Shown here: one piece after another, positions 1-64,000 of the stretch
Numbering within the stretch: position 1 is the stretch's first letter
Layout of the letters: each line of letters opens with the position of its first letter
From: Desulfobotulus mexicanus
Lineage (GTDB): Bacteria > Desulfobacterota > Desulfobacteria > Desulfobacterales > ASO4-4
NCBI RefSeq assembly: GCF_006175995.1
Contig: NZ_VDMB01000010.1
Span: forward strand, 62,001 to 126,000
Length of the DNA stretch: 64,000 bases
Reading direction: 5' to 3'
Position numbers and translations under genes: made by a program
Notes under the pieces: model-generated
What the model was told of the DNA's origin: nothing
Seen by the model: only the letters and a program-made list of their open reading frames with translations
The model's database searches: none

Positions 1-238
1 GCATGGCCTCATGCACGGAGCTGGCGCAGGTGCCGTCAAGGCTTTTTCGGATCAGGGGAAAGGTGGAGAACATGGAAAAACCCTTCAAAGCCAGAAGGAT
101 GTGACATCCTGTCCGCTCCTTTACCTCCCGCAGGCGGGCAAGGTTTTTTTCTATGCGCCTTTCATCCACCACAAAGGCGGGTGTGGAGATGGTGTGGGGG
201 TCAAAGCCCAGGGCTTTTCCAAGGAAGTCCGTCAGCAT
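1..238 (-). CDS. nspC: Carboxynorspermidine/carboxyspermidine decarboxylase, N-terminal part (runs off the window)
   Basis: Only the first 79 codons are present; the gene continues past position 1. The product is a PLP-dependent, alanine-racemase-fold decarboxylase that converts carboxyspermidine (or carboxynorspermidine) to spermidine (or norspermidine) in the cytoplasm. The visible part reads TPAFVVDE near residue 18, then GCHILLALKGFSMFS around residues 47-61, with the lysine of ALKGF expected to hold PLP, and later GTCASSVHEA, all typical of the family. The ATG at 238-236 shares its A with the TAA stop of the upstream dehydrogenase (TAATG), so the two are translationally coupled. The substrate chain length cannot be told from this fragment; spermidine is the more common product in bacteria with this pathway. 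Confidence 0.9.
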   Translation of the reverse strand, partial: MLTDFLGKALGFDPHTISTPAFVVDERRIEKNLARLREVKERTGCHILLALKGFSMFSTFPLIRKSLDGTCASSVHEAM

Positions 239-1416
239 TAGAGAATCACTTCCTTCCAGGGCAGTCCGTGAAGGTTCAGGGCTTCCATGAAGGGGTCGGG
301 ATCCAGTTCTTCCATATTAAAGACTCCCTTGCCCGTCCATTTGCCCGTGAGCATCATTTTGGCACCGATCATGGCCGGAACGCCTGTGGTGTAGGAGATG
401 GCCTGTGAACCCACTTCAGCATAGGCCTCTTCGTGGCTGCAGATATTATAGATATAGACGGTTTTTTCTTTTCCGTCTTTCACGCCCTTCATGAGGCAGC
501 CGATGCAGGTGCGGCCCTTGGTAAGGGGGCCGAGGCTTCCGGGATCGGGGAGAACGGCCTTCAGGAATTCGATGGGTGCGATCTTCTGGCCCTTGATTTC
601 CACGGGATCAATGCGGGTCATGCCCACATTCTCAAGGACCTTCAGGTGGGTGAGGTAGGCATCGGAAAAGGTCATCCAGAAGCGGGCTCGCTTCAGGCCT
701 TTAAGGTTTTTCACCAGAGACTCCAGCTCCTCATGGTAGAGGAGAAAGCATTTTTTGGGGCCGATGCCTTCGGGAAAATCATAGGTCATGGACCAGGAGA
801 GGGGATCGGTTTCCACCCATTCGCCCTGCTCCCAATACCGGCCCCTCTGGGTGATTTCCCTGATATTGATTTCCGGGTTGAAATTGGTGGCAAAGGGCTT
901 GCCGTGGTCGCCTGCGTTGCAGTCAATGATATCAAGGGTATGGATTTCGTCAAAGTGATGCTTCTGGGCATAGGCGCAGAAAACATTGGTGACACCGGGG
1001 TCAAAGCCGCTGCCGAGAAGGGCCATGAGACCTTTCTCCTTAAAACGCTCCTGATAGGCCCACTGCCATTTATACTCAAATTTTGCCACATCCGGTGGTT
1101 CGTAGTTGGCTGTATCCAGATAATGCACGCCGGTTTCAAGGCAGGCGTCCATGATGGCAAGATCCTGATAGGGCAGGGCCACGTTGATGACCATTTTCGG
1201 CTGAAACTGACGTATCAGGGCCACGGTGTCAGCCACCTTGTCCGCATCCAGTGCGGCTGTCTGTATGGGGCGATTAAGCTGGACTGCAATGCGGTCGCAT
1301 TTTTCCTTTGTGCGGCTTGCAAGCATGATTTCGGAAAAAATGTCGGGAAGCTGGGCGCATTTGTGGACCACCACCTGACCGACACCGCCGGCACCGATAA
1401 TTAAAACCCTGGACAT
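238..1416 (-). CDS. Carboxynorspermidine/carboxyspermidine dehydrogenase (saccharopine dehydrogenase-like)
   Basis: This 392-residue cytoplasmic enzyme condenses aspartate semialdehyde with putrescine (or diaminopropane) and reduces the imine with NADPH, the step before NspC. The N-terminus is a Rossmann fold with VLIIGAGGVGQVVVHKCAQ at residues 4-22. A central stretch with GSGFDPGVTNVFCAYA near residues 136-151 and the C-terminal MIGAKMMLTGKW near residue 360 are characteristic of the saccharopine dehydrogenase-like CASDH/CANSDH group. Length fits the roughly 400-residue family. The start is supported by GGGAGG nine bases upstream of the ATG. It lies 39 bases after speA and overlaps nspC by one base, which supports an arginine-to-spermidine operon. 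True lysine-pathway saccharopine dehydrogenase is less likely because of the nspC and speA neighbours. Confidence 0.92.
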   Translation of the reverse strand: MSRVLIIGAGGVGQVVVHKCAQLPDIFSEIMLASRTKEKCDRIAVQLNRPIQTAALDADKVADTVALIRQFQPKMVINVALPYQDLAIMDACLETGVHYLDTANYEPPDVAKFEYKWQWAYQERFKEKGLMALLGSGFDPGVTNVFCAYAQKHHFDEIHTLDIIDCNAGDHGKPFATNFNPEINIREITQRGRYWEQGEWVETDPLSWSMTYDFPEGIGPKKCFLLYHEELESLVKNLKGLKRARFWMTFSDAYLTHLKVLENVGMTRIDPVEIKGQKIAPIEFLKAVLPDPGSLGPLTKGRTCIGCLMKGVKDGKEKTVYIYNICSHEEAYAEVGSQAISYTTGVPAMIGAKMMLTGKWTGKGVFNMEELDPDPFMEALNLHGLPWKEVIL

Positions 1417-1455
1417 TGATTACCTCCCTTGTTTTTTTTGGTAGTTTTTAAGGTC

Positions 1456-3450
1456 TCAGCGTTCATAGTAGGTGTATCCCAGTAAGCCCGTTTCATAGGC
1501 TTTCATGACCTTGTAGCGGTCTTCCACGCTGATGAATCCTGCCTTGATGGCCATTTCCGCCGTATGGCGGAAGCGTTCGGCCATGGCTTTGGGATTGTAT
1601 TCCACATAACTCAGAACATCAGCCACGGAGTCCCCTTCCATTTCCTTTACATAATCAAGGGTTCCGTCTTCCCGGATACGTACACTGACTACATTGGTAT
1701 CCCCGAAAAGGTTGTGAAGATCCCCAAGGGTTTCCTGATAGGCTCCCACGAGAAAGGCTCCGAGGTAATATTCCTCATCGGGCCGTAGCTCGTGCAGGGG
1801 CAGGGATCTTCTGACGCCTTGGATATCGATGAAGCTGTCCAGCTTGCCGTCGCAATCGCAGGTGATATCTGCAATCACGGCATTGCGTGTGGGTTTTTCC
1901 AGAAGCCTGTGTATGGGCATGATGGGAAAAATATGATCAATGGCCCAGGCATCGGGGAGGCTTTGGAAAACACTCAGGTTGCCATAGTAGATGTCTGCCA
2001 GAGCATCATCCAGCTCGCTGAGTTCCGGTGGAATGCGTTTTAGCTTTTTCACATCCTGGGCAATGGTATGGATGATGTGCCAGAAAATAGTTTCTCCGAG
2101 GGAGCGTTCCCGCAGGGTGACGGCACCATGCTGAAAACGCTGACGCAGTTCATCCCTGTAATAGATGGCATCGTTGAAGCATTCCTGAAGATTGCGCAGG
2201 GTCAGGGAATGAAGAACATCAACAAGATTTACAATCACATCCGGTGCATCTTCGGGTATATCACTGAGAAAGGGCTGGGGCTCCAGACGACTGACATCCA
2301 GAATATTGAAAAGAAGCACGGAATAATAGGCTACCGTTGCCCTGCCGGACTCCGTAATAATGGTGGGGTGGGGCAGTTCTTCCTCATCCATAACACCCAT
2401 GACGGTTTCAACGATATCCGCACAGTATTCATCAATGCTGTAGTTGCGGGAGTTGGAGAAGTTGGTGTGGGAGCCGTCATAGTCCACGGCAAGTCCGCCG
2501 CCAAGGTCCAGATAGCCCATGGGTGCACCTTCACTGATAAGTCCCACATAGATGCGGCAGGCTTCCAGTACGGCATTACGGATATCCCGGATGTTGGGTA
2601 TCTGGGAGCCAAGGTGGTAGTGAAGGAGCTGGAGGCAGTCCAGCATTTCAACTTCCCTGAGTCTGTCCACAAGGGCCACAACCTGGGTGGTATCAAGGCC
2701 GAAAATGCTGCGGTCTCCTCCGGATTCTGTCCAGTGGCCTCCCGCCTTGGAAGCAAGCTTGATGCGGATCCCCACACGGGGCCTGACATCAATGATGGCA
2801 GCCCTTTCGAGTATCAGTTCCAGCTCTCCGGGCATTTCTACGACAAGGAAGCAGGGAAAACCCATCTTGCAGGCCCAGAGGGCCAGATCCACGAATTCCT
2901 CGTCCTTGTAGCCGTTGCAGATAATGCAGGCTTCGGGGTCTTTAAGAAAGGAAAGGGCGGCAATGAGTTCTGCCTTGGAACCTGCTTCAAGGCCGTGGTG
3001 ATAGCGGGCACCGAAGCTGGTCACCTCTTCCACCACCTGTTTCTGCTGGTTGACCTTGATGGGGTATACGCCCCTGAAATTTCCTTTATAGCCTGCGTTT
3101 GCAATGGCAAGGGAAAAGGCATTGTGCAGGCATGAGATCTGGGAATCCAGAATGTTTTCTATGCGCAGCAGCACCGGCATTTCCTTGCCTCTGGCCCGGA
3201 TGCCTTCTATGAGTCTGGGGATGCTGATGCTCAGATCCTTACGGTCAGGAATGGGGGTGATGATAACCTCGCCATCCTGGGAAATGTCGAAATAACCGGC
3301 ACCCCAGTTGCGTACGCCGTAAAGATCCAGCGCATTTTCCAGAGACCAGCGGTCAAGAGAGTTTTTTTCGAGCAATTCCTGATCCTTTTTTTCTTTAATG
3401 TTGTGTGTAAAAGGGCCGGATATTTGAAAGTCTGGCCCTCCTGGCTTCAT
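1456..3450 (-). CDS. speA: Biosynthetic arginine decarboxylase
   Basis: A 664-residue PLP enzyme that decarboxylates arginine to agmatine, the first step from arginine to putrescine and spermidine. The family length is about 630-660. Visible features are WSLENALDLYGVRNWGAGYF near residues 35-54, the PLP lysine in GVYPIKVNQQKQ near residue 130, GLEAGSKAELIAAL, the glycine-rich LDLGGGLAVDYDG near residue 317, and TESGRATVAYYSVL. The ATG at 3450 overlaps the stop of the upstream permease (ATGA) but has no clear Shine-Dalgarno. A TTG at 3375 with AAGGA seven bases upstream gives a more typical N-terminus, so the start is uncertain. Coupling to metal-transport genes is unusual and may just reflect compact packing. 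Confidence 0.95.
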   Translation of the reverse strand: MKPGGPDFQISGPFTHNIKEKKDQELLEKNSLDRWSLENALDLYGVRNWGAGYFDISQDGEVIITPIPDRKDLSISIPRLIEGIRARGKEMPVLLRIENILDSQISCLHNAFSLAIANAGYKGNFRGVYPIKVNQQKQVVEEVTSFGARYHHGLEAGSKAELIAALSFLKDPEACIICNGYKDEEFVDLALWACKMGFPCFLVVEMPGELELILERAAIIDVRPRVGIRIKLASKAGGHWTESGGDRSIFGLDTTQVVALVDRLREVEMLDCLQLLHYHLGSQIPNIRDIRNAVLEACRIYVGLISEGAPMGYLDLGGGLAVDYDGSHTNFSNSRNYSIDEYCADIVETVMGVMDEEELPHPTIITESGRATVAYYSVLLFNILDVSRLEPQPFLSDIPEDAPDVIVNLVDVLHSLTLRNLQECFNDAIYYRDELRQRFQHGAVTLRERSLGETIFWHIIHTIAQDVKKLKRIPPELSELDDALADIYYGNLSVFQSLPDAWAIDHIFPIMPIHRLLEKPTRNAVIADITCDCDGKLDSFIDIQGVRRSLPLHELRPDEEYYLGAFLVGAYQETLGDLHNLFGDTNVVSVRIREDGTLDYVKEMEGDSVADVLSYVEYNPKAMAERFRHTAEMAIKAGFISVEDRYKVMKAYETGLLGYTYYER

Positions 3451-4316
3451 TTGGAGTGAATGTTGGTTTTCTTAAAATGACCATAAAGTATACGGTAGAC
3501 CAGCAGGAAAAGGTAACTGGCTGCAGCCAGAACCACAATGGCAGGACCTGTGGGCAGATCCATTTCAAAGCTTAAGGCAATGCCTCCTGTGGTAAAACCC
3601 ATGGAAAAAAGAACAGCAAGCCCCATCATACCCGCAAGGCTGCGGGAAAGCTGACCTGCAATGGCAGCGGGCAGGGTCAGCATGGCAATTACCAGGACAA
3701 TGCCCACTACCCGGATCAGAAGAACAATGCTCAAGGCCGTGAGAACAAGGAGCATGAAATAATAAAAATGTGCGGGAACTCCCCTCAGTTCAAGAAACTC
3801 CTCGTCAAAGCATACAGCCACAAGCTTGTTGTAGAAAAGCATGACCATGAGGATGATGAATGCGGCCATGATTCCCATTAATTTAAGGTCTGCGGGGCCT
3901 ATCATGAGGATGTTCCCGAAGAGAAAACTCATGGGATCAATGTACCCCGATGTTCTGGCCATGAAAAGAAGGCCTATTGCCATGCCCACAGCCCATAGGG
4001 CGTTGATGACCGTATCTTCCCTCTGGCCTGCCTTAAGGCTTACCAGTCCTATGATGAAGGCCGCCAGCAGCGCCGCCATCAGGGCTCCCGTAAGGGGAGT
4101 CCACAGTAGGGAAGTACTTCTTTCCTGCATGAAAAGGGCAAAACCGATGCCTCCCAGAACACAGTGGGCAATGGCTCCGGCAATGGTGCTTATACGGCGG
4201 GCCACCACATAGGATCCAACCACGCCGAAGCTGATGCTGGACAGGATGCCCGCAGCAAAGGCATAACGCAGAAAAACGATATCCGGGTCAAAGAGAACGC
4301 TGATCAGGGATGACAT
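3447..4316 (-). CDS. Metal ABC transporter permease (ZnuB/MntB-like, ABC-3 family)
   Basis: A 289-residue integral membrane protein, the channel subunit of a zinc/manganese-type ABC importer. It shows about eight hydrophobic segments, with the ABC-3 signatures FGVVGSYVVARRIS near residue 25, AIAHCVLGGIGFALF just after, and LTLPAAIAGQLSRSLAGM near residue 215. The reading frame is open further upstream, but the ATG at 4316 is preferred: it has AAGGG upstream and avoids a 45-residue non-hydrophobic extension that is antisense-like read-through of the ATPase gene end. It overlaps the ATPase gene by 29 bases and ends in an ATGA overlap with speA. The metal cannot be deduced from this chain alone. 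Confidence 0.9.
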   Translation of the reverse strand: MSSLISVLFDPDIVFLRYAFAAGILSSISFGVVGSYVVARRISTIAGAIAHCVLGGIGFALFMQERSTSLLWTPLTGALMAALLAAFIIGLVSLKAGQREDTVINALWAVGMAIGLLFMARTSGYIDPMSFLFGNILMIGPADLKLMGIMAAFIILMVMLFYNKLVAVCFDEEFLELRGVPAHFYYFMLLVLTALSIVLLIRVVGIVLVIAMLTLPAAIAGQLSRSLAGMMGLAVLFSMGFTTGGIALSFEMDLPTGPAIVVLAAASYLFLLVYRILYGHFKKTNIHSK

Positions 4317-5079
4317 GGGTATGCCCTTTTTCTGTGCAGCGGTGGTCGTGGCGGACCATCTGCATGCTGCAGTTATAAATATCCTGAATGGCCGTTCCCG
4401 TGAGTTCCGATGTGGGATGCACAACCACTTTTTTGTTGACGCAGAGAACACTTTTTACAAGGGCGCTGACAAAACCCATGTCATGGGAGACCATGATCAC
4501 CGTAATATCCTTTGAAAGATCTTCCAGCAGGGCCATGAAGCGGCTTTCAGTCTGGGAATCCACATTGGCTGTGGGTTCATCCAGAAGCAGAAGTTCCGGT
4601 TCGCAGGCAAGGGCCCTTGCAATCATAACCCTTTGTTTCTGCCCTCCGGAAAGATCGGAAAAAGGACGATCCGCAAGGGCATCCATTTCCACATGGCCAA
4701 GGCATTCCATGACCATGCTGCGATCCTTTTTGTCCGGCCAGCCCAGAAAACCCCGAAGGCCGCCCCGGCCCAGACGGCCCATGAGTACCACTTCCCGTAC
4801 AGTGATGGGAAAGTCAGGATCAAAGTGGAGGTACTGGGGCATATACCCGATTCTGGAGCGGGCAGTCAGGGGATTTTTCCCAAAGAGGCTCACACAGCCT
4901 GAAGATGGTGTCAGCATGCCCGTCATGAGTTTTAAAAGGGTGGTTTTCCCTCCTCCATTGGGACCTACCATGGCAACCAGTTCCCTTGCATGGATGTCAA
5001 AACTGATATCTTCCAGGACAGGGATACCATTTTCATAGCAGAAACTGACCTGCTGAAAAGAGACAGGGGTTTTGTTCAT
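4288..5079 (-). CDS. Metal ABC transporter ATP-binding protein (ZnuC/MntA-like)
   Basis: A 263-residue cytoplasmic ATPase that drives the metal permease encoded next. Walker A is GPNGGGKTT near residues 40-48, the Q-loop region is GYMPQYLHFD, the ABC signature is LSGGQKQR near residue 142, Walker B is LLLLDEPTANVDS, and the switch histidine is in VSHDMGFVS. The C-terminal tail is rich in histidine (RHDHRCTEKGHTHV), common in zinc/manganese transporter ATPases. The ATG at 5079, preceded by GAGG, was chosen over an in-frame ATG at 5091 that lacks a ribosome-binding site. No periplasmic metal-binding subunit (ZnuA) is found in the window. Confidence 0.9.
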   Translation of the reverse strand: MNKTPVSFQQVSFCYENGIPVLEDISFDIHARELVAMVGPNGGGKTTLLKLMTGMLTPSSGCVSLFGKNPLTARSRIGYMPQYLHFDPDFPITVREVVLMGRLGRGGLRGFLGWPDKKDRSMVMECLGHVEMDALADRPFSDLSGGQKQRVMIARALACEPELLLLDEPTANVDSQTESRFMALLEDLSKDITVIMVSHDMGFVSALVKSVLCVNKKVVVHPTSELTGTAIQDIYNCSMQMVRHDHRCTEKGHTHVIPDQRSL

Positions 5080-5191
5080 GGGGCCTCGCATGCAGGAGAG
5101 ATTGCCGGTCTTTGGTGAAGGGCTGTGTTTTCAAATAAGCCCAGCACAGGCCGGGTGTGGTGAAGGTAAAGACAGCGGGCCTGAAACCTGT

Positions 5192-5213
5192 CCTGCATGT
5201 GACACATTGCAGG
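5192..5213. promoter_or_regulatory. Inverted repeat upstream of the metal-transporter operon
   Basis: Ten-base arms (CCTGCATGTG and CACA-TGCAGG with one bulged base) meet around a single central base about 115 bp upstream of the znuC-like start. It could be an operator for the transporter-polyamine operon. Read on the plus strand it is followed by CTGTTTTT and could instead be a terminator. It does not look like the AT-rich Zur box. Function is inferred only from position and symmetry. Confidence 0.3.
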
Positions 5214-5346
5214 CTGTTTTTCAACTATTTTTCTGTTAACCGTATCACATCTTCCCTGCTGCATGGGATAATCATCGGGACAAGGCTGTTTTTTTCCTGA
5301 GTCACCTCATAGATGGTGACGGGTTTCCCCCGATCTTTCATCAAAA

Positions 5347-5544
5347 AAATAAAAATCCCCGTTGTTACTGTAAAAAACAGTATGATAGAGTATTTGTTAC
5401 GCACAAAAACTATCACCAACGGGGATTTTAAAAATTATGACACAAGGCATCCTTCCATTCAAGTACGAAGAAGAAAAAAGAGGCGTAGGATTAACAGCAC
5501 TGGGAGGTCTTCCGATTTATCTGGATTTGATACATGCCATTTAA
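5347..5544 (+). mobile_element. Relic of an IS1380-family insertion sequence (left end only)
   Basis: The segment holds a 13-bp inverted repeat (AAAATCCCCGTTG at about 5350 and CAACGGGGATTTT at 5418-5430) directly in front of the first 35 codons of a transposase. The rest of the element, normally about 1.6 kb, is missing and no right end was seen in the following 440 bp. The repeat could be part of the element end or a hairpin that limits transposase expression; which one is not clear. Confidence 0.6.
5437..5544 (+). pseudogene. N-terminal fragment of an IS1380-family transposase
   Basis: The 35-residue reading frame begins MTQGILPFKYEEEK and continues with LTALGGLPIYLDL, the N-terminal signature of IS1380-type DDE transposases as I know them. 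Full-length members have about 430-500 residues. A TAA stop follows IHAI, where the family normally continues with a glycine-leucine stretch, so the stop was probably created at a deletion junction near 5541. The DDE catalytic core is absent, so this is not functional. Confidence 0.7.
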
Positions 5545-5767
5545 AGGTTTAGACCAGCTTGACTCAGTACCAAGGCAGAAGAATAGTTTTTAGATTGTTG
5601 ACTCAAAAGGTATAGCTACGCCAAAAAATTCTGTGTATTGATTTTTTCTGAGTGTTGCGTCTCATATTTGAGAATTATTCCTCATAAATAATTATTTTTG
5701 AATCCTCACCCCCCCGTTGAGGGCTGAAAAAAGCCTCCCGAAACACCACAGGAGGGGTGTGGATAAA

Positions 5768-5795
5768 TTTGATGGAGGATTTGGGACAGTATAAT
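5768..5795 (+). promoter_or_regulatory. Candidate sigma-70 promoter for the NYN/LOTUS gene
   Basis: A perfect -10 hexamer TATAAT lies at 5790-5795 and a weaker -35-like TTTGAT at 5768-5773, with 16 bp between them. Transcription from here would give a leader of about 190 nt. Predicted from sequence only. Confidence 0.45.
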
Positions 5796-5878
5796 CAATG
5801 GGTTTTTTTATTCAGGAGTGGTATTCTGTTAAGCTGTGGATAAAGGGTTGGCTTTTTCATCCCTTGTGCCATGCAGGG

Positions 5879-5979
5879 GGACAGATTTTTTTCTGTCCGT
5901 AAAAATAAAAAGGAATCCCTTCCGTAAACGGCAAAGGATTCTTTGTACTGGACATTTTCCCGCAATTTAAGGCGGGAAA
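5879..5979 (+). promoter_or_regulatory. Three consecutive stem-loops in the NYN/LOTUS leader
   Basis: Stem 1 pairs GGACAGA (5879-5885) with TCTGTCC (5892-5898). Stem 2 pairs the AAGGAATCC region (5910-5918) with GGATTCTT (5936-5943) and an inner CCG/CGG. Stem 3 pairs TTTCCCGC (5956-5963) with GCGGGAAA (5972-5979). The 3' arm of stem 3 overlaps the AAGGAGG Shine-Dalgarno (5978-5984), so its folding could limit translation. Stem 2 followed by U-rich sequence on the minus strand could alternatively be a minus-strand terminator. Confidence 0.45.
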
Positions 5980-5988
5980 GGAGGAAAA

Positions 5989-7371
5989 ATGCAATATCTG
6001 GAATGTAATACACGGTCCATGCGCAGTGCGGTATTTGTGGATTTTGATAATATTTTCATCCGGCTTTCAGAACTGGATGCAAATATCGCAAGAACCTTTG
6101 CCACACGGCCTCTTGACTGGATTTCATGGCTTGAAAACTCCCTGCCGCCCTATGCGGGTATTGATGCCGGGGCAAAGCGTAATATTCTGGTACGGCGCTG
6201 CTATCTTAATCCCAAAAGTTTCGGAAATTTCAGGCCTTATTTTATCCGTGGTGCCTTTGAGACCGTGGATTGTCCCAGCCTTACCACCCAGGGAAAAACC
6301 AGTGCGGACGTACACATGGTTGTGGATCTTCTGGATCTTCTGGATCATAAGGTAAATTATGATGAATTCATCATCATGAGTGCGGATGCTGATTTTACGC
6401 CCGTTCTTTTAAAGTTAAGGAAGTGGGACAGGAGAACGGCGGTACTTGCAGTGGGTTCCACTTCCCCTGCCTACAGGGCAGCCAGCGACCTTGTCATTGA
6501 TCAGGATGTCTTTATCGAGGAAGCCCTTGGCGGTGGCAATATGGGGTATACGGAACCTGCGCGTATTATCCGGAGACCTGAGCCACAGGTACCGAACGGC
6601 ACCGCAGCCCTTATTAGCGAGATAACGGGAACAGTGAATATGGAGGGTGCTGCTTCTGTTTCTCCGGAGAAAACCGCATATATTCACCATGTCCGTCCGA
6701 ATTGTGTTTCCGTCGGTACGGAGAAACAGCGGGATCAGTGCTCCCGTCTGGTGCAGACCTTTGTCCGGTCTTCACCGGAAGCCGTTACCATGGCTCAGCT
6801 TGCCTACCGTATCCGGCAGGCCTTTCCTGAAGTAAGCCTTGACTGGCAGGGCAAGGGGAGTTTCAAGCTCTTTCTTGCGGAGCTGGATCTGGGAACCCTT
6901 GCCACTTCCCCTGTGATTCCGGGCTACGTATATGATCCGCTGAAGCATATGGCCCCTGCAGGAGATACGGGCATCAGGGATGAGATCTTTGAGGCTGCGG
7001 AACCTGAAATGGCAGCACTGGCAAGGAAAATTCATGATCTTACGGATACGCCCTATCTTTCACCCACCCATTACGGGGTTCTTTTTTCCGCCATTGCCCA
7101 GGAAATAAACCAGTCGGGTTATAACATGACCACGGTATCCAAGGCTGTCCGGGACCGGTGCAGGGAAAAGGAAGTACCTGTGGCCAGGCAGCATGTAAAC
7201 TTTGTCCTGCGGGGGATTGCCTTTACAGGTCATCGTTTTGGCGAGGGACGGGAATCTGCAGGGACGCTTGCAGAGCGCCTTCTGGCCAATACCCTGAACC
7301 TTTGTGAAAATGCCCAGCTTTCCCTGACGGAAACGGAGATGGCTCTTCTACGGAGATGGTTCCATACCTGA
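5989..7371 (+). CDS. NYN-domain predicted ribonuclease with OST-HTH/LOTUS domain
   Basis: A 460-residue cytoplasmic protein. Residues about 12-180 form a NYN (PIN-like) nuclease domain with the acidic residues expected at the metal site: VFVDFDN at 15-21, TSADVHMVVDLLD at 104-116 and SADADFTPVL at 131-140. Residues about 250-317 resemble an OST-HTH/LOTUS domain (TMAQLAYRIRQAFP, then WQGKGSFKLFLAEL), a putative RNA-binding module. Residues 340-460 form a second conserved helical region (LSPTHYGVLFSAIAQEIN, HVNFVLRGIAFTG). The start has AAGGAGG five bases upstream. Family members are predicted to cleave or bind RNA, but few are characterised. It stands alone beside an IS scar, with a structured leader and its own terminator. 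Confidence 0.85.
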   Translation: MQYLECNTRSMRSAVFVDFDNIFIRLSELDANIARTFATRPLDWISWLENSLPPYAGIDAGAKRNILVRRCYLNPKSFGNFRPYFIRGAFETVDCPSLTTQGKTSADVHMVVDLLDLLDHKVNYDEFIIMSADADFTPVLLKLRKWDRRTAVLAVGSTSPAYRAASDLVIDQDVFIEEALGGGNMGYTEPARIIRRPEPQVPNGTAALISEITGTVNMEGAASVSPEKTAYIHHVRPNCVSVGTEKQRDQCSRLVQTFVRSSPEAVTMAQLAYRIRQAFPEVSLDWQGKGSFKLFLAELDLGTLATSPVIPGYVYDPLKHMAPAGDTGIRDEIFEAAEPEMAALARKIHDLTDTPYLSPTHYGVLFSAIAQEINQSGYNMTTVSKAVRDRCREKEVPVARQHVNFVLRGIAFTGHRFGEGRESAGTLAERLLANTLNLCENAQLSLTETEMALLRRWFHT

Positions 7372-7377
7372 AAAGTA

Positions 7378-9336
7378 TCATGGGTGGGCGGGGAGGATAC
7401 ATTCTCCGCCCTTCTTTTTAGCCTGATACATCCGGGCTTCCGCTGCCTGCAGTAGCAGATCCGGACAGCGCAGGGTATCCGTGGGTACTGCAACACCGAT
7501 GCTTAAGGTTGTATAGATGTCCGGCATTTCGGCCATTTTTTTCCCATGAATCTGTTTTTGTATACGCATGGCTGCCTTCAGTCCTTCTTCAAGGTCAGTC
7601 TCTGCCAGATGGATGGCAAAGGTGTCTCCGTCAATGCGGGCAAGTGTGTCGCAGCTGCGCAGAGAGTGCAGAAGCTTTGTGGCCAGAGAGCAGAGAATTT
7701 TATCTCCTGCACCATGACCATAGCGGGCGTTGATGTCCCGGAAATGGTCCATATTCAGAACAAGAAGGGCGAAGGGAGTCCCGTATCGGCAGAAACGTCC
7801 GGCTTCACGGGTGGTGAGTTCCATGAAGCTCCGTCGGTTGGGAAGCCCTGTAAGGCGATCCGTGTGGGCCATATGGCGGAGCTGATTTTCCAGTTGACGC
7901 TGCCTGCTGATATCTGTGAAAAATCCGCGTATGGTCAGAATATGGCCGTCGGGTCCCATTTCCGCATAGGCAGTTATGGAAGCATGGCCTACTGTGCCGT
8001 TTTTTCTCCTGAAGCGGGTAGGAAAATCTTCTACCCCGCCTGACATAAGGCGGTTTTTAAGGATTTTTCTATCCTGCCTGTCAAGATAGAGTTCCTGGGC
8101 AATATCCTGGATATGGAGAACCATTTCTTCCGGTGATTCATATTCAAGAATATGGGCCATGCCTTTGTTTACATGGATAAAACGGCCTTCAGGAGTGGAG
8201 ACAAAAATACCGGTGGGAGCTTTGTCAATGAGGGTTTCCATCTGTTTTTTGAGAGATATTTTCTTTTCTTCGCTTCTCCATAGGTCTATGGCAAGGTTTC
8301 TGCAAAGTTTTTCCAGGGGAGAATGGTATTTTCTGCGGGAATGGGGCAGGAGTTCGGGGCCCCGTATCTGTATCAGCTGGATGTCTTTTTCAAAGGCTTT
8401 GATTCTGCGTCGGGTTTTTACATGGGAAAACAGCTGGATCATAATATAGAATATCAGGATGGCAGCTATGACCATCAGGGCCGTCTTCTGCGTGGATAGG
8501 CCCTTTTTGTTTTGCCCGGAAAGGGGTACTCCCTGTAATATTCGCCAGGGAGGTTGTTCCAGGCTGCGGGTAGTGAACAGCATTGCAGGAGTATTTTCAT
8601 CTGTTTTTATAATATCTTTTTCACCATTGAGAATGGTAACAAGGTGCAATGGATTTTTCTGGAGAAGCTTTACCTTTTCGGGCTTGGGGGATGCCACAAG
8701 CTGTCCGTCTGAGGCGAAAATGGCAAGCAGTCCCTCTTTTCCTGCAGGTGCTGTGGCAAGGAAGCTGTCCAGATCTTCGGTAAGCAGATCCATGCCCATC
8801 ACCCCGATCATTTCATTGGATTCAGGATCATGGATGGTGGTGACAACACTGATGACACGCCTGTTTGTCGGGACTTCAATGTAGGGCGGGGTCCATATGA
8901 TTTCTCCGGGTTGATGCAGGGCATGGCGGAACCAGGGTCTTCTCCTGGCATCGTATCCTTCCGGAAGCGGGGCTGCAGGCTCAAAGAAAAGGGTGCCGTC
9001 CGGGCTGGCAAAATAAATATAGTAAACAGAAGGTTTCATTCCCAAAAAATCCTTCAACTGTCTTCTTATGAAATCTCCATGGTTTGCCGGTTCTCTGGCC
9101 AACCTGAGAAAAGCATCATCCAGGGCAATGATTTCAAGCGAATTTTCAAAGCCTTTGATGTAGTTGAGAATGGCCGTATCAATTAGAATATCCATTTGCG
9201 CATTGGCAGAACTGCGGAGCTGGGTCAGGCTGGCCAGCTCATTTTTTTTGTCTGCCTGACTGCCCATAAAAAAAATACCTGTAAAAACAAAGAGAAGAAG
9301 GTAAAGGTTCTTATGCTGGCAGAGAAAAGAAAACAT
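7378..9336 (-). CDS. Membrane sensor with Cache-like, PAS and degenerate GGDEF domains
   Basis: A 652-residue inner-membrane signalling protein. A first membrane helix spans about residues 10-25, followed by a periplasmic sensor region (about 30-280) resembling dCache, with RRPWFRHA and MIGVMGMDLL. A second helix (TALMVIAAILIFYIMIQLF) lies near 285-303, a PAS domain near 367-490, and a GGDEF domain from about 495 to 645. The signature reads DGDTF at residues 569-573 instead of GGDEF: the first glycine and the catalytic glutamate are changed. The I-site RxxD (RSCD) lies at the canonical distance upstream. It is therefore more likely a c-di-GMP-binding or inactive GGDEF protein than an active cyclase. 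The start has AAGGA seven bases upstream. Confidence 0.85.
   Translation of the reverse strand: MFSFLCQHKNLYLLLFVFTGIFFMGSQADKKNELASLTQLRSSANAQMDILIDTAILNYIKGFENSLEIIALDDAFLRLAREPANHGDFIRRQLKDFLGMKPSVYYIYFASPDGTLFFEPAAPLPEGYDARRRPWFRHALHQPGEIIWTPPYIEVPTNRRVISVVTTIHDPESNEMIGVMGMDLLTEDLDSFLATAPAGKEGLLAIFASDGQLVASPKPEKVKLLQKNPLHLVTILNGEKDIIKTDENTPAMLFTTRSLEQPPWRILQGVPLSGQNKKGLSTQKTALMVIAAILIFYIMIQLFSHVKTRRRIKAFEKDIQLIQIRGPELLPHSRRKYHSPLEKLCRNLAIDLWRSEEKKISLKKQMETLIDKAPTGIFVSTPEGRFIHVNKGMAHILEYESPEEMVLHIQDIAQELYLDRQDRKILKNRLMSGGVEDFPTRFRRKNGTVGHASITAYAEMGPDGHILTIRGFFTDISRQRQLENQLRHMAHTDRLTGLPNRRSFMELTTREAGRFCRYGTPFALLVLNMDHFRDINARYGHGAGDKILCSLATKLLHSLRSCDTLARIDGDTFAIHLAETDLEEGLKAAMRIQKQIHGKKMAEMPDIYTTLSIGVAVPTDTLRCPDLLLQAAEARMYQAKKKGGECILPAHP
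7387..7419 (+). terminator. Rho-independent terminator of the NYN/LOTUS gene
   Basis: GGCGGGGA and TCTCCGCC arms around a short loop are followed by CTTCTTTTT on the plus strand. It lies inside the last codons of the convergent sensor gene, so the two genes share this 3' DNA. Confidence 0.6.
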
Positions 9337-9489
9337 GGTATGTCCTTGTAAGGATGGAAAAAGGGTAAAGGCTCAGCATGCATGCTTCTGCGACAGGACA
9401 GGGAATGTAAAAGTCGTCTGTGAAAATACTTTAAGCAGAATTTTATATGACTGTTGTTTATGATTTTGTCTTTTTAAATATAGGTGATT

Positions 9490-11286
9490 TCAGGAAAGAG
9501 GAAAAGGGCCTTTTTCTCTGCATATCCCGCAGTCTTCACAGTTTTTCATGGGGCAGGGCGGGGTGGGTAAAGCTTTTTTTGCCCTTATGTATTCCTTTTC
9601 AAGAAAGCTTCTGCGTATGCCGTTATCTATGATTTCCCATGGAAGATAGTCGCCTAAGCTTCGGGCTTCAAGGCAGGGGCCAGGGTCAAAATCAATGGAG
9701 CGGCATGCCCTTGCAAGGTGACCCTTTTCCTTCCACAGGGCAATAATCAGCCGGGATGTGTCCCTGTCACCCCTGGCCAGAATGGCTTGAAGAATACTGT
9801 TTTTTGGATTTTCATCGTGGAACCTGACATTGGGAACAGGGGCAAAACTTTTTCGCAGGCTTTTCAGAATCTTTTTCAGATGATTTTCACTTTCCATGGC
9901 AGCCCACTGGAAAGGGGTAAAGGGTTTGGGCACAAATGGGGATACACCTACGGTTATACTGCCCATGTAACCTTTTTTACGGCTGGCTTCCAGAAAGACG
10001 GCTTTTATTTCCAGTACAAGATCTTTCAGGGCTGTGATGTCTTCCGGTCCTTCTTCGGGCAGACCTACCATAAAATACAGGCGTATATTGGGAATACCGG
10101 CAGAGACCAGTTTTTCTGCAGCCCCCAGTATGGTAGGAGTGTCCAGTCCTTTATTGATAACCTGCCTCATTCTGGGGCTGCCAGCTTCAGGGGCAATGGT
10201 GGCTGTTTTAACGCCTCCTGCCACCAGAGCGTCCAGCAGGGCAGGTGTAAGGGCATCGGCCCGCAGGGAGCTGAAGCTTAAGACCAGATTCCCGTCCTTT
10301 GCAGCTGAGCATATCCGGTCAATTTCCTTAAGGTCCGATACTGCGGTTCCCATAAGGCCTATTTTCATGTTTCTGGCTTTCCCCTCCGCCATGGCCCTTT
10401 CCAGTACATCCATATTCCGGAACCGGGGGGGGCGGTACACAAAGCCTGCTGAGCAGAACCGGCATCCGTGGGGGCAGCCCCGGCTGACTTCTATCAGAAA
10501 TGTATCTGCAAAGGCACTGTCCGGAGAGGTGATAACACTGCAGGTAGCCTGATTTTTAGCATTGGGATCAAAGACCCGCTTTATTTTTTCCGGAAGTCCG
10601 GCTTCGGTTTTGTATCCGCAGATCCCTCCATTTTCATTGCGCAGGGAAGTGTAGAATTCGGGGGTGTAAATACCTTCCATCGCCTTTGCCATGGAGAGCA
10701 GACTTTCTTTTCGGGAAAGGTGGCGTAGGCTTGTAAAAAGATTGAAAAATGTATCCGTAAGAATTTCAGCTTCACCAATGAGGAAGAGGTCAAAAAAGTC
10801 CGCAAGGGGTTCAGGATTCAGGAAGGTGGCCACACCGCCTGCAATGATGAGGGGATGGTGTTCCTTTCTTTCTTTCCGGAGAAAAGGGATGCCGCTTTGA
10901 TGAAGAATGGCAGGAATATTTGGGTAGTCATTTTCAAAGGAGAGGGAAAATGCCACAATATCGCAGTGATCCAGTGACCAGCCGGATTCCATGCTCTGTA
11001 TATTTCCCGGAGTTGCAGGGAGCAGAAAACGCTCACAGACCACATCCTCTCTGGTGTTGAAAAGGGCGTAGACAGCCTGAAAACCAAGATTTGCCATGGC
11101 CACGGCATAGGTGTTGGGAAAAACAAGCCCTACCCGCACCCGTCCCCTGCTGTCCTTGCGGATGATACCGGTTTCGGACACAGGGGAATGGGAGGATATG
11201 GTGCTTTTTCTGGCCATGTTTTTTCCGAAAGAAGGGCCTTTTAAAGCAGTATCAGGCCTGGATTCATGGAGCTTTTTCTCTTTCAT
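9490..11286 (-). CDS. B12-binding-type radical SAM protein (TIGR03960-like)
   Basis: A 598-residue iron-sulfur enzyme. The N-terminal third (RVRVGLVFPNTYAVAMANLGFQ near residue 50) resembles the cobalamin-binding-type domain of this radical SAM group. The cluster motif CPHGCRFC (CxxxCxxC), followed by SAGFVYRPPRFR, lies near residue 270. The C-terminus carries extra cysteines (CPMKNCEDCGIC), which may bind another metal site. In many bacteria the family is fused to or followed by a DUF2344 protein; no DUF2344 domain is seen here. The substrate is unknown. It sits 57 bases after ftsZ on the same strand and may be co-transcribed. An internal ATG at 11217 is an alternative start. Confidence 0.85.
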   Translation of the reverse strand: MKEKKLHESRPDTALKGPSFGKNMARKSTISSHSPVSETGIIRKDSRGRVRVGLVFPNTYAVAMANLGFQAVYALFNTREDVVCERFLLPATPGNIQSMESGWSLDHCDIVAFSLSFENDYPNIPAILHQSGIPFLRKERKEHHPLIIAGGVATFLNPEPLADFFDLFLIGEAEILTDTFFNLFTSLRHLSRKESLLSMAKAMEGIYTPEFYTSLRNENGGICGYKTEAGLPEKIKRVFDPNAKNQATCSVITSPDSAFADTFLIEVSRGCPHGCRFCSAGFVYRPPRFRNMDVLERAMAEGKARNMKIGLMGTAVSDLKEIDRICSAAKDGNLVLSFSSLRADALTPALLDALVAGGVKTATIAPEAGSPRMRQVINKGLDTPTILGAAEKLVSAGIPNIRLYFMVGLPEEGPEDITALKDLVLEIKAVFLEASRKKGYMGSITVGVSPFVPKPFTPFQWAAMESENHLKKILKSLRKSFAPVPNVRFHDENPKNSILQAILARGDRDTSRLIIALWKEKGHLARACRSIDFDPGPCLEARSLGDYLPWEIIDNGIRRSFLEKEYIRAKKALPTPPCPMKNCEDCGICREKGPFPLS

Positions 11287-11343
11287 CGGATGAAGAAGCT
11301 CCTGTTATTTTTTTAAAAAAATCCTGTAGCAGATCCCGGAAGC

Positions 11344-12570
11344 TCAGTCTGCCTTGCGGCGCAAAAAAGTGGGAATTTCCAGATCATCCCTGTCAATGCT
11401 GCCTTTTCTGATTTCAGAAATATCCTGCATGGAAGCGGAGCTGTCATCTCCCGAAGCTTTTTTCCTCTGGATAATGCCTGTATCGTGAAGTCCCGGATTT
11501 TCAAGATCATCGGGGGTCAGATCCCGGATTTTTCCACGGGTGGACGGGCTTGATGACCGGCTGCTGTGGCTGCGGTGGGGGATGACATTGGCAGCCCTGA
11601 CCTGCATTTCTTCTTTGCTGCCGATACCCGTGGCAATGACGGTGATGCGAAGTTCTTCCCCCAGAGTTTCATCAATGGCATGGCCCCAGATGATCTCCGC
11701 ATCATCGCCCACTTCTTCGTAGATGCGGTCCATGGCTTCTGTCATTTCATCCATGGTGAGTTCACTGGTGGAGGTGATGTTCATGAGAAGGCCTTTGGCC
11801 CCGGCTATGGATATGTCTTCCAGCAGGGGATGGCTGATGGCCCTTTCCGCAGCTTCCACAGCCCGGTTTTCTCCTTCGGCAATACCTATGCCCATGAGTG
11901 CCATTCCTGCCTTGCTCATGGTGGTGCGCACATCGGCAAAGTCCAGATTCACAAGGCCGGGTACCATGATGAGGTCGGTGATTCCTTTGACCGAGTGGTG
12001 GAGAATCTCATCGGCTTTTTTAAACATATCTACCATGCGGGCATTTTTGTGGGCAATACCCCGGAGTCTGTCATTGGGGATTGTGATTACGGTGTCTGCA
12101 ACATTTTTCAGCTCTTCAAGACCTTCTTCCGCCTGACGCAGGCGTTTTTTCCCTTCAAAACTGAAGGGTCTGGAGGCCACGGCAACGGTGAGGGCACCCA
12201 GTTCCTTGGCAATACGGGCAATAACGGGGGCGGCTCCTGTACCTGTACCTCCGCCAAGGCCTGCGGTGATGAAGACCATGTGACTGTCCTTCAGAGCCTC
12301 CCGGATTTCCGCTTCGCTTTCCGTGGCAGCTTCATGGCCCACACTGGGGTTTGCTCCGGCACCAAGGCCTTCTGTCAGGGTGGTACCCAGCTGGATTTTT
12401 ACCTGAGCCTTGGAAGTGTCCAGGGCCTGGGCATCGGTGTTGGCTGCAATGAATTTGACCCCCTGGAGATTGGCGTCAATCATGTTGTTGATGGCGTTGC
12501 CACCGGCACCACCGACACCGATTACTTTGATTTTTGCAGTTTTTTCATTTTCCACGTAGGTAAAACTCAT
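11344..12570 (-). CDS. ftsZ: Cell division protein FtsZ
   Basis: A 408-residue tubulin-like GTPase that polymerises into the Z-ring. The N-terminal [16 protein letters not shown] and the tubulin signature [13 protein letters not shown] are intact, and [11 protein letters not shown] (T7 loop) is present. A variable linker (about 320-390) leads to the conserved C-terminal peptide [12 protein letters not shown], which binds FtsA and other partners. The ATG at 12570 is chosen because GGAGG lies a few bases upstream; the longer frame adds 17 residues that are really leader sequence. It is last in the dcw cluster, separated from ftsA by a 174-bp structured gap. Confidence 0.98.
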
Positions 12571-12744
12571 ATCCCCTCCTTTTTTCGGTCCCAATTGGAT
12601 TTCAAAAAGATCTGTATACATAAATTATGCTGGTAGCCTTACCTCTGCCTTCTGTCTGGCTTAATGGATAAGGATGGCTAAATTTCAACAGTTTAGTTCC
12701 GGTGCCTGTGCAACTGCCTGTAAGGTAGTTCAGTTAGACAGAAG
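12571..12744 (-). promoter_or_regulatory. Structured ftsA-ftsZ intergenic leader
   Basis: This is by far the widest gap in the dcw cluster. On the transcript, CTTCTGTCT (12744-12736) can pair perfectly with AGACAGAAG (12657-12649), and CTACCTTAC (about 12729-12721) can pair in part with GTAAGG (about 12644-12639). The order A-B-A'-B' would make the two helices interlock like a pseudoknot or be alternatives. A smaller CTAAA/TTTAG stem lies in between. It may set the FtsZ to FtsA ratio; no clear promoter was identified. Confidence 0.4.
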
Positions 12745-13971
12745 TCAGATGGCATTTTTAAACCATTCTTTCATTTTTGCGAGAATCCCGGCAAAGGCAC
12801 CTTTTTCTTTTACTTTCACCTGAGAGTTTTCATCCTGTCTGGCTCCGTAAAGAACCAGTCCTACGGCGGTGGAAAAATTGGGATCCTGAATCACATCCTT
12901 AAGGCCGCCCACACCTTTGGGGTTTCCGATACGTGCAGGCAGATTGAAAAAAGACTCACAAAGCTCTGTGATACCATGGAGCATGGCACCCCCACCGGTG
13001 AGTACAATGCCGGAAGAAATATGGCTTTCCATGCCAGCCCGGTAGATTTCCCGTTTGATCAGGCTGAAAATTTCCTCTGCTCTGGGCTCTATGATTTCTC
13101 CTAAAATCTGACGGGGCAGTTTCCGGGATTCCCGGCCTGCCATGCCCGGAACCTCAATCTCCTCATCGGGGCTTATTTCTTCGGAAAGACAGGTCCCGTG
13201 TTTAATTTTGATGCGTTCGGCATCGGCAATGGGGGCCCGCAGTCCGATGGCAATATCATTGGTGAGGTTGTTGCCACCTAAGGGAAGGATAAAGGTATGG
13301 CGGATATTGTTACCCGAGAAGACGGCAAGGTCTGTGGTTCCGCCCCCGAGGTCCATGAGGGCTGTACCCAGCTCCCTTTCTTCGGCAGAAAGAACCGTTT
13401 CGCCGGATGCAAGGGATTCAAGGACAATATCAATGACCTCAAGGCCTGCCTTGTTGCAGCATTTGACAATATTGTGGGCAGATGCCACCGCACCGGTGAC
13501 AATATGAATTTTGGTTTCAAGGCGGACCCCTGCCATGCCCACGGGGTTCTGGATGCCAAAATGGTCATCCACAATGAACTCCTGGGGCAGAACATGAATG
13601 ACTTCCCGGTCCGTGGGGATGGCAACGGCTCTGGCAGCCTCTATAACCCTTTCCACATCCGCCTCTGTGACTTCCGGACCTTTAATGGCAATGATGCCGT
13701 GGGAATTGAAGCCGGTGATGTGTCCCCCTGCAATGCCGGCATAAACCCGGCTGATCTCGCAGCCAGCCATGAGTTCGGCTTCTTCCACGGCCTTGCGTAT
13801 GGAAGAAACCGTGGCGTCAATATTAACAACCACGCCTTTTCGCAATCCGGTGGAGGGATGGGTTCCAATGCCGATGATGTGGATTTCATTGCCGGATACC
13901 TCGCCCACCACGGCGCAGATTTTGGTGGTGCCGATGTCCAGACCTACAATGATGTCGCCGTTTGTGTTCAC
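12745..13971 (-). CDS. ftsA: Cell division protein FtsA
   Basis: A 408-residue actin-like ATPase that tethers FtsZ to the membrane and recruits later division proteins. The phosphate-binding motif IVGLDIGTTKICAVVGE is at residues 8-24, MDLGGGTTDLAVF near 205 and the adenosine motif [13 protein letters not shown] near 325. The C-terminal end (ILAKMKEWFKNAI) forms the amphipathic membrane-targeting helix. The start codon is GTG at 13971 with GGAGGG just upstream. It follows ftsQ by 30 bases. Confidence 0.97.
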   Translation of the reverse strand: MNTNGDIIVGLDIGTTKICAVVGEVSGNEIHIIGIGTHPSTGLRKGVVVNIDATVSSIRKAVEEAELMAGCEISRVYAGIAGGHITGFNSHGIIAIKGPEVTEADVERVIEAARAVAIPTDREVIHVLPQEFIVDDHFGIQNPVGMAGVRLETKIHIVTGAVASAHNIVKCCNKAGLEVIDIVLESLASGETVLSAEERELGTALMDLGGGTTDLAVFSGNNIRHTFILPLGGNNLTNDIAIGLRAPIADAERIKIKHGTCLSEEISPDEEIEVPGMAGRESRKLPRQILGEIIEPRAEEIFSLIKREIYRAGMESHISSGIVLTGGGAMLHGITELCESFFNLPARIGNPKGVGGLKDVIQDPNFSTAVGLVLYGARQDENSQVKVKEKGAFAGILAKMKEWFKNAI

Positions 13972-14001
13972 GCGTCCCTCCTTTTTTCTGCCAGCAGGCC
14001 T

Positions 14002-14862
14002 TCAGGCTGAAGCTGGTATAACGACCACCCGGTCAGGCCGGACGAGATCGATGGTATCCATGGATTCGGTCTGATCCTGCGCCTTCCGGTACTGGAGCAG
14101 GATACGAAGTCTCCGGGTTTTTTCCGCATAATCGGAAAAACCGAAGAAAATTTGTGCCGCCATTTCCGTATCGGCCAGTCCCAGGCCGAGGTCAGGGTCC
14201 ACCCAGAGCAAAAAACCGGTATCCTTTTCAAGCAGCGGATGGGCTGGACTTTGCAGGAGTGCGAGAAGATTTTTTGCCCTTCCAAACCACAGGGCATTTT
14301 CTTTTTTATCCAGAAGAGGCAGCCCCATGATGGTCGCATAGTCTTTGGGGTCCTCTTCTGTGACTTCCTTGAAAATCCTTCCGGTGCTGTCTGCCCAGAA
14401 AGCTGTATTCCGGTCAGAGGTGGGGCTGAGTATGGCAAAGGGTTTCTCTTCCTTTATTTCTATTTCAAGTAAACCGGGAAGTTTCCGGTTCAGGGCTGCC
14501 TGATGGATCCAGGGATGGCTTTCCAGCTTTAGCCTGACAAGGCGAAGGTTAAGCTTAAGTATATTGCTGTTTTCAGGAATGGCAGCCTGCTCCAGTATGG
14601 TTTTACTGTCGATTTGTCCATTTCCTTTGATCCGGATATCCCTGACTTCAAAAAAAGCCGACTGTGTTGCTGTATCATGGATAAAAATCAACACAAGGCT
14701 CAGCACCATAAGGGCTGCGCTGCGCCATACCCATGGAAAGATTTTTTTTGTCCCCAGACGCAGTGGAGATGTCACAGGGTCTTTGATTCTGCGGTTGGGC
14801 TTTGTTTTTTTTCGCCCTTTTCTTTCGGAAAAGCCTTCAGAATGGCGTATTTTCACCGACAA
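14002..14862 (-). CDS. ftsQ: Cell division protein FtsQ
   Basis: A bitopic inner-membrane protein of about 286 residues that links early and late divisome proteins (FtsA, FtsI/FtsW, FtsL). A basic cytoplasmic stretch (about 1-45) precedes one membrane helix (VWRSAALMVLSLVLIFI), then a POTRA domain (FFEVRDIRIKGNGQIDSKTIL) and the FtsQ beta domain (WVDPDLGLGLADTEMA). The start is uncertain: a TTG at 14862 and a GTG at 14856 both follow GGGAGG, whereas the ATG at 14892 has only a weak site. It overlaps the end of murB, consistent with coupling. Confidence 0.9.
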   Translation of the reverse strand: MSVKIRHSEGFSERKGRKKTKPNRRIKDPVTSPLRLGTKKIFPWVWRSAALMVLSLVLIFIHDTATQSAFFEVRDIRIKGNGQIDSKTILEQAAIPENSNILKLNLRLVRLKLESHPWIHQAALNRKLPGLLEIEIKEEKPFAILSPTSDRNTAFWADSTGRIFKEVTEEDPKDYATIMGLPLLDKKENALWFGRAKNLLALLQSPAHPLLEKDTGFLLWVDPDLGLGLADTEMAAQIFFGFSDYAEKTRRLRILLQYRKAQDQTESMDTIDLVRPDRVVVIPASA

Positions 14863-15772
14863 TGCGGACCTCCCTTTCCAGGGCAATTCCATGGGTTTCC
14901 ATGATTTCCTGCTGTATCCATGTCATCAGGGAAAGAATATCTGCGGCCTGGGCTTTTCCCCTATTAACAATGAAGTTGGCATGTCTTCTGGAAACCATGG
15001 CCCCACCCTGCTGCACTCCTTTGAGTCCTGCTTCATCAATGAGGCGTCCTGCGGGAAGATCGGGCAGGGGGTTTTTAAAAATGCACCCGGCAGATGCTGC
15101 ATCCACAGGCTGGCTGGCCTTGCGCCGTATCAGGGATGACCGGATTTTGTGCCTCAGAAGTCCGGCATCACCGGTGTCCAGTATCCAGCTGGCTTCAAGA
15201 AGGATACGGTTTTCCACAGGAGTGCCGTCCTTCCAATGGAAATTACGGTATCCGAAGGAAAAGTCTTCCCGCTTCAGGGTGTGTATATGACCATTTTTTT
15301 CACAGACCGTAAGGCTTTCCAGGCGCTCACAGGCGGCTCCTTCCGCCGTTCCTGCATTCATGGCAATGGCCCCTCCTACGGTTCCCGGGATGCCAGCAAG
15401 GCTTTCAAGCCCGGTAAGTCCCTGGCCTGCGGCATGGAGACAGGCCCTTGGAAGTTTGGACGCACATCCTGCAATGAGGTGTCGGCCTTCGGTACGGATA
15501 TATTTGAATCCATTACCCAGCCTCAAGACAAGACCCCGGAGACCACCGTCCCGAATGAGGAGGTTTGTGCCTCCTCCCATGATGAATACGGGGATATCAG
15601 CCTGTTTTGCTGAGGCCATGATTGCTGTCAGGGTGTGGATATCTTCCGGGCAGCAGAAAAGATCCGCAGGTCCCCCCACTTTGAAACGACTGTGGGCAGC
15701 AAGGGCTTCGTTTTCCCGAAAAATACCGGGAAATCTTGATATAAGCTTATGATAGTCAGGCTGCTGCTGCAC
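14837..15772 (-). CDS. murB: UDP-N-acetylenolpyruvoylglucosamine reductase
   Basis: A 311-residue FAD enzyme that reduces UDP-GlcNAc-enolpyruvate to UDP-MurNAc with NADPH in the cytoplasm. The FAD-binding PCMH fold shows HSRFKVGGPADLF near residue 27, FIMGGGTNLLIRDGGLRG near 65 and SLAGIPGTVGGAIAMNAG near 120. The C-terminal AGCIFKNP with GRLIDEAGLKG indicates a type I/II active site with a serine or cysteine nearby. The GTG at 15772 has GGAGG nine bases upstream and overlaps murC by 17 bases, preferred over the ATG 18 codons upstream. Confidence 0.96.
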   Translation of the reverse strand: MQQQPDYHKLISRFPGIFRENEALAAHSRFKVGGPADLFCCPEDIHTLTAIMASAKQADIPVFIMGGGTNLLIRDGGLRGLVLRLGNGFKYIRTEGRHLIAGCASKLPRACLHAAGQGLTGLESLAGIPGTVGGAIAMNAGTAEGAACERLESLTVCEKNGHIHTLKREDFSFGYRNFHWKDGTPVENRILLEASWILDTGDAGLLRHKIRSSLIRRKASQPVDAASAGCIFKNPLPDLPAGRLIDEAGLKGVQQGGAMVSRRHANFIVNRGKAQAADILSLMTWIQQEIMETHGIALEREVRIVGENTPF

Positions 15773-17141
15773 GGGTAAGCACCTCCGCCAGAATTTCACC
15801 TGTTCTGTATACATTACCGGCACCAAGGGTCAGGACCACATCACCTTTTTGCACAAAGTCCTGAATCAGGGGAACCGGATCTCTGTTTTCTGCCACGCAG
15901 ACAACCTGCCTGTGCCCATGGGCCTTGACACCCTCACAGAGCCGCACGCCCGTGACTCCCTCGATGGGGGATTCACCAGCTCCGTACACGGGAAGCATGA
16001 AAAGGGCATCGGATTCATAAAAGGCCCTCGTAAAATCATCAAAGAGAGCAGCTGTTCTTGAGTATCTGTGGGGCTGAAAAACAACAACGAGGCGTCTGTC
16101 CGGATAACTTTCCCGAACTGCTTCAAGGGTTGTCCGGATTTCCGTGGGATGATGACCGTAATCATCCATAATGGTGATGCCATTGATTTCAGCTTTGATT
16201 TCCATGCGTCTGGCAACGCCTGAAATCTGTTCCAGGGCTCTGCGGATCTGATCAAAATCAATGGATAGTTCGCAGCCTGTGGCAATGGCTGCCAGTGCGT
16301 TGGTAACATTGTGCCGACCCGGAAGATTCAGGGTGATTTCTCCCAGAATTCTGCCATGATGCAGTACTGTAAAATGATTTTTCATGCCTTCATTGCGGAT
16401 ATCCTTTGCCCGGTAATCCGCCTGTCTGGAAAGACCGTAGGTTACAAAGCGTTTTCCTATGCGGGGGATGATGTTCTGTACATGTTCATTATCCAGACAG
16501 ATAACTCCCATACCATAAAATGGTATTTTGTTGATGAATTCAGTAAAGGCATCTTTAATTTCTTCAATATCTTTATAATGATCCAGATGTTCCAGATCAA
16601 TATTGGTCACAACGGCGATGGCCGGACTCATGCGGAGAAAGGAACCGTCGGATTCGTCCGCTTCAGCCACAAGAAAATCCCCTTCACCCAGACGGGCGTT
16701 GGTGCCGGAGCTTTTCAGTTTACCGCCGATAATAATGGTGGGGTCCAGGCCACCTTCTGTCAGAACCGCAGCCATGAGATTGGTGGTGGTGGTTTTGCCG
16801 TGGGCACCTGCAATGGCAACACCGTATTTCAGGCGCATGAGTTCTGCCAGCATTTCTGCCCTGGGGATGACGGGTATGGATTTTTCCCTTGCCCGGAGAA
16901 TTTCCGCATTGTCTTTCCCTATGGCCGAAGAAATAACCACCACATCGGCTTCGTCCACCTGGCTGGCTTCATGTCCTTTGAAAATGTGACCGCCCAGAGA
17001 AGTCAGTCTGCGGGTAATATCCGAAGAAACAAGGTCTGAGCCTGACACCCGGTAACCAAGGTTGAGAAGCAGTTCGGCAATTCCGCTCATGCCAATGCCG
17101 CCAATGCCCACAAAGTGGATATGATAGGTTTTTTGATACAT
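15756..17141 (-). CDS. murC: UDP-N-acetylmuramate-L-alanine ligase
   Basis: A 461-residue cytoplasmic Mur ligase that adds L-alanine to UDP-MurNAc using ATP. Domain 1 shows HFVGIGGIGMSGIAELL at residues 9-25, the ATP site is GAHGKTTTTNL near 113-123, and MDDYGHHPTEI near 330 is the family motif binding metal and substrate. It starts 4 bases after murG ends and overlaps murB. Its place between murG and murB is the usual order. Confidence 0.97.
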   Translation of the reverse strand: MYQKTYHIHFVGIGGIGMSGIAELLLNLGYRVSGSDLVSSDITRRLTSLGGHIFKGHEASQVDEADVVVISSAIGKDNAEILRAREKSIPVIPRAEMLAELMRLKYGVAIAGAHGKTTTTNLMAAVLTEGGLDPTIIIGGKLKSSGTNARLGEGDFLVAEADESDGSFLRMSPAIAVVTNIDLEHLDHYKDIEEIKDAFTEFINKIPFYGMGVICLDNEHVQNIIPRIGKRFVTYGLSRQADYRAKDIRNEGMKNHFTVLHHGRILGEITLNLPGRHNVTNALAAIATGCELSIDFDQIRRALEQISGVARRMEIKAEINGITIMDDYGHHPTEIRTTLEAVRESYPDRRLVVVFQPHRYSRTAALFDDFTRAFYESDALFMLPVYGAGESPIEGVTGVRLCEGVKAHGHRQVVCVAENRDPVPLIQDFVQKGDVVLTLGAGNVYRTGEILAEVLTRAAAA

Positions 17142-17145
17142 GAAA

Positions 17146-18243
17146 TTATATCCCTGACATATGGGCCATAATGGCGCTGGTTAGGTGTTTTGCAGCATCA
17201 GGCCGGGAAAGGCCAAGGGCCGCCCCGGCCATTTTTTCAGTGATATCCGGGTATTTTACATAATGGGTCAGAGTTGTGGCTAAGTGCTGAGATGTCAGTT
17301 CGTTTTCTTCAAAAATTACGGCTGCACCAGCTTCTGCCATGGCTTTTGCATTATAATACTGATGATTGTCCGCAGCATGGGGGAAGGGGATGAAAATGGC
17401 TCCCAGTCCAGCGGCGGCAAGTTCTGCAACCGTTGTGGCTCCCGATCTGCAAAGTAGAATATCTGCCCCTGCATAGCAGGAAACCATGTCTTCGATAAAG
17501 GGAAAAATATCAGCTCTTATCTCCAGTTTCTTATAATGCTGTCTGACTTCTTCAAAGTCGGCGGTGCCCGTCTGATGAACTACCTTTATGGGCAGGTCTT
17601 TCAGCATGGGAAGTGCTTTACAGACAGCCTGGTTAAGTCCCCTTGCCCCCTGACTGCCACCGAGGATCAGCAGATTAAGGCTGTCTCCTGCTTTCCTTCT
17701 TTTTTTCCGGCATGACAGCAGTTCCCGACGCACAGGATTTCCTGTTATGCGGATTTTATTGTCCGCCAGCGGAAGAGGTGTACCGGAAAAGGATACGTGT
17801 ACTTCGGCAGCCATGGAGCTTAGCATCCGTGTGGTGAGACCGGGCAGCCTGTTCTGTTCATGGATGAGTATGGGGATGCCCATCATTTTTGCAGCCAGAG
17901 CTGCAGGCGCTGCACTGTATCCGCCAACGGAAAGCAGTACCTGGGGCCGGAAGCTACGCAGAATATCCACAGCTCTTTTCACGGCCAGGGGAAAACTGCC
18001 CAGCACTTTGATTTTATGAAAAAATCCCATACCCTTAAAACCGGAAATGGCTATGGTCCGGTGGGGCATTCCCCGTGAATTTAGGATTTTATGATCCAGA
18101 GGTCTGCCCGCATTGACAAAAAGAACCCTGTTTTTTTCAGACCGGCCAAGGAATTCTTCGGCAACGGCAAGGCCCGGAAAAAGATGCCCCCCGGTTCCGC
18201 CACCGGCAATGAGAAGGCGTCGGGTATTGTTTTCTGCTTTCAT
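17146..18243 (-). CDS. murG: Lipid II synthase (UDP-GlcNAc:lipid I GlcNAc transferase)
   Basis: A 365-residue peripheral membrane GT-B glycosyltransferase that converts lipid I to lipid II on the cytoplasmic face. The N-terminal GGGTGGHLFPGLAVAEE at residues 14-30 binds the lipid substrate. LILGGSQGARGLN near 192 and the donor-site region CRSGATTVAELAAAG with FIPFPHAADNHQ near 260-290 are conserved. Its ATG overlaps the ftsW stop (ATGA). Confidence 0.97.
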   Translation of the reverse strand: MKAENNTRRLLIAGGGTGGHLFPGLAVAEEFLGRSEKNRVLFVNAGRPLDHKILNSRGMPHRTIAISGFKGMGFFHKIKVLGSFPLAVKRAVDILRSFRPQVLLSVGGYSAAPAALAAKMMGIPILIHEQNRLPGLTTRMLSSMAAEVHVSFSGTPLPLADNKIRITGNPVRRELLSCRKKRRKAGDSLNLLILGGSQGARGLNQAVCKALPMLKDLPIKVVHQTGTADFEEVRQHYKKLEIRADIFPFIEDMVSCYAGADILLCRSGATTVAELAAAGLGAIFIPFPHAADNHQYYNAKAMAEAGAAVIFEENELTSQHLATTLTHYVKYPDITEKMAGAALGLSRPDAAKHLTSAIMAHMSGI

Positions 18244-19358
18244 GCCTTGCTCCTTGATGCGGCAATGTTCATTAAAATGCCCATGGCAGCGAGATTGACC
18301 ACAAGGGATGTGCCGCCATAACTTAGAAAGGGCAGGGTAAGTCCCTTTGTGGGCAGCATCCCCAGTGTTACGCCTGTATTTATAAGAACCTGCATGGCAA
18401 GGGCCACGGCAATGCCTGTGCCAAGATATAGACCGAAACGGTCAGGTGCGGCCATGGACACCTGCATACTGCGCCAGAAAAGAACGGCAAACAGTGCAAG
18501 GACCATGCAGACACCCCAGAGTCCCGTTTCTTCCCCGATGACGGCGAATATGAAATCCGTATGGGATTCCGGGATATAATCCATTTTCATGCGCCCATTC
18601 CCAAGACCCTGGCCAAAGGGCCCGCCGTTGCCAAAGGCCATCAAAGCCCGTGATACCTGATATCCCTCATCCTGAGCATGGGCCCATGGGTCTGTGAAGC
18701 TTAAGATCCTGCGCATGCGGTAGGGAGCTGTGTACACAATCCAGGCAAAGAAAGCTCCCAGAGGAATAACGGGCCAGGCAAGATGGAGGAGGGGGACACC
18801 GGCCAGAAACATGAGAATCCAGGCAAGGGCCATGAGAATCAGAATGGACCCGAAATCCGGCTGCTGTATCAGCAGGATAGCGAAGAAAGAAAATACAACA
18901 AAGTGGGGTAGAAAACCAATGGTAAAATTTTTAATCTGTTCGTGTTTTTTGTTAAGGGAGTAGGCCAGGTAAATAATGAGGGCATATTTGGCAAACTCTG
19001 AAGGTTGAAAACTGAGGCCCCCAAGGATCAGCCACCGCTGGGCACCGCCTGCTCTATGTCCATAATCGCTGAAAAGAACTGCCGCAAGAAAAAGAAAAGA
19101 AAGGGCCAGAATGGGATAGGCCAGTCCTGCCAGAAAACGGTAGGGAAATATTCGGAAAATAAAGAGGGCAGCAAGGCCTGCAACCATATAAATGGCCTGG
19201 CGGAAGAGGAAATGGTATTCTGAACCAAAGGTCAGAGCAGCCCTTGATGCACTGGCACTGTAAACCATGACAAGGCCGGTGGCCATGAGTATGAGCAGTG
19301 GTGTCCAGAGCCAGGGGTCCTCCCTGAATTTTCCCCTGCGGTCGAAACCTTCTTTCAT
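18240..19358 (-). CDS. ftsW: Peptidoglycan glycosyltransferase FtsW
   Basis: A 372-residue SEDS-family polytopic membrane protein that polymerises septal glycan with FtsI. About ten hydrophobic segments are visible. SEDS signatures include GGAQRWLILGGLSFQPSEFAK near residue 110, DPWAHAQDEGYQ near 215, ESHTDFIFAVIGEE near 265 and LPFLSYGGTSLVVN near 340. It is linked by ATGA overlaps to both murD and murG. It is called FtsW rather than RodA because of its dcw location; a separate RodA lies at 51876. Confidence 0.97.
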   Translation of the reverse strand: MKEGFDRRGKFREDPWLWTPLLILMATGLVMVYSASASRAALTFGSEYHFLFRQAIYMVAGLAALFIFRIFPYRFLAGLAYPILALSFLFLAAVLFSDYGHRAGGAQRWLILGGLSFQPSEFAKYALIIYLAYSLNKKHEQIKNFTIGFLPHFVVFSFFAILLIQQPDFGSILILMALAWILMFLAGVPLLHLAWPVIPLGAFFAWIVYTAPYRMRRILSFTDPWAHAQDEGYQVSRALMAFGNGGPFGQGLGNGRMKMDYIPESHTDFIFAVIGEETGLWGVCMVLALFAVLFWRSMQVSMAAPDRFGLYLGTGIAVALAMQVLINTGVTLGMLPTKGLTLPFLSYGGTSLVVNLAAMGILMNIAASRSKA

Positions 19359-20683
19359 GGAAGCACCTCCTCTGTGGCAAGGCGGGCCACAGCTTCGCGG
19401 AACTGCATTCCCCTTTCTTTATAATTTCTGAACATATCAAAGCTGGAACAGGCAGGTGAGAGAAGAATGGGAGTTTGGGCATCCGCATTCTGAACGGCTT
19501 TTTTTACAGCATCATCCATATTCTTTGCCCGTATGCAGGGAACCATATGGCCGAGGGCCTGTTCAATGGTATCGCTGGCTTCGCCCATGAGAATAAGAGC
19601 TCTGGCATGGCTGCGCACACTTTCTTCCATGGTTTTGTAATCTCCGCCCTTGTCCCTGCCGCCCATGATGAGCACCACTTCACGGTTGAAGGCGGAAAGT
19701 GCTCTGCATACGGCGTCCATGTTGGTGGCTTTGGAGTCATCGTAACAGGCAATTCCATGGATGCTGCCCGCCGGTGTCATGCGGTGTTCCAGGCCCTGGA
19801 AGTTTTCAATGGCATTTTCCATACCTTTTTCAGTTGCACCGGCGGCCTTTGCCGCCAGCATGGCTGCCGCCAGATTTTCAAGATTGTGGCGACCGGGCAG
19901 GGGAAAATTGCTTAAATCAAGAACTTTGCCGTTTTCAAGGATGAGATTTTTCTCCCGGATGGCAATTCCTGCATTTTCTCTGTCATACCAGTGTATGGTA
20001 AGGGGCAGTTTTTCTCCTATGGCCCGGACTTGGGAATCTCCGTGGTTGAGAACGGCAATACCCTTTTTCATATCCTTAAAAATTCTTGCCTTGGATGCGG
20101 TATAGGCTGCCATATCCGGGTAGCGGTCCAGGTGATCCGGACTGATATTCAGGAGTACGGCCACATCGGGTGTAAAGGATTCCAGTGTATCCAGTTGAAA
20201 ACTGGAAACTTCCAGTATGGCAATGTCCGCAGGGCATCCCTGAAGAACAAAATCGCAGAGGGGAAGTCCCAGATTGCCACCCGTAAAAACCTTTTTGCCC
20301 GAAGCTGTCAGCATGGCACCGATAAGTTCGGTGACTGTACTTTTGCCGTTGGTTCCTGTTATTGCCACAAGGGGAGTCTTTAGTTGCCGCAGGCCAAGGG
20401 CCATCTCTCCGATAATGGGAATTTTTTTGAGCCTGGCCTTTTTAAGTTCAGGCCGGTTGGGATCAAAACCGGGGCTGAGGATGATAAGATCCGCTTCCAG
20501 GAGAGTGTCGGGACAAATCATGGGTATGAAGCGCTCAAAGAGTTCCGGAGCGCCTGTTTCGCCGGCCCTTTCGTCCATGCCCGTAACACGGTAGCCCTGG
20601 CTTTTGAGAAGGCGCACTGCGGCCATACCCGAAATACCGAGTCCTACGACGATGGCATGTTTAAAGGACGATGAAGAAGGCAT
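19355..20683 (-). CDS. murD: UDP-N-acetylmuramoylalanine-D-glutamate ligase
   Basis: A 442-residue cytoplasmic Mur ligase that adds D-glutamate to UDP-MurNAc-L-Ala. An N-terminal Rossmann-like domain has VVGLGISGMAAVRLL at residues 12-26. The ATP-binding loop is ITGTNGKSTVTELIGAML near 109, LLNISPDHLDRY and PGRHNLENLAAAM follow, and DSKATNMDA with LIMGGRDKGGDY near 325-345 marks the C-terminal domain. It begins 9 bases after mraY and ends in an ATGA overlap with ftsW. Confidence 0.97.
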   Translation of the reverse strand: MPSSSSFKHAIVVGLGISGMAAVRLLKSQGYRVTGMDERAGETGAPELFERFIPMICPDTLLEADLIILSPGFDPNRPELKKARLKKIPIIGEMALGLRQLKTPLVAITGTNGKSTVTELIGAMLTASGKKVFTGGNLGLPLCDFVLQGCPADIAILEVSSFQLDTLESFTPDVAVLLNISPDHLDRYPDMAAYTASKARIFKDMKKGIAVLNHGDSQVRAIGEKLPLTIHWYDRENAGIAIREKNLILENGKVLDLSNFPLPGRHNLENLAAAMLAAKAAGATEKGMENAIENFQGLEHRMTPAGSIHGIACYDDSKATNMDAVCRALSAFNREVVLIMGGRDKGGDYKTMEESVRSHARALILMGEASDTIEQALGHMVPCIRAKNMDDAVKKAVQNADAQTPILLSPACSSFDMFRNYKERGMQFREAVARLATEEVLP

Positions 20684-20692
20684 TTTTGATCC

Positions 20693-21772
20693 TTAACGTA
20701 TCTTGAGGGTGCTGACGGCCACAAGGGCCAGAATAATGGCAATAATCCAGAATCTTACGGTGATTTTGGATTCCTTCCACCCTTTCAGTTCAAAATGGTG
20801 GTGCAGGGGGGCCATGCGAAAAATCCGCTTTCCCCCGGTCATTTTAAAATATCCCACCTGCAGAATTACAGAGACCGCTTCCATGACAAAAATACCGCCC
20901 ACAATCACGAGGAGCAGTTCCTGTTTGGTGATGACTGCAACCACCCCTAAAAAGGCTCCCAGAGGCAGGGAACCCACATCCCCCATGAAGACCTGTGCAG
21001 GATGGCTGTTGAACCAGAGAAAGCCAAGGCCGGCTCCGGCTACAGCTCCGCAGAGGATGGCCAGTTCTCCTGCACCGTTGACAAAGGGTACCTGAAGGTA
21101 GGAGGCAAGTCCCCAGTGTCCGGCAATATAGGCAAAAATGGTGAAGGTGACGGCGGCTATGGTCACAGGACCAATGGCCAGTCCATCCAGGCCGTCGGTA
21201 AGGTTTACTGCATTGGAGGCACCCACAATAATGAAGGTGGCAAAGAAAATATAGCCTATGCCAAGATCCGGGCTGAAATTTTTAAAGAAGGGAAAGGTAA
21301 CACGGGTATCAAAATCCGGTGTTAGATAAATGAGTACGGATGACAGTAGGGCAAGCAGAACCTGCAGCAGAAATTTGTTGGTGGAGGAAAGGCCTGTGTT
21401 GTGCTTTTTCACCTGCATAAGCCAGTCATCAATAAAACCGATGAGTCCGAATCCCAGGGTGGTGAGCAGGGCAATCCAGAGGTACAGGTTTTTGAGATCT
21501 ACCCAGAGCAGGGTGGATACTGTGATGGCAAACAGAATTAGAAGGCCGCCCATGGTGGGGGTGCCTGCCTTGCTCTGATGGGATTTTGGCCCCTCTTCCC
21601 GTATATATTGGCCCACCTGCATGGATTTCAGTTTTTTTATGGCCCAGTGTCCCAGCAGAATGCAGATCAGCAGTGCGGTCATGGTGGCATAGATGGTTCT
21701 GAAGCTGATGTACCGGAATACATTCAGTGCAGAGAGCCAGGTATGCAGAGGATAAAGCAGGTGATAGAGCAT
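20693..21772 (-). CDS. mraY: Phospho-N-acetylmuramoyl-pentapeptide transferase
   Basis: A 359-residue polytopic membrane enzyme that moves phospho-MurNAc-pentapeptide to undecaprenyl phosphate, giving lipid I. About ten helices are seen. Conserved signatures are [13 protein letters not shown] near residue 69, [19 protein letters not shown] near 116, [15 protein letters not shown] near 186, and [15 protein letters not shown] with [12 protein letters not shown] near 265-325. It starts 6 bases after murF. Confidence 0.98.
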
Positions 21773-21778
21773 GGATGT

Positions 21779-23200
21779 TTAATTCCCCTGAGCTGTACGG
21801 GCAGCCTGTAACAGTTGATCCACAACGCTTTCCATGGTCATGGAACGCGAACCTTTTACAAGAACCCGGTCTGAAGGTTTCAGTTCCGGAAAGAGCATTG
21901 TTGCAAGCTGGTCTTTATCATTGCAGAAAACCTTTTTCATTCCGGCACTGCGGGCTCCTTCGGCAAAGTCTTTTCCGTGGGGACCGCAGGTATAAAGGGC
22001 ATGTATACCTTTTTGGGCAGCCAGAATTCCCACATGGCGGTGCAGGGATGCTGCATCATCTCCCAGCTCTCCCATGCTGCCCAGAATTGCAAAGCACCTG
22101 CCCGGGTCTGCCATGCGGACTGCCTGGCTCAGGGCCGCTTCCATGGAGTCTGGGTTGGCATTGTAGGTGTCATTGATAATGGTAAAGCCTGCTGGGGTTG
22201 CAATGGGCTGAAACCGGCCTGTGAAACCTTTGAATGATGCAAGGCCTTTTTGAACCAGATCTTCAGGTATACCGGCGTTTAAAGCTGCCGCTGCGGCTGC
22301 CAGTGCGTTTTCCGCCATCATGGCACCTGGCACCATCAGGGTAATGGCAAGGGGGGGCTTGTCTTTTCTGTGAAGCGTAAAAGAGCTGCCCATGGCATGG
22401 CACTGGAGGTCTTTCATGTAAAAATCACAGTGCTCTTGCCTGCCAAAGCGCAGGATATCAATGCCTTCTTTCATTGGTATAAGCTTTGAATTGGGGTCTG
22501 ATCCGTTAATCAGGATGAGGCCGCCCTTTTTCATATGGCTGAGGATTTCTCCCTTGGCTCTGGCAACTCCTTCAACGGAGCCAAGCCCCTCCAGGTGGGC
22601 AGGAGCAATGCGGGTGATGATGGCCATATCCGGCTGGCAGATGGCAGAAAGCCTTTCCATTTCTCCGGGATGGTTCATGCCAAGCTCCAGAATGGCCCAG
22701 TCATCATGGGGTTCCAGCCGGAAGAGGGTCAGGGGCAGTCCGATTTCATTGTTGAAATTACCCTCCGTTACAAGACAGGAACCGGCCTTGCGGAAAATGC
22801 AGCCCAGCATTTCCTTGGTGCTGGTTTTTCCGTTGGAGCCTGTGACAGCCAGCACCTTTGAACCGAACAGGGAAAGGCGGTGGCGGGCCAGCTGGCCCAG
22901 GGCCTTAACAGTATCATCCACACCGAAAACAGAAAGACCCGCATTTCTTAAAAATGGGCTCGCTTCCTGCCAGCGGCTCTTTTCCATGAGAATGCCTGTG
23001 CAGCCTCCGCTCAGGGCTTTTTCAAGGAAATCATGACCATCGTGGTTTTCTCCCCTTAATGCAATAAAAAGAGCCTTCTGCAGATTCTTACGGGAATCAG
23101 TTGCAATGGCGGAAAATATTCTGTCCCCTTTGCCTGAAAGGAGGACAGCCCCGGTGGCATCCAGAATATCTTCACATGTCCAGGGTCGGGTTTCAGGCAT
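21779..23200 (-). CDS. murF: UDP-N-acetylmuramoyl-tripeptide-D-alanyl-D-alanine ligase
   Basis: A 473-residue cytoplasmic Mur ligase that adds D-Ala-D-Ala to complete the UDP-MurNAc-pentapeptide. The N-terminal domain reads FSAIATDSRK, the ATP site is VTGSNGKTSTKEMLG near 110, and INDTYNANPDSMEAAL near 335 is the MurF signature. The frame is open 113 codons further upstream inside murE, but the ATG at 23200, with GGAG nine bases upstream, gives the normal length. It overlaps murE by 8 bases. Confidence 0.97.
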   Translation of the reverse strand: MPETRPWTCEDILDATGAVLLSGKGDRIFSAIATDSRKNLQKALFIALRGENHDGHDFLEKALSGGCTGILMEKSRWQEASPFLRNAGLSVFGVDDTVKALGQLARHRLSLFGSKVLAVTGSNGKTSTKEMLGCIFRKAGSCLVTEGNFNNEIGLPLTLFRLEPHDDWAILELGMNHPGEMERLSAICQPDMAIITRIAPAHLEGLGSVEGVARAKGEILSHMKKGGLILINGSDPNSKLIPMKEGIDILRFGRQEHCDFYMKDLQCHAMGSSFTLHRKDKPPLAITLMVPGAMMAENALAAAAAALNAGIPEDLVQKGLASFKGFTGRFQPIATPAGFTIINDTYNANPDSMEAALSQAVRMADPGRCFAILGSMGELGDDAASLHRHVGILAAQKGIHALYTCGPHGKDFAEGARSAGMKKVFCNDKDQLATMLFPELKPSDRVLVKGSRSMTMESVVDQLLQAARTAQGN

Positions 23201-24698
23201 GGAAGAGTACTCCTTTCCGGGCGACGGTTCTGTCATCAAAGGAGAGAACTTTATCTCCAACAATCTGATAGTTTTCATGGCCTTTGCCTGCAATGAGAAT
23301 CGTATCACCGGGGCCTGCCATGGCAATGGCTTCCAGGATGGCTTTTTCCCGGTCCTTTTCCACAAGAAGCGGGGTACCTTCGGGAATACCCTGAATAATA
23401 TCCTGTATAATGGCTTCAGGGTTTTCGCTGCGGGGATTGTCCGAGGTAATGACGCAGAAGTCGGCATTGTCTGCGGCAATGCCTGCCATGAGGGGACGCT
23501 TGGTTCTGTCCCTGTCACCGCCGCAGCCGAATACCACAATGAGGCGGCCAGGGGTAGATTTTTTAAGGGCTGTAAGTGCTTTTTTCAGGGCATCCGGCGT
23601 GTGGGCGTAATCCACAAAGATAAAGCGGCCCTTCGGGTCAGAAACCGGTTCAAGGCGGCCCGGTACACTTAAGGGGCTTTCAAGGGCTTTTTTAATGATT
23701 TCAGGCCGAACTTTTAAGGCAAGGGCTGCTGCTGTGGCTACGAGGATATTTTCCAGATTGAAGGCACCCACCAGGGGACAGTTTACGGGAATGGCTTCCT
23801 CCGGTGTTGAAATGGTGCAGCGGATGCCTGAAAGAGAAAAGCGGGGATTGCCGGGGCGTATCAGGGCATCGGGGTGCTGACCCGTGGAAAGAAGACGGTT
23901 GCCTCCGGTGCTGGCAATACACTGGTTGAGGAGTTTTTCTCCCCGTGGATCATCAACGTTGAGTATAAGACTGGCATCCTTTTTACCGTAACGGCCATCC
24001 AGAATACTTTCAAGGAAGGTTTTTTTACAGTTCCAGTAGTTTTCAATGTTTCCGTGGTAATCCAGATGATCCTGACTGAGGTTGGTGAACACGGCCACAT
24101 CAAAGGGGCTATGGTCAATCCGGCCAAGGTCTATGGCGTGGGAGGAAACCTCCATAATGACGTGGGTCACTCCGGCGTCCCTCATGGCTGCCAGTCTGGC
24201 CTGCAGATCTCTGGATTCCGGTGTGGTGGTGGATACTGCTTCCCTGTGACCGGGATAGTGCCAGTCTATGGTACCCATCACTCCTGTGGCATGACCTGCA
24301 TGGGTCAGTATCTGTTCAATAATATGGGTAGTGGTGCTTTTGCCATTGGTGCCTGTAATGCCGATGAGGGTGAGATTTTCTGCAGGAAAACCATAAAAGG
24401 CAGCAGAGAGGGCGGCAAGGGCTTTGCGGCTGTCGCTGACAATGGCTGTGGGAAGACCGGCTTCGGGAACCGGGCGTTCTGCAACCAGAAAAGCAGCTCC
24501 ATTTTTGGCAGCCTGCCGGGCAAAGCTGTGACCGTCTGCTGTAAAACCCGGAACTGCGACAAAGAGATCTCCGGGCTGTATTTTGTCTGAACTATAGTGA
24601 ATCCCCCGGATGTCCGGATTTTCCGGAGGCTTTTCTTTCAGGATGAAGGGGGTATTTTCGTTTTTCTCCCAGGGAGAGAAAAGATCAGAAACCTTCAT
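23193..24698 (-). CDS. murE: UDP-N-acetylmuramoyl-tripeptide synthetase (meso-diaminopimelate-adding)
   Basis: A 501-residue cytoplasmic Mur ligase adding the third stem amino acid. The ATP motif GITGTNGKSTTTHII is near residue 113, STTTPESRDLQ binds substrate and TNLSQDHLDYHGN follows. The motif SDNPRSENP near 417 is the DNPR box that selects meso-diaminopimelate rather than lysine, pointing to Gram-negative-type peptidoglycan. The start overlaps the ftsI stop (ATGA). Confidence 0.97.
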   Translation of the reverse strand: MKVSDLFSPWEKNENTPFILKEKPPENPDIRGIHYSSDKIQPGDLFVAVPGFTADGHSFARQAAKNGAAFLVAERPVPEAGLPTAIVSDSRKALAALSAAFYGFPAENLTLIGITGTNGKSTTTHIIEQILTHAGHATGVMGTIDWHYPGHREAVSTTTPESRDLQARLAAMRDAGVTHVIMEVSSHAIDLGRIDHSPFDVAVFTNLSQDHLDYHGNIENYWNCKKTFLESILDGRYGKKDASLILNVDDPRGEKLLNQCIASTGGNRLLSTGQHPDALIRPGNPRFSLSGIRCTISTPEEAIPVNCPLVGAFNLENILVATAAALALKVRPEIIKKALESPLSVPGRLEPVSDPKGRFIFVDYAHTPDALKKALTALKKSTPGRLIVVFGCGGDRDRTKRPLMAGIAADNADFCVITSDNPRSENPEAIIQDIIQGIPEGTPLLVEKDREKAILEAIAMAGPGDTILIAGKGHENYQIVGDKVLSFDDRTVARKGVLFHA

Positions 24699-26458
24699 GG
24701 GTGTCCCCCCTGTGCCATGGCTGTGGTGATGGGACCCATCGGTTCCGGTGGAATGTTCATGTAGGCAAGGCCTTCGGATACGATGGTCCGGAAAACAGGG
24801 CCAGCAGCGACTCCGCCATAGTAGCTGCGTCTTGGTTCGTCCAGCATGACCATAATTACGAGGGCCGGGTCGTCCAGTGGAGCAAACCCTAAAAAGGAAG
24901 CCATGAAACGGGTTCTGGAATAGCTGCCATCGGGTTCAATTTTTTGGGAAGTTCCTGTTTTGCCTGCCACACGGTATCCCTTTGGGGCTGCTGCTACACC
25001 GGTGCCGCCGGTCTGGGTCACGGTGGCCATCATCTCTTTTACTATGGCAGCGGTTTCAGGGGAAATGGCCCTGCGTATGGCTCTGGGGGGAATGACTTCG
25101 ACTTCTCCTGTGACGGAATCCCGGATTTCCCGGACAAGCCTGGGCTGCATAAGGACTCCCTTGTTGGCTATGGCCCCCGCAGCAGCGGCCAGCTGAACAG
25201 CAGAAGCAGAAAAGCCCTGACCAAAGGCAATATTGCCTGTATCCACTGCTCTCCATCTTTGCCAGTCCCGGAGAAGTCCCCGGGTCTCTCCGGGAGCCTC
25301 AATTTCTGTTCTTTCTCCGAAGCCGAAGGTTTTCAGGGTGTCGTACAGGGCTTTTTCTCCCATTACTTCAGAAATTTTTACGGAGCCGATATTGCTGGAA
25401 AACTTCAGAATCTCGGTGACGGAAAGCCACTCATGGGGCCTTGTGTCACGTATGGTCACGCGGCCGATGCGATAGGAGCCGTTACCGCAGTAATAGATGG
25501 AGTCCGGACGTATATAGTTGTTTTCTATGGCACCGGCCACAAGAAAAACCTTGGTGGTTGAGCCGGGTTCAAAGGGTTCGCTCACCGCACGGTTTCTCCA
25601 GAAATTTCTGGGATAGCGTCCGAAATCATTGGGATTAAAGGATGGATAATGGGCCATGGCTCTGATATCCCCGGTTTTAGGACAGAGAACAACGGCTATG
25701 GCTGCGGCGGCATCGGATCGTCCTGCTGCTTCGTGGAGGGCGGATTCCGTTATGTGCTGGAGGGTTTTATCCAGGGTCAGTACAATATCCTTACCGGGTT
25801 CCACCTGTGGCAGGGAAGATTCTTCGCTGAACCACCGGCCTCTGCCGTCCCGGATAATGCTCATGTTCTGTGCACCGCCCTTGAGCAGATCATTGTACCT
25901 GTGTTCCAGTCCTTCCAGACCATCACCGTCGGTTCCGGTAAAACCGATGACCTGGGCTGCCATTTCACGGTTGGGATATGCACGGCTGTTTTCCGTAAAG
26001 ACCTGAATGGCCATCCGCCTCTGGCTGGCATTCATGTTCAGGGTTTTTCCGAATTCAAGGATTTCCTCTGCGGTTTCCGGACGGATTCTTCTGGCCAGCC
26101 ATGTGAAGCGGTCTTCGGCAAAGAGGGGGATAATTTCCGATGTTGTTTTTCCCAGTATTCGGGCAATTCCTTCTGCAGCTGCATTTCTGTCAGGAAAAAA
26201 GTCCGGTCGTATGGCAATGCTGGCGGCCTCCATGCTGACGGCCAGGGGTGAGCCGTTTGAGTCCAGAATGCTTCCCCTCTTACCATGAAAAACCGAAGCG
26301 GTTCTGAAGTGCCGTTCGGCCTTCTGGACGAGGGTGTCCTTATGCAGCACCTGAACCTGGAAAGCTCTGCCTGCAACGGACAGAAAAAGAAGCGAAAAGA
26401 TAAGGGCCACCAGCTGGAAGCGTTGTTTCGCAAATGTGGGTTTATGGACCTTTTTCAT
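24695..26458 (-). CDS. ftsI: Septal transpeptidase, penicillin-binding protein 3
   Basis: A 587-residue class B penicillin-binding protein that cross-links septal peptidoglycan with FtsW. One N-terminal membrane helix (FQLVALIFSLLFLSVAGRAF) is followed by the dimerisation domain and a transpeptidase domain with SxxK in EPGSTTKVF, SxN in FSSNIGSVKI and KTG in VAGKTGTSQ. No PASTA repeats are visible at the C-terminus. The ATG at 26458 (MKKVHKPTF) overlaps ftsL by 17 bases and is preferred to an ATG 23 codons upstream lying within the ftsL frame. Confidence 0.95.
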   Translation of the reverse strand: MKKVHKPTFAKQRFQLVALIFSLLFLSVAGRAFQVQVLHKDTLVQKAERHFRTASVFHGKRGSILDSNGSPLAVSMEAASIAIRPDFFPDRNAAAEGIARILGKTTSEIIPLFAEDRFTWLARRIRPETAEEILEFGKTLNMNASQRRMAIQVFTENSRAYPNREMAAQVIGFTGTDGDGLEGLEHRYNDLLKGGAQNMSIIRDGRGRWFSEESSLPQVEPGKDIVLTLDKTLQHITESALHEAAGRSDAAAAIAVVLCPKTGDIRAMAHYPSFNPNDFGRYPRNFWRNRAVSEPFEPGSTTKVFLVAGAIENNYIRPDSIYYCGNGSYRIGRVTIRDTRPHEWLSVTEILKFSSNIGSVKISEVMGEKALYDTLKTFGFGERTEIEAPGETRGLLRDWQRWRAVDTGNIAFGQGFSASAVQLAAAAGAIANKGVLMQPRLVREIRDSVTGEVEVIPPRAIRRAISPETAAIVKEMMATVTQTGGTGVAAAPKGYRVAGKTGTSQKIEPDGSYSRTRFMASFLGFAPLDDPALVIMVMLDEPRRSYYGGVAAGPVFRTIVSEGLAYMNIPPEPMGPITTAMAQGGHP

Positions 26459-26747
26459 GGACAGTTCCGCTGAGATCAATGATGTTTTCGGGTTTGGGTA
26501 TGGAAAGCCCCAGCCGGTTTTCAGCAAGGTTCCGGATGCGTTCCGGTGAGCGCAGCCGTGCCTGTTCTATTTCAAGGTTCCGTTTTTGTGTCACCAGCCT
26601 TGCTTTTTCTGTCCGGATCTGGCTGATGGAAAAATTAAGATTGGTACACTGTGTTCGGATCCAGGTGGCACCAAAGAAAATGATAAAAGAAATACTCAAA
26701 AGAAAGATCCAGGCTGCTGCACCCGGGGTGTAGGATTTAAGGTTCAT
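26442..26747 (-). CDS. ftsL: Cell division protein FtsL
   Basis: A 101-residue bitopic membrane protein: a short cytoplasmic tail, one membrane helix at about residues 11-28 (AAWIFLLSISFIIFFGATWI), then a periplasmic coiled coil with heptad-like leucines and arginines (ISQIRTEKARLVTQKR) ending in NLAENRLGLSIPKPENII. With FtsB and FtsQ it activates FtsWI. It is identified by topology and position between rsmH and ftsI, since FtsL sequences diverge. It overlaps rsmH (ATGA) and ftsI. Confidence 0.88.
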   Translation of the reverse strand: MNLKSYTPGAAAWIFLLSISFIIFFGATWIRTQCTNLNFSISQIRTEKARLVTQKRNLEIEQARLRSPERIRNLAENRLGLSIPKPENIIDLSGTVHEKGP

Positions 26748-27682
26748 GGCAGTCGCTGCAAAGCCCGCAGGCGGGTACTTCGGGCCATGGGGTTTGCAAG
26801 AACTTCCTTTTCTCCGGGCTTAACGGCCTTTGATGTCAGCAGACGGAAGTCTGCCTTATGGCCGCAGTTGCATATGGGAAAATCCGGTGGACAGATGCAG
26901 GGAAAGGCCAGATTGCGAAAGGCCTGCTTTACCCTGCGGTCTTCCAGGGAATGAAAGCTTAATACAACCATTTTTCCACCGGGTTTGAGCCTTAAGGGGG
27001 CTTCTTTTAAAAATAAGTCCAGTTTTTCCAGTTCCTCATTGACGGCAATTCTTAAGGCCATGAATACCCTGGTGGCCGGGTTTATTTTTTGTTTTGCCCT
27101 ATGCTTTGCCGGTATGCTCATGCGTACAATTTCTGTCAGCTGACCTGTTGTTTCTATGGAATTTTCTTCCCGCATATGCACAATGCGCCTGGCTATGGGA
27201 CCAGCAAACCGTTCTTCCCCAAGATCCCGGAAAAGGGTTTTCAATGCCTGTTCGTTTTCATTGTTTACTATATCGGCAGCACTGCGGGGAGATGCCGGGT
27301 TCATGCGCATATCCAGAGGTTCGTTTCCCCTGAAGCTGAAACCCCTGCCACTGGCTTCCAGCTGATACAGAGACAGGCCCAGATCCGCCAGAATACCGTC
27401 CACAGCATCAATGCCCAGCTCATCCAGAAAAGTTCCTATACCGGAAAAGTTTCCCTGGACTATGGAAGCCCTGCTGCCGTAAGGCGCAAGGGCCTCTTTA
27501 CCATGGGCAACTGCATGGGGGTCCTGATCAATCCCGATCAGCTGGCTTCCGGGTATTTCTGTGAGAATTCGTCTGGCATGGCCACAGCCCCCCAGGGTGG
27601 CATCCACATAAATTCCGTCTTCCTTTCCCTGCAGAAAGGTAAGTACTTCATCGGGCATGCATGAGATATGGTGAAAATCCAT
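26744..27682 (-). CDS. rsmH: 16S rRNA (cytosine1402-N4)-methyltransferase
   Basis: A 312-residue SAM-dependent methyltransferase that modifies C1402 in the ribosomal P site. The N-terminal HHISCMPDEVLTFL and the SAM motif YVDATLGGCGHARRIL at residues 26-41 are typical, as are GILADLGLSLYQLE, RGFSFRGNEPLDMRM and VVLSFHSLEDRRVKQAF. It begins 3 bases after mraZ and has the usual second position of the dcw cluster. Confidence 0.97.
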   Translation of the reverse strand: MDFHHISCMPDEVLTFLQGKEDGIYVDATLGGCGHARRILTEIPGSQLIGIDQDPHAVAHGKEALAPYGSRASIVQGNFSGIGTFLDELGIDAVDGILADLGLSLYQLEASGRGFSFRGNEPLDMRMNPASPRSAADIVNNENEQALKTLFRDLGEERFAGPIARRIVHMREENSIETTGQLTEIVRMSIPAKHRAKQKINPATRVFMALRIAVNEELEKLDLFLKEAPLRLKPGGKMVVLSFHSLEDRRVKQAFRNLAFPCICPPDFPICNCGHKADFRLLTSKAVKPGEKEVLANPMARSTRLRALQRLP

Positions 27683-27685
27683 GAA

Positions 27686-28135
27686 TCAGAGTCCAAGTCT
27701 GGCAATTTCAGCCCGTAAGGTGTCATCATTTTCCATATCTGTTTCCAGTAGCTCGGTTTCTCTGGCCCATTGTTCTTCGGAAAGAATTTCAAAATGATCC
27801 AGCACTCCGACAAGTACAATATTTTTTTCAAGACCGGCGTAACTGCGCAGAGATGGAGGAATAAGAATTCGGCTCTGACTGTCCAGGGGGCAATCGTGGG
27901 CGCCGCCCACAAAAACTCTCCTGAAACGGCGCATGGCGTCACTTTTTTCTGCAAGACTAAGGATGCGCTGCTCGATTTTTTCCCACTGACAATAGGTGTA
28001 GGCGACAATATTTTGATCCATGCGCGAAAGCATCAGGCCGGGGCAGTCTTCCTTATCCATCACCGTCCGGAAACGGGTGGGTATGGATATGCGACCCTTT
28101 GGATCGAGTTTGTGTGTGGAACTGCCCCGGAACAT
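27686..28135 (-). CDS. mraZ: Transcriptional regulator MraZ
   Basis: A 149-residue DNA-binding protein that controls the dcw operon. It contains two SpoVT/AbrB-like repeats, with LDPKGRISIPTRFR at about residues 11-24 and LDSQSRILIPPSLR near 82-95. It forms a ring-shaped oligomer in characterised species and binds repeated boxes in front of its own gene, and two such boxes are visible here. It is the first gene of the cluster. Confidence 0.96.
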   Translation of the reverse strand: MFRGSSTHKLDPKGRISIPTRFRTVMDKEDCPGLMLSRMDQNIVAYTYCQWEKIEQRILSLAEKSDAMRRFRRVFVGGAHDCPLDSQSRILIPPSLRSYAGLEKNIVLVGVLDHFEILSEEQWARETELLETDMENDDTLRAEIARLGL

Positions 28136-28152
28136 TGTTTCTCCTTTTTAGT

Positions 28153-28169
28153 GTTCCACTTTCCCCCAC
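28153..28169 (-). promoter_or_regulatory. Two MraZ-box-like repeats upstream of mraZ
   Basis: On the minus strand GTGGGGG (28169-28163) and GTGGAAC (28159-28153) occur exactly 10 bp apart, each preceded by AAA, between the promoter and the mraZ start. This matches the known arrangement of TGG-rich MraZ boxes with 10-bp period. The second box is imperfect and a third is not evident. Confidence 0.6.
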
Positions 28170-28180
28170 TTTGCGCCATA

Positions 28181-28208
28181 AGACTACAATAAAATCAAAA
28201 AAGGTCAA
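28181..28208 (-). promoter_or_regulatory. Sigma-70 promoter of the dcw cluster
   Basis: TTGACC (28208-28203) as -35 and TAGTCT (28186-28181) as -10 are separated by 16 bp on the minus strand, placing the transcript start just upstream of the MraZ boxes and about 40 bases before the mraZ ATG. Confidence 0.6.
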
Positions 28209-28310
28209 GGATGTATCTTGATGTCTATGGAGTCTGAATGGTTTTCTGCTAGTAATCACAGGGGGTGTTTCAAGAAAAAATTTAAATTATTTTAAGTCTT
28301 TATCTTCTTG

Positions 28311-28339
28311 TTGTCTTTCTGTCTGTTTCCAAGGATAAT
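28311..28339 (+). promoter_or_regulatory. Sigma-70 promoter of the metallo-hydrolase gene
   Basis: TTGTCT (28311-28316) and GATAAT (28334-28339) are spaced by 17 bp on the plus strand, 60 bp upstream of the hydrolase start. It diverges from the dcw promoter. Confidence 0.55.
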
Positions 28340-28398
28340 GAAAAAATGTATGGTCATGAAAAATATTAATGGCTGCGGCCTGAAGCGGGGAGGTTTTT

Positions 28399-29097
28399 AT
28401 GCTGGTTCATCAGTTTCGTTACAATTCAGACAATTTTGCCTATCTTCTGGAAGAAGGTGGAGAAGCGCTGGCCATAGACGGTGGTGCTGTGGATGCCATT
28501 TTACAGAAGGTGTCCGAACGGGGACTGCACCTTGTGGGAGTGACGGCCACCCATGGCCATCCGGATCATGTGCAGGGCAACAAAGGTCTTGCCGGGCAGG
28601 CGGGAGCCCCTCTCCTTCACCATGGGGAGCTGGCGCTAAAGGGTGGTTTTCATCTGGGTGAGACCTTTGTCCGGGTCTTTGCCACGCCGGGCCATACCCT
28701 TGATTCAGTATGCTTTTTTGCAGAGGACTGCCTGATTGCCGGGGACACCCTTTTTAACGGAACCGTGGGCAATTGTTTCTCCGGTGATCTGGATGCATTT
28801 TTTAAAAGCATTGAGGAGATTCTGGCCCTTCCCATGACCACAAGGGTGTACGCAGGCCATGACTATGTGAGGGAAGCGGTGGCCTTTGCAAAGAGCATAG
28901 AGCCGGAAAATCCCTTTCTGGATTCTTTTCTTTCGGGTATTGATCCGGAGCATGTTTATTCGCTCCTTAAGGATGAGATGCGGGTAAATCCCTATCTGCG
29001 CTACAATGATCCTGTGATGACGAAGCTTCTTGTCAGCCGGGGCCTTGCCGCAGACACGGCACGGGCACGCTGGCACAGTATCATGGAGCTTTATTGA
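28399..29097 (+). CDS. Metallo-beta-lactamase-fold hydrolase (glyoxalase II-like)
   Basis: A 232-residue cytoplasmic hydrolase. The zinc motif THGHPDH is at residues 51-57, with further metal ligands in ATPGHTLDS near 95 and LIAGDTLF near 113, and YAGHDYV near 152. The C-terminal part (NPYLRYNDP) resembles the substrate-binding helices of hydroxyacylglutathione hydrolases, so thioester hydrolysis is the most likely activity, but the glutathione-binding residues cannot be confirmed by eye. GGGGAGG precedes the ATG. It has its own promoter and is followed by the purH genes. Confidence 0.85.
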   Translation: MLVHQFRYNSDNFAYLLEEGGEALAIDGGAVDAILQKVSERGLHLVGVTATHGHPDHVQGNKGLAGQAGAPLLHHGELALKGGFHLGETFVRVFATPGHTLDSVCFFAEDCLIAGDTLFNGTVGNCFSGDLDAFFKSIEEILALPMTTRVYAGHDYVREAVAFAKSIEPENPFLDSFLSGIDPEHVYSLLKDEMRVNPYLRYNDPVMTKLLVSRGLAADTARARWHSIMELY

Positions 29098-29138
29098 TAA
29101 ACTTAATTTTTTTTAAAGCTTAAATATCAGGAGTGTAT

Positions 29139-29822
29139 ATGACGGTTAACAGGGTGGATCAGATTGATTCACAGGTGAAGGTAAGGCGGGTGCTGGTCAG
29201 TGTGTCGGATAAAACAAATCTGGATATACTGGTCAAGGGACTTATGGATGTGAATCCGGAAGTGGTTTTTTATTCGACAGGAGGTACCTTTCAGTACATT
29301 GCCGGTATTCTGGGGGATAAGGCCAAAGGTTCCCTTGTTCAGGTTTCTGATTATACGGGACAGCCGGAAACCCAGGGCGGGCTTGTCAAAACCCTGGACT
29401 TTAAAATATATCTGGGTCTTTTAACGGAAACCTACAATGAAAGCCATGGAGCAGACCTTGAACGTACTCAGGCGGTTCCTCTGGATATGACGGTGGTCAA
29501 TCTCTATCCCTTTAAGGAGACCGTTGCAAAGGCGGGTGTTACGGCAGAGGATGCCAGAGCCAACATTGATATAGGCGGACCCTGTATGATCCGGGCATCG
29601 GCCAAAAATTTTATCAGAGTTACGCCGGTTGTTGATCCTCAAGATTATGCCGCTCTGGTGGAAGAGCTGCGTAAAAATGAAGGTCAGACCACACTGGCCC
29701 TCAGGTACCGTATGGCCGCAAAGGCCTTTGCCCATACGGCGGCCTATGATACAGCCATTGCCGCCTATCTTGGAAACCTTGAATTTTCTACGGATGTCAA
29801 TCCCTGTTACCGGAGCGTGTGA
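29139..29822 (+). CDS. purH: IMP cyclohydrolase domain protein (first half of split PurH)
   Basis: A 227-residue protein carrying only the MGS-like IMP cyclohydrolase part of PurH, which closes FAICAR to IMP in the last step of purine synthesis. It shows RRVLVSVSDKTNLDILV near residue 17, FYSTGGTFQYI, ETQGGLVKTLDFKIYLGLL near 80, VVNLYPFKETV and NIDIGGPCMIRASAKN near 146-161. The usual bacterial PurH is one chain of about 520 residues; here a stop separates the domains and a second gene begins 2 bases later with its own ribosome-binding site. The ATG at 29139 has AGGAG five bases upstream. Both halves look intact, so this is a genuine two-gene arrangement and not a frameshift. Confidence 0.88.
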   Translation: MTVNRVDQIDSQVKVRRVLVSVSDKTNLDILVKGLMDVNPEVVFYSTGGTFQYIAGILGDKAKGSLVQVSDYTGQPETQGGLVKTLDFKIYLGLLTETYNESHGADLERTQAVPLDMTVVNLYPFKETVAKAGVTAEDARANIDIGGPCMIRASAKNFIRVTPVVDPQDYAALVEELRKNEGQTTLALRYRMAAKAFAHTAAYDTAIAAYLGNLEFSTDVNPCYRSV

Positions 29823-29824
29823 GT

Positions 29825-31075
29825 ATGAGTCAGGATCTGAAAAAAATGTATAAAACCGTAATGGATGATGCCTTTTCTTCTGCCATGGAAATCAGCTTTG
29901 TGGAGGGCTCCCAGAGGCAGACCCTTTATTATGAAAAGGTGGCATGGGCCATTGATGATGTGCTGAAGGGACTGCGTTACGGGGAGAATCCCGGTCAGGA
30001 GGCGGCCCTTTATCGTCTTGTTAACGGCAATCTTATTTTAGGGCAGACCCAGACCCTTCAGCCGGGAAAATACCTTGTCTCGGATATAGAGCTGCTCCAG
30101 AGCGGCAAACATCCCGGAAAGACCAATTTAACCGATGCGGACAATGCCCTGAACATCCTTCGCTATTTTACTGACACGCCGACGGTGGTCATTGTCAAGC
30201 ACAACAATCCCTGTGGTGTGGCAAAGGATGCCAGCCTGGAAAAGGCCTACCACAAAGCCTATATGGCCGACCGCATCGCTGCCTTTGGCGGATGTATTGC
30301 CCTTAACCGCTCTGTGGACAAAGCCACTGCAGAGGCCATTGCTGCCCAGTATGCCGAAGTGGTGGTGGCCCCGGATTTTGAAGACGGTGTTATGGATATT
30401 CTGGGAGCTAAAAAGAATCTCAGGGTGATCCGTATTGCTAACATGGCAAGGCTGCATGAGTTTGTGGGTCAGCCTGTGGTGGATTTTAAGAGCCTGATGG
30501 ATGGCGGTCTGGTGGCCCAGTGGAGTTTTGTTCCGACCGCCCTGAAAAAAGAAGATCTCCTGCCAGCGGTCTGTGATTACAAGGGGCAGACCTATAGGGT
30601 TAAGCGGGAACCCACCCAAGCCGAATATGAGGATCTTCTTTTTGGCTGGCTTGTGGAGTCCGGCATCACCTCCAACTCTGTTATCTATGTGAAGGACGGA
30701 GTTACGGTGGGAATTGGTACGGGTGAGCAGGACAGGGTTGGGGTTGCGGAAATAGCAAGGGACAAGGCCTATAAAAAGCTTGCCGATCGCTATTGTTTTG
30801 AAGCATGTGGCAAGGGCTATAACCTCATGGATGATGAAGATAAAAAGGCGGAGATTGATGCCCGTGTGGCTGCGGAAAAGGGCGGCCTTATCGCTTCTTC
30901 CATGGTAAGCGATGCTTTTTTCCCCTTCAGGGACGGTATTGACGTTGGCCTGAAGGAGGGCGTTTCTGCGGTAATTCAGCCCGGTGGTTCCATGAATGAC
31001 TATCAGTCCATTGAAGCCTGCAATGAATATGATGCCGCCATGGTCTTTACGGGTCAGCGCAGCTTTAAACACTGA
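29825..31075 (+). CDS. AICAR transformylase (second half of split PurH)
   Basis: A 416-residue protein with the AICARFT domain, which formylates AICAR to FAICAR using 10-formyl-tetrahydrofolate. Diagnostic stretches are LRYGENPGQEAALYRL near residue 55, LSDADN-like NLTDADNALNILRYF near 100, VIVKHNNPCGVAKD near 121-134, AAFGGCIALNR, and near the end ASSMVSDAFFPFRDGID with GVSAVIQPGGSMND. The ATG at 29825 with GGAG nine bases upstream is preferred over a GTG at 29819 that lies too close to it. The N-terminal 40 residues are an extension compared with the domain in fused PurH. Confidence 0.9.
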   Translation: MSQDLKKMYKTVMDDAFSSAMEISFVEGSQRQTLYYEKVAWAIDDVLKGLRYGENPGQEAALYRLVNGNLILGQTQTLQPGKYLVSDIELLQSGKHPGKTNLTDADNALNILRYFTDTPTVVIVKHNNPCGVAKDASLEKAYHKAYMADRIAAFGGCIALNRSVDKATAEAIAAQYAEVVVAPDFEDGVMDILGAKKNLRVIRIANMARLHEFVGQPVVDFKSLMDGGLVAQWSFVPTALKKEDLLPAVCDYKGQTYRVKREPTQAEYEDLLFGWLVESGITSNSVIYVKDGVTVGIGTGEQDRVGVAEIARDKAYKKLADRYCFEACGKGYNLMDDEDKKAEIDARVAAEKGGLIASSMVSDAFFPFRDGIDVGLKEGVSAVIQPGGSMNDYQSIEACNEYDAAMVFTGQRSFKH

Positions 31076-31256
31076 TTTTAGTCTGATTTATGAAATGAAG
31101 AGAGCTTTTACCCCTCTCTCTCTCTCTCCGGCCGGTGGCTGATGCTCTCGAAGCCAGGGGCTTGCTACCAAACCTGTGGATCGGAGGAGAGGGGCCAGTT
31201 TCCGGGTACATTCAATCCCGGAATCAGTCTTATCTGAGCTTATTGAGGATATAGGG

Positions 31257-31292
31257 CCTGTCCATGGAGTTTCCGTGGGCAGGTTTTATTTT
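31257..31292 (+). terminator. Rho-independent terminator of the purH genes
   Basis: CCTGTCCATGG and CCGTGGGCAGG arms around a 5-base loop are followed by TTTTATTTT. The T-tract overlaps the 3' end of the convergent VanZ-like gene. A (CT)7-type simple repeat lies upstream near 31113-31127. Confidence 0.6.
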
Positions 31293-31684
31293 ATCCGCAC
31301 TTTCCTGATCCAGAAAATGGAGGCCCATAATATCAGAGCTACTGACCAGCCTGCAGCCGAATTCTTAAAGTCATCAAGGCTTGCATGCCGATGGGGTACA
31401 AGGCTTTGCAGCCATTCATCAAAGGCATAGCAGAAGAGTATCAGAATAAACAGCAGCCCCTGTTTTGCTATGGATCTCCGGTATATGCGCAGCAGCCAGG
31501 CAAGGCAGATCGCCAGGGTACCCCCGACCATACGATGCAGCACCTGATATCCTCCCGCAAAGTTTTCAGCCTGCATGGCAATGCTCTGATATTGCTGACT
31601 GTACTTGCTTGCTATCAGACCCATGATCAGAAGAATACCTGTTGCAGCAAGGATGTCCGCTGAAATTTTAAAAAATCTTTTCAA
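31286..31684 (-). CDS. VanZ-like family membrane protein
   Basis: A 132-residue protein with four hydrophobic segments. The family signature is DEWLQSLVPHRHASLDDFKNS at about residues 88-108, which corresponds to the DE-Q-PgR-D-N motif of VanZ-like proteins. VanZ gives low-level teicoplanin resistance in enterococci, but most homologues have no known role. The start is a TTG at 31684 with only a weak purine-rich site. It is single, convergent to purH and divergent from the sugar genes. Confidence 0.8.
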   Translation of the reverse strand: MKRFFKISADILAATGILLIMGLIASKYSQQYQSIAMQAENFAGGYQVLHRMVGGTLAICLAWLLRIYRRSIAKQGLLFILILFCYAFDEWLQSLVPHRHASLDDFKNSAAGWSVALILWASIFWIRKVRIK

Positions 31685-31975
31685 ATCTGTCTCTTGCGGG
31701 TATGGGTTTCTGGTACATGGAGTCTGGTACGATAAGGCTTCTTCTGTACAATGTGCTGATGCTCCTGACCAGCGAATTGTTACTATACCTTATATAATAA
31801 TGCACCAATATATCATCCTGATAAAATTCTTGCTATTATCAAAACCAGATTGTATGCCAATGATCCATTGAATGTCATTTTTTATTTTTGTCAGCAATAG
31901 GAAGCTGGCAACAGGGATGTCTTTTTATAAAACAGCCGGGATTGGTTTTTTCTGACCGGCAGAGGGATATTGTAC
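31685..31975. other. Intergenic region between vanZ-like and rfbB
   Basis: AT-rich, about 290 bp, with no credible ORF. It must hold the divergent promoters, but no clear pair of hexamers stands out. Confidence 0.4.
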
Positions 31976-33046
31976 ATGAAAATTCTCGTTACAGGTGGTG
32001 CGGGATTTATCGGGTCTGCACTTATCCGTTATATTATAGCCAATACCAGTGACAGTGTAGTCAATGTGGATAAACTGACTTATGCTGCCAATCTGGAATC
32101 TCTGGCAGAAGTTTCCCGGAGCTCCAGATATGTTTTTGAACAGGTTGATATCTGTGACAAAGTGGAGCTTGTGCGGGTTTTTGAAACCCACAGGCCCGAT
32201 GCAGTGATGCATCTTGCCGCAGAAAGCCATGTGGACAGATCCATAGATGGCCCGGCCGCCTTTATAGAAACCAATATTGTGGGAACCTATAATCTTCTGG
32301 AGGCAGCCAGATCCTATTGGACGGGGCTGGAGACGGAGCGCGGGGCTGCCTTTCGTTTCCATCATATCTCCACGGATGAGGTATACGGCGATCTTGAAGA
32401 CCCTCAGGCTTTTTTTACGGAAAACACCCCCTATGCTCCCAGTTCTCCCTATTCGGCCAGTAAAGCCAGTTCCGATCATCTGGTACGGGCATGGAACAGA
32501 ACCTATGGTCTGCCAGTTCTTATCACAAACTGCTCCAATAATTATGGCCCTTATCATTTTCCGGAAAAGCTTGTTCCCCACATGATCCTCAATGCCCTGC
32601 ACGGCAGGCCTCTGCCTGTTTACGGAAACGGACAGCAGATCCGTGACTGGCTTTATGTTGAAGATCATGCCCGCGCCCTGTATCTGGTTTTGAGCCGGGG
32701 CCAGATTGGTGAAACTTATAACATCGGTGGAAATAACGAAAAGAGAAATCTGGAAGTTGTGGAAACAATCTGTGATCTGCTGGAAGAAATGGCTCCGGAA
32801 AACCCCCGCAGCCGGAAAAGCACAAATTCGGAAGGCTTCAGGAGGTTGATCACCTTTGTGAAGGACAGACCCGGCCATGATCTCAGGTATGCCATTGATG
32901 CCGGGAAGATAGCTGCGGAACTGGGGTGGAAGCCCGAAGAAAGCTTTGAAACCGGATTGAAAAAGACTGTGAAGTGGTATCTTGAAAATGAAAAATGGTG
33001 GAAGCGCGTACTCAGTGGCGCTTATAAGCTTGAGAGGCTGGGGTAG
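31976..33046 (+). CDS. rfbB: dTDP-glucose 4,6-dehydratase
   Basis: A 356-residue extended SDR enzyme that makes dTDP-4-keto-6-deoxyglucose, the precursor of rhamnose and other deoxysugars. The NAD motif TGGAGFIGS is at residues 6-14, [15 protein letters not shown] near 35-49, [15 protein letters not shown] near 80, the dehydratase motif STDEVYGDL near 130, [15 protein letters not shown] with the catalytic Y-K near 155, and [15 protein letters not shown] near 185. The C-terminal W-rich tail ([10 protein letters not shown]) fits. AGAGGG precedes the ATG. No rfbA, rfbC or rfbD is nearby. Confidence 0.93.
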
Positions 33047-33109
33047 AAATTGTCCTGAAAAATGACCTCCCTTTAAGACAATGGATGGGTTTTTGAAAGG
33101 TATGTTCCG

Positions 33110-33260
33110 ATGAAAATAATTGTGAATGGTGCTGCGGGCGCCTGATTTTGATGAGATGGAAATCCGCCTGAAAAACAGAATTCTTGTGGATGGCCGCAAC
33201 CTCTATGAGCCGGAGCGTCTGCACTCTGCAGGCTGGATCTATGAGGCCATTGGACGGTAA
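33110..33260 (+). pseudogene. Fused relics: epimerase start joined to the C-terminus of UDP-glucose 6-dehydrogenase
   Basis: From 33110 a frame reads MKIIVNGAAGA then stops, like the start of a UDP-sugar epimerase. Overlapping in another frame, 33126-33260 reads RAPDFDEMEIR, then [14 protein letters not shown] and ends YEAIGR, the unmistakable C-terminus of UDP-glucose 6-dehydrogenase (about 40 of some 440 residues). A deletion near 33135-33140 probably joined two neighbouring genes. Neither fragment can be functional. Confidence 0.75.
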
Positions 33261-33276
33261 AATTAAAAGGGTATTT

Positions 33277-34299
33277 ATGTCATCTTATATTTCTTGTAAG
33301 GAAAAACTTGCTGCTTCACCCCGCACCTGGCTCATTACAGGGGTTGCGGGTTTTATAGGCTCCAACCTCCTTGAAACCCTTTTAAAGCTCAATCAGAGGG
33401 TTGTTGGTCTGGATAATTTTGCCACGGGCCACAGGTATAATCTGGATGAGGTGCAGGCATCTGTTTCAAAAGAGCAGTGGCAGGCCTTTTCATTCATTGA
33501 AGGGGATATCTGTGATCCGGATACCTGCAGAAGGGCCTGTACAGATGTTGATTATGTTCTTCATCAGGCAGCCCTTGGTTCTGTCCCAAGATCCCTTGAA
33601 GACCCCATAACAACCAACAGGGCCAACATAGATGGTTTTCTGAACATGCTTGTGGCTGCACGGGATGCGGGTGTTAAAAGCTTTACCTATGCCGCATCCA
33701 GCTCCACATACGGAGATCATCCGGGACTTCCCAAGGTGGAGGATACCATTGGAAAGCCTTTGTCTCCCTATGCTGTCACCAAATATGTGAATGAGCTTTA
33801 CGCCGATGTTTTTTCACGTTGCTATGGTTTTCATTCCATTGGTCTGCGGTATTTTAATATCTTTGGAAAACGTCAGGACCCTGCCGGAGCCTATGCCGCT
33901 GTTATTCCCAAATGGACGGCGGCCATGATAGCAGGTGATGCGGTTTATATTAACGGGGATGGAGAAACTAGCCGGGATTTCTGCTTCATTGAAAATGCGG
34001 TGCAGGCCAATCTGCTGGCTGCTGTGGCAGAGGATGGGGTAAAAAATCAGGTTTATAATGTTGCCGTAGGTGGTAGAACCACCCTTAATGAGCTTTTTCT
34101 TTATCTGGCAGAAGCCCTGAAGACTAATGGCATTCATTATGATCAAAAGCCCGTGTATAGGGATTTCAGGGCAGGGGATGTGCGCCATTCCCAGGCGGAT
34201 ATAGAAAAGGCTGCTAAACTTCTGGGATACGGTCCTGCCTTTACCATTCGGGAGGGTATTTTGGAAGCCATGCCGTGGTATGTGGGCAAGAAAGGGTAG
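33277..34299 (+). CDS. tviC: UDP-N-acetylglucosamine/-glucosaminuronate C4-epimerase (WbpP/TviC type)
   Basis: A 340-residue extended SDR epimerase that interconverts the C4 configuration of UDP-GlcNAc(A) and UDP-GalNAc(A). It begins with [20 protein letters not shown] near residue 18, then [26 protein letters not shown] near 95, [15 protein letters not shown] near 127 and [15 protein letters not shown] (catalytic Y-K) near 155, all nearly identical to Pseudomonas WbpP from memory, which also has about 341 residues. The start is ATG at 33277 with AAAAGGG upstream. Together with the next gene it would make UDP-GalNAcA for a surface polysaccharide. Confidence 0.9.
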
Positions 34300-34420
34300 T
34301 TATTGGTGAAGAGTACAGGGTTCGACCTTGCATCTAGCTGCTGGTCCCCTTAAAGGGTACCCCTATAACAGATCGCCGTTGAGATGTTTCGTATAAAAAT
34401 ACTTTTGAGCAGGAGATATG

Positions 34421-35698
34421 ATGCTGACCTTTAACAATTTTAAACCGGCCATTGTGGGCCTTGGATATGTGGGCCTGCCCCTGGCCGTGGAATTCGGCAA
34501 AAAAAGAAGTGTTCTGGGTTTTGACATCAATGAAAAGCGCATTGCAGAGCTGCGCACCGGAAAAGATCATACCCTTGAAGTCAGTGAAGATGAAATGGCT
34601 GAGGCCAGCCTTTTATCCTTCACGGCAGATCCAAAGGAGCTTTATGCATGCAATGTCTTTATTGTGACGGTTCCAACACCCATAGATGAGTACAAAAATC
34701 CGGACCTTACCCCGCTGGTCAAAGCCAGTGAAACCATAGGCCGTGTGTTGAAAAAAGATGACATTGTCATTTATGAGTCCACCGTTTACCCCGGAGCCAC
34801 GGAAGAAGTCTGTGTGCCTGTTCTGGAAAAATTTTCAGGCCTTGTCTTTAATAAAGACTTTTACGCAGGTTACAGCCCGGAGCGCATCAATCCCGGAGAC
34901 AAGGAACACAGGGTCAGCACCATCAAAAAGGTGACGGCAGGCTCCACGCCGGAGGTTGCGGAACTGGTGGATGCCCTTTACCGGGAAATCATCACCGCAG
35001 GTACCCACAAGGCCAGCAGCATCAAGGTGGCGGAAGCCGCCAAGGTCATAGAAAATACCCAGAGGGATGTGAACATTGCCCTTATTAATGAGCTGGCACT
35101 CATTTTTAATAAAATGGGGATAGACACGGAGGCCGTTCTGGAAGCCGCAGGCACCAAATGGAATTTTCTTCCCTTTCGGCCCGGTCTGGTGGGTGGTCAC
35201 TGCATTGGTGTTGATCCCTACTACCTTACCCATAAGGCTCAGGCCATAGGCTATCATCCTGCCATGATTCTGGCGGGCAGGCGCATCAACGATGGCATGG
35301 GACCATACGTGGCTTCCCAGCTTGTAAAGGCCATGATGAAAAAGCGTATCCATGTGGCCGGGTCACGGGTGCTGATAATGGGGCTGACCTTCAAGGAAAA
35401 CTGCCCGGATCTGCGGAATACCCGCATCGTTGATATTATGCAGGAGCTTTCCGATTACGGCGTGAATGTGGATGTGTATGATCCATGGGTGAATCCGGAA
35501 GAGGCTTTTGAAGAATACGGCATCAGTACCGTGACAAGCCCTGAACAGGGTCTCTATGACGGTGTTATTCTTGCCGTAGCCCATCAGCAGTTCCGGGAGA
35601 TGGGGTCTACAGCCATCCGGTCTTTGGGCAGAAAGGATCATGTTCTCTATGATCTGAAGTATGTCCTGACGGCAGAAGAGGCAGATCTGAGGTTATGA
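34421..35698 (+). CDS. tviB: UDP-N-acetyl-D-glucosamine 6-dehydrogenase (TviB/WbpO type)
   Basis: A 425-residue NAD-dependent dehydrogenase oxidising UDP-GlcNAc (or UDP-GalNAc) to the uronic acid. The N-terminus reads [17 protein letters not shown], followed by [15 protein letters not shown] near 86, [18 protein letters not shown] near 118, [11 protein letters not shown] near 149, and the catalytic region [17 protein letters not shown] near 255 with its cysteine. [15 protein letters not shown] near 320 is typical of UDP-HexNAc dehydrogenases. Of two adjacent ATGs, the second at 34421 has the better spacing from AGGAG. It follows tviC by 121 bp. Confidence 0.92.
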
Positions 35699-35708
35699 AA
35701 CTGGTTCT

Positions 35709-36119
35709 TCAGCCATTCCTGCGGTATTCTTTAAGCATCCCTTGTTCTTTTGGATTCAGGTTGGATAATATAAGAGACATTCTGCGGATGGGAATATGAG
35801 AGAAGGACATGGCTGGCTCAAAACTCTGGTCTGCAACAATGGAGTACTGGTGAGACTGCAGCCGGAAGTAGAGATTTTTACAGCTCAGTATTAGAGCTTC
35901 GTTGGTGTCCGGAGATTTGGCTGGCCAATGCAGGTTGGATACATAGGAAAATGAAAGGCCATCATCGCTGATGTCAAGAACCTGCCCGATGCGTATGGGA
36001 TTTGAGTTAAGAATGGCAACCGTATTGGGAAGGGCTCTGAATCTTGGGTGTTTGCGCCTTTCAGCGCCTGCGGGGGGAAGGGTTTTCATTTGGAGATCCT
36101 GTTTATCGTTTAATACCAT
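35709..36119 (-). CDS. PilZ-domain protein
   Basis: A 136-residue single-domain protein. The c-di-GMP-binding motifs are visible: ERRKHPRF (RxxxR) near residue 20 and LDISDDGLSF (D/NxSxxG) near 48. No output domain is fused. A second ATG at 36089 has a better ribosome-binding site (AGGA seven bases upstream) and may be the true start. It is convergent with tviB, 10 bp apart, and divergent from galU, so it could tie polysaccharide output to c-di-GMP; that is inference from position. Confidence 0.8.
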   Translation of the reverse strand: MVLNDKQDLQMKTLPPAGAERRKHPRFRALPNTVAILNSNPIRIGQVLDISDDGLSFSYVSNLHWPAKSPDTNEALILSCKNLYFRLQSHQYSIVADQSFEPAMSFSHIPIRRMSLILSNLNPKEQGMLKEYRRNG

Positions 36120-36324
36120 AGCCGTTTCATGGTGGTTATAGATTTTTATTGTTTCATTTTATTATGTTTGACAGCGTTCTTGTTTCTATGAAATTTTGTT
36201 GATATTTCATTGTTATAGCCAATATCCATGCTAGGTTGTTTTAAGCGTTTTGTAAATATCAATTAAGTGTGGCGGATGGTAACAAAGCCTGGATTTTTAG
36301 ATTCTTTTGTTTGGAGAGGATTTC
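36120..36324. other. Divergent intergenic region PilZ-galU
   Basis: AT-rich. It contains TTGACA at 36173-36178 on the plus strand without a convincing -10 at 17 bp, and a 7-bp inverted repeat ATGAAAT/ATTTCAT at 36188-36210. No ORF. Confidence 0.35.
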
Positions 36325-37152
36325 ATGATTAAAAAATGTCTTTTCCCGGCCGCAGGCTACGGAACCCGTTTTTTGCCTGCAACCAAGGCCATGCCCAAAG
36401 AGATGATGCCCATCGTTAATAAGCCTCTGATTGAGTATGGTGTGGAAGAGGCTCTTCAGGCTTGTATGACAGATATGTGCATTGTTACCGGTCGCGGGAA
36501 AAATGCTATCCTCGATCATTTTGACATGAATTATGAACTGGAACACCAGATTTCCGGCACCAGAAAAGAAGAGCTGTTGGCGGATATCCGTGCGATCCTC
36601 GATAAAGCCAACTTTACCTATATTCGCCAGCGGGAGATGAAGGGGCTGGGGCATGCCATTCTTACGGGGCGTGCTTTGGTGGGCGATAACCCCTTTGCGG
36701 TACTGCTGGCTGATGATCTCTGTATCCACCCGGAAGAAGGCGTTCTTGCCCAAATGGTGGCACTTTATAAACAGTTCCGCTGTTCCATTGTTGCAGTGGA
36801 AGAGGTGCCGGAAGGTGAAATCCATAAATATGGAGTGATTGCCGGAAAGGCCCTGACAGATACTTTGGTGTCTGTGGAAGATATGGTGGAGAAGCCGGAA
36901 CCGGGAACAGCCCCCAGTAATCTTGCCATCATTGGTCGCTATATCCTTACTCCGGATATTTTCGACATACTTGAGAAAACACCTCCGGGTAAAAATGGTG
37001 AAATCCAGATAACCGATGCCTTGCTTCAGCAGGCAAAGTCCGGCTGTGTCATTGCTTACAGGTTTAAGGGCAGACGTTTTGACTGCGGTTCTGTGCATGG
37101 CTATATTCAGGCCACAAATTATTGTTATGAGAATTTTTATGTAGAGTTTTAG
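36325..37152 (+). CDS. galU: UTP-glucose-1-phosphate uridylyltransferase
   Basis: A 275-residue nucleotidyltransferase that makes UDP-glucose for surface polysaccharides. The N-terminus reads KKCLFPAAGYGTRFLPATKAMPKE at residues 3-26, the UTP-binding loop, then EMMPIVNKPLIEYGVEEAL, TGRGKNAILDHFD near 60, AVLLADDLC near 120 and YRFKGRRFDCGS near 247. The ATG at 36325 has GGAG eight bases upstream; a TTG six codons earlier is unlikely. It forms a single-gene unit next to the nucleotide-sugar genes. Confidence 0.95.
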   Translation: MIKKCLFPAAGYGTRFLPATKAMPKEMMPIVNKPLIEYGVEEALQACMTDMCIVTGRGKNAILDHFDMNYELEHQISGTRKEELLADIRAILDKANFTYIRQREMKGLGHAILTGRALVGDNPFAVLLADDLCIHPEEGVLAQMVALYKQFRCSIVAVEEVPEGEIHKYGVIAGKALTDTLVSVEDMVEKPEPGTAPSNLAIIGRYILTPDIFDILEKTPPGKNGEIQITDALLQQAKSGCVIAYRFKGRRFDCGSVHGYIQATNYCYENFYVEF

Positions 37153-37288
37153 TATTGATATGTTCGCAAAAAATCCAAATACTACCTTTAAGAATACCCT
37201 ATATTGAATTGCAACATCACTTGTTTAGTATATATTGAGTGCTGTGCTGGCGTAATTCGATCTTTTGCGAGACCATCATATTTGAAAG

Positions 37289-39280
37289 ATGTGTATAATG
37301 ACCCATGAAGAAAACCCTGATTTACCCATGATTCTTTCCCCTGCCGGGGATCGTGACAGCTTCCTTGCAGCCATTGCTGCAGAGGCGGATGCCATTTACT
37401 GCGGCCTGAAGGCTTTTTCCGCACGAATGGAGGCGGACAACTTTTCCATTACAGAGCTTGCAGCGCTTACATCCCTTGCCCATGACCGCAATATCCGGGT
37501 TTATGTGGCCCTCAATAATGAAATCAAGCCCGATGAGGTGGAAAAGGCTTTTCACCTTGTGGAGCGCCTTGCCAGAGATGTGATGCCGGATGCTCTGATT
37601 GTTCAGGACCCGGCCTTTGTTTCTCTGGCCCGGCAGGTGGACTATGCAGGGGAGCTGCACCTTTCCACCCTTGCCAACTTAAGCTTTCCTGAAGGCCTGG
37701 CTGTTGCCAGAAAGCTCGGTTTTTCAAGGGTTGTGATGCCCAGAGAGCTGGATGTGGACGCCCTGCGTCTGATGGCTGCAGCCTGCCCCGAAGGCATGAA
37801 TCTGGAGGCTTTTGTCCATGGAGCTCTTTGTTACGCTGTGTCCGGGCGCTGTTACTGGAGCAGTTACCTTGGTGGGAAATCCGGTTTAAGGGGCCGTTGT
37901 GTTCAGCCCTGCCGCCGTATTTACAGAAAGAAAAAGGGAGCCGCAGAGTCGGGCCGCTATTTTTCCATGCAGGATCTGAGTCTGGATGTGCTGACCAAGG
38001 TGCTGGGGGATATTCCCGAGGTGGGATGCTGGAAAATAGAAGGCCGTAAAAAAGGCCCCCATTATGTGCATTACACCACCACGGCTTACCGGATGCTGAG
38101 GGATGAGCGGGATATTCCCGGTAGAAAAAAAGATGCTTTGGCCCTTCTGGATATGGCTCTGGGGAGGCCTTCCATGCACTATCGTTTTTTGCCCCACAGG
38201 CCCTGGCATCCTGTTTCTTCCGAAGGAGAAACCGGCTCCGGGTTTTTGCTGGGGCGGGTGAAGGGTGGGGCAAAGGAGCTGTTCATTGTCCCAAGGGTTC
38301 CCCTTCTGGCCGGAGATTTGATCCGCATAGGGTATGAGGGGGAGGGTGGGCATCTTATTGTCCGGGTACGGCGCAGCATTCCTAAAGGAGGGAAATTCCA
38401 TCTGAAGGCCGATCGAGGAAAGCGGCCCGTCGCAGGGGCCGCAGCATTTCTTGTGGACCGGAGGGAGCCGGAGCTGATGGCTCAGATTCAAAGGCTTTCA
38501 CAGGAACTTGAGACTGTGGAGACGCAGGAGCCGAGACCCGGCACCCGTCACTTGGTGCTGCCCCGTCCTTTTAAAAAAAGTGGAGCTGCAAGGGATATGC
38601 TCTTGCAGAGAAAACCCGGAAGTACCGGAGGACGGGGGCAGGAAACTGCCCTGTGGGTGGATCCGGAAAGACCGGCAAAGGTGGCACCTGGGGCTGTGGC
38701 CCATATCTGGTGGTGGCTGGACCCTGCAACCTGGCCGGAAGGGTCTGAAAACTGGAAAAAAGCCATTGATGGACTGCTGCACAGGGGGGCTCGTCGTTTT
38801 GTTCTCAATGCACCATGGCAGATGGGATTTTTTGGAAAAAAAGCGGGGCTTGAACTCTGGGCCGGACCTTTTTGCAATGTGGCGAATCCTCTGGCGGTCG
38901 GCGTGCTGGGTGATCTTGGTTTTTCAGGTGTTTTTGCCAGTCCCGAACTGAGCGGGGAAGATTTTCTGGCCTTTGCAGCAGGGAGTCCTCTGCCTGTGGG
39001 AGCGGTTTTATCCGGATGCTGGCCCCTTGCCATTTCGAGGATCAGTGTTCTGGAACCCGGTGAAAGCCTTATCAGCCCCATGGATGAAAAACTCTGGGGT
39101 AGAAAGTATGGAGAGAATCAGTGGCTTTTCCCGGACTGGCAGTATGATATCCGTGAAAAAAAAGTTGAGCTGGAAAGGGCAGGGTACAGATATTTTGTAC
39201 ATATGGAAGAAATTCTTCCAAAGGGGATGGAATTCCGAAAGCGCCCCGGCCTGTGGAACTGGAATCTTCGGCTGCTTTAG
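37289..39280 (+). CDS. Peptidase U32-family protein
   Basis: A 663-residue protein of the U32 family. Characterised members (RlhA, TrhP, UbiU/UbiV) bind a 4Fe-4S cluster and take part in RNA or ubiquinone hydroxylation, not proteolysis. It shows LSPAGDRDSFLAAIAAEADAI near residue 16, STLANLSFPEGLAVARKLG near 130, VVMPRELDVDAL near 150, and the cysteine motif CYAVSGRC with RGRCVQPCRR near 177-210, the cluster ligands. Then SMQDLSLDVL and GCWKIEGRKKGPHYV follow. The second half is variable. It is longer than RlhA-type members without the extra domain. The start may be the ATG at 37298; neither has a strong site. The substrate is unknown. Confidence 0.85.
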   Translation: MCIMTHEENPDLPMILSPAGDRDSFLAAIAAEADAIYCGLKAFSARMEADNFSITELAALTSLAHDRNIRVYVALNNEIKPDEVEKAFHLVERLARDVMPDALIVQDPAFVSLARQVDYAGELHLSTLANLSFPEGLAVARKLGFSRVVMPRELDVDALRLMAAACPEGMNLEAFVHGALCYAVSGRCYWSSYLGGKSGLRGRCVQPCRRIYRKKKGAAESGRYFSMQDLSLDVLTKVLGDIPEVGCWKIEGRKKGPHYVHYTTTAYRMLRDERDIPGRKKDALALLDMALGRPSMHYRFLPHRPWHPVSSEGETGSGFLLGRVKGGAKELFIVPRVPLLAGDLIRIGYEGEGGHLIVRVRRSIPKGGKFHLKADRGKRPVAGAAAFLVDRREPELMAQIQRLSQELETVETQEPRPGTRHLVLPRPFKKSGAARDMLLQRKPGSTGGRGQETALWVDPERPAKVAPGAVAHIWWWLDPATWPEGSENWKKAIDGLLHRGARRFVLNAPWQMGFFGKKAGLELWAGPFCNVANPLAVGVLGDLGFSGVFASPELSGEDFLAFAAGSPLPVGAVLSGCWPLAISRISVLEPGESLISPMDEKLWGRKYGENQWLFPDWQYDIREKKVELERAGYRYFVHMEEILPKGMEFRKRPGLWNWNLRLL

Positions 39281-39495
39281 TTCAGTTTCTGAAGTGCAGA
39301 CACCTAAGCACTTTTCCTTTGGGGAGGTGGCTTAGGTTCTTGAAGCGAGGAGCCGGGTGAGAAGGGGCATCTTCCGGGTAAATTTATTTACGGAAGCAGC
39401 CCTAAAAGCAGGCAGCAGATAAAAGATTCAGCTTCTGAGGGAGCCGACCGATATAAGGGAAACATGGGACCATGGATTCCCGAAAGGAGGCGGCC

Positions 39496-40452
39496 ATGCA
39501 TATAGTATCTACATCCCTTCAGATGGCGGGTATTTCCCGTCAGGAAGTACAGACAAGGCGTACCATGCGTATGGTGGTACATGCACCCGTAGAGGAAGAA
39601 AATTCTTCCCAAAGAGGCTTGAAGGGCAGGGGGCTTTTTTTTAAGTCTGCCCCTGTGCCTGAAGCGGGTTTGAAGCATCTGGATCTGGATATGAGTAAAC
39701 GTCTGGTGCAGATGATTTTGAACGCCCTTACCGGGAAAAAACCGGATATTCCCTTTTTCAGGCCTGAACCTGTGGCAGAATTTCCCAGAGACGTCCTTTC
39801 GGGTGGTCCGGGTTCTGCCTTTCATATAGAAGAAACCATTTATACGCGCATGGAACAGGAAAGTATTTTTATGGCCGAAGGTGAAGTGATGACCGCCGAT
39901 GGCCGGAAGATAAGTTTTTCTGTGATGCAGATGCAGTCCCGTAAGGAAGAAAGTTTTGTGGCAAGGCAGGTTAACTTTGTGGACCCTCTGGTTATTTCCC
40001 TGAGCGGGCCTGTTACTATGGGTGATGCCCGTTTCACCTTTGATCTTACCGGAGACGGGAAGGAAGAATCCCTTGCCATGCCTTCTAAGGGGGCAGGATT
40101 TTTATTTCTGGATAAAAACGACAATGGTCGGGTTGATGACGGCAGTGAGCTTTTTGGTACCAGCTCCGGTGATGGCTTTGCCGACCTTGCCGCATACGAC
40201 AGTGATGGTAATGGCTGGATAGATTCCGGAGATCCGGTTTTCTCAAAGCTGCGTATCTGGCATCCGGAAGATGGAACCAATGGCAGGGGAAAATCTCTTA
40301 GTGACATGGGAATAGGTGCCATAGGACTTTTCCGGGTGGCAACACCCATGGATGTGGGTGGAGAAAAGGGTGGACGCATCCAGAGTTCCGGTATTGTTCT
40401 TACTGAAACAGGCCGGGCCGGGACCGTGCATCATCTGGATTTGAAGGTTTAA
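39496..40452 (+). CDS. Protein with EF-hand-like calcium-binding repeats, function unknown
   Basis: A 318-residue protein without a signal peptide. The first 150 residues are polar and variable. The C-terminal half has acidic calcium-loop repeats: FDLTGDGKEE near 181, LDKNDNGRVDDGSELFG near 205-221 and YDSDGNGWIDSGDPVF near 235-250, followed by LRIW and a closing GRAGTVHHLDLKV. This layout matches a widespread proteobacterial family of unknown function that often carries DxDxDG loops and the SELFG motif. The ATG at 39496 has GGAGG seven bases upstream and is preferred over one eight codons earlier. It may be secreted without a classical signal, but nothing here shows that. Confidence 0.75.
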   Translation: MHIVSTSLQMAGISRQEVQTRRTMRMVVHAPVEEENSSQRGLKGRGLFFKSAPVPEAGLKHLDLDMSKRLVQMILNALTGKKPDIPFFRPEPVAEFPRDVLSGGPGSAFHIEETIYTRMEQESIFMAEGEVMTADGRKISFSVMQMQSRKEESFVARQVNFVDPLVISLSGPVTMGDARFTFDLTGDGKEESLAMPSKGAGFLFLDKNDNGRVDDGSELFGTSSGDGFADLAAYDSDGNGWIDSGDPVFSKLRIWHPEDGTNGRGKSLSDMGIGAIGLFRVATPMDVGGEKGGRIQSSGIVLTETGRAGTVHHLDLKV

Positions 40453-40466
40453 GTTGGATTTAACGG

Positions 40467-40808
40467 AATTGTTCAGCACATGTTATTCTGAAAGTTGAAT
40501 GCTCAATTTTATAGGCTCAGCATCACTGCAAGGCCCCCTGGCTATTTGCAAGTGACGTTGCAATCGTTTCGGATCAGAGCTTTGCAGGCCTGTGCGAAAG
40601 AAGCGGCAAACTGTCTGAACCGCCACAAAGGCAGCGTACTTGAGTCTGCCATGGTAACCAAAAGCCTGTTCTGCCTGTGGTGGTGAGTTTTTGCCGCTTC
40701 CGCACAGGTCAAGAAGCTACCGAATAAGATTGCGTCACGGGCAAATAGCTTGGGGGTCTTTGCATTTTTCTGGCAGATATGGAACTTATAAAATTGTGCT
40801 GAACAATT
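40467..40808. repeat. 342-bp inverted-repeat element (MITE-like)
   Basis: The ends are exact inverted repeats, AATTGTTCAGCACA at 40467-40480 and TGTGCTGAACAATT at 40795-40808. Inside, more blocks repeat in inverted order: ATTTTATA near 40506 and TATAAAAT near 40787; GCTATTTGC...GTGACG (40541-40557) against CGTCAC...GCAAATAGC (40734-40749); CCTGTGCG...GAAGCGGCAAA (40589-40610) against TTTGCCGCTTCCGCACAGG (40690-40708). The whole would fold into one long imperfect hairpin centred near 40637. No ORF lies inside and no clear target-site duplication was seen. Confidence 0.75.
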
Positions 40809-40849
40809 AATATTTTATCCGTATCTGATGTTTTTTTCCGTCACAGGTC

Positions 40850-41509
40850 TCAGGCATAGACATTTTCGTGTCTGAAGGTGAATTCAGGATGCTGTTTTTG
40901 TGCCTGATGAACAAGGGCCTGTAGAGGGTCAGAGTTCTGGCGCAGGTTGTTGTATTCCCGACTGATAACGGAAAGGGAGCGTTCTTCTCCGGCATCGAAA
41001 AAAGCGCTGAATTGCTGCCTGGCTTCCTGTTTTCCTGTCTGTCCCAGAGAGTTAAGGCCCTGATGCATGCCAAGGGAGGCCAGGGTTGCTTTGAAATCCT
41101 TGTCTTCCTGAAGCCCTTTTTCAAGCTCCCATGAACCTTTTACTCCTGAGTTTACACGGATATCTCCTTTGGCCGTAAGGCGGACCATTACTTCGGCATC
41201 TTCAGGGATTCCTGCTTTCTGGCGGGCCTGGGCAATCTGCTGGTGAACGGTTTCTTCTATGGCTTTGCGGCTGTTTTCCATGATTTCTTTGGTTATTTTA
41301 CCACGGATGGGCAGGCCAAGGCTCTCCCTGAGCTTTGCTGCTTCGACTTCAGGTGAAAGTGTCACCCGATCCATACGCCTGTCTGTGCCTGCGGATTCCT
41401 TTGTTTTGTCTGAAGCTGCTGCAGGAGCAAGCCCCTGAACCCTGCGGTCCTCACTGCGTTCTGTCAGTGGATGATCATTTTTCTGATAGGCTTGAATTCC
41501 TGAGATCAT
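40850..41509 (-). CDS. Hypothetical protein, 219 residues
   Basis: A soluble, charged protein without signal or membrane helix. It is not recognised. The N-terminal 45 residues are low complexity, then DRVTLSPEVEAAKLRESLG, a pattern also seen in small secreted or flagellar-type proteins. A helical stretch (about 68-105) with AGIPEDAEVMVRLTAKGDIRV follows, and the C-terminus (SREYNNLRQNSDPL) is helical and polar. AGGGGAG in front of the ATG supports the start, and codon use resembles the neighbours. It is convergent with the EF-hand-like gene, with the inverted-repeat element between them. Confidence 0.65.
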   Translation of the reverse strand: MISGIQAYQKNDHPLTERSEDRRVQGLAPAAASDKTKESAGTDRRMDRVTLSPEVEAAKLRESLGLPIRGKITKEIMENSRKAIEETVHQQIAQARQKAGIPEDAEVMVRLTAKGDIRVNSGVKGSWELEKGLQEDKDFKATLASLGMHQGLNSLGQTGKQEARQQFSAFFDAGEERSLSVISREYNNLRQNSDPLQALVHQAQKQHPEFTFRHENVYA

Positions 41510-41537
41510 GGCAGCTCCCCTTATATTGTATCCTTCA

Positions 41538-41559
41538 GAGCCCTTTGGGCTCTTTTTTT
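41538..41559 (+). terminator. Orphan terminator-like hairpin upstream of the 219-residue gene
   Basis: GAGCCC-TTT-GGGCTC followed by seven T residues on the plus strand, a textbook Rho-independent terminator, yet no plus-strand gene ends nearby. On the minus strand it lies about 30 bases before the start of the hypothetical gene and could be an operator instead. Confidence 0.5.
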
Positions 41560-41942
41560 ATGTTTGCTGTGTTTTATTTAAGCAAGTATGGTGCCAATGT
41601 CCTTGCTGGGGCGAAGAGTGCTTGTTTCTTTTCTGGATTTTAGTTTTATGATGATTAAAAGCCTGTGAAAAACAGGATGGCATGCTTTGGCAATGGGAAA
41701 AAAATGCCGCCATGGTCTTTATTTTTCCTGTGCATCAGGCCATGATTGGATCTCAGATATGGATGCTGGAAGACGCAGGATTTTTTAATGGGTTTTTATT
41801 ATTCAGGCTCCTATGGCTGAAAGAACCTGGTCATCAGATAATAAATTGAAGGTCCGGCAGCATCTGCCGGGCATAAAAAAGGCTGGCAGGGCTTATGGTT
41901 TCTGTCCGCTTTTCATAAGGATTGAAGAAAGGAAAGTTTGAC
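41560..41942. other. Intergenic region before the CoA-disulfide reductase-like gene
   Basis: About 380 bp without a credible ORF. A short GGTCCGGCAG/CTGCCGGGC hairpin lies near 41851-41871. No recognised riboswitch or promoter. Confidence 0.35.
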
Positions 41943-43649
41943 ATGGGAAAAAAAGTGCTTGTTGTTGGTGCCGTGGCTCTGGGATCCAAGGCGGCCTGCC
42001 GCCTGAAGCGTCTGGAGCCTGATGCTGAAGTGCTGCTCATTGATCAGGATGAACATATTTCCTACGGGGGCTGCGGTATACCTTATTATGTGTCGGGGGA
42101 TGTTGCGGATGCATCCGAGTTGCAGAGTACAAGTTTTCATATGCTGCGGGATGAGCGTTTTTTCAAAGACTGTAAAGATATTGATGTTATGACCCGGACC
42201 CGTGTAACAGCCATTCACAGGAATGAAAAAAAGATAGAAATTGAAAAAATGGATGGAACCCGTTCTCTTCTGCCCTATGATCAACTGGTCATCGGCACGG
42301 GCTCAAGGGTAAGGGATCTTAAGATTGAAGGTCAAAAGCTTGGTGGTATTTACAGCGTGGGTTCCCTGAGGGATGCCATCGCCATTAAATCTGCCATTGC
42401 TTCCGGGCAGGCAGGAACCGCTGTTGTGGTGGGTGCGGGTTTTATCGGGCTTGAAATGGCCGAGGCCCTCGCGGATATGTGGGGTCTTGATACAACGGTG
42501 GTGGAAATTTCCGATCAGATCATGCCCGGCTTTGTGGGACCGGAACTGGCTAAAATGGCCCAGTCCCATATGGAAAAACAGGGTGTTGTTTTTCGTCTTG
42601 GGGAAAGCGTTGTCCGTTTTGAGGGCGAGGATGGCCGGGTTGCCCGTGTGGTGACGGATAAGGAAACCCTTGAGGCGGATATTGTTATTATTGCGGCGGG
42701 TATTCTGCCCAATGGAGAACTGGCTGCTGCGGCAGGTCTGGAAGTTGGCTTTAATGGCGGGATTCTGGTGGATGATCACATGCGTACCACAGACCCCGAC
42801 ATCTATGCGGGCGGAGACTGTGTGCTGGTGCCCAATGCAATTACGGGTAAGCCGGGATACTATCCGCTGGGTTCCCTTTCCAACCGTCAGGGTCGGGTAA
42901 TTGGTGACAATCTTGCCGGGAAGAATTCCGTTTCTCCGCCTGTGGTGGGCAGTTTTGTGGTCAAGCTTTTTGAAACCTGCCTCTGTGGTGCGGGGCTGAC
43001 CCTCAAAAGGGCCTTGGAAGAAGGTTTTGACGCCATCAGTGTGCGGATGTGCCAGCTGGACAGGGCACATTTTTATCCCACAAAGGAATTGATGTATCTG
43101 GAGCTGGTGGTGGATCGCAGTACCCGCCAGGTTCTGGGTATTCAGGGTTCAGGAAGCAAGGGCGATGCTACGGTGGGGCGCATCAATGCCGTTGCAGCCC
43201 TGCTCGCCCGGAAACCAAAGGTGGAGGATATTTCCAACCTTGAATTTGCCTATTCACCGCCTTTTTCTTCAGCAATGGATATTGTAAATGCCCTTGCCAA
43301 TGTGGCGGATAATATTCTGGACGATCGTATGCATCCCATTGGCTGTGAAGAATTTGCTGAACGGTGGGAAGAAATAAAAAGGGGGGATGTTTGTCTCATT
43401 GACTGTCGGGCAAAGGCTGATGCAAAGGTCTATGAGGAAAAGTATCCCGGTATCTGGAAAGGAATTCCCCAGGATGAGCTTCTCGGAAGGCTGGATGAGC
43501 TCCCCGAAGGCAAGCCCCTTGTGCTGATCTGTAATACGGGTGTGAGATCCTATGAAGCTCAGCTGAATTTGAGGGCCAAGGGACATAAGGATAATGTAAC
43601 GGTGTTTGGCGGTGTTGCTATGCTGAAGCACTGGGGAATGGATATCTGA
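41943..43649 (+). CDS. FAD-dependent CoA-disulfide/persulfide reductase fused to a rhodanese domain
   Basis: A 568-residue flavoprotein. The FAD motif VLVVGAVALGSKAACRL at residues 5-21 is followed by the redox cysteine in SYGGCGIPYYVSGDV near 40-54. The NADH motif VVVGAGFIGLEMAEAL lies near 160 and DPDIYAGGDCVLV near 285. A C-terminal rhodanese domain (about 470-568) has the active-site loop CNTGVR. The fusion resembles the CoA-disulfide reductase-rhodanese and Npsr-type NADH-dependent persulfide reductases, which handle CoA persulfide or polysulfide, fitting a sulfur-metabolising organism. The ATG at 41943 has AAGGAAAG upstream. The first glycine-rich motif ends GALGS-like (VALGS), slightly off the GxGxxG consensus. 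Confidence 0.88.
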   Translation: MGKKVLVVGAVALGSKAACRLKRLEPDAEVLLIDQDEHISYGGCGIPYYVSGDVADASELQSTSFHMLRDERFFKDCKDIDVMTRTRVTAIHRNEKKIEIEKMDGTRSLLPYDQLVIGTGSRVRDLKIEGQKLGGIYSVGSLRDAIAIKSAIASGQAGTAVVVGAGFIGLEMAEALADMWGLDTTVVEISDQIMPGFVGPELAKMAQSHMEKQGVVFRLGESVVRFEGEDGRVARVVTDKETLEADIVIIAAGILPNGELAAAAGLEVGFNGGILVDDHMRTTDPDIYAGGDCVLVPNAITGKPGYYPLGSLSNRQGRVIGDNLAGKNSVSPPVVGSFVVKLFETCLCGAGLTLKRALEEGFDAISVRMCQLDRAHFYPTKELMYLELVVDRSTRQVLGIQGSGSKGDATVGRINAVAALLARKPKVEDISNLEFAYSPPFSSAMDIVNALANVADNILDDRMHPIGCEEFAERWEEIKRGDVCLIDCRAKADAKVYEEKYPGIWKGIPQDELLGRLDELPEGKPLVLICNTGVRSYEAQLNLRAKGHKDNVTVFGGVAMLKHWGMDI

Positions 43650-43686
43650 AAAAAGGGGGGGCTATGTGCAGGTGCATGGCCCCCCT
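43648..43686 (-). terminator. Terminator of the small PilZ gene
   Basis: GGGGGGC(C/T)ATG arms around an 8-base loop; on the minus strand the stem is followed by TTTTTT. It separates the convergent reductase and PilZ genes. Confidence 0.6.
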
Positions 43687-43692
43687 CTGCTG

Positions 43693-44016
43693 TTATCCCT
43701 CAAGGAGGTGGAGGCTTTCCACCATTGATTGCAGGGAGTGGATAAGTTCCAGATCCTCATTGTGGAACTGAACCGCAATGCCCTTTTCTCCGGATCGGAC
43801 CACGACTCCGAGGAGGCTGATGTAATTTCCGCCGGGAAAGGGCAGGAAGAGATTGACTTCCGTGTCCGGGGGGAGAATGTTGCGGGTTTTGATAAAAACG
43901 CCACCACCGCTGATATCCAGAATGTATTCTCTGTATTCCTGATCCTGGGTTGTGTACACGACAGGGCTGAAATAATTCTGACGTACATCTTTTCTTTTTT
44001 CTCTGAAGTCGTCCAT
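43693..44016 (-). CDS. Small PilZ-domain protein
   Basis: A 107-residue protein made of one PilZ domain. EKRKDVRQNYFSPV at residues 6-19 contains the arginine motif and LDISGGGVFI near 33-42 the D/NxSxxG motif. VVRSGEKGIAVQFHNED follows near 72-88. It probably binds c-di-GMP and acts through a partner. Its leader contains a terminator-like hairpin described separately, so it may be conditionally expressed. Confidence 0.82.
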   Translation of the reverse strand: MDDFREKRKDVRQNYFSPVVYTTQDQEYREYILDISGGGVFIKTRNILPPDTEVNLFLPFPGGNYISLLGVVVRSGEKGIAVQFHNEDLELIHSLQSMVESLHLLEG

Positions 44017-44040
44017 TTTTCAGTCCTTATAATAAAGGGG

Positions 44041-44078
44041 GAAAAGAAAAAGGGGCGATCCGCTGATGAAATCGCCCC
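44041..44078 (-). terminator. Terminator-like hairpin in the leader of the small PilZ gene
   Basis: GGGGCGAT (44052-44059) and ATCGCCCC (44071-44078) form a perfect 8-bp stem; on the minus strand it is followed by TTTTTCTTTT. It lies only about 25 bases before the PilZ ATG, so transcripts started upstream would be stopped just before the gene. It may be an attenuator or may end a small RNA starting in 44079-44221. Confidence 0.5.
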
Positions 44079-44221
44079 GCACAACGGGAGGGAAGAAAGA
44101 AGAAGAGAAAGAATTTTCATAAACCATACAAAACCATGTTTTGTTCTGCAATGGGTGATTTGATTCATTTGTCCGGGAAAAAATCCCGGGAGCAGAAGTA
44201 TGGAGGAAAGGAAGGCAGAAG

Positions 44222-44980
44222 ATGGACAAGAAAACGGTTTTAATTACAGGTGCTTCATCTGGATTTGGTGAAGCCTGTGCCCGATGGTATGCAGTAAGGG
44301 GATTTTCCCTGATTCTGTCTGCACGCAGGCGGGACCGTCTGGAAAGGCTGGCGGAGGAGCTGGGTGTTCCTGTTCATATCATGCAACTGGATGTCCGGGA
44401 CAGAAAGGCTGTGGAAAAGGCCCTTGACGGGATTCCCGAGGATTTTTCCTCTGTGGATATCCTTGTGAACAATGCGGGTCTGGCTCTGGGGCTTTTACCG
44501 GCTCATGAAGCGGATATGGATGACTGGGAAGTTATGGTGGATACCAATATTAAAGGTCTTTTATACATGACAAGGAAGATACTTCCGGGGATGACTGCAC
44601 GCAGACGGGGGCATATTGTTAATATGGGTTCAGTGGCAGGCAGCTGGCCCTATCCCGGAGGAAATGCCTACGGTGCCACCAAGGCTTTTGTGGAACAGTT
44701 TTCAAGGAATCTTCGCTGCGATGTTCAGGGAACAGGTGTGCGGGTAACCAATATTGCGCCGGGCATGGCAGAGACGGAGTTCTCCCTTGTGCGTTTCAAG
44801 GGTGCATCGGAAAAAGCCTCAGCCACCTATGACGGGGTGAAAGCCCTTACCGCTGCTGACATAGCAGATATTGTGGGATGGGTGACATTGCAGCCTGAGC
44901 ATGTGAATATCAATCATCTGGAGGTTATGCCCACTCAGCAGGCATGGTCTGCCTTTGCTGTGGCAAGGGAAGGATTGTGA
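44222..44980 (+). CDS. Short-chain dehydrogenase/reductase (YdfG-like)
   Basis: A 252-residue cytoplasmic SDR. The cofactor motif TGASSGFGEACARW is at residues 8-21, with SARRRDRLERL near 35-45 suggesting NADP preference. NNAGLALG near 84-91, the catalytic serine in NMGSVAGSWPY near 137-147 and YGATKAFVEQF (Y-K) near 153-163 follow. NIAPGMAETEFSLVRFKG matches the YdfG type, which oxidises serine, 3-hydroxypropionate or related 3-hydroxy acids. The substrate is not proven. It is monocistronic with a terminator directly after. Confidence 0.88.
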   Translation: MDKKTVLITGASSGFGEACARWYAVRGFSLILSARRRDRLERLAEELGVPVHIMQLDVRDRKAVEKALDGIPEDFSSVDILVNNAGLALGLLPAHEADMDDWEVMVDTNIKGLLYMTRKILPGMTARRRGHIVNMGSVAGSWPYPGGNAYGATKAFVEQFSRNLRCDVQGTGVRVTNIAPGMAETEFSLVRFKGASEKASATYDGVKALTAADIADIVGWVTLQPEHVNINHLEVMPTQQAWSAFAVAREGL

Positions 44981-44985
44981 AAACA

Positions 44986-45020
44986 AAAAAGCCAACCCTT
45001 TTAAGGATTGGCTTTTTATT
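44986..45020. terminator. Bidirectional terminator between the SDR gene and tRNA-Pro
   Basis: GCCAACCCTT/AAGGATTGGC form a stem with one mismatch, flanked by A and T runs on both sides (AAAAAA before, TTTTTATTTT after), so it can end both the plus-strand SDR transcript and the minus-strand tRNA transcript. Confidence 0.75.
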
Positions 45021-45028
45021 TTAAATTG

Positions 45029-45107
<79 letters not shown>

Positions 45108-45123
45108 ACACAAAACGAGAGCA

Positions 45124-45152
45124 TGTCTACCACTGGCCTCTGAGACTGTCAA
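45124..45152 (-). promoter_or_regulatory. Promoter of tRNA-Pro
   Basis: A consensus TTGACA (45152-45147) and TAGACA (45129-45124) are 17 bp apart on the minus strand, about 17 bp before the tRNA 5' end. Confidence 0.65.
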
Positions 45153-45169
45153 GCAATAAGGAATAAAAA

Positions 45170-46129
45170 ATGTCCCTCCCTGTAAAAAAAAATACAGAAG
45201 ATGGCATAGGTCCTGTTTTTACTGAGCCATGCATTCTTCCGTCACCCATTTTTCCCGGAGACTGTATCGGTGTGATTGCTCCTGCCGGAGCTCCGGACCC
45301 CGAAGCTCTGGAGGTCGGGCTGGCGGAAATACGGTCCAGAGGCTATGCCGTTAAAGTGGCGGATCAGGTGTATATTAAAGACGCTCTGGGGTTTGCGGGT
45401 TCGGATACTCTCCGGGCGCAGACCCTGATGGATTTTTTTGAGGCCCCTGATATTCATGCCATCTGGATGGCCCGTGGAGGGTATGGCTGTACCCGGCTTT
45501 TTCCTAAGCTTGATGCAGGGATCATTGCATCTTTCCCCAAAAGGGTGATGGGGTTTAGTGACGGGACGGCACTTCTTTTTTTTCTGATGGGACAATGTGG
45601 TATGGCTGCCCTTCACGGCCCGGTTCTTACCCAGCTTGGAAAACTCCCATCCATGGACAGGGATGCTGCCTTTGGGGCCCTTGAATGGGAAGGGGGGCAG
45701 CCCATGTTCATGGGCTGGAAAAGGGTGTTGCAGCCGGGAAGGGCTGTGGGCAGACTAATGGGCGGAAATCTTTCCATGATCTGCCATCTCATGGGAACCC
45801 CATGGTGTCCTGATTTTACCGGGAGCCTTCTTTTTCTTGAGGATGTGAATGAGGCTCCTTACCGTATTGATCGTATGTTCTGTCATCTTGCCATGGCAGG
45901 TGTGCTGAAGGCGGTTTCCGGCCTGCTTCTGGGAAATTTTACCGGTTGCGGGAATGAAGCACAGATTTATGAGCGTATCCTTACCTTTCTTCCCGAAGGA
46001 ATGCCTGTGGTATACGGCCTTCCCCTGGGGCATGGTGACAGAAACCAGCCTCTGATGCTGGGTACCAGGGCCTGTCTGGATACCGGGGCAGCCCATCTTA
46101 GCTGGGAGTGGAACCATGGAGTCCCTTGA
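45170..46129 (+). CDS. LD-carboxypeptidase (peptidase S66 family)
   Basis: A 319-residue serine peptidase. LdcA enzymes cut the terminal D-alanine from recycled murein tetrapeptides; MccF relatives inactivate microcin C-like compounds. The N-terminal IGVIAPAGAPDPEAL is near residue 31, MARGGYGCTRL near 102, and the nucleophile serine in GFSDGTALLF near 125. The catalytic glutamate is in LFLEDVNEAPYRIDRM near 222 and the histidine in GLPLGHGDRN near 285. AAGGAA precedes the ATG. It overlaps the serine hydrolase gene by 14 bases, pointing to a two-gene peptidoglycan-recycling unit. Confidence 0.9.
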   Translation: MSLPVKKNTEDGIGPVFTEPCILPSPIFPGDCIGVIAPAGAPDPEALEVGLAEIRSRGYAVKVADQVYIKDALGFAGSDTLRAQTLMDFFEAPDIHAIWMARGGYGCTRLFPKLDAGIIASFPKRVMGFSDGTALLFFLMGQCGMAALHGPVLTQLGKLPSMDRDAAFGALEWEGGQPMFMGWKRVLQPGRAVGRLMGGNLSMICHLMGTPWCPDFTGSLLFLEDVNEAPYRIDRMFCHLAMAGVLKAVSGLLLGNFTGCGNEAQIYERILTFLPEGMPVVYGLPLGHGDRNQPLMLGTRACLDTGAAHLSWEWNHGVP

Positions 46130-47180
46130 TAATCTTTTAAAGGAAGGTGTTGATGAAAAGGTTTTTTCTGCCGTTTCGGCCTGGGTGGGCGTGGATGGGC
46201 AGTGTGTTTATGAGGGAAATGCCGGTTCCCTTGATCCTGAAGCCGGTGTGCCGGTAACTGGGGGAAGTATTTTTGATCTGGCCTCCCTGACCAAGGTTCT
46301 TGGCACAACTCCGGTTTTGATGCATCTGGTGTCAGAGGGCAGCATCTCTCCGGAAGACTTTTTGTGGTATTACCTGCCGGAGTGGCGGGATGGTAAGGAG
46401 CGGGAAGGAATTCGTCTCCATCATCTTTTGCAGCATAGCTCCGGGCTTCCTGCCCACAGAGCCTTTTATCAGGAGCTGAAAGATGTTCCTGAATCTCTGC
46501 GAAGGAAAGAAAGGCTTAGCCTGATACGGAATACTCCCCTTGAGTTCTGTCCGGGAGAGCAGACCCTGTATAGTGATCTTGGATTTATGCTGTTGAAAGA
46601 GGTGGTGGAAAAGGTGACGGGAGAGGCTTTCGGGCCCAGAGTGATGGCCGCACTTCCATCTGGAGCGGAGAAAAAAATCTTTTTCCCTGCCCTGACGGGT
46701 GGGGCCGGACCGGATTGTGTATGTACCGGAGAGAGCCAGGTACGGAAACGTTTACTTACGGGTGAAGTACACGATGAAAACGCTGCTTTTATGGGAGGCG
46801 TGGACGGTCAGGCCGGACTTTTCGGAACCGCTGCCGGTGTGGGAGAGGTGGGACATGCTCTGATGGAAGCCTGGTATGGCTTGTCTTCCTGGCTGCCTGC
46901 TTCTGTTTTGCACCGCTTTATTTACTGGCCGGAAGACGGGAAGCGTCCTTTGGGATTTGACCGTCCATCCGGTATGAAGTCTTCCTGTGGCAGTTTTTTT
47001 TCCAAAAGTACGGCAGGGCATCTGGGTTTTACCGGTACATCCTTGTGGATGGATATGAAAAATAAAATTATTGTGGTACTTTTAAGCAACCGTGTTTATT
47101 ATGGCGAGCTTAACTGGAAGATACGATCTTTCCGCCCCTGTTTCCATGATTGCGTGATGAGAACCTTTGGGCTGGCTTAA
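46116..47180 (+). CDS. Serine hydrolase, beta-lactamase class C/D-aminopeptidase family
   Basis: A 354-residue hydrolase with the penicillin-binding fold. SxxK is SLTK in FDLASLTKVLG near residue 57, and the second motif is YSDLGF near 147. HHLLQHSSGLPAH near 102 and GHLGFTGTSLWMD near 306 are typical of the family, the latter containing the HxGFTG third motif. No signal peptide is visible, so it is probably cytoplasmic, unlike AmpC. The overlap with the LD-carboxypeptidase suggests a role on muropeptides or related amides, but substrates of this family vary widely. Confidence 0.82.
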   Translation: MESLDNLLKEGVDEKVFSAVSAWVGVDGQCVYEGNAGSLDPEAGVPVTGGSIFDLASLTKVLGTTPVLMHLVSEGSISPEDFLWYYLPEWRDGKEREGIRLHHLLQHSSGLPAHRAFYQELKDVPESLRRKERLSLIRNTPLEFCPGEQTLYSDLGFMLLKEVVEKVTGEAFGPRVMAALPSGAEKKIFFPALTGGAGPDCVCTGESQVRKRLLTGEVHDENAAFMGGVDGQAGLFGTAAGVGEVGHALMEAWYGLSSWLPASVLHRFIYWPEDGKRPLGFDRPSGMKSSCGSFFSKSTAGHLGFTGTSLWMDMKNKIIVVLLSNRVYYGELNWKIRSFRPCFHDCVMRTFGLA

Positions 47181-48501
<1,321 letters not shown>

Positions 48502-48505
48502 AACT

Positions 48506-49366
48506 ATGTTCTCTCGCAGGTTTGTTTTCTTCAGTGTATTTTTTGTCCTGCTGGCTGCCACCCTTATTTCTCTGGTGTTGAGCGGGAAACATCCCCGCCC
48601 GGTGGCGCAGGGAGCGGGTTCGCTTACCCTGACCCTGGTGGGCCCCCTTCAGTATGGGGCCACAAAGCTGATTCAGGGTGCTGGTTCCCTGTGGCGTATT
48701 TATTTTGACTCTGTACGTCAGGCCCGTGAAAATGAGCTGCTTCGAAAGGAGCTTGCTCTGGCACGGGAAAAGGAAAATGAATACCTTGAACTGGCCATGG
48801 CCAATGAGCGCCTCCGCAGCTTTCTCAATTTCAGGGAAGGTGAAGACAGAGAAGTACTTGTGGCAGAAATCGTCGGTAAGGACCCTTCACCCTGGTTTAA
48901 GACCTTCATTGTTAACAGGGGATGGAGGGATGGAGTGCGTACAGGGCTTCCTGTGGTAGTTCCCGATGGCATCGTGGGACAGGTTATTGAGGTTGCAGGA
49001 AAATATTCAAAGGTTCTTCTGGTTACAGACCGTATGAGTGGTGTGGATTCCCTGGTGCAGCGAACCCGTGCCAGAGGTGTGGTTAAAGGTTCCGGAGCCT
49101 CATTCTGTTCTTTTTCCTATGCCCTGCGGCGCTATGATATTGCAGAAGGGGATGTGGTGGTAAGTTCCGGTCTGGACGGTATTTATCCCAAGGGTTTGCG
49201 CATCGGATGGGTTGATGGTGTTGTCCGTGGTGATGAGGGGATTTTTCAGGATGTGATGATACAGCCTTTTGTGGATTTTGAACGTATTGAGGAAGTGATG
49301 ATTCTTCTGCTCCCCGATGAAGAAGAGGCAGATGATATGGAGTCTCAGGAAGAGCCTCTGTCATGA
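48506..49366 (+). CDS. mreC: Rod shape-determining protein MreC
   Basis: A 286-residue bitopic membrane protein: one N-terminal helix (FVFFSVFFVLLAATLISLVL), a periplasmic coiled coil (about 75-110) and a beta-rich domain with AEIVGKDPSPWFKTFIVNRG near 120, VVVPDGIVGQVIEV, and VSSGLDGIYPKGLRIGWV near 220. It links MreB to PBP2 and RodA. It starts 4 bases after mreB; the longer frame inside mreB is not used. It overlaps mreD (ATGA). Confidence 0.95.
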   Translation: MFSRRFVFFSVFFVLLAATLISLVLSGKHPRPVAQGAGSLTLTLVGPLQYGATKLIQGAGSLWRIYFDSVRQARENELLRKELALAREKENEYLELAMANERLRSFLNFREGEDREVLVAEIVGKDPSPWFKTFIVNRGWRDGVRTGLPVVVPDGIVGQVIEVAGKYSKVLLVTDRMSGVDSLVQRTRARGVVKGSGASFCSFSYALRRYDIAEGDVVVSSGLDGIYPKGLRIGWVDGVVRGDEGIFQDVMIQPFVDFERIEEVMILLLPDEEEADDMESQEEPLS

Positions 49367-49887
49367 CTCTGGTCCTGCATTATGCTGTTCTTTCTTTTTT
49401 TACCCTTGGCATGACGGTTTTTTTTACAGGCTATCCCATCTGCAGTCCCATGCTGGTGTATGTGGTGTATCTTGGGCTGGATGCGGATTTTGCTCCGGGT
49501 CTTGTTCTTATCTTTATAGCAGGTTTTGTTCTCGATGGTTTGTCCGGAGGGGTTTTTGGTATTTATCTTTTTTCTTTCCTCTGGATCTTCTGCATGGTTC
49601 GATGGCTAGGGGGGTTTCTGCGGACTACTAGCCCTTTTTTCCCTTTTCTTGCTGTTTTGGCTGGTATCCTCCTTGAAAATTTGTTTACGGTACTTTCCCT
49701 TGCCTTCAGAGTCCATGGAGAGGGGCTTTTTGCCGATGCTTTCCGGTTTACTGCTTTACAGATAATTACAGCCTTTATTGTTTGCCCTCTGTTTCTGACC
49801 TTATTTCGAAAAATGCAGGGATTTTTGTTCCGGCAGCGTGGAAAAAATTCTACACTGTCGGATTTTTTCTCGGGCAGGCCCCTGTAG
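49363..49887 (+). CDS. mreD: Rod shape-determining protein MreD
   Basis: A 174-residue polytopic membrane protein with about five helices and few charged residues, typical of the poorly conserved MreD family. LDGLSGGVFGIYLFSF near residues 50-65 matches the family core. It is identified mainly by topology and its place between mreC and mrdA. Confidence 0.9.
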   Translation: MTLVLHYAVLSFFTLGMTVFFTGYPICSPMLVYVVYLGLDADFAPGLVLIFIAGFVLDGLSGGVFGIYLFSFLWIFCMVRWLGGFLRTTSPFFPFLAVLAGILLENLFTVLSLAFRVHGEGLFADAFRFTALQIITAFIVCPLFLTLFRKMQGFLFRQRGKNSTLSDFFSGRPL

Positions 49888-49936
49888 GGGGCTGGTTTTA
49901 GGATGAGGGCAGGTGTTTTGGTGGAAAAGGAAGAAA

Positions 49937-51766
49937 ATGGTATCCGATCTTGAATATTTAAAAAGCAAGGAGACGGACGGATACCGTCGCAGGCTCATGA
50001 TTTTATTTGCCATTGCAGCTGGGTTTTTTCTGCTGCTGCTGATGCGCCTCTTTTATCTCCAGATTTTTCAGGGCCATGAGTATGCCCGCCTTTCCGAAAA
50101 TAACTGTATCCGCCTTCAGAGTATTCCTCCCCACAGGGGACTTATCTATGACCGCCACGGGACCCTTCTGGTGGATAACAGGCCCGCTTATGATCTTATG
50201 ATTGTTCCTGGTGACGCCGGAAATATCATCGAGGTGCTGGAACGGCTTTCTGATCTTACCGGAATTGCCGTTTCTGATTTTCAAAGTCGCCTTGAAAGCC
50301 AGCGGGGGCCGGGTTTCAGGGCTGTTCTTCTTCGTCAGGATCTGGACAGGGATGCTGTTGGGCTTATCAGTGCCAGGCGTTATGATCTGCCGGGTGTACG
50401 CATAGAAGCCAAACCCAGGCGTCAGTATATGTATCCGGGCCTTGCAGCTCACCTCATAGGTTATCTTGGAGAGGTCAGTTCGAATGAACTCCAGCGGCCT
50501 GAGAACAAGGATCTCAGGGGTGGTGACTTTATTGGTAAAACAGGGGCTGAAAGGGTGTATGATGCAGTACTCCGGGGGGAACGGGGCGGGCGTCAGGTGG
50601 AAGTGAATGCCCGTGGGCAGGTGATACGTATTCTGCAGACCGTACCTGCGAAACCTGGTGGAAGTCTCTATCTTGCTTTGGACAGGGATCTGCAGGGCCG
50701 TACGGAAGATCTCATGAAAGACCGGGTCGGGGCTGTTGTTGCACTGGATCCCACCAATGGTCAGGTGCTTGCAATGGTATCCAGCCCTTCCTTTGATCAG
50801 AACCTTTTTGCCAGAGGTATCCGCACGGATGAATGGCGATCCCTTGCACAAAATCCCCATCGTCCCATGGAAAATAAAGCAATTCAGGGCTTATATCCGC
50901 CTGCATCAACTTATAAGATGATTTCTGCCATTGCAGCCCTTGAAGAAGGAGTTGTGGACAGTGAAACCCGTTTTTTCTGTTCCGGTTCCTTACGTTTCGG
51001 AGACCGGGATTTTCGTTGCTGGAGGAGAACCGGTCATGGAAATTTGAATTTGCGGGAAGCCCTGGAGCGCTCCTGCGACGTATATTTTTATAATGTTGCC
51101 CAGCGTCTGGGGGTTGACAGGCTTGCCTGGTATGCAAGGGCTGCGGGGTTTGGCCGGAGAACTGGCGTGGATCTTGACCATGAAGAGGCGGGACTGGTGC
51201 CGACGGCTGCCTGGAAACGACGCAGAACTGGCGTTTCATGGCAGGCAGGCGAAACCCTTTCTGTCATCATCGGACAGGGCTACAATTTGGCTACCTGCAT
51301 GCAGGCAGCTTTGATGGCAGCTGCTCTGGGTAACGGAGGGATTTTGTACCGGCCTCAGGTTGCCCTTGAAATCCGGAAGGCGGGGGGAGAGGTTGTGCGG
51401 CCTTTTACACCGGAGGTGACCGGCCGCCTGCCCGTAAGTCCTGAGAATCTGGAGCTGGTGAGACTATCCATGAGGGATGTTGTGCATGCCCCGCAGGGGA
51501 CAGCCCGGGGTATCCGGACCTCCGAGTTTGATATGGGTGGAAAAACAGGTACGGCTCAGGTTCTCAGCCGCAGAACAGAAGAGGAGGAGACTTCTTCAAG
51601 GCCGGGTTTTGAGCCTCATGCCTGGTTTGTTGCCTTTGCACCCTATGATGATCCCAGGATAGCTGTGGCTGTGATTGTGGAGCATGGTGAAGGGGGAGCC
51701 AGAGTGGCGGCTCCCATTGCTGCGGAAGTGATGCGGAGTTACCTTGTTGGGTCAGGAGAAAAATGA
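49937..51766 (+). CDS. mrdA: Elongation transpeptidase, penicillin-binding protein 2
   Basis: A 609-residue class B penicillin-binding protein that cross-links lateral-wall peptidoglycan with RodA. One N-terminal helix (LMILFAIAAGFFLLLLMRLF) precedes the pedestal domain (RLQSIPPHRGLIYDRHGTLL) and the transpeptidase domain, with SxxK in YPPASTYKM, SxN as SCD in LERSCDVYFYNV, and KTG in GGKTGTAQV. The ATG at 49937 has AAGGAAG upstream; a GTG at 49913 is possible. It is followed by a 37-codon ORF and rodA. Confidence 0.95.
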   Translation: MVSDLEYLKSKETDGYRRRLMILFAIAAGFFLLLLMRLFYLQIFQGHEYARLSENNCIRLQSIPPHRGLIYDRHGTLLVDNRPAYDLMIVPGDAGNIIEVLERLSDLTGIAVSDFQSRLESQRGPGFRAVLLRQDLDRDAVGLISARRYDLPGVRIEAKPRRQYMYPGLAAHLIGYLGEVSSNELQRPENKDLRGGDFIGKTGAERVYDAVLRGERGGRQVEVNARGQVIRILQTVPAKPGGSLYLALDRDLQGRTEDLMKDRVGAVVALDPTNGQVLAMVSSPSFDQNLFARGIRTDEWRSLAQNPHRPMENKAIQGLYPPASTYKMISAIAALEEGVVDSETRFFCSGSLRFGDRDFRCWRRTGHGNLNLREALERSCDVYFYNVAQRLGVDRLAWYARAAGFGRRTGVDLDHEEAGLVPTAAWKRRRTGVSWQAGETLSVIIGQGYNLATCMQAALMAAALGNGGILYRPQVALEIRKAGGEVVRPFTPEVTGRLPVSPENLELVRLSMRDVVHAPQGTARGIRTSEFDMGGKTGTAQVLSRRTEEEETSSRPGFEPHAWFVAFAPYDDPRIAVAVIVEHGEGGARVAAPIAAEVMRSYLVGSGEK

Positions 51767-51876
51767 GTTTGCATGATGCGGGGTGTATTTTAGCTGATCT
51801 GTTTTTTTGTCCTCTGGCGGATGTACTGATGTTCATGGGGGTAATGAACGGGCTGAAAGTGCTGAAGGAAGGGTGA
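51763..51876 (+). CDS. Candidate 37-residue small protein between mrdA and rodA
   Basis: The frame starts with an ATG that overlaps the mrdA stop (ATGA, 51763-51766) and ends with a TGA that overlaps the rodA ATG (TGATG). It runs M-S-L-H-D-A-G-C, then a hydrophobic stretch ADLFFCPLADVLMFMGVM and a basic end (LKVLKEG). It exactly fills the otherwise empty gap, which suggests translational coupling from mrdA through this frame to rodA. A purine-rich GGAGAAAA lies before the ATG. It may encode a small membrane-associated peptide or may only serve to carry ribosomes to rodA; rodA also has its own ribosome-binding site. Confidence 0.45.
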   Translation: MSLHDAGCILADLFFCPLADVLMFMGVMNGLKVLKEG

Positions 51877-52979
51877 TGTTCGACAGAAGACTGATTACTC
51901 ATTTTGACTGGGGGCTTCTGATCCTGACCCTGATTCTGGGCGCCATGGGGATCGGTATTCTTTACAGTGCCGTGAATGCGGGAGGGAATACCTCGCAGGA
52001 AGGTCTTCTGTTGAGGCAGCTTTTATGGTTTGCCATCGGTGGCGGGCTTATGGTTGTCTCCATGTTGGTGAACTATAAGCGTTTTGACCAGTGGGGCCTT
52101 GTTATTTATGCAGGCTGTATTCTTCTTCTGATTGCTGTTATGGTTTTTGGTCGTTACGGTGGGGGGGCCAGACGCTGGTTGATTCTGGGACCGGTCAGTA
52201 TTCAGCCTTCTGAGCTGATGAAAATCGCCATATGTATCGTTCTTGCAAGATATTTTGCAAAAATTTTTATGGATGGAGGCCTGGGTTTTAAGGATCTGAT
52301 TCAGCCATTTTTATTGATTCTTATTCCTTTTTTACTTATTGTTCAGCAACCGGATCTGGGCACAGCCCTGCTTCTTTTTGTTATTGGCGGAAGCCTGACG
52401 CTTTTTGTGGGATTGAAGCGAAGTACTTTCTGGGGTCTTCTGGCTGCTACAATGGCAGCAGCTCCTATGGTCTGGCTTTTTTTAAAGGATTATCAGAAAA
52501 ACAGAATTCTGACTTTTCTTGATCCTGGTAGGGATCCGCTGGGTACCGGGTATCACATTATTCAATCAAAAATTGCCATTGGATCAGGTCAGTTGTTTGG
52601 TAAGGGGTTTCTGGGGGGTACTCAGAATGCCCTGGATTTTCTTCCGGAACAGCATACAGACTTTATTCTATCTGTACTGGCGGAGGAGTGGGGCTTTGTG
52701 GGGTGCAGCGTGCTGCTTTTCCTCTACCTGCTTTTTCTGGCATGGAGCCTTAATGTTGCCTATCGCTGTCGGGATTCCTTTGGAACATTTCTGGCTGTGG
52801 GAATTACGGCCATGAATTTCTGGCATATATTTATAAACATGGGCATGGTTATGGGCCTTCTGCCCGTTGTGGGGGTTCCTTTGCCCATGGTGAGTTACGG
52901 AGGATCTTCTGTTGTAACCACATTGCTGGGTATTGGTATTCTGCTGAATATCAGCATGCGCAGGTTTCTTTCGGATTGA
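51876..52979 (+). CDS. rodA: Peptidoglycan glycosyltransferase RodA
   Basis: A 367-residue SEDS-family polymerase for lateral-wall glycan, partner of PBP2. About ten helices are seen. Signatures include GGGARRWLILGPVSIQPSELMK near residue 90, QQPDLGTALLLFVIGG near 157, EQHTDFILSVLAEEWG near 257, and VPLPMVSYGGSSVVTTLLGIG near 335. The ATG at 51876 follows GAAGGAAGGG and is chosen over a longer frame that would use the small ORF region in a different phase. Confidence 0.96.
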   Translation: MFDRRLITHFDWGLLILTLILGAMGIGILYSAVNAGGNTSQEGLLLRQLLWFAIGGGLMVVSMLVNYKRFDQWGLVIYAGCILLLIAVMVFGRYGGGARRWLILGPVSIQPSELMKIAICIVLARYFAKIFMDGGLGFKDLIQPFLLILIPFLLIVQQPDLGTALLLFVIGGSLTLFVGLKRSTFWGLLAATMAAAPMVWLFLKDYQKNRILTFLDPGRDPLGTGYHIIQSKIAIGSGQLFGKGFLGGTQNALDFLPEQHTDFILSVLAEEWGFVGCSVLLFLYLLFLAWSLNVAYRCRDSFGTFLAVGITAMNFWHIFINMGMVMGLLPVVGVPLPMVSYGGSSVVTTLLGIGILLNISMRRFLSD

Positions 52980-53254
52980 TGCTTTTTTTCTGCAAAGCAG
53001 ATGAAACGGATGTTTTTGAAGAGTAAGTGCAAGTTTTTTAAAAAACATTGAAAAAGGAGGTTTGATGCTAAAATATGCTTAAAATATCAGGAATTTTTGA
53101 AAAAATCTTTGACTTTTTTGGCTTTTCAGTGGTAGGAAGCCTCGATTAAGTTTATGGCTGTGCGATTCGACAGATGTCCGGTGATCCGTATATCCGTCCG
53201 GTGAAGGCACAGATACGCAAAAGGTCTGGAACGCACGAATTCTGGAGGGCATTT
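52980..53254. other. Intergenic region rodA-ATP synthase, with a five-codon mini-ORF
   Basis: About 275 bp. It contains a strong ribosome-binding site (AAGGAGGT, 53053-53060) followed by ATG CTA AAA TAT GCT TAA (53064-53081), a five-codon frame, then T-rich sequence with a possible TTGACT (-35) near 53109. No larger ORF. It may hold the leader of the ATP synthase operon or the remains of a lost gene. Confidence 0.35.
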
Positions 53255-53683
53255 ATGAACATCAGCGTGGACGGATCCTTAGGAGTCCAGATCCTCAACT
53301 TTGTTGTGCTGATCGTTGTGCTGAACGCAGTGCTGTACAAACCCATACGGCAAATCCTTGCAAAACGCAGGGATACGGTCGAAGGGCTTTCATCGGCAAT
53401 TTCACGGATGCAGTCTGAGGGTGATGAATGCCTTGAGGCTGTGAAGGCTGGTATCAGGGAAGCCAGAACCCGTGGAGTAAAGGAAAAAGATGCTGTAATT
53501 GAAAGCGTCAGCGCAGAAGAAAAAAAGCGGGTAGCCGAGATTCAGGAAGGGATCCAGAAGGATCTTGAAGCCTTCCGCATGCGTATTGCAGGGGAAGCTG
53601 AAGAGGCCCGGAAGGCTCTTGCCTCCCAGGCAGACGTCTTTGCCTCTGCCATTGCAGAGAAGATTCTCGGGAGGGCGATTTGA
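53255..53683 (+). CDS. atpF': ATP synthase F0 subunit b'
   Basis: A 142-residue peripheral-stalk subunit. A single membrane helix (VQILNFVVLIVVLNAVLY) near residues 9-26 is followed by KPIRQILAKRRDTVEG and a long helical coiled coil. It pairs with subunit b, giving a heterodimeric stalk. The ATG at 53255 has GGAGGG seven bases upstream, preferred to an upstream ATG at 53174. It is first in the operon. Confidence 0.92.
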   Translation: MNISVDGSLGVQILNFVVLIVVLNAVLYKPIRQILAKRRDTVEGLSSAISRMQSEGDECLEAVKAGIREARTRGVKEKDAVIESVSAEEKKRVAEIQEGIQKDLEAFRMRIAGEAEEARKALASQADVFASAIAEKILGRAI

Positions 53684-53685
53684 TT

Positions 53686-54252
53686 ATGAATGCAAAGGGT
53701 AGAAAACTGTTTTTTGCAGCACTGGCTTTTTTTATGGGTGCAGGTGTAGCCTTTGCTGCAGGAGATGGAGGAGAGTCGTGGAGTTCCATTGACACCTACA
53801 AGGTCATGAACTTTACGGCCCTTGTCCTTATTCTCTTTTTTCTTCTCCGGAAACCCGTTGCCAGATTTCTGAATGGGCGGATTGACGGAATAGAAAAACA
53901 GCTGGCAGACCTTGAGGAGCGAAGGCTTGCTGCAGAACAGGAACTGGCTGAATACCGTCGTCAACTGGAAAATATGGAAGACGAGGCTAAATCCATCCTG
54001 GAACAGTACAGAAAACAGGGCGAGGCTGCAAAGGAACGTATTCTTGAAGAGGCAAAAGCCTCTGCGGAGAAAATGCGTGAGCAGGCCCGTCGGAATATCG
54101 AACATGAGTTTGTTCGTGTTCGTGCAGGGCTTCAGGCGGAAGTTATGGAAAAAGCCCTGGAGCGGGCGGAGGCTCTGATTCAGGAAAAAATCAGCCCGGA
54201 AGATCATGCTCGGCTGACGGAAGAATATCTTAAAAAGGTGGTGGCATCGTGA
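53686..54252 (+). CDS. atpF: ATP synthase F0 subunit b
   Basis: A 188-residue subunit b with an N-terminal signal-like hydrophobic segment (LFFAALAFFMGAGVAFAA), then a membrane helix (NFTALVLILFFLLRKPV) near residues 43-59 and a long coiled coil to the C-terminus. The extra N-terminal segment is common in this group. It follows b' by 2 bases and overlaps atpH (GTGA region). Confidence 0.92.
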   Translation: MNAKGRKLFFAALAFFMGAGVAFAAGDGGESWSSIDTYKVMNFTALVLILFFLLRKPVARFLNGRIDGIEKQLADLEERRLAAEQELAEYRRQLENMEDEAKSILEQYRKQGEAAKERILEEAKASAEKMREQARRNIEHEFVRVRAGLQAEVMEKALERAEALIQEKISPEDHARLTEEYLKKVVAS

Positions 54253-54800
54253 AAAATCTTGCGGTAGCAAGGCGATATGCCAAAGCCTTGCTTTTAATTG
54301 GAAAAGAAGACGGGCAAATGGATACTTACAGGCAGGAGCTGCAGGATGTCTGTATGGTTTTTCAGGAAAATGAGGGCCTGCGTCAGATTCTCTCCAATCC
54401 TCTTCATGCCCGAACATCACGGAGGCAGATTCTTGGCTCGGTTCTTCAGAAAATGTCCCTGACTCAGGTGATGCAGTCTTTCATGCTTTTGCTCTTTGAT
54501 AAGGGGCGCATTGTAAGGCTTGCGGACGTAGAGCGTTCCTACAGGGATCTTGCAGATGAGTTTCAGAATATTGCCCGTGCGCGGATCACATCCGCTGTTT
54601 CCCTGAGCGATACGGCTGTTGCGGGAATCCGCAATGCCCTTGTTCGGATGACAAACCGGGAGGTTGTCCTTGACGTGCATGAGGATCCCCGGATTATCGG
54701 TGGAATTGTCACCAAGGTCGGGGATCTGGTCTATGATGGTAGTATCAGAACCCAGTTACGGAATCTGAGAGAATCTTTTAAGAGGGGTGAAGGTATCTGA
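54249..54800 (+). CDS. atpH: ATP synthase F1 subunit delta
   Basis: A 183-residue subunit that joins the stalk to F1. The N-terminal [16 protein letters not shown] at residues 6-21 is characteristic, and the C-terminal [21 protein letters not shown] near 142-162 is the family signature. The GTG start overlaps atpF and its TGA overlaps the atpA ATG. Confidence 0.95.
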
Positions 54801-56317
54801 TGGAAATCAAAGCGGAAGAAATCAGCCAGATCATCCAGGAGCAAATCAAGGATTTCGACAAGAGCGTACAGCTCAGCGAAACCGGTGTTGTCCTGTCTGT
54901 TGGCGACGGTATTTCACGTGTGTATGGCCTTGAAAAAGCGATGGCCCTTGAGTTGATCGAGTTTCCCGGTCAGGTGTTCGGTCTGGCACTGAACCTTGAA
55001 GAGGATAACGTAGGGATCGCCCTGATGGGGCCTGATACTGGCATTAAAGAAGGTGATGTGGTCAAGCGTACCGGGCGTATTGCCCAGGTGCCGGTGGGTG
55101 AAGCCATGCTGGGCAGGGTAGTGGATACCCTGGGTCAGCCTCTGGATGGAAAGGGACCTATAAATGCAACGGAGTCTCGCCGTCTTGAAATGGTGGCTCC
55201 CGGCGTTGTGGACAGGAAAAGCGTCCATGAGCCCATGTACACGGGTCTTAAGGCTATTGATGCCATGATTCCCATTGGTCGTGGTCAGCGTGAGCTTATC
55301 ATTGGTGACCGGCAGATCGGTAAGACTGCTGTGGCCATTGATGCCATCATTAATCAGAAGAACAGTGGCGTTAAGTGTATTTATGTGGCCTGTGGTCAGA
55401 AACAGTCCACTGTGGCTCAGGTGGTTGCCGTTCTTGAAGAAAACGGTGCCATGGAGTATACCACAGTGGTTTCTGCCTGCGCCTCAGATCCTGCGGCTCT
55501 GCAGTACCTTGCCCCCTATTCCGGCTGTGCCATGGGCGAATATTTCAGGGACAAGGGTGAGCATGCCCTGATTATCTATGATGATCTTTCCAAGCAGGCA
55601 GCGGCTTACCGTCAGGTATCCCTTCTGCTTCGTCGTCCTCCCGGGCGTGAAGCTTTCCCCGGTGATGTTTTCTACAACCATTCCCGTCTTCTGGAGCGTG
55701 CTGCAAAGCTTTCCGATGATCTGGGGGCAGGTTCCCTTACGGCCCTTCCCATTGTAGAAACCCAGCAGGGTGACGTTGCCGCCTTTATTCCCACTAACGT
55801 TATTTCCATTACAGACGGTCAGATTTATCTGGAGCCCAATCTTTTCTTCTCCGGTGTAAGACCTGCTGTAAACGTGGGTATTTCCGTTTCAAGGGTTGGT
55901 GGTTCCGCCCAGGACAAGGCCATGAAGCAGGTGGCAGGAACCCTTCGTCTGGATCTGGCACAGTATCGTGAACTGGAAGCCTTTGCAGCTTTTGGCTCCG
56001 ACCTTGATGCAGCTACTCAGCGTCAGCTTACCCGTGGTGCCCGTCTGGTTGAAATTCTGAAACAGCCCCAGTTCAAGCCCCTGAAACTTGAAAATCAGGT
56101 GGCCATAATATATGCGGGTACCAAGGGCTATCTGGATCAGTACTCCCTTGAGATGGTGCCCAAATATGAAGCGGGTCTCCATCCCTTCCTGGAAGCCCGT
56201 CATGGGGATATCATGAATGGCATTGCCGAAGAAAAGAAGCTTACCGATGAGTTGGAGGCAAAGCTGAAGGATGCTCTTAAGGCTTATGGTGAAGAGTTCA
56301 AGGACACCATCAAGTAA
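54800..56317 (+). CDS. atpA: ATP synthase F1 subunit alpha
   Basis: A 505-residue non-catalytic nucleotide-binding subunit. The N-terminal [14 protein letters not shown] is followed by [16 protein letters not shown], and the P-loop reads [13 protein letters not shown] near 170-182, where an isoleucine replaces the usual threonine of GDRQTGKT; the lysine and final threonine are kept. [24 protein letters not shown] near 282 and [19 protein letters not shown] near 372 are conserved. Confidence 0.98.
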
Positions 56318-56368
56318 GGTAGCCGGAGCTTATCATTAGCAAACACTGACTCTAAATAAGGTGATTTC

Positions 56369-57268
56369 ATGGCAACGCTCAAGGAAGTCAAAACAAAGAT
56401 CTCCGGGGTCAAAAAGACCAAGCAGATCACCAAGGCCATGAATATGGTCGCGGCTTCCCGGCTCCGGAGCACACAGCGGCGGATGAGTGCATTTCGTCCC
56501 TATGCTGTCAAATACGGAGAAGTGCTGGGTAGCCTTGCTGGCAGGGCAGGGGAAGGCGCAAGCCCTCTTCTTGTTCCCCGGGAAGAGGTAAAGAAGGTTC
56601 ATCTGGTCATTTGTACATCCGACCGCGGGCTTTGCGGCGGTTTTAACAATAATATTACAGAAGCAGCAGGGCGCTGGCTGCAGACCCTGGAAGAAGGCGT
56701 TGAGGTTTCTTTTACTGCCTTTGGTAAAAAAGGCCGTGAGTGGGTCCGCAAGAACAAGGGTGATCTGAAAGATGTTCATCTGGGCGTTGTGGGCACGGTT
56801 TTCGGGTTTAATGTTGCATCCACGGCTGGCTTAAAGCTGATCTCCGACTTTTTGGAAGGAACCTATGACGAGGTTCATATCATTTATCCGGAATTCCAGA
56901 GTATGAGCCGTCAGGTACCTGCTGTTCACCAGCTTTTGCCCATCCCTGCAGCTGCTCTGGTGGATGAAGAAGCCCTTGAAGATGAAAAGATAGAGGAAGA
57001 CTATATTCCTGAGCATATATGTGAACCTTCACCGGCGGCTCTGCTCAATGCCATGCTTCCGAGAAACGTTCATATTCAGATTTTCCGTGCTCTTCTGGAA
57101 ACATCCACCAGTGAACATGCGGCACGTATGGTGGCCATGGACAACGCAACCCGGGCCTGCAATGACATGATCAAGGATCTGAACAGGATCTTCAATAAGG
57201 CACGTCAGGCGGCGATTACCAATGACTTGATGGACATTGTCGGAGGAGCCGAAGCCCTCAGGGGATAA
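56369..57268 (+). CDS. atpG: ATP synthase F1 subunit gamma
   Basis: A 299-residue rotor subunit. N-terminal KTKISGVKKTKQITKAMNMVAASRL at residues 8-32 forms the first coiled-coil strand, TSDRGLCGGFNNN lies near 88 and the C-terminal ARMVAMDNATRACNDMI with FNKARQAAITNDLMDIVGGAEAL closes it. AAGGTGA precedes the ATG. Confidence 0.97.
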   Translation: MATLKEVKTKISGVKKTKQITKAMNMVAASRLRSTQRRMSAFRPYAVKYGEVLGSLAGRAGEGASPLLVPREEVKKVHLVICTSDRGLCGGFNNNITEAAGRWLQTLEEGVEVSFTAFGKKGREWVRKNKGDLKDVHLGVVGTVFGFNVASTAGLKLISDFLEGTYDEVHIIYPEFQSMSRQVPAVHQLLPIPAAALVDEEALEDEKIEEDYIPEHICEPSPAALLNAMLPRNVHIQIFRALLETSTSEHAARMVAMDNATRACNDMIKDLNRIFNKARQAAITNDLMDIVGGAEALRG

Positions 57269-57286
57269 GGGACCCGACATGTTTGA

Positions 57287-58720
<1,434 letters not shown>

Positions 58721-58737
58721 AAGACGAAGGGGGCCTT

Positions 58738-59160
58738 ATGGCAGCCAGTATCAAGCTTGAGATCGTAACCCCCGAGCATGTGGTGGTGGACGAAAGTGTA
58801 CAAACCGTCGTTGCTCCAGGACTTCTCGGAGAATTCGGTGTACTGCCCGGTCATACTTCGTTTATTACCTCGCTGAAACTGGGGGCCCTGCGCTATGAAG
58901 ATACGGCAGGGCAGACACGCTATGTTTTTATAAAAGAGGGTTTTGCAGAAGTCCTTCCGGATAAGGTTACCATCCTTGCGGAGGCGGCAGAACGGCGCAA
59001 AGATATTGATATAGCTCGTGCGGAAGCGTCCCTTGAGCGCGCCAAAAAGCGTCTTGAGGAAAAGAGCAGAGAAGAAAATATAGACTTTCTGCGTGCACGG
59101 GCAGCATTGGCAAGATCCATCAACCGGATTCGTCTGGCTACGGGTCAGGAACCTGATTGA
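58738..59160 (+). CDS. atpC: ATP synthase F1 subunit epsilon
   Basis: A 140-residue subunit with the N-terminal beta sandwich (KLEIVTPEHVVVDESVQTVVAPGLLGEFGVLPGHTS, partial list) and a C-terminal helical hairpin (RAEASLERAKKRLEEK) able to inhibit ATP hydrolysis. It is last in the operon; subunits a and c are not in this window. A terminator follows. Confidence 0.96.
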   Translation: MAASIKLEIVTPEHVVVDESVQTVVAPGLLGEFGVLPGHTSFITSLKLGALRYEDTAGQTRYVFIKEGFAEVLPDKVTILAEAAERRKDIDIARAEASLERAKKRLEEKSREENIDFLRARAALARSINRIRLATGQEPD

Positions 59161-59185
59161 TTCCATAGATTTTTGTTTTGTAAAG

Positions 59186-59222
59186 AGGGGCGGGCACGAT
59201 TATGGGCTTTGCCCCTTTTTTC
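59186..59222 (+). terminator. Terminator of the ATP synthase operon
   Basis: AGGGGC (59186-59191) and GCCCCT (59211-59216) form a stem with an inner GGGC, followed by seven T residues. It lies 26 bases after atpC and argues that the next gene starts downstream of it. Confidence 0.7.
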
Positions 59223-59252
59223 ATGGCTTGGAATTGTTTGGAATGGGGGAGT

Positions 59253-60017
59253 ATGGCATACTTCTGTGGTTTGGCCGTGATTATTCTTGCCGCAGGAAAG
59301 GGTACCCGCATGCGATCGGATCTTGCCAAGGTCCTTCATCCTGTGGGCGGAGTGCCTATGATTGTCCGTGTGGCAGAAAGTGTTCAGGCTCTTAATCCGA
59401 AAAAATGTGTTGTGGTTGTGGGGCATCAGGCGGAATCTGTGAATTCTGCCCTCCGGGACTACCCCTTTTCTTTTGCTTTACAGGATAAACAGCTTGGTAC
59501 GGGCCATGCTGTTGCCTCTGCCATTTCTTTTATTCCGTCAGATTGCCAGCAGGTTCTGGTTGTTTGCGGTGATACGCCATTGATCCGTACGGAGACCTTG
59601 ATGCGCCTGTGTCGTCAGCACTCAGAAGAAAAGGCAGCTTTGACTTTGCTGGCCGTTCATCTTGAGGATCCCCATGGTTACGGTCGGATTCTTTGTGATT
59701 CCGATGGGAAGGTGAATGCAATTGTTGAGGAAAAAGATGCTTCTTCTGAAGAAAAAAAGGTATGCCTTGTGAATGCGGGCTTCTATTGTTTTGACCGCAG
59801 CTTTTTGGTCCGTGAAATTGCCGGGCTTGATCAGAATAACAGCCAGGGGGAATACTATCTGACGGATCTGTTGGCGGTTGCAAGGGCTGCCGGAGAGCGG
59901 GTGGCATGTGTTTCTGCTGATTTTCCAGAGGAAGTGATGGGGATTAACTCACCGGAAAACCTTGAAGTTGCTAATTTACTTGTGGGGAAGGCAGCGGGCC
60001 TTAACCAATTCCCTTGA
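59253..60017 (+). CDS. GlmU-like uridylyltransferase, N-terminal domain only
   Basis: A protein of about 254 residues with the pyrophosphorylase domain that makes UDP-GlcNAc from UTP and GlcNAc-1-phosphate. AVIILAAGKGTRMRSDLAKVLHPVGG near residues 8-33 is the nucleotide-binding signature, with DKQLGTGHAVASA near 85, CGDTPLI near 111 and GYGRIL and VEEKDA near 150-165. The C-terminal left-handed beta-helix acetyltransferase of bifunctional GlmU (about 450 residues) is absent. The ATG at 59253 is preferred because an operon terminator covers the upstream ATG at 59202; GGGGGAG lies close to it. An acetyltransferase would have to be encoded elsewhere. Confidence 0.8.
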   Translation: MAYFCGLAVIILAAGKGTRMRSDLAKVLHPVGGVPMIVRVAESVQALNPKKCVVVVGHQAESVNSALRDYPFSFALQDKQLGTGHAVASAISFIPSDCQQVLVVCGDTPLIRTETLMRLCRQHSEEKAALTLLAVHLEDPHGYGRILCDSDGKVNAIVEEKDASSEEKKVCLVNAGFYCFDRSFLVREIAGLDQNNSQGEYYLTDLLAVARAAGERVACVSADFPEEVMGINSPENLEVANLLVGKAAGLNQFP

Positions 60018-60069
60018 CTTCATTTACTATGGTTGATTATACTGACTTTCAAGGACGAAGAGGTGAAAA

Positions 60070-60300
60070 GTGGAAAGAGAAGTGGTGTTAAACAGATTTG
60101 ATGCAATAGAGTCCAAGGTGGAGCGTTTGCTTACACATTGCAAGACCCTTGAAGAGGAAAGAGATTTACTCAAGGCGGAGCTTGCGGATATAAATGCACT
60201 GCTTGAAGATATGATGCAGAAAGAGTCTGAGCGTGTGCAGGATGAAGAGGCAATGCAGAAGAAAATAGATGCTTTGCTGGAAAAGCTGGATGCATTTTAA
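60070..60300 (+). CDS. zapB: ZapB-like cell division coiled-coil protein
   Basis: A 76-residue coiled coil (LNRFDAIESKVERLLTHCKTLEEE and on) with no other domain. ZapB bridges ZapA-decorated FtsZ filaments to the nucleoid. The start is GTG with GAGG about 6 bases upstream. The assignment rests on size, coiled-coil pattern and position just before zapA. Confidence 0.75.
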   Translation: MEREVVLNRFDAIESKVERLLTHCKTLEEERDLLKAELADINALLEDMMQKESERVQDEEAMQKKIDALLEKLDAF

Positions 60301-60349
60301 AAGTGCATCTGAATCAAGCATAACCTTAATGGTCTGAATATAGTGAAAT

Positions 60350-60664
60350 TTGGATACCATCGTAACAATACATATGTTTGGCGAGGTGTACAAGTTTAAG
60401 GCGGAGGCAGGCGTTGCCGATGCGAAAGAGGTTGCCGATTTTTTGATGGAAGAGCTTGGGCGGGTTGAAAAGGATCTCGGCCCTCAAGCAAAAACCGTTA
60501 CCAAAACAGCAAAGCTTCTGCTGGCTACCATGAATATTGCCAATTCGTATTATAATCTTAAACGGCAGCATATGGAAACGGTGTCAGAATTGACGCAAAG
60601 ATCGGATGCCTTGCTAATGGCCTTGGAGGCGGTTCCAGATACTCCTCCTTCTATAAAAGAATAA
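60350..60664 (+). CDS. zapA: Cell division protein ZapA
   Basis: A 104-residue FtsZ-bundling protein. The N-terminal beta strand pattern TIVTIHMFGEVYKFK at residues 3-17 and the following helix with KEVADFLMEELGRVEKDLG match ZapA, then a coiled coil with LLLATMNIANSYYNLKRQ. The start is probably a TTG at 60350; an in-frame TGA lies two codons before it. The 6S RNA gene follows directly. Confidence 0.85.
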   Translation: MDTIVTIHMFGEVYKFKAEAGVADAKEVADFLMEELGRVEKDLGPQAKTVTKTAKLLLATMNIANSYYNLKRQHMETVSELTQRSDALLMALEAVPDTPPSIKE

Positions 60665-60841
60665 AACCCCTGCAGTGTTTGTGATTGATATGCCCTTTGA
60701 CCCAATGTTTTATAAAAGGGAGCTTTCTCTGGTACTGGTGTGCATGTTCTGATTCTTATCAGAAAAGCCTTAAGGTATCACAAGGCGCCCACTTGAACCT
60801 ATCGGTTCAAAGGTTTTTCCAACACGGCACATGCGGGGGTA
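60665..60841 (+). ncRNA. ssrS: 6S RNA
   Basis: A segment of about 177 nt directly after zapA. The conserved 3' half of 6S RNA is readable: CAGAAAAGCCTTAAGG (60759 onward) and ACTTGAACCTATCGGTTCAA with AGG after it, closely like the E. coli sequence. The ends pair: CCCCTGCAGTGTT (60667-60679) with AACAC...ATGCGGGG (60820-60838). The long hairpin with a central bubble mimics an open promoter and binds sigma-70 RNA polymerase in stationary phase. The zapA-6S order is conserved in many proteobacteria. Ends are approximate. Confidence 0.85.
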
Positions 60842-61358
60842 TGCTTGATATGTCATCCCCACCATCCTTTCTCTTCTCTCCCTCCTTTTTTTCTTCTGCT
60901 TTGCATTTTTATGAAATGCAGATTCTGTTTTATTATCTGTTTTTGCAGGTTTTTTTTGATTTTATTATCCGTATGCAGCGGCTTTTTTTGATTTGTTAAT
61001 TACTGTAAATAAATGACAGCACGCACCTTGCATACTCATAATCAAATGCCCAAGGATCAAAGAACAGTATTTTTATACCTGTGCAACGGAGGGGTCTGCA
61101 CCAGTCCTCCGGACAGTTTCTGATCGAAATGTTTTTTTGGCTTAGGTCATGCCTTTTTGATCGGTGTCAGGCTTGTATTTTAATGCTCAAAACACTTTGG
61201 TGTATGTATGTGTTTAAAATCCTCGCCTCCCATGGATGGCAAAAATGGTTTTCGCTCAGTTGGTGTGGGCATCACGGGATGGATAAAAATGCTTTCTCTG
61301 CGAGCTTGGGGTACGGTCGTTGTGGGGGATGCGGTGTGTTGAATGGGGAGATCGGGGA
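60842..61358. other. Intergenic region between 6S RNA and rny
   Basis: About 517 bp without a credible gene. It has very T-rich stretches (60880-60995), a perfect TGCATTT/AAATGCA stem at 60902-60920, and a GC stem CGGAGG/CCTCCG at 61087-61112 followed by a T-run. The region should contain the rny promoter, but none stands out. Confidence 0.4.
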
Positions 61359-62921
61359 ATGACAGGATATGGAATTTTAATAGGGTTGCTTTCTTTTGGG
61401 GCAGGGGTTGGGATTGCCTATTGGATTCGGCAGCAACTGGATGCCCAGAATGAACAGGCAGCTCGAAATGAAGCTGTTCGTCTGTTGGATGATGCGAGGC
61501 GGCGTTCCGACAGTCTTCTGAAAGAGGCTGAGGTTGAGGCCAAAGATCGCCTTTTCAGAATGAAGAATGAGTTCGATGCAGAAACTGCTGAAGTCAGGTC
61601 AGAACTCAAACGCCAGGAACAAAGGCTGATTCAAAAAGAAGAAAATATAGAAAAAAAGCATGATCAGAATGAGCAGAAAGAACAGGAGCTGCAGAAGATC
61701 GAATGTGGCCTCCAGGAAAAAGAGGATTTGCTTGCAAAGAGGTCTGAAGAGCTTGATGTTCTGATAGGTAAGCAGCATGCGGAACTGGAAAAAATTTCCG
61801 GTCTGACGAGTGATCAGGCCCGGGAAATTCTGATCCGCTCCATGGAAAATGATGCCCGCTATGAGGGGGCCAAGCTTGTTAAGCGGATTATGTCCGAAGC
61901 CCATGAAGAAGCTGATAAAGAAGCTAAAAAAATTCTGGCAACGGCCATTCAGCGTTTTTCAGGAGATTTTGTGGCAGAACGGACCGTTTCTGTTGTTGCT
62001 CTTCCCAGTGATGAGATGAAAGGCCGGATTATTGGCAGGGAAGGGCGGAATATCAGGGCCCTTGAAGCTGCAACCGGGATTGATCTTATTATAGATGATA
62101 CTCCGGAGGCAGTTATTCTTTCAGGATTTAATCCTGTCCGCCGGGAGGTTGCACGTCTTGCCCTGACCAAGTTGATAGCTGACGGCCGGATTCATCCTGC
62201 CCGTATTGAAGATGTAGTAAAAACTGTGGAAGAAGAGGTGGATCAGACCATTAAAGAAGCTGGTGAGCAGGCGGCTTTTGATCTGGGTGTCCACGGGATT
62301 CATCCTGAACTGATCAAGGTTCTTGGGCGTTTGAAATTCAGGACCAGTTATGCTCAGAATGTCTTACAGCATTCTGTAGAGGTTGGTTTCCTTTGTGGTA
62401 TTATGGCGGCAGAGCTTGGTCTGAATGTAAAGCTGGCCAAGCGTATGGGCCTTTTGCATGATTTGGGTAAGGCCGTGGACCATGAAGTTGAAGGGCCCCA
62501 TGCTCTGATAGGGTCCAAGCTGGCTAAAAAATTTGGGGAAGCGTCTACGGTTGTGCAGGCTATTGCTGCCCATCACGAAGATATACCACCTGAAACTGTA
62601 TATGACCTTCTGGTGCAGGCTGCGGACAGTCTTTCTGGTGCCCGTCCCGGTGCCCGTAAGGAACTTCTGGAAAATTATGTAAAACGCCTTGAAGATCTTG
62701 AAAGTATTGCCTGCTCGTTTAAAGGGGTGGCAAATTCCTACGCAATACAGGCAGGTAGGGAGTTGCGGGTTATTGTGGAGAGCGATAAGATTTCCGATGA
62801 AGAGTCAGTATTGCTTAGTCGTGATATTGCAAGAAAAATTGAAGAGTCACTGACATTCCCGGGGCAGATTCGGGTTATTGTGATCCGGGAAACGCGAGCC
62901 GTAGGGTATGCGAATAAATAG
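61359..62921 (+). CDS. rny: Ribonuclease Y
   Basis: A 520-residue membrane-anchored endoribonuclease that starts mRNA decay. An N-terminal helix ([19 protein letters not shown]) near residues 4-22 is followed by a long coiled coil (30-200), a KH domain ([20 protein letters not shown] near 225) and an HD domain with [13 protein letters not shown] near 365 holding the metal-binding H-D pair. The C-terminus [17 protein letters not shown] is conserved. GGGGAG lies eight bases before the ATG at 61359. Confidence 0.95.
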
Positions 62922-63055
62922 CCATTTGAAAAGTCTTTGGTGGGTGAAGAAATATAGTGCCCTTGCAGTTTATAATGGCGGAGATTTTCTGTCAGGAATA
63001 AGTTTTTAATTTTTCCGGGGGTTAAACAATGGATCGGGTAGGAAAGGAAGCCGGT

Positions 63056-64000
63056 ATGAATGCTCTGGATGTTCTCAGATTGAGGGGGTTTGTAGAAAGC
63101 ACAACGCATGAAAAAGAGCTGGAAGATTATCTGGGAACTCCGGGACGCTATTGTTATATCGGGTTTGATCCTACAGGATCCAGCCTGCATGTCGGGCACC
63201 TTGTAACGGTGATGGCCCTTGCCCACATGCAGAAATGCGGACATCGGCCCATGGCCCTTGTGGGAGGGGGTACCGGCATGATAGGTGACCCCAGTGGTAA
63301 AACGGAAATGCGTCAGCTTCTGACTCCGGAGATCGTTGCCGAGAATAAAGCCGGACTGAAGGCACAGCTTTCTTCGTTTCTTGATTTTTCTGATGGTAAG
63401 GCTGTTCTGGTGGATAATGCGGACTGGCTTTCTGATCTTCAATATATCCCTTTTCTAAGGGATGTGGGATGTCACTTTAGTGTGAACCGTATGGTAAAGG
63501 CTGAAAGTTACCGGGCGCGGCTTGAATCCGAAGAAGGGCTTAGTTTTATAGAGTTTAACTATATGCTGCTTCAGGCTTATGATTTTTATGTCCTTGCTGA
63601 AAAATACGGGTGTTTTCTTCAGATGGGTGGCAGGGATCAGTGGGGCAATATTGTTGCAGGGGTTGAGCTTGTTCGTCGGAAGGCCCAGAAAACAGTTTTT
63701 GGCATCACTTTTCCCCTTATCATGACTTCTTCTGGCATAAAAATGGGTAAAACCCACGCAGGGGCTGTTTGGCTTGATCCTGAGCGGACTTCTCCCTACG
63801 ATTATTATCAGTTCTGGGTGAATACCGATGATGCTGATGTGCAGCGCTTTTTGAAATTGTTTACCTTCCTTCCTATGGAAGAGATTGAGGCAGTTGCAGG
63901 CCTTGATGGGAAAGATCTGAACGCTGTGAAGGCTGTTTTGGCATATGAAGCTACGGCCATCGTCCATGGTAAAGAGGCTGCGGACCTGGCACACGGCGCA
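63056..64000 (+). CDS. tyrS: Tyrosyl-tRNA synthetase, 5' part (runs off the window)
   Basis: The first 315 codons of a class I aminoacyl-tRNA synthetase of the long TyrRS type. The HIGH-like motif is in SSLHVGHLVTVMAL near residue 42. Tyrosine-binding residues are in FNYMLLQAYDFYVLAE and GGRDQWGNIVAGVEL, and the KMSKS loop reads IKMGKTHAG near 222. The ATG at 63056 with AAGGAAG upstream is preferred; an in-frame ATG at 63029 with GGGGG upstream is possible. The anticodon-binding and S4 domains lie outside the window. Confidence 0.95.
   Translation, partial: MNALDVLRLRGFVESTTHEKELEDYLGTPGRYCYIGFDPTGSSLHVGHLVTVMALAHMQKCGHRPMALVGGGTGMIGDPSGKTEMRQLLTPEIVAENKAGLKAQLSSFLDFSDGKAVLVDNADWLSDLQYIPFLRDVGCHFSVNRMVKAESYRARLESEEGLSFIEFNYMLLQAYDFYVLAEKYGCFLQMGGRDQWGNIVAGVELVRRKAQKTVFGITFPLIMTSSGIKMGKTHAGAVWLDPERTSPYDYYQFWVNTDDADVQRFLKLFTFLPMEEIEAVAGLDGKDLNAVKAVLAYEATAIVHGKEAADLAHGA

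Follow-up and report, generated by a model that had tools for sequence, protein, structure and literature searches.

Prokaryotic MITEs, as treated in the parts of a review covered here (PMC10969869), are intergenic, high-copy sequences that form a stem-loop and occur in size variants, and the examples Chunjie (Geobacter), Correia/NEMIS, QMITEs and ERIC are short, with inverted ends and duplications. The element described here is like them in each of these respects, and differs in having an interior that is better conserved than its subterminal arms. IS66 does not occur in the main text of the same review. Among IS66 elements, ISDge4 (ISBst12 group) of Deinococcus geothermalis has been observed transposing. 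Its one transposase gene encodes 449 aa, its ends are GTGACTACTCAGCA and GTAACTGCTCAGCA, and its direct repeat, CCTCGATG, is 8 bases long, according to the portion of PMC12898284 covered. A duplication value of 8 is also tabulated beside IS66 members in the portion covered of PMC3281130. A partial survey of the literature on IS66 and MITEs, and on Desulfobotulus, gave no IS66-linked MITE, and none appeared in the portions covered of PMC3281130, PMC10969869, PMC3189936, PMC12888890, PMC9769881 and PMC12898284. As far as those portions go, IS66 and a MITE are found together in PMC12888890, where the repeat generated by the MITE is 4 bp long and no IS66 type is claimed for it, and PMC9769881 names IS66 only as one resident IS.

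The family described below is a dense bacterial MITE family tied to the IS66 transposase family through its ends and target duplications. As a kind of element it is ordinary, if abundant, and it is the conserved core that is of interest: an interior conserved between drifting arms, with a motif that is also found in unrelated repeats, raises the question of whether a MITE can persist through a structured RNA that it carries.

The element in the window

The window, ie the whole 64-kb stretch of DNA that was analysed, contains one copy of the element. Three Desulfobotulus genomes are compared: the one from which the window comes (G000), a sister species (G001) and a third species (G002). A preliminary description had reported a 342-bp palindrome at 40467-40808, with exact inverted ends and inner inverted blocks that could fold into one long hairpin. 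The palindrome is real (fold z = -9.6). As single-stranded DNA it folds at -82.7 kcal/mol, against a mean of -46.5 (sd 3.8) after shuffling, and 0 of 100 shuffles folded as well. The 14-nt ends, 40467-40480 and 40795-40808, are 100% complementary, and from these perfect arms the single hairpin is continued by two further inverted pairs inside, of 28 nt at 82% and 18 nt at 83%. Only the boundaries had to be changed, each being placed two bases further out by comparison of copies (Table 1). The family has GT...AC at its termini and the window copy GG...AA.

No ORF of at least 80 aa, the minimum length listed, lies inside 40467-40808, as first described, and the element is therefore classed as an IS66-type MITE and not as an IS66 insertion sequence. 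The neighbouring ORFs, at 39472-40452 (+) and 40850-41509 (-), are convergent, again as described, and neither has a Pfam match at E 0.001. The protein of the upstream neighbour is 93% identical in D. alkaliphilus, the sole relative found in that scan. Rfam has no family at the element at the gathering score, and at E up to 10 there were two snoRNA matches far below their thresholds. Elsewhere in the window Rfam places a 6S RNA at 60664-60843 and a tRNA at 45034-45107.

Table 1. Positions of the element and its parts in the window.
Feature	Position	Strand	Detail	Basis
Whole element	40465..40810	+ (as aligned to family)	346 bp	Alignment of 61 copies; end comparison
Left terminal inverted repeat	40465..40480	+	Family GTAAYTRTTCAGCACA; window copy GGAATTGTTCAGCACA	
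Right terminal inverted repeat	40795..40810	-	Window copy, - strand: TTAATTGTTCAGCACA	
Left 8-bp target duplication	40457..40464		Decayed, 5/8 matching	End comparison; sister's empty site
Right 8-bp target duplication	40811..40818		Decayed	End comparison; sister's empty site
Conserved inner hairpin core	40530..40760	+		Inverted pairs; 61-copy alignment; covariation
Segment without counterpart in short forms	40575..40727	+	Two 190-191 bp forms, C1 sample (first 400 kb); one junction	
Apical motif, 5' half	40605..40618	+	GGCAAACTGTYTGA	
Apical motif, 3' half	40685..40695	+	GAGTTTTTGCC	

Copy number, insertion and IS66-type ends

With the element as query, at least 40 copies were found in its own genome at E <1e-89 (all 40 scored among 165 first-look candidates), together with 12 additional weak matches to one arm on the opposite strand. 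The family end pattern GTAAYTRTTCAGCAC, allowing up to two mismatches, occurs 228 times in G000, 465 times in G001 and 56 times in G002, and the reversed control pattern 10, 8 and 3 times, respectively. Halving the end counts gives about 110 copies in G000 and about 230 in G001. Copies or fragments number 24 in the first 400 kb of G000 contig C1, where they make up 7.8 kb (1.9%), and 25 in 260 kb of G001 contig C3 (7.6 kb, 2.9%). Extrapolation from these samples gives approximately 230 copies for G000 and 385 for G001, totals which are rough because both contigs were picked knowing that some copies were present. The copies in the own genome probably number a couple of hundred and are scattered. 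Copy number was the first check proposed in the preliminary description, and the element proves to be high copy, not single copy.

Among 40 genomes, including the own, matches were found in the three Desulfobotulus genomes only. A search with a typical copy in 291 genomes of the order, in which two candidates were scored for each genome, gave matches at E ≤0.001 in six: the three Desulfobotulus, G079, and two with matches of 25 and 35 bp near E 5e-4. At one mismatch, the end pattern is clearly above its control in the three Desulfobotulus genomes, G079, G096, G191 and five genomes of genus g94 (G119, G146, G168, G184 and G200). Many others of the 291 have few matches to the end pattern, similar to their own controls. 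A typical copy gave no match in plasmid and phage collections.

Pairing of the ends in the loci analysed gave 87 pairs, of which 86 are element-like, a number in which some copies count more than once because their ends can be paired in alternative ways. Of the 86, 24 have an exact direct repeat of 8 bp on either side (0.27 expected when flanks are swapped between copies), and 48 match at 7-8 of the 8 positions (1.28 expected). No exact 9-bp flanking repeat was found among the 86 pairs. The duplications are A+T rich (304 of 384 bases). Target-site duplication had also been left to be checked; the family duplicates 8 bp, with only 5 of 8 positions still matching at the window copy.

Several sites occupied in one species are cleanly empty in another. 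In the clean comparisons (G1C3:165634, G2C3:14368 and G1C3:183409-183603) the flanks overlap by 8, 8 and 7 bp, and a single target copy is therefore present there. The remaining unshared sites show larger gaps or partial flank matches. At the locus of the window copy, the sister species has 11 bp between matching anchors, compared to 11 + 346 + 8 in the window, and the third species likewise lacks the copy, in a more diverged sequence. A conserved position, which had been named as evidence against a MITE, is thus not what is seen at this locus.

In the sampled contigs, 53 copies are 170 bp or longer; they lie between co-directional (33), convergent (13) and divergent (7) genes, where 30.2, 8.4 and 14.4 would be expected from spacer length. 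That copies are never inside a gene holds partly by construction, because the ORF calls were crude and the elements were masked by stops. With an unmasked ORF call, 23 of the 53 lie inside called ORFs, mostly short and largely within the element.

Full-length IS66 elements with ends one or two mismatches from the MITE end pattern, at each end, were found in two other families of the order. One, of 1757 bp (G062:C5:55095-56851), has ends GTAACTATTCAGCAA, with AAAACGCC duplicated on either side, and an open frame of 495 codons that matches PF03050 (1.4e-45). The other, of 1759 bp (G191:C168, 2097 to 3855), has ends GTAATTATTCAGCAA and GTAACTATTCAGCCA and is flanked on both sides by TATAATTT. A further IS66 gene in G191 (PF03050, 2.3e-44), truncated by the contig start, has an end that is exactly GTAATTATTCAGCAC. 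The two full-length elements and ISDge4 resemble the MITE in end type and 8-bp duplication, the ends in G062 and G191 reading GTAAYTATTCAGC.A, and the MITE ends fit the ISBst12-group type GTAACT..TCAGCA. The MITE differs in its length of about 350 bp, in having no transposase ORF, and in its interior, for which no similarity to the interiors of the three was shown. The assemblies of G000 and G002 contain no match to PF03050, and the 25-bp ends around the G001 IS66 gene are different in sequence (GTAACTTCTCAATAAG...). In G079, G146, G184 and G200 the ends are enriched without a PF03050 match.

A transposase with matching ends, as had been proposed for checking, is present in related genomes, in IS66 elements with near-identical ends and 8-bp duplications. 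No IS66 gene was found in the own assembly, and the mobilising enzyme is therefore one that we infer. The early MITE reading is supported by the high copy number, the 8-bp duplications, the empty loci and the IS66 ends in relatives, and the family has the characters of a MITE: it is short, has no transposase gene, and shows common inverted ends, a fixed 8-bp duplication and insertion polymorphism. We consider it very probable that it is a non-autonomous Desulfobotulus MITE, which an IS66-family (ISBst12-like) transposase would move in trans. Such a transposase, encoded by one gene, would act on the GTAAYTRTTCAGCAC ends by recognising them, and insertion into A+T-rich intergenic DNA would duplicate 8 bp. 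The enzyme itself may have been lost, may lie in unassembled DNA, or may be active only sporadically.

A separate candidate for the parent transposase, in a 1450-bp end-to-end span at G000 C1:136195-137644, was rejected, because the span proved to be one copy of the element split by a different transposon. The ORF of the latter, on our own reading, looks like the IS630/DDE_3 type.

The conserved inner hairpin

In 61 full-length copies the mean pairwise identity is 0.67-0.80 in columns 1-80, 0.86-0.96 in columns 81-300 and 0.75-0.77 beyond. Of the cells at 67 stem pairs (52 core, 15 terminal), 95.9% are paired. In 43 cells, 8 of them in the terminal repeats, both sides are changed, compared to a shuffled mean of 21.9, and the covariation score is 0.095 compared to 0.081; in both cases 0 of 500 shuffles were as high. 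The number of stem pairs with a both-side change (11) and the number of further pair types (52) are unexceptional, being reached by 29 and 91 of 500 shuffles, respectively. When the partners were shifted by 1-3 columns, 34-43% of cells were paired, 9-20 were changed on both sides, and the score was 0.019-0.040; pairs changed on both sides still numbered 4-11. Core conservation and covariation, together with recurrence of the core in G079 (below), suggest a structured module selected during spread. The inner hairpin is retained in the line of elements that spread, through either selection or templated repair, and could serve as a folded RNA, or as a DNA hairpin required for mobility.

In a hairpin kept as DNA, G.T and A.C mismatches would be expected to be equally common. 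The asymmetry is strongest at pairs chosen by RNAalifold, a program that itself favours G.U, with 77 G.U and 20 A.C events (p 4.6e-9). Strand-symmetric pairs, taken over the whole element outside the ends, gave 137 G.U and 96 A.C (p 0.009), with 18 and 21 among pair types seen once. For core pairs, variants found in at least two copies comprised 17 G.U and 4 A.C (p 0.007), and those seen once 13 and 16. A hold-out set of 46 copies was taken, 7 of which were dropped for low core coverage or identity; the 39 counted gave 19 G.U and 9 A.C in at least two copies (p 0.09), with singles 12 and 22. Removal of two hold-outs that contained first-set copies left 37, with 18 and 9, and singles 12 and 21. 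In the pooled 98 copies the counts were 30 and 17 in at least two copies, and 19 and 5 in at least four (p 0.007). The terminal repeats show no asymmetry (32 G.U, 36 A.C), and in unpaired columns it is reversed (198, 245). The G.U excess on the + strand among common variants is suggestive only.

If the core does act as RNA, it might have been domesticated by the host as a regulatory or terminator RNA and be selected at each locus. The better conservation of the core than of the arms, the covariation and the lean of common variants towards G.U in the + strand would all be in keeping with this, as would one of the two shared sites compared, a pair in inverted orientation with 12 differences in 231 core positions and 18 in 117 arm positions (Fisher p 0.002). 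That contrast favours constraint on the core, or may come from poor alignment of the flipped arms, and the other site (G0C15:18525 / G1C3:139476) shows none, with 10/229 in the core and 6/118 in the arms (Fisher p 0.79). Private changes are only slightly rarer in the core (0.20-0.65 per column in columns 81-300, 0.35-0.85 outside) and have no G.U bias. The evidence for selection on the core at resident copies is weak and mixed. Moreover, the 33 copies between co-directional genes have the same orientation as their neighbours in 16 cases and the opposite in 17, many positions are unshared between species, and terminators are not preferred: insertion into terminator T-tracts was considered and had no support, such tracts being present at 4 of 48 insertion sites and at 41 of 960 control positions. 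We regard domestication at each locus as very unlikely.

A MITE whose fold is selected on one strand during multiplication, more than at resident sites, would instead be a vehicle for a structured RNA, and its apical motif, CAAAC-TGTYTGA-GC..GC-GA-GTTTTTG, with a putative kink-turn-like shape, would be an older module present in unrelated intergenic repeats across the phylum. This extension of the IS66-type MITE reading is offered tentatively, and we think it rather doubtful.

Changes in place and recurrence of the apical motif

In the C1 sample, two short forms of 190-191 bp lack positions 109-261 of the query, with a single common junction, and three long forms of 411-479 bp contain an additional nested hairpin. 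In the long forms (G000:C1:308546-309024, 324447-324861 and 330809-331219) a nested palindrome CCGGCACTCAAGC...GCTTGAGTGCCGG was seen, which in the first form is present in both arms. There are seven sites at which two species both have a copy. At six of them the orientations are comparable, being the same at four and inverted at two (scores of 541 against 81, and of 352 against 62); the copies at the seventh have eroded too far (21 against 18). At G0C15:14401 / G1C3:135336 the odd right terminus AATCAC is found in both species and the interior is flipped, and this therefore looks like one insertion whose interior was inverted through the arms. At G0C15:34827 / G1C3:155926 the same flanks enclose 179 bp in one species and 472 bp in the other, apparently through loss of about 290 bp from the interior in one of them.

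A second repeat (AAGTTACTTTATGACAAAACGCCG..CACGGCGTGGGTTGCTG, with variants) abuts some copies, on the left at loci L004, L046 and L049, on the right at L029, and also at G000:C1:136140-136200; at L004 the target duplication lies outside it. Copies are also found at the start of contig G000:C11 (L028) and the end of G000:C16 (L005), with flanks that match across contigs. The right flank of L028 is that of L033, likely an assembly or recombination junction at the repeat.

Related elements occur in G079, from another family of the same order. L203 is 223 bp long and has exact duplications AAAATAAA. Its ends, with 3 and 2 mismatches, are a weak fit to the pattern, and its core is shared by L190 and by L189, which is cut by the contig start. 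Blocks common to G079 and Desulfobotulus are GTGACAT, TTCGGATNAGAG (L189 and L190), the apical AAACTGTCTGAGGCC...GGCCGAGTTTT and CAAGAAGCTCCCGAA, and in the best match between them 82% of 71 bp are identical (E 9e-13).

Among 345 genomes of the phylum, 5 contain the pattern CAAACTGTYTGAGC-N2-12-GYGAGTTTTTG, with 23 occurrences in all, and the reversed control has 0; Desulfobotulus scores 0, its loop being longer than the pattern allows. A 16-base half motif, at one mismatch, is found 83 times in G000 and up to 5 times in each of 18 other genomes of the 345. Short intergenic hairpin repeats of the form CAAACTGTYTGAGC..GYGAGTTTTTG were seen in G332, G367, G360, G552 and G574 (L179-L184), several with a GCAGCCGAG-like stretch upstream and a AGCCGAAGGCC-like one downstream.

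Such recurrence of the apical motif in other families, in the form of short hairpin repeats, could point to an intergenic repeat of REP/REPIN or ERIC type that a Y1 (RAYT) transposase has spread, and not to a DDE transposon. REP/REPIN sequences are palindromic intergenic repeats with an internal bulged hairpin, which the element, a long, intergenic, high-copy palindrome, resembles, and G000 has 5 Y1_Tnp matches. Flanks of about 1.5 kb, or reaching to the contig end, at 8 Y1_Tnp loci from three genomes contained no full copy of the motif or element; L068 had a fragment of 8 bases and L070 a marginal match of 17 bp (E 0.07). Nor was a Y1 transposase recognised by eye among the open frames that adjoin six sites of the short repeats. 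The element differs in its target duplication and DDE-type ends, and 8-bp duplications and 15-bp ends are not known to be features of REP spread. The target duplications weaken this explanation, and we hold it to be extremely improbable.

Apart from the IS66-type MITE itself, elements of about 250 bp with ends like GTAACTATTCAGCTC were seen in another genus of the order, at G168:C1:829362-829617 (L167) and, in similar form, at L168 and L170; their interior is unrelated and they have CCTCCGGCGG arms. Six matches to GTATCTGTTCAGCAC at 54-bp spacing, apparently a tandem array, were seen at G115:C1:8027448-8027732.
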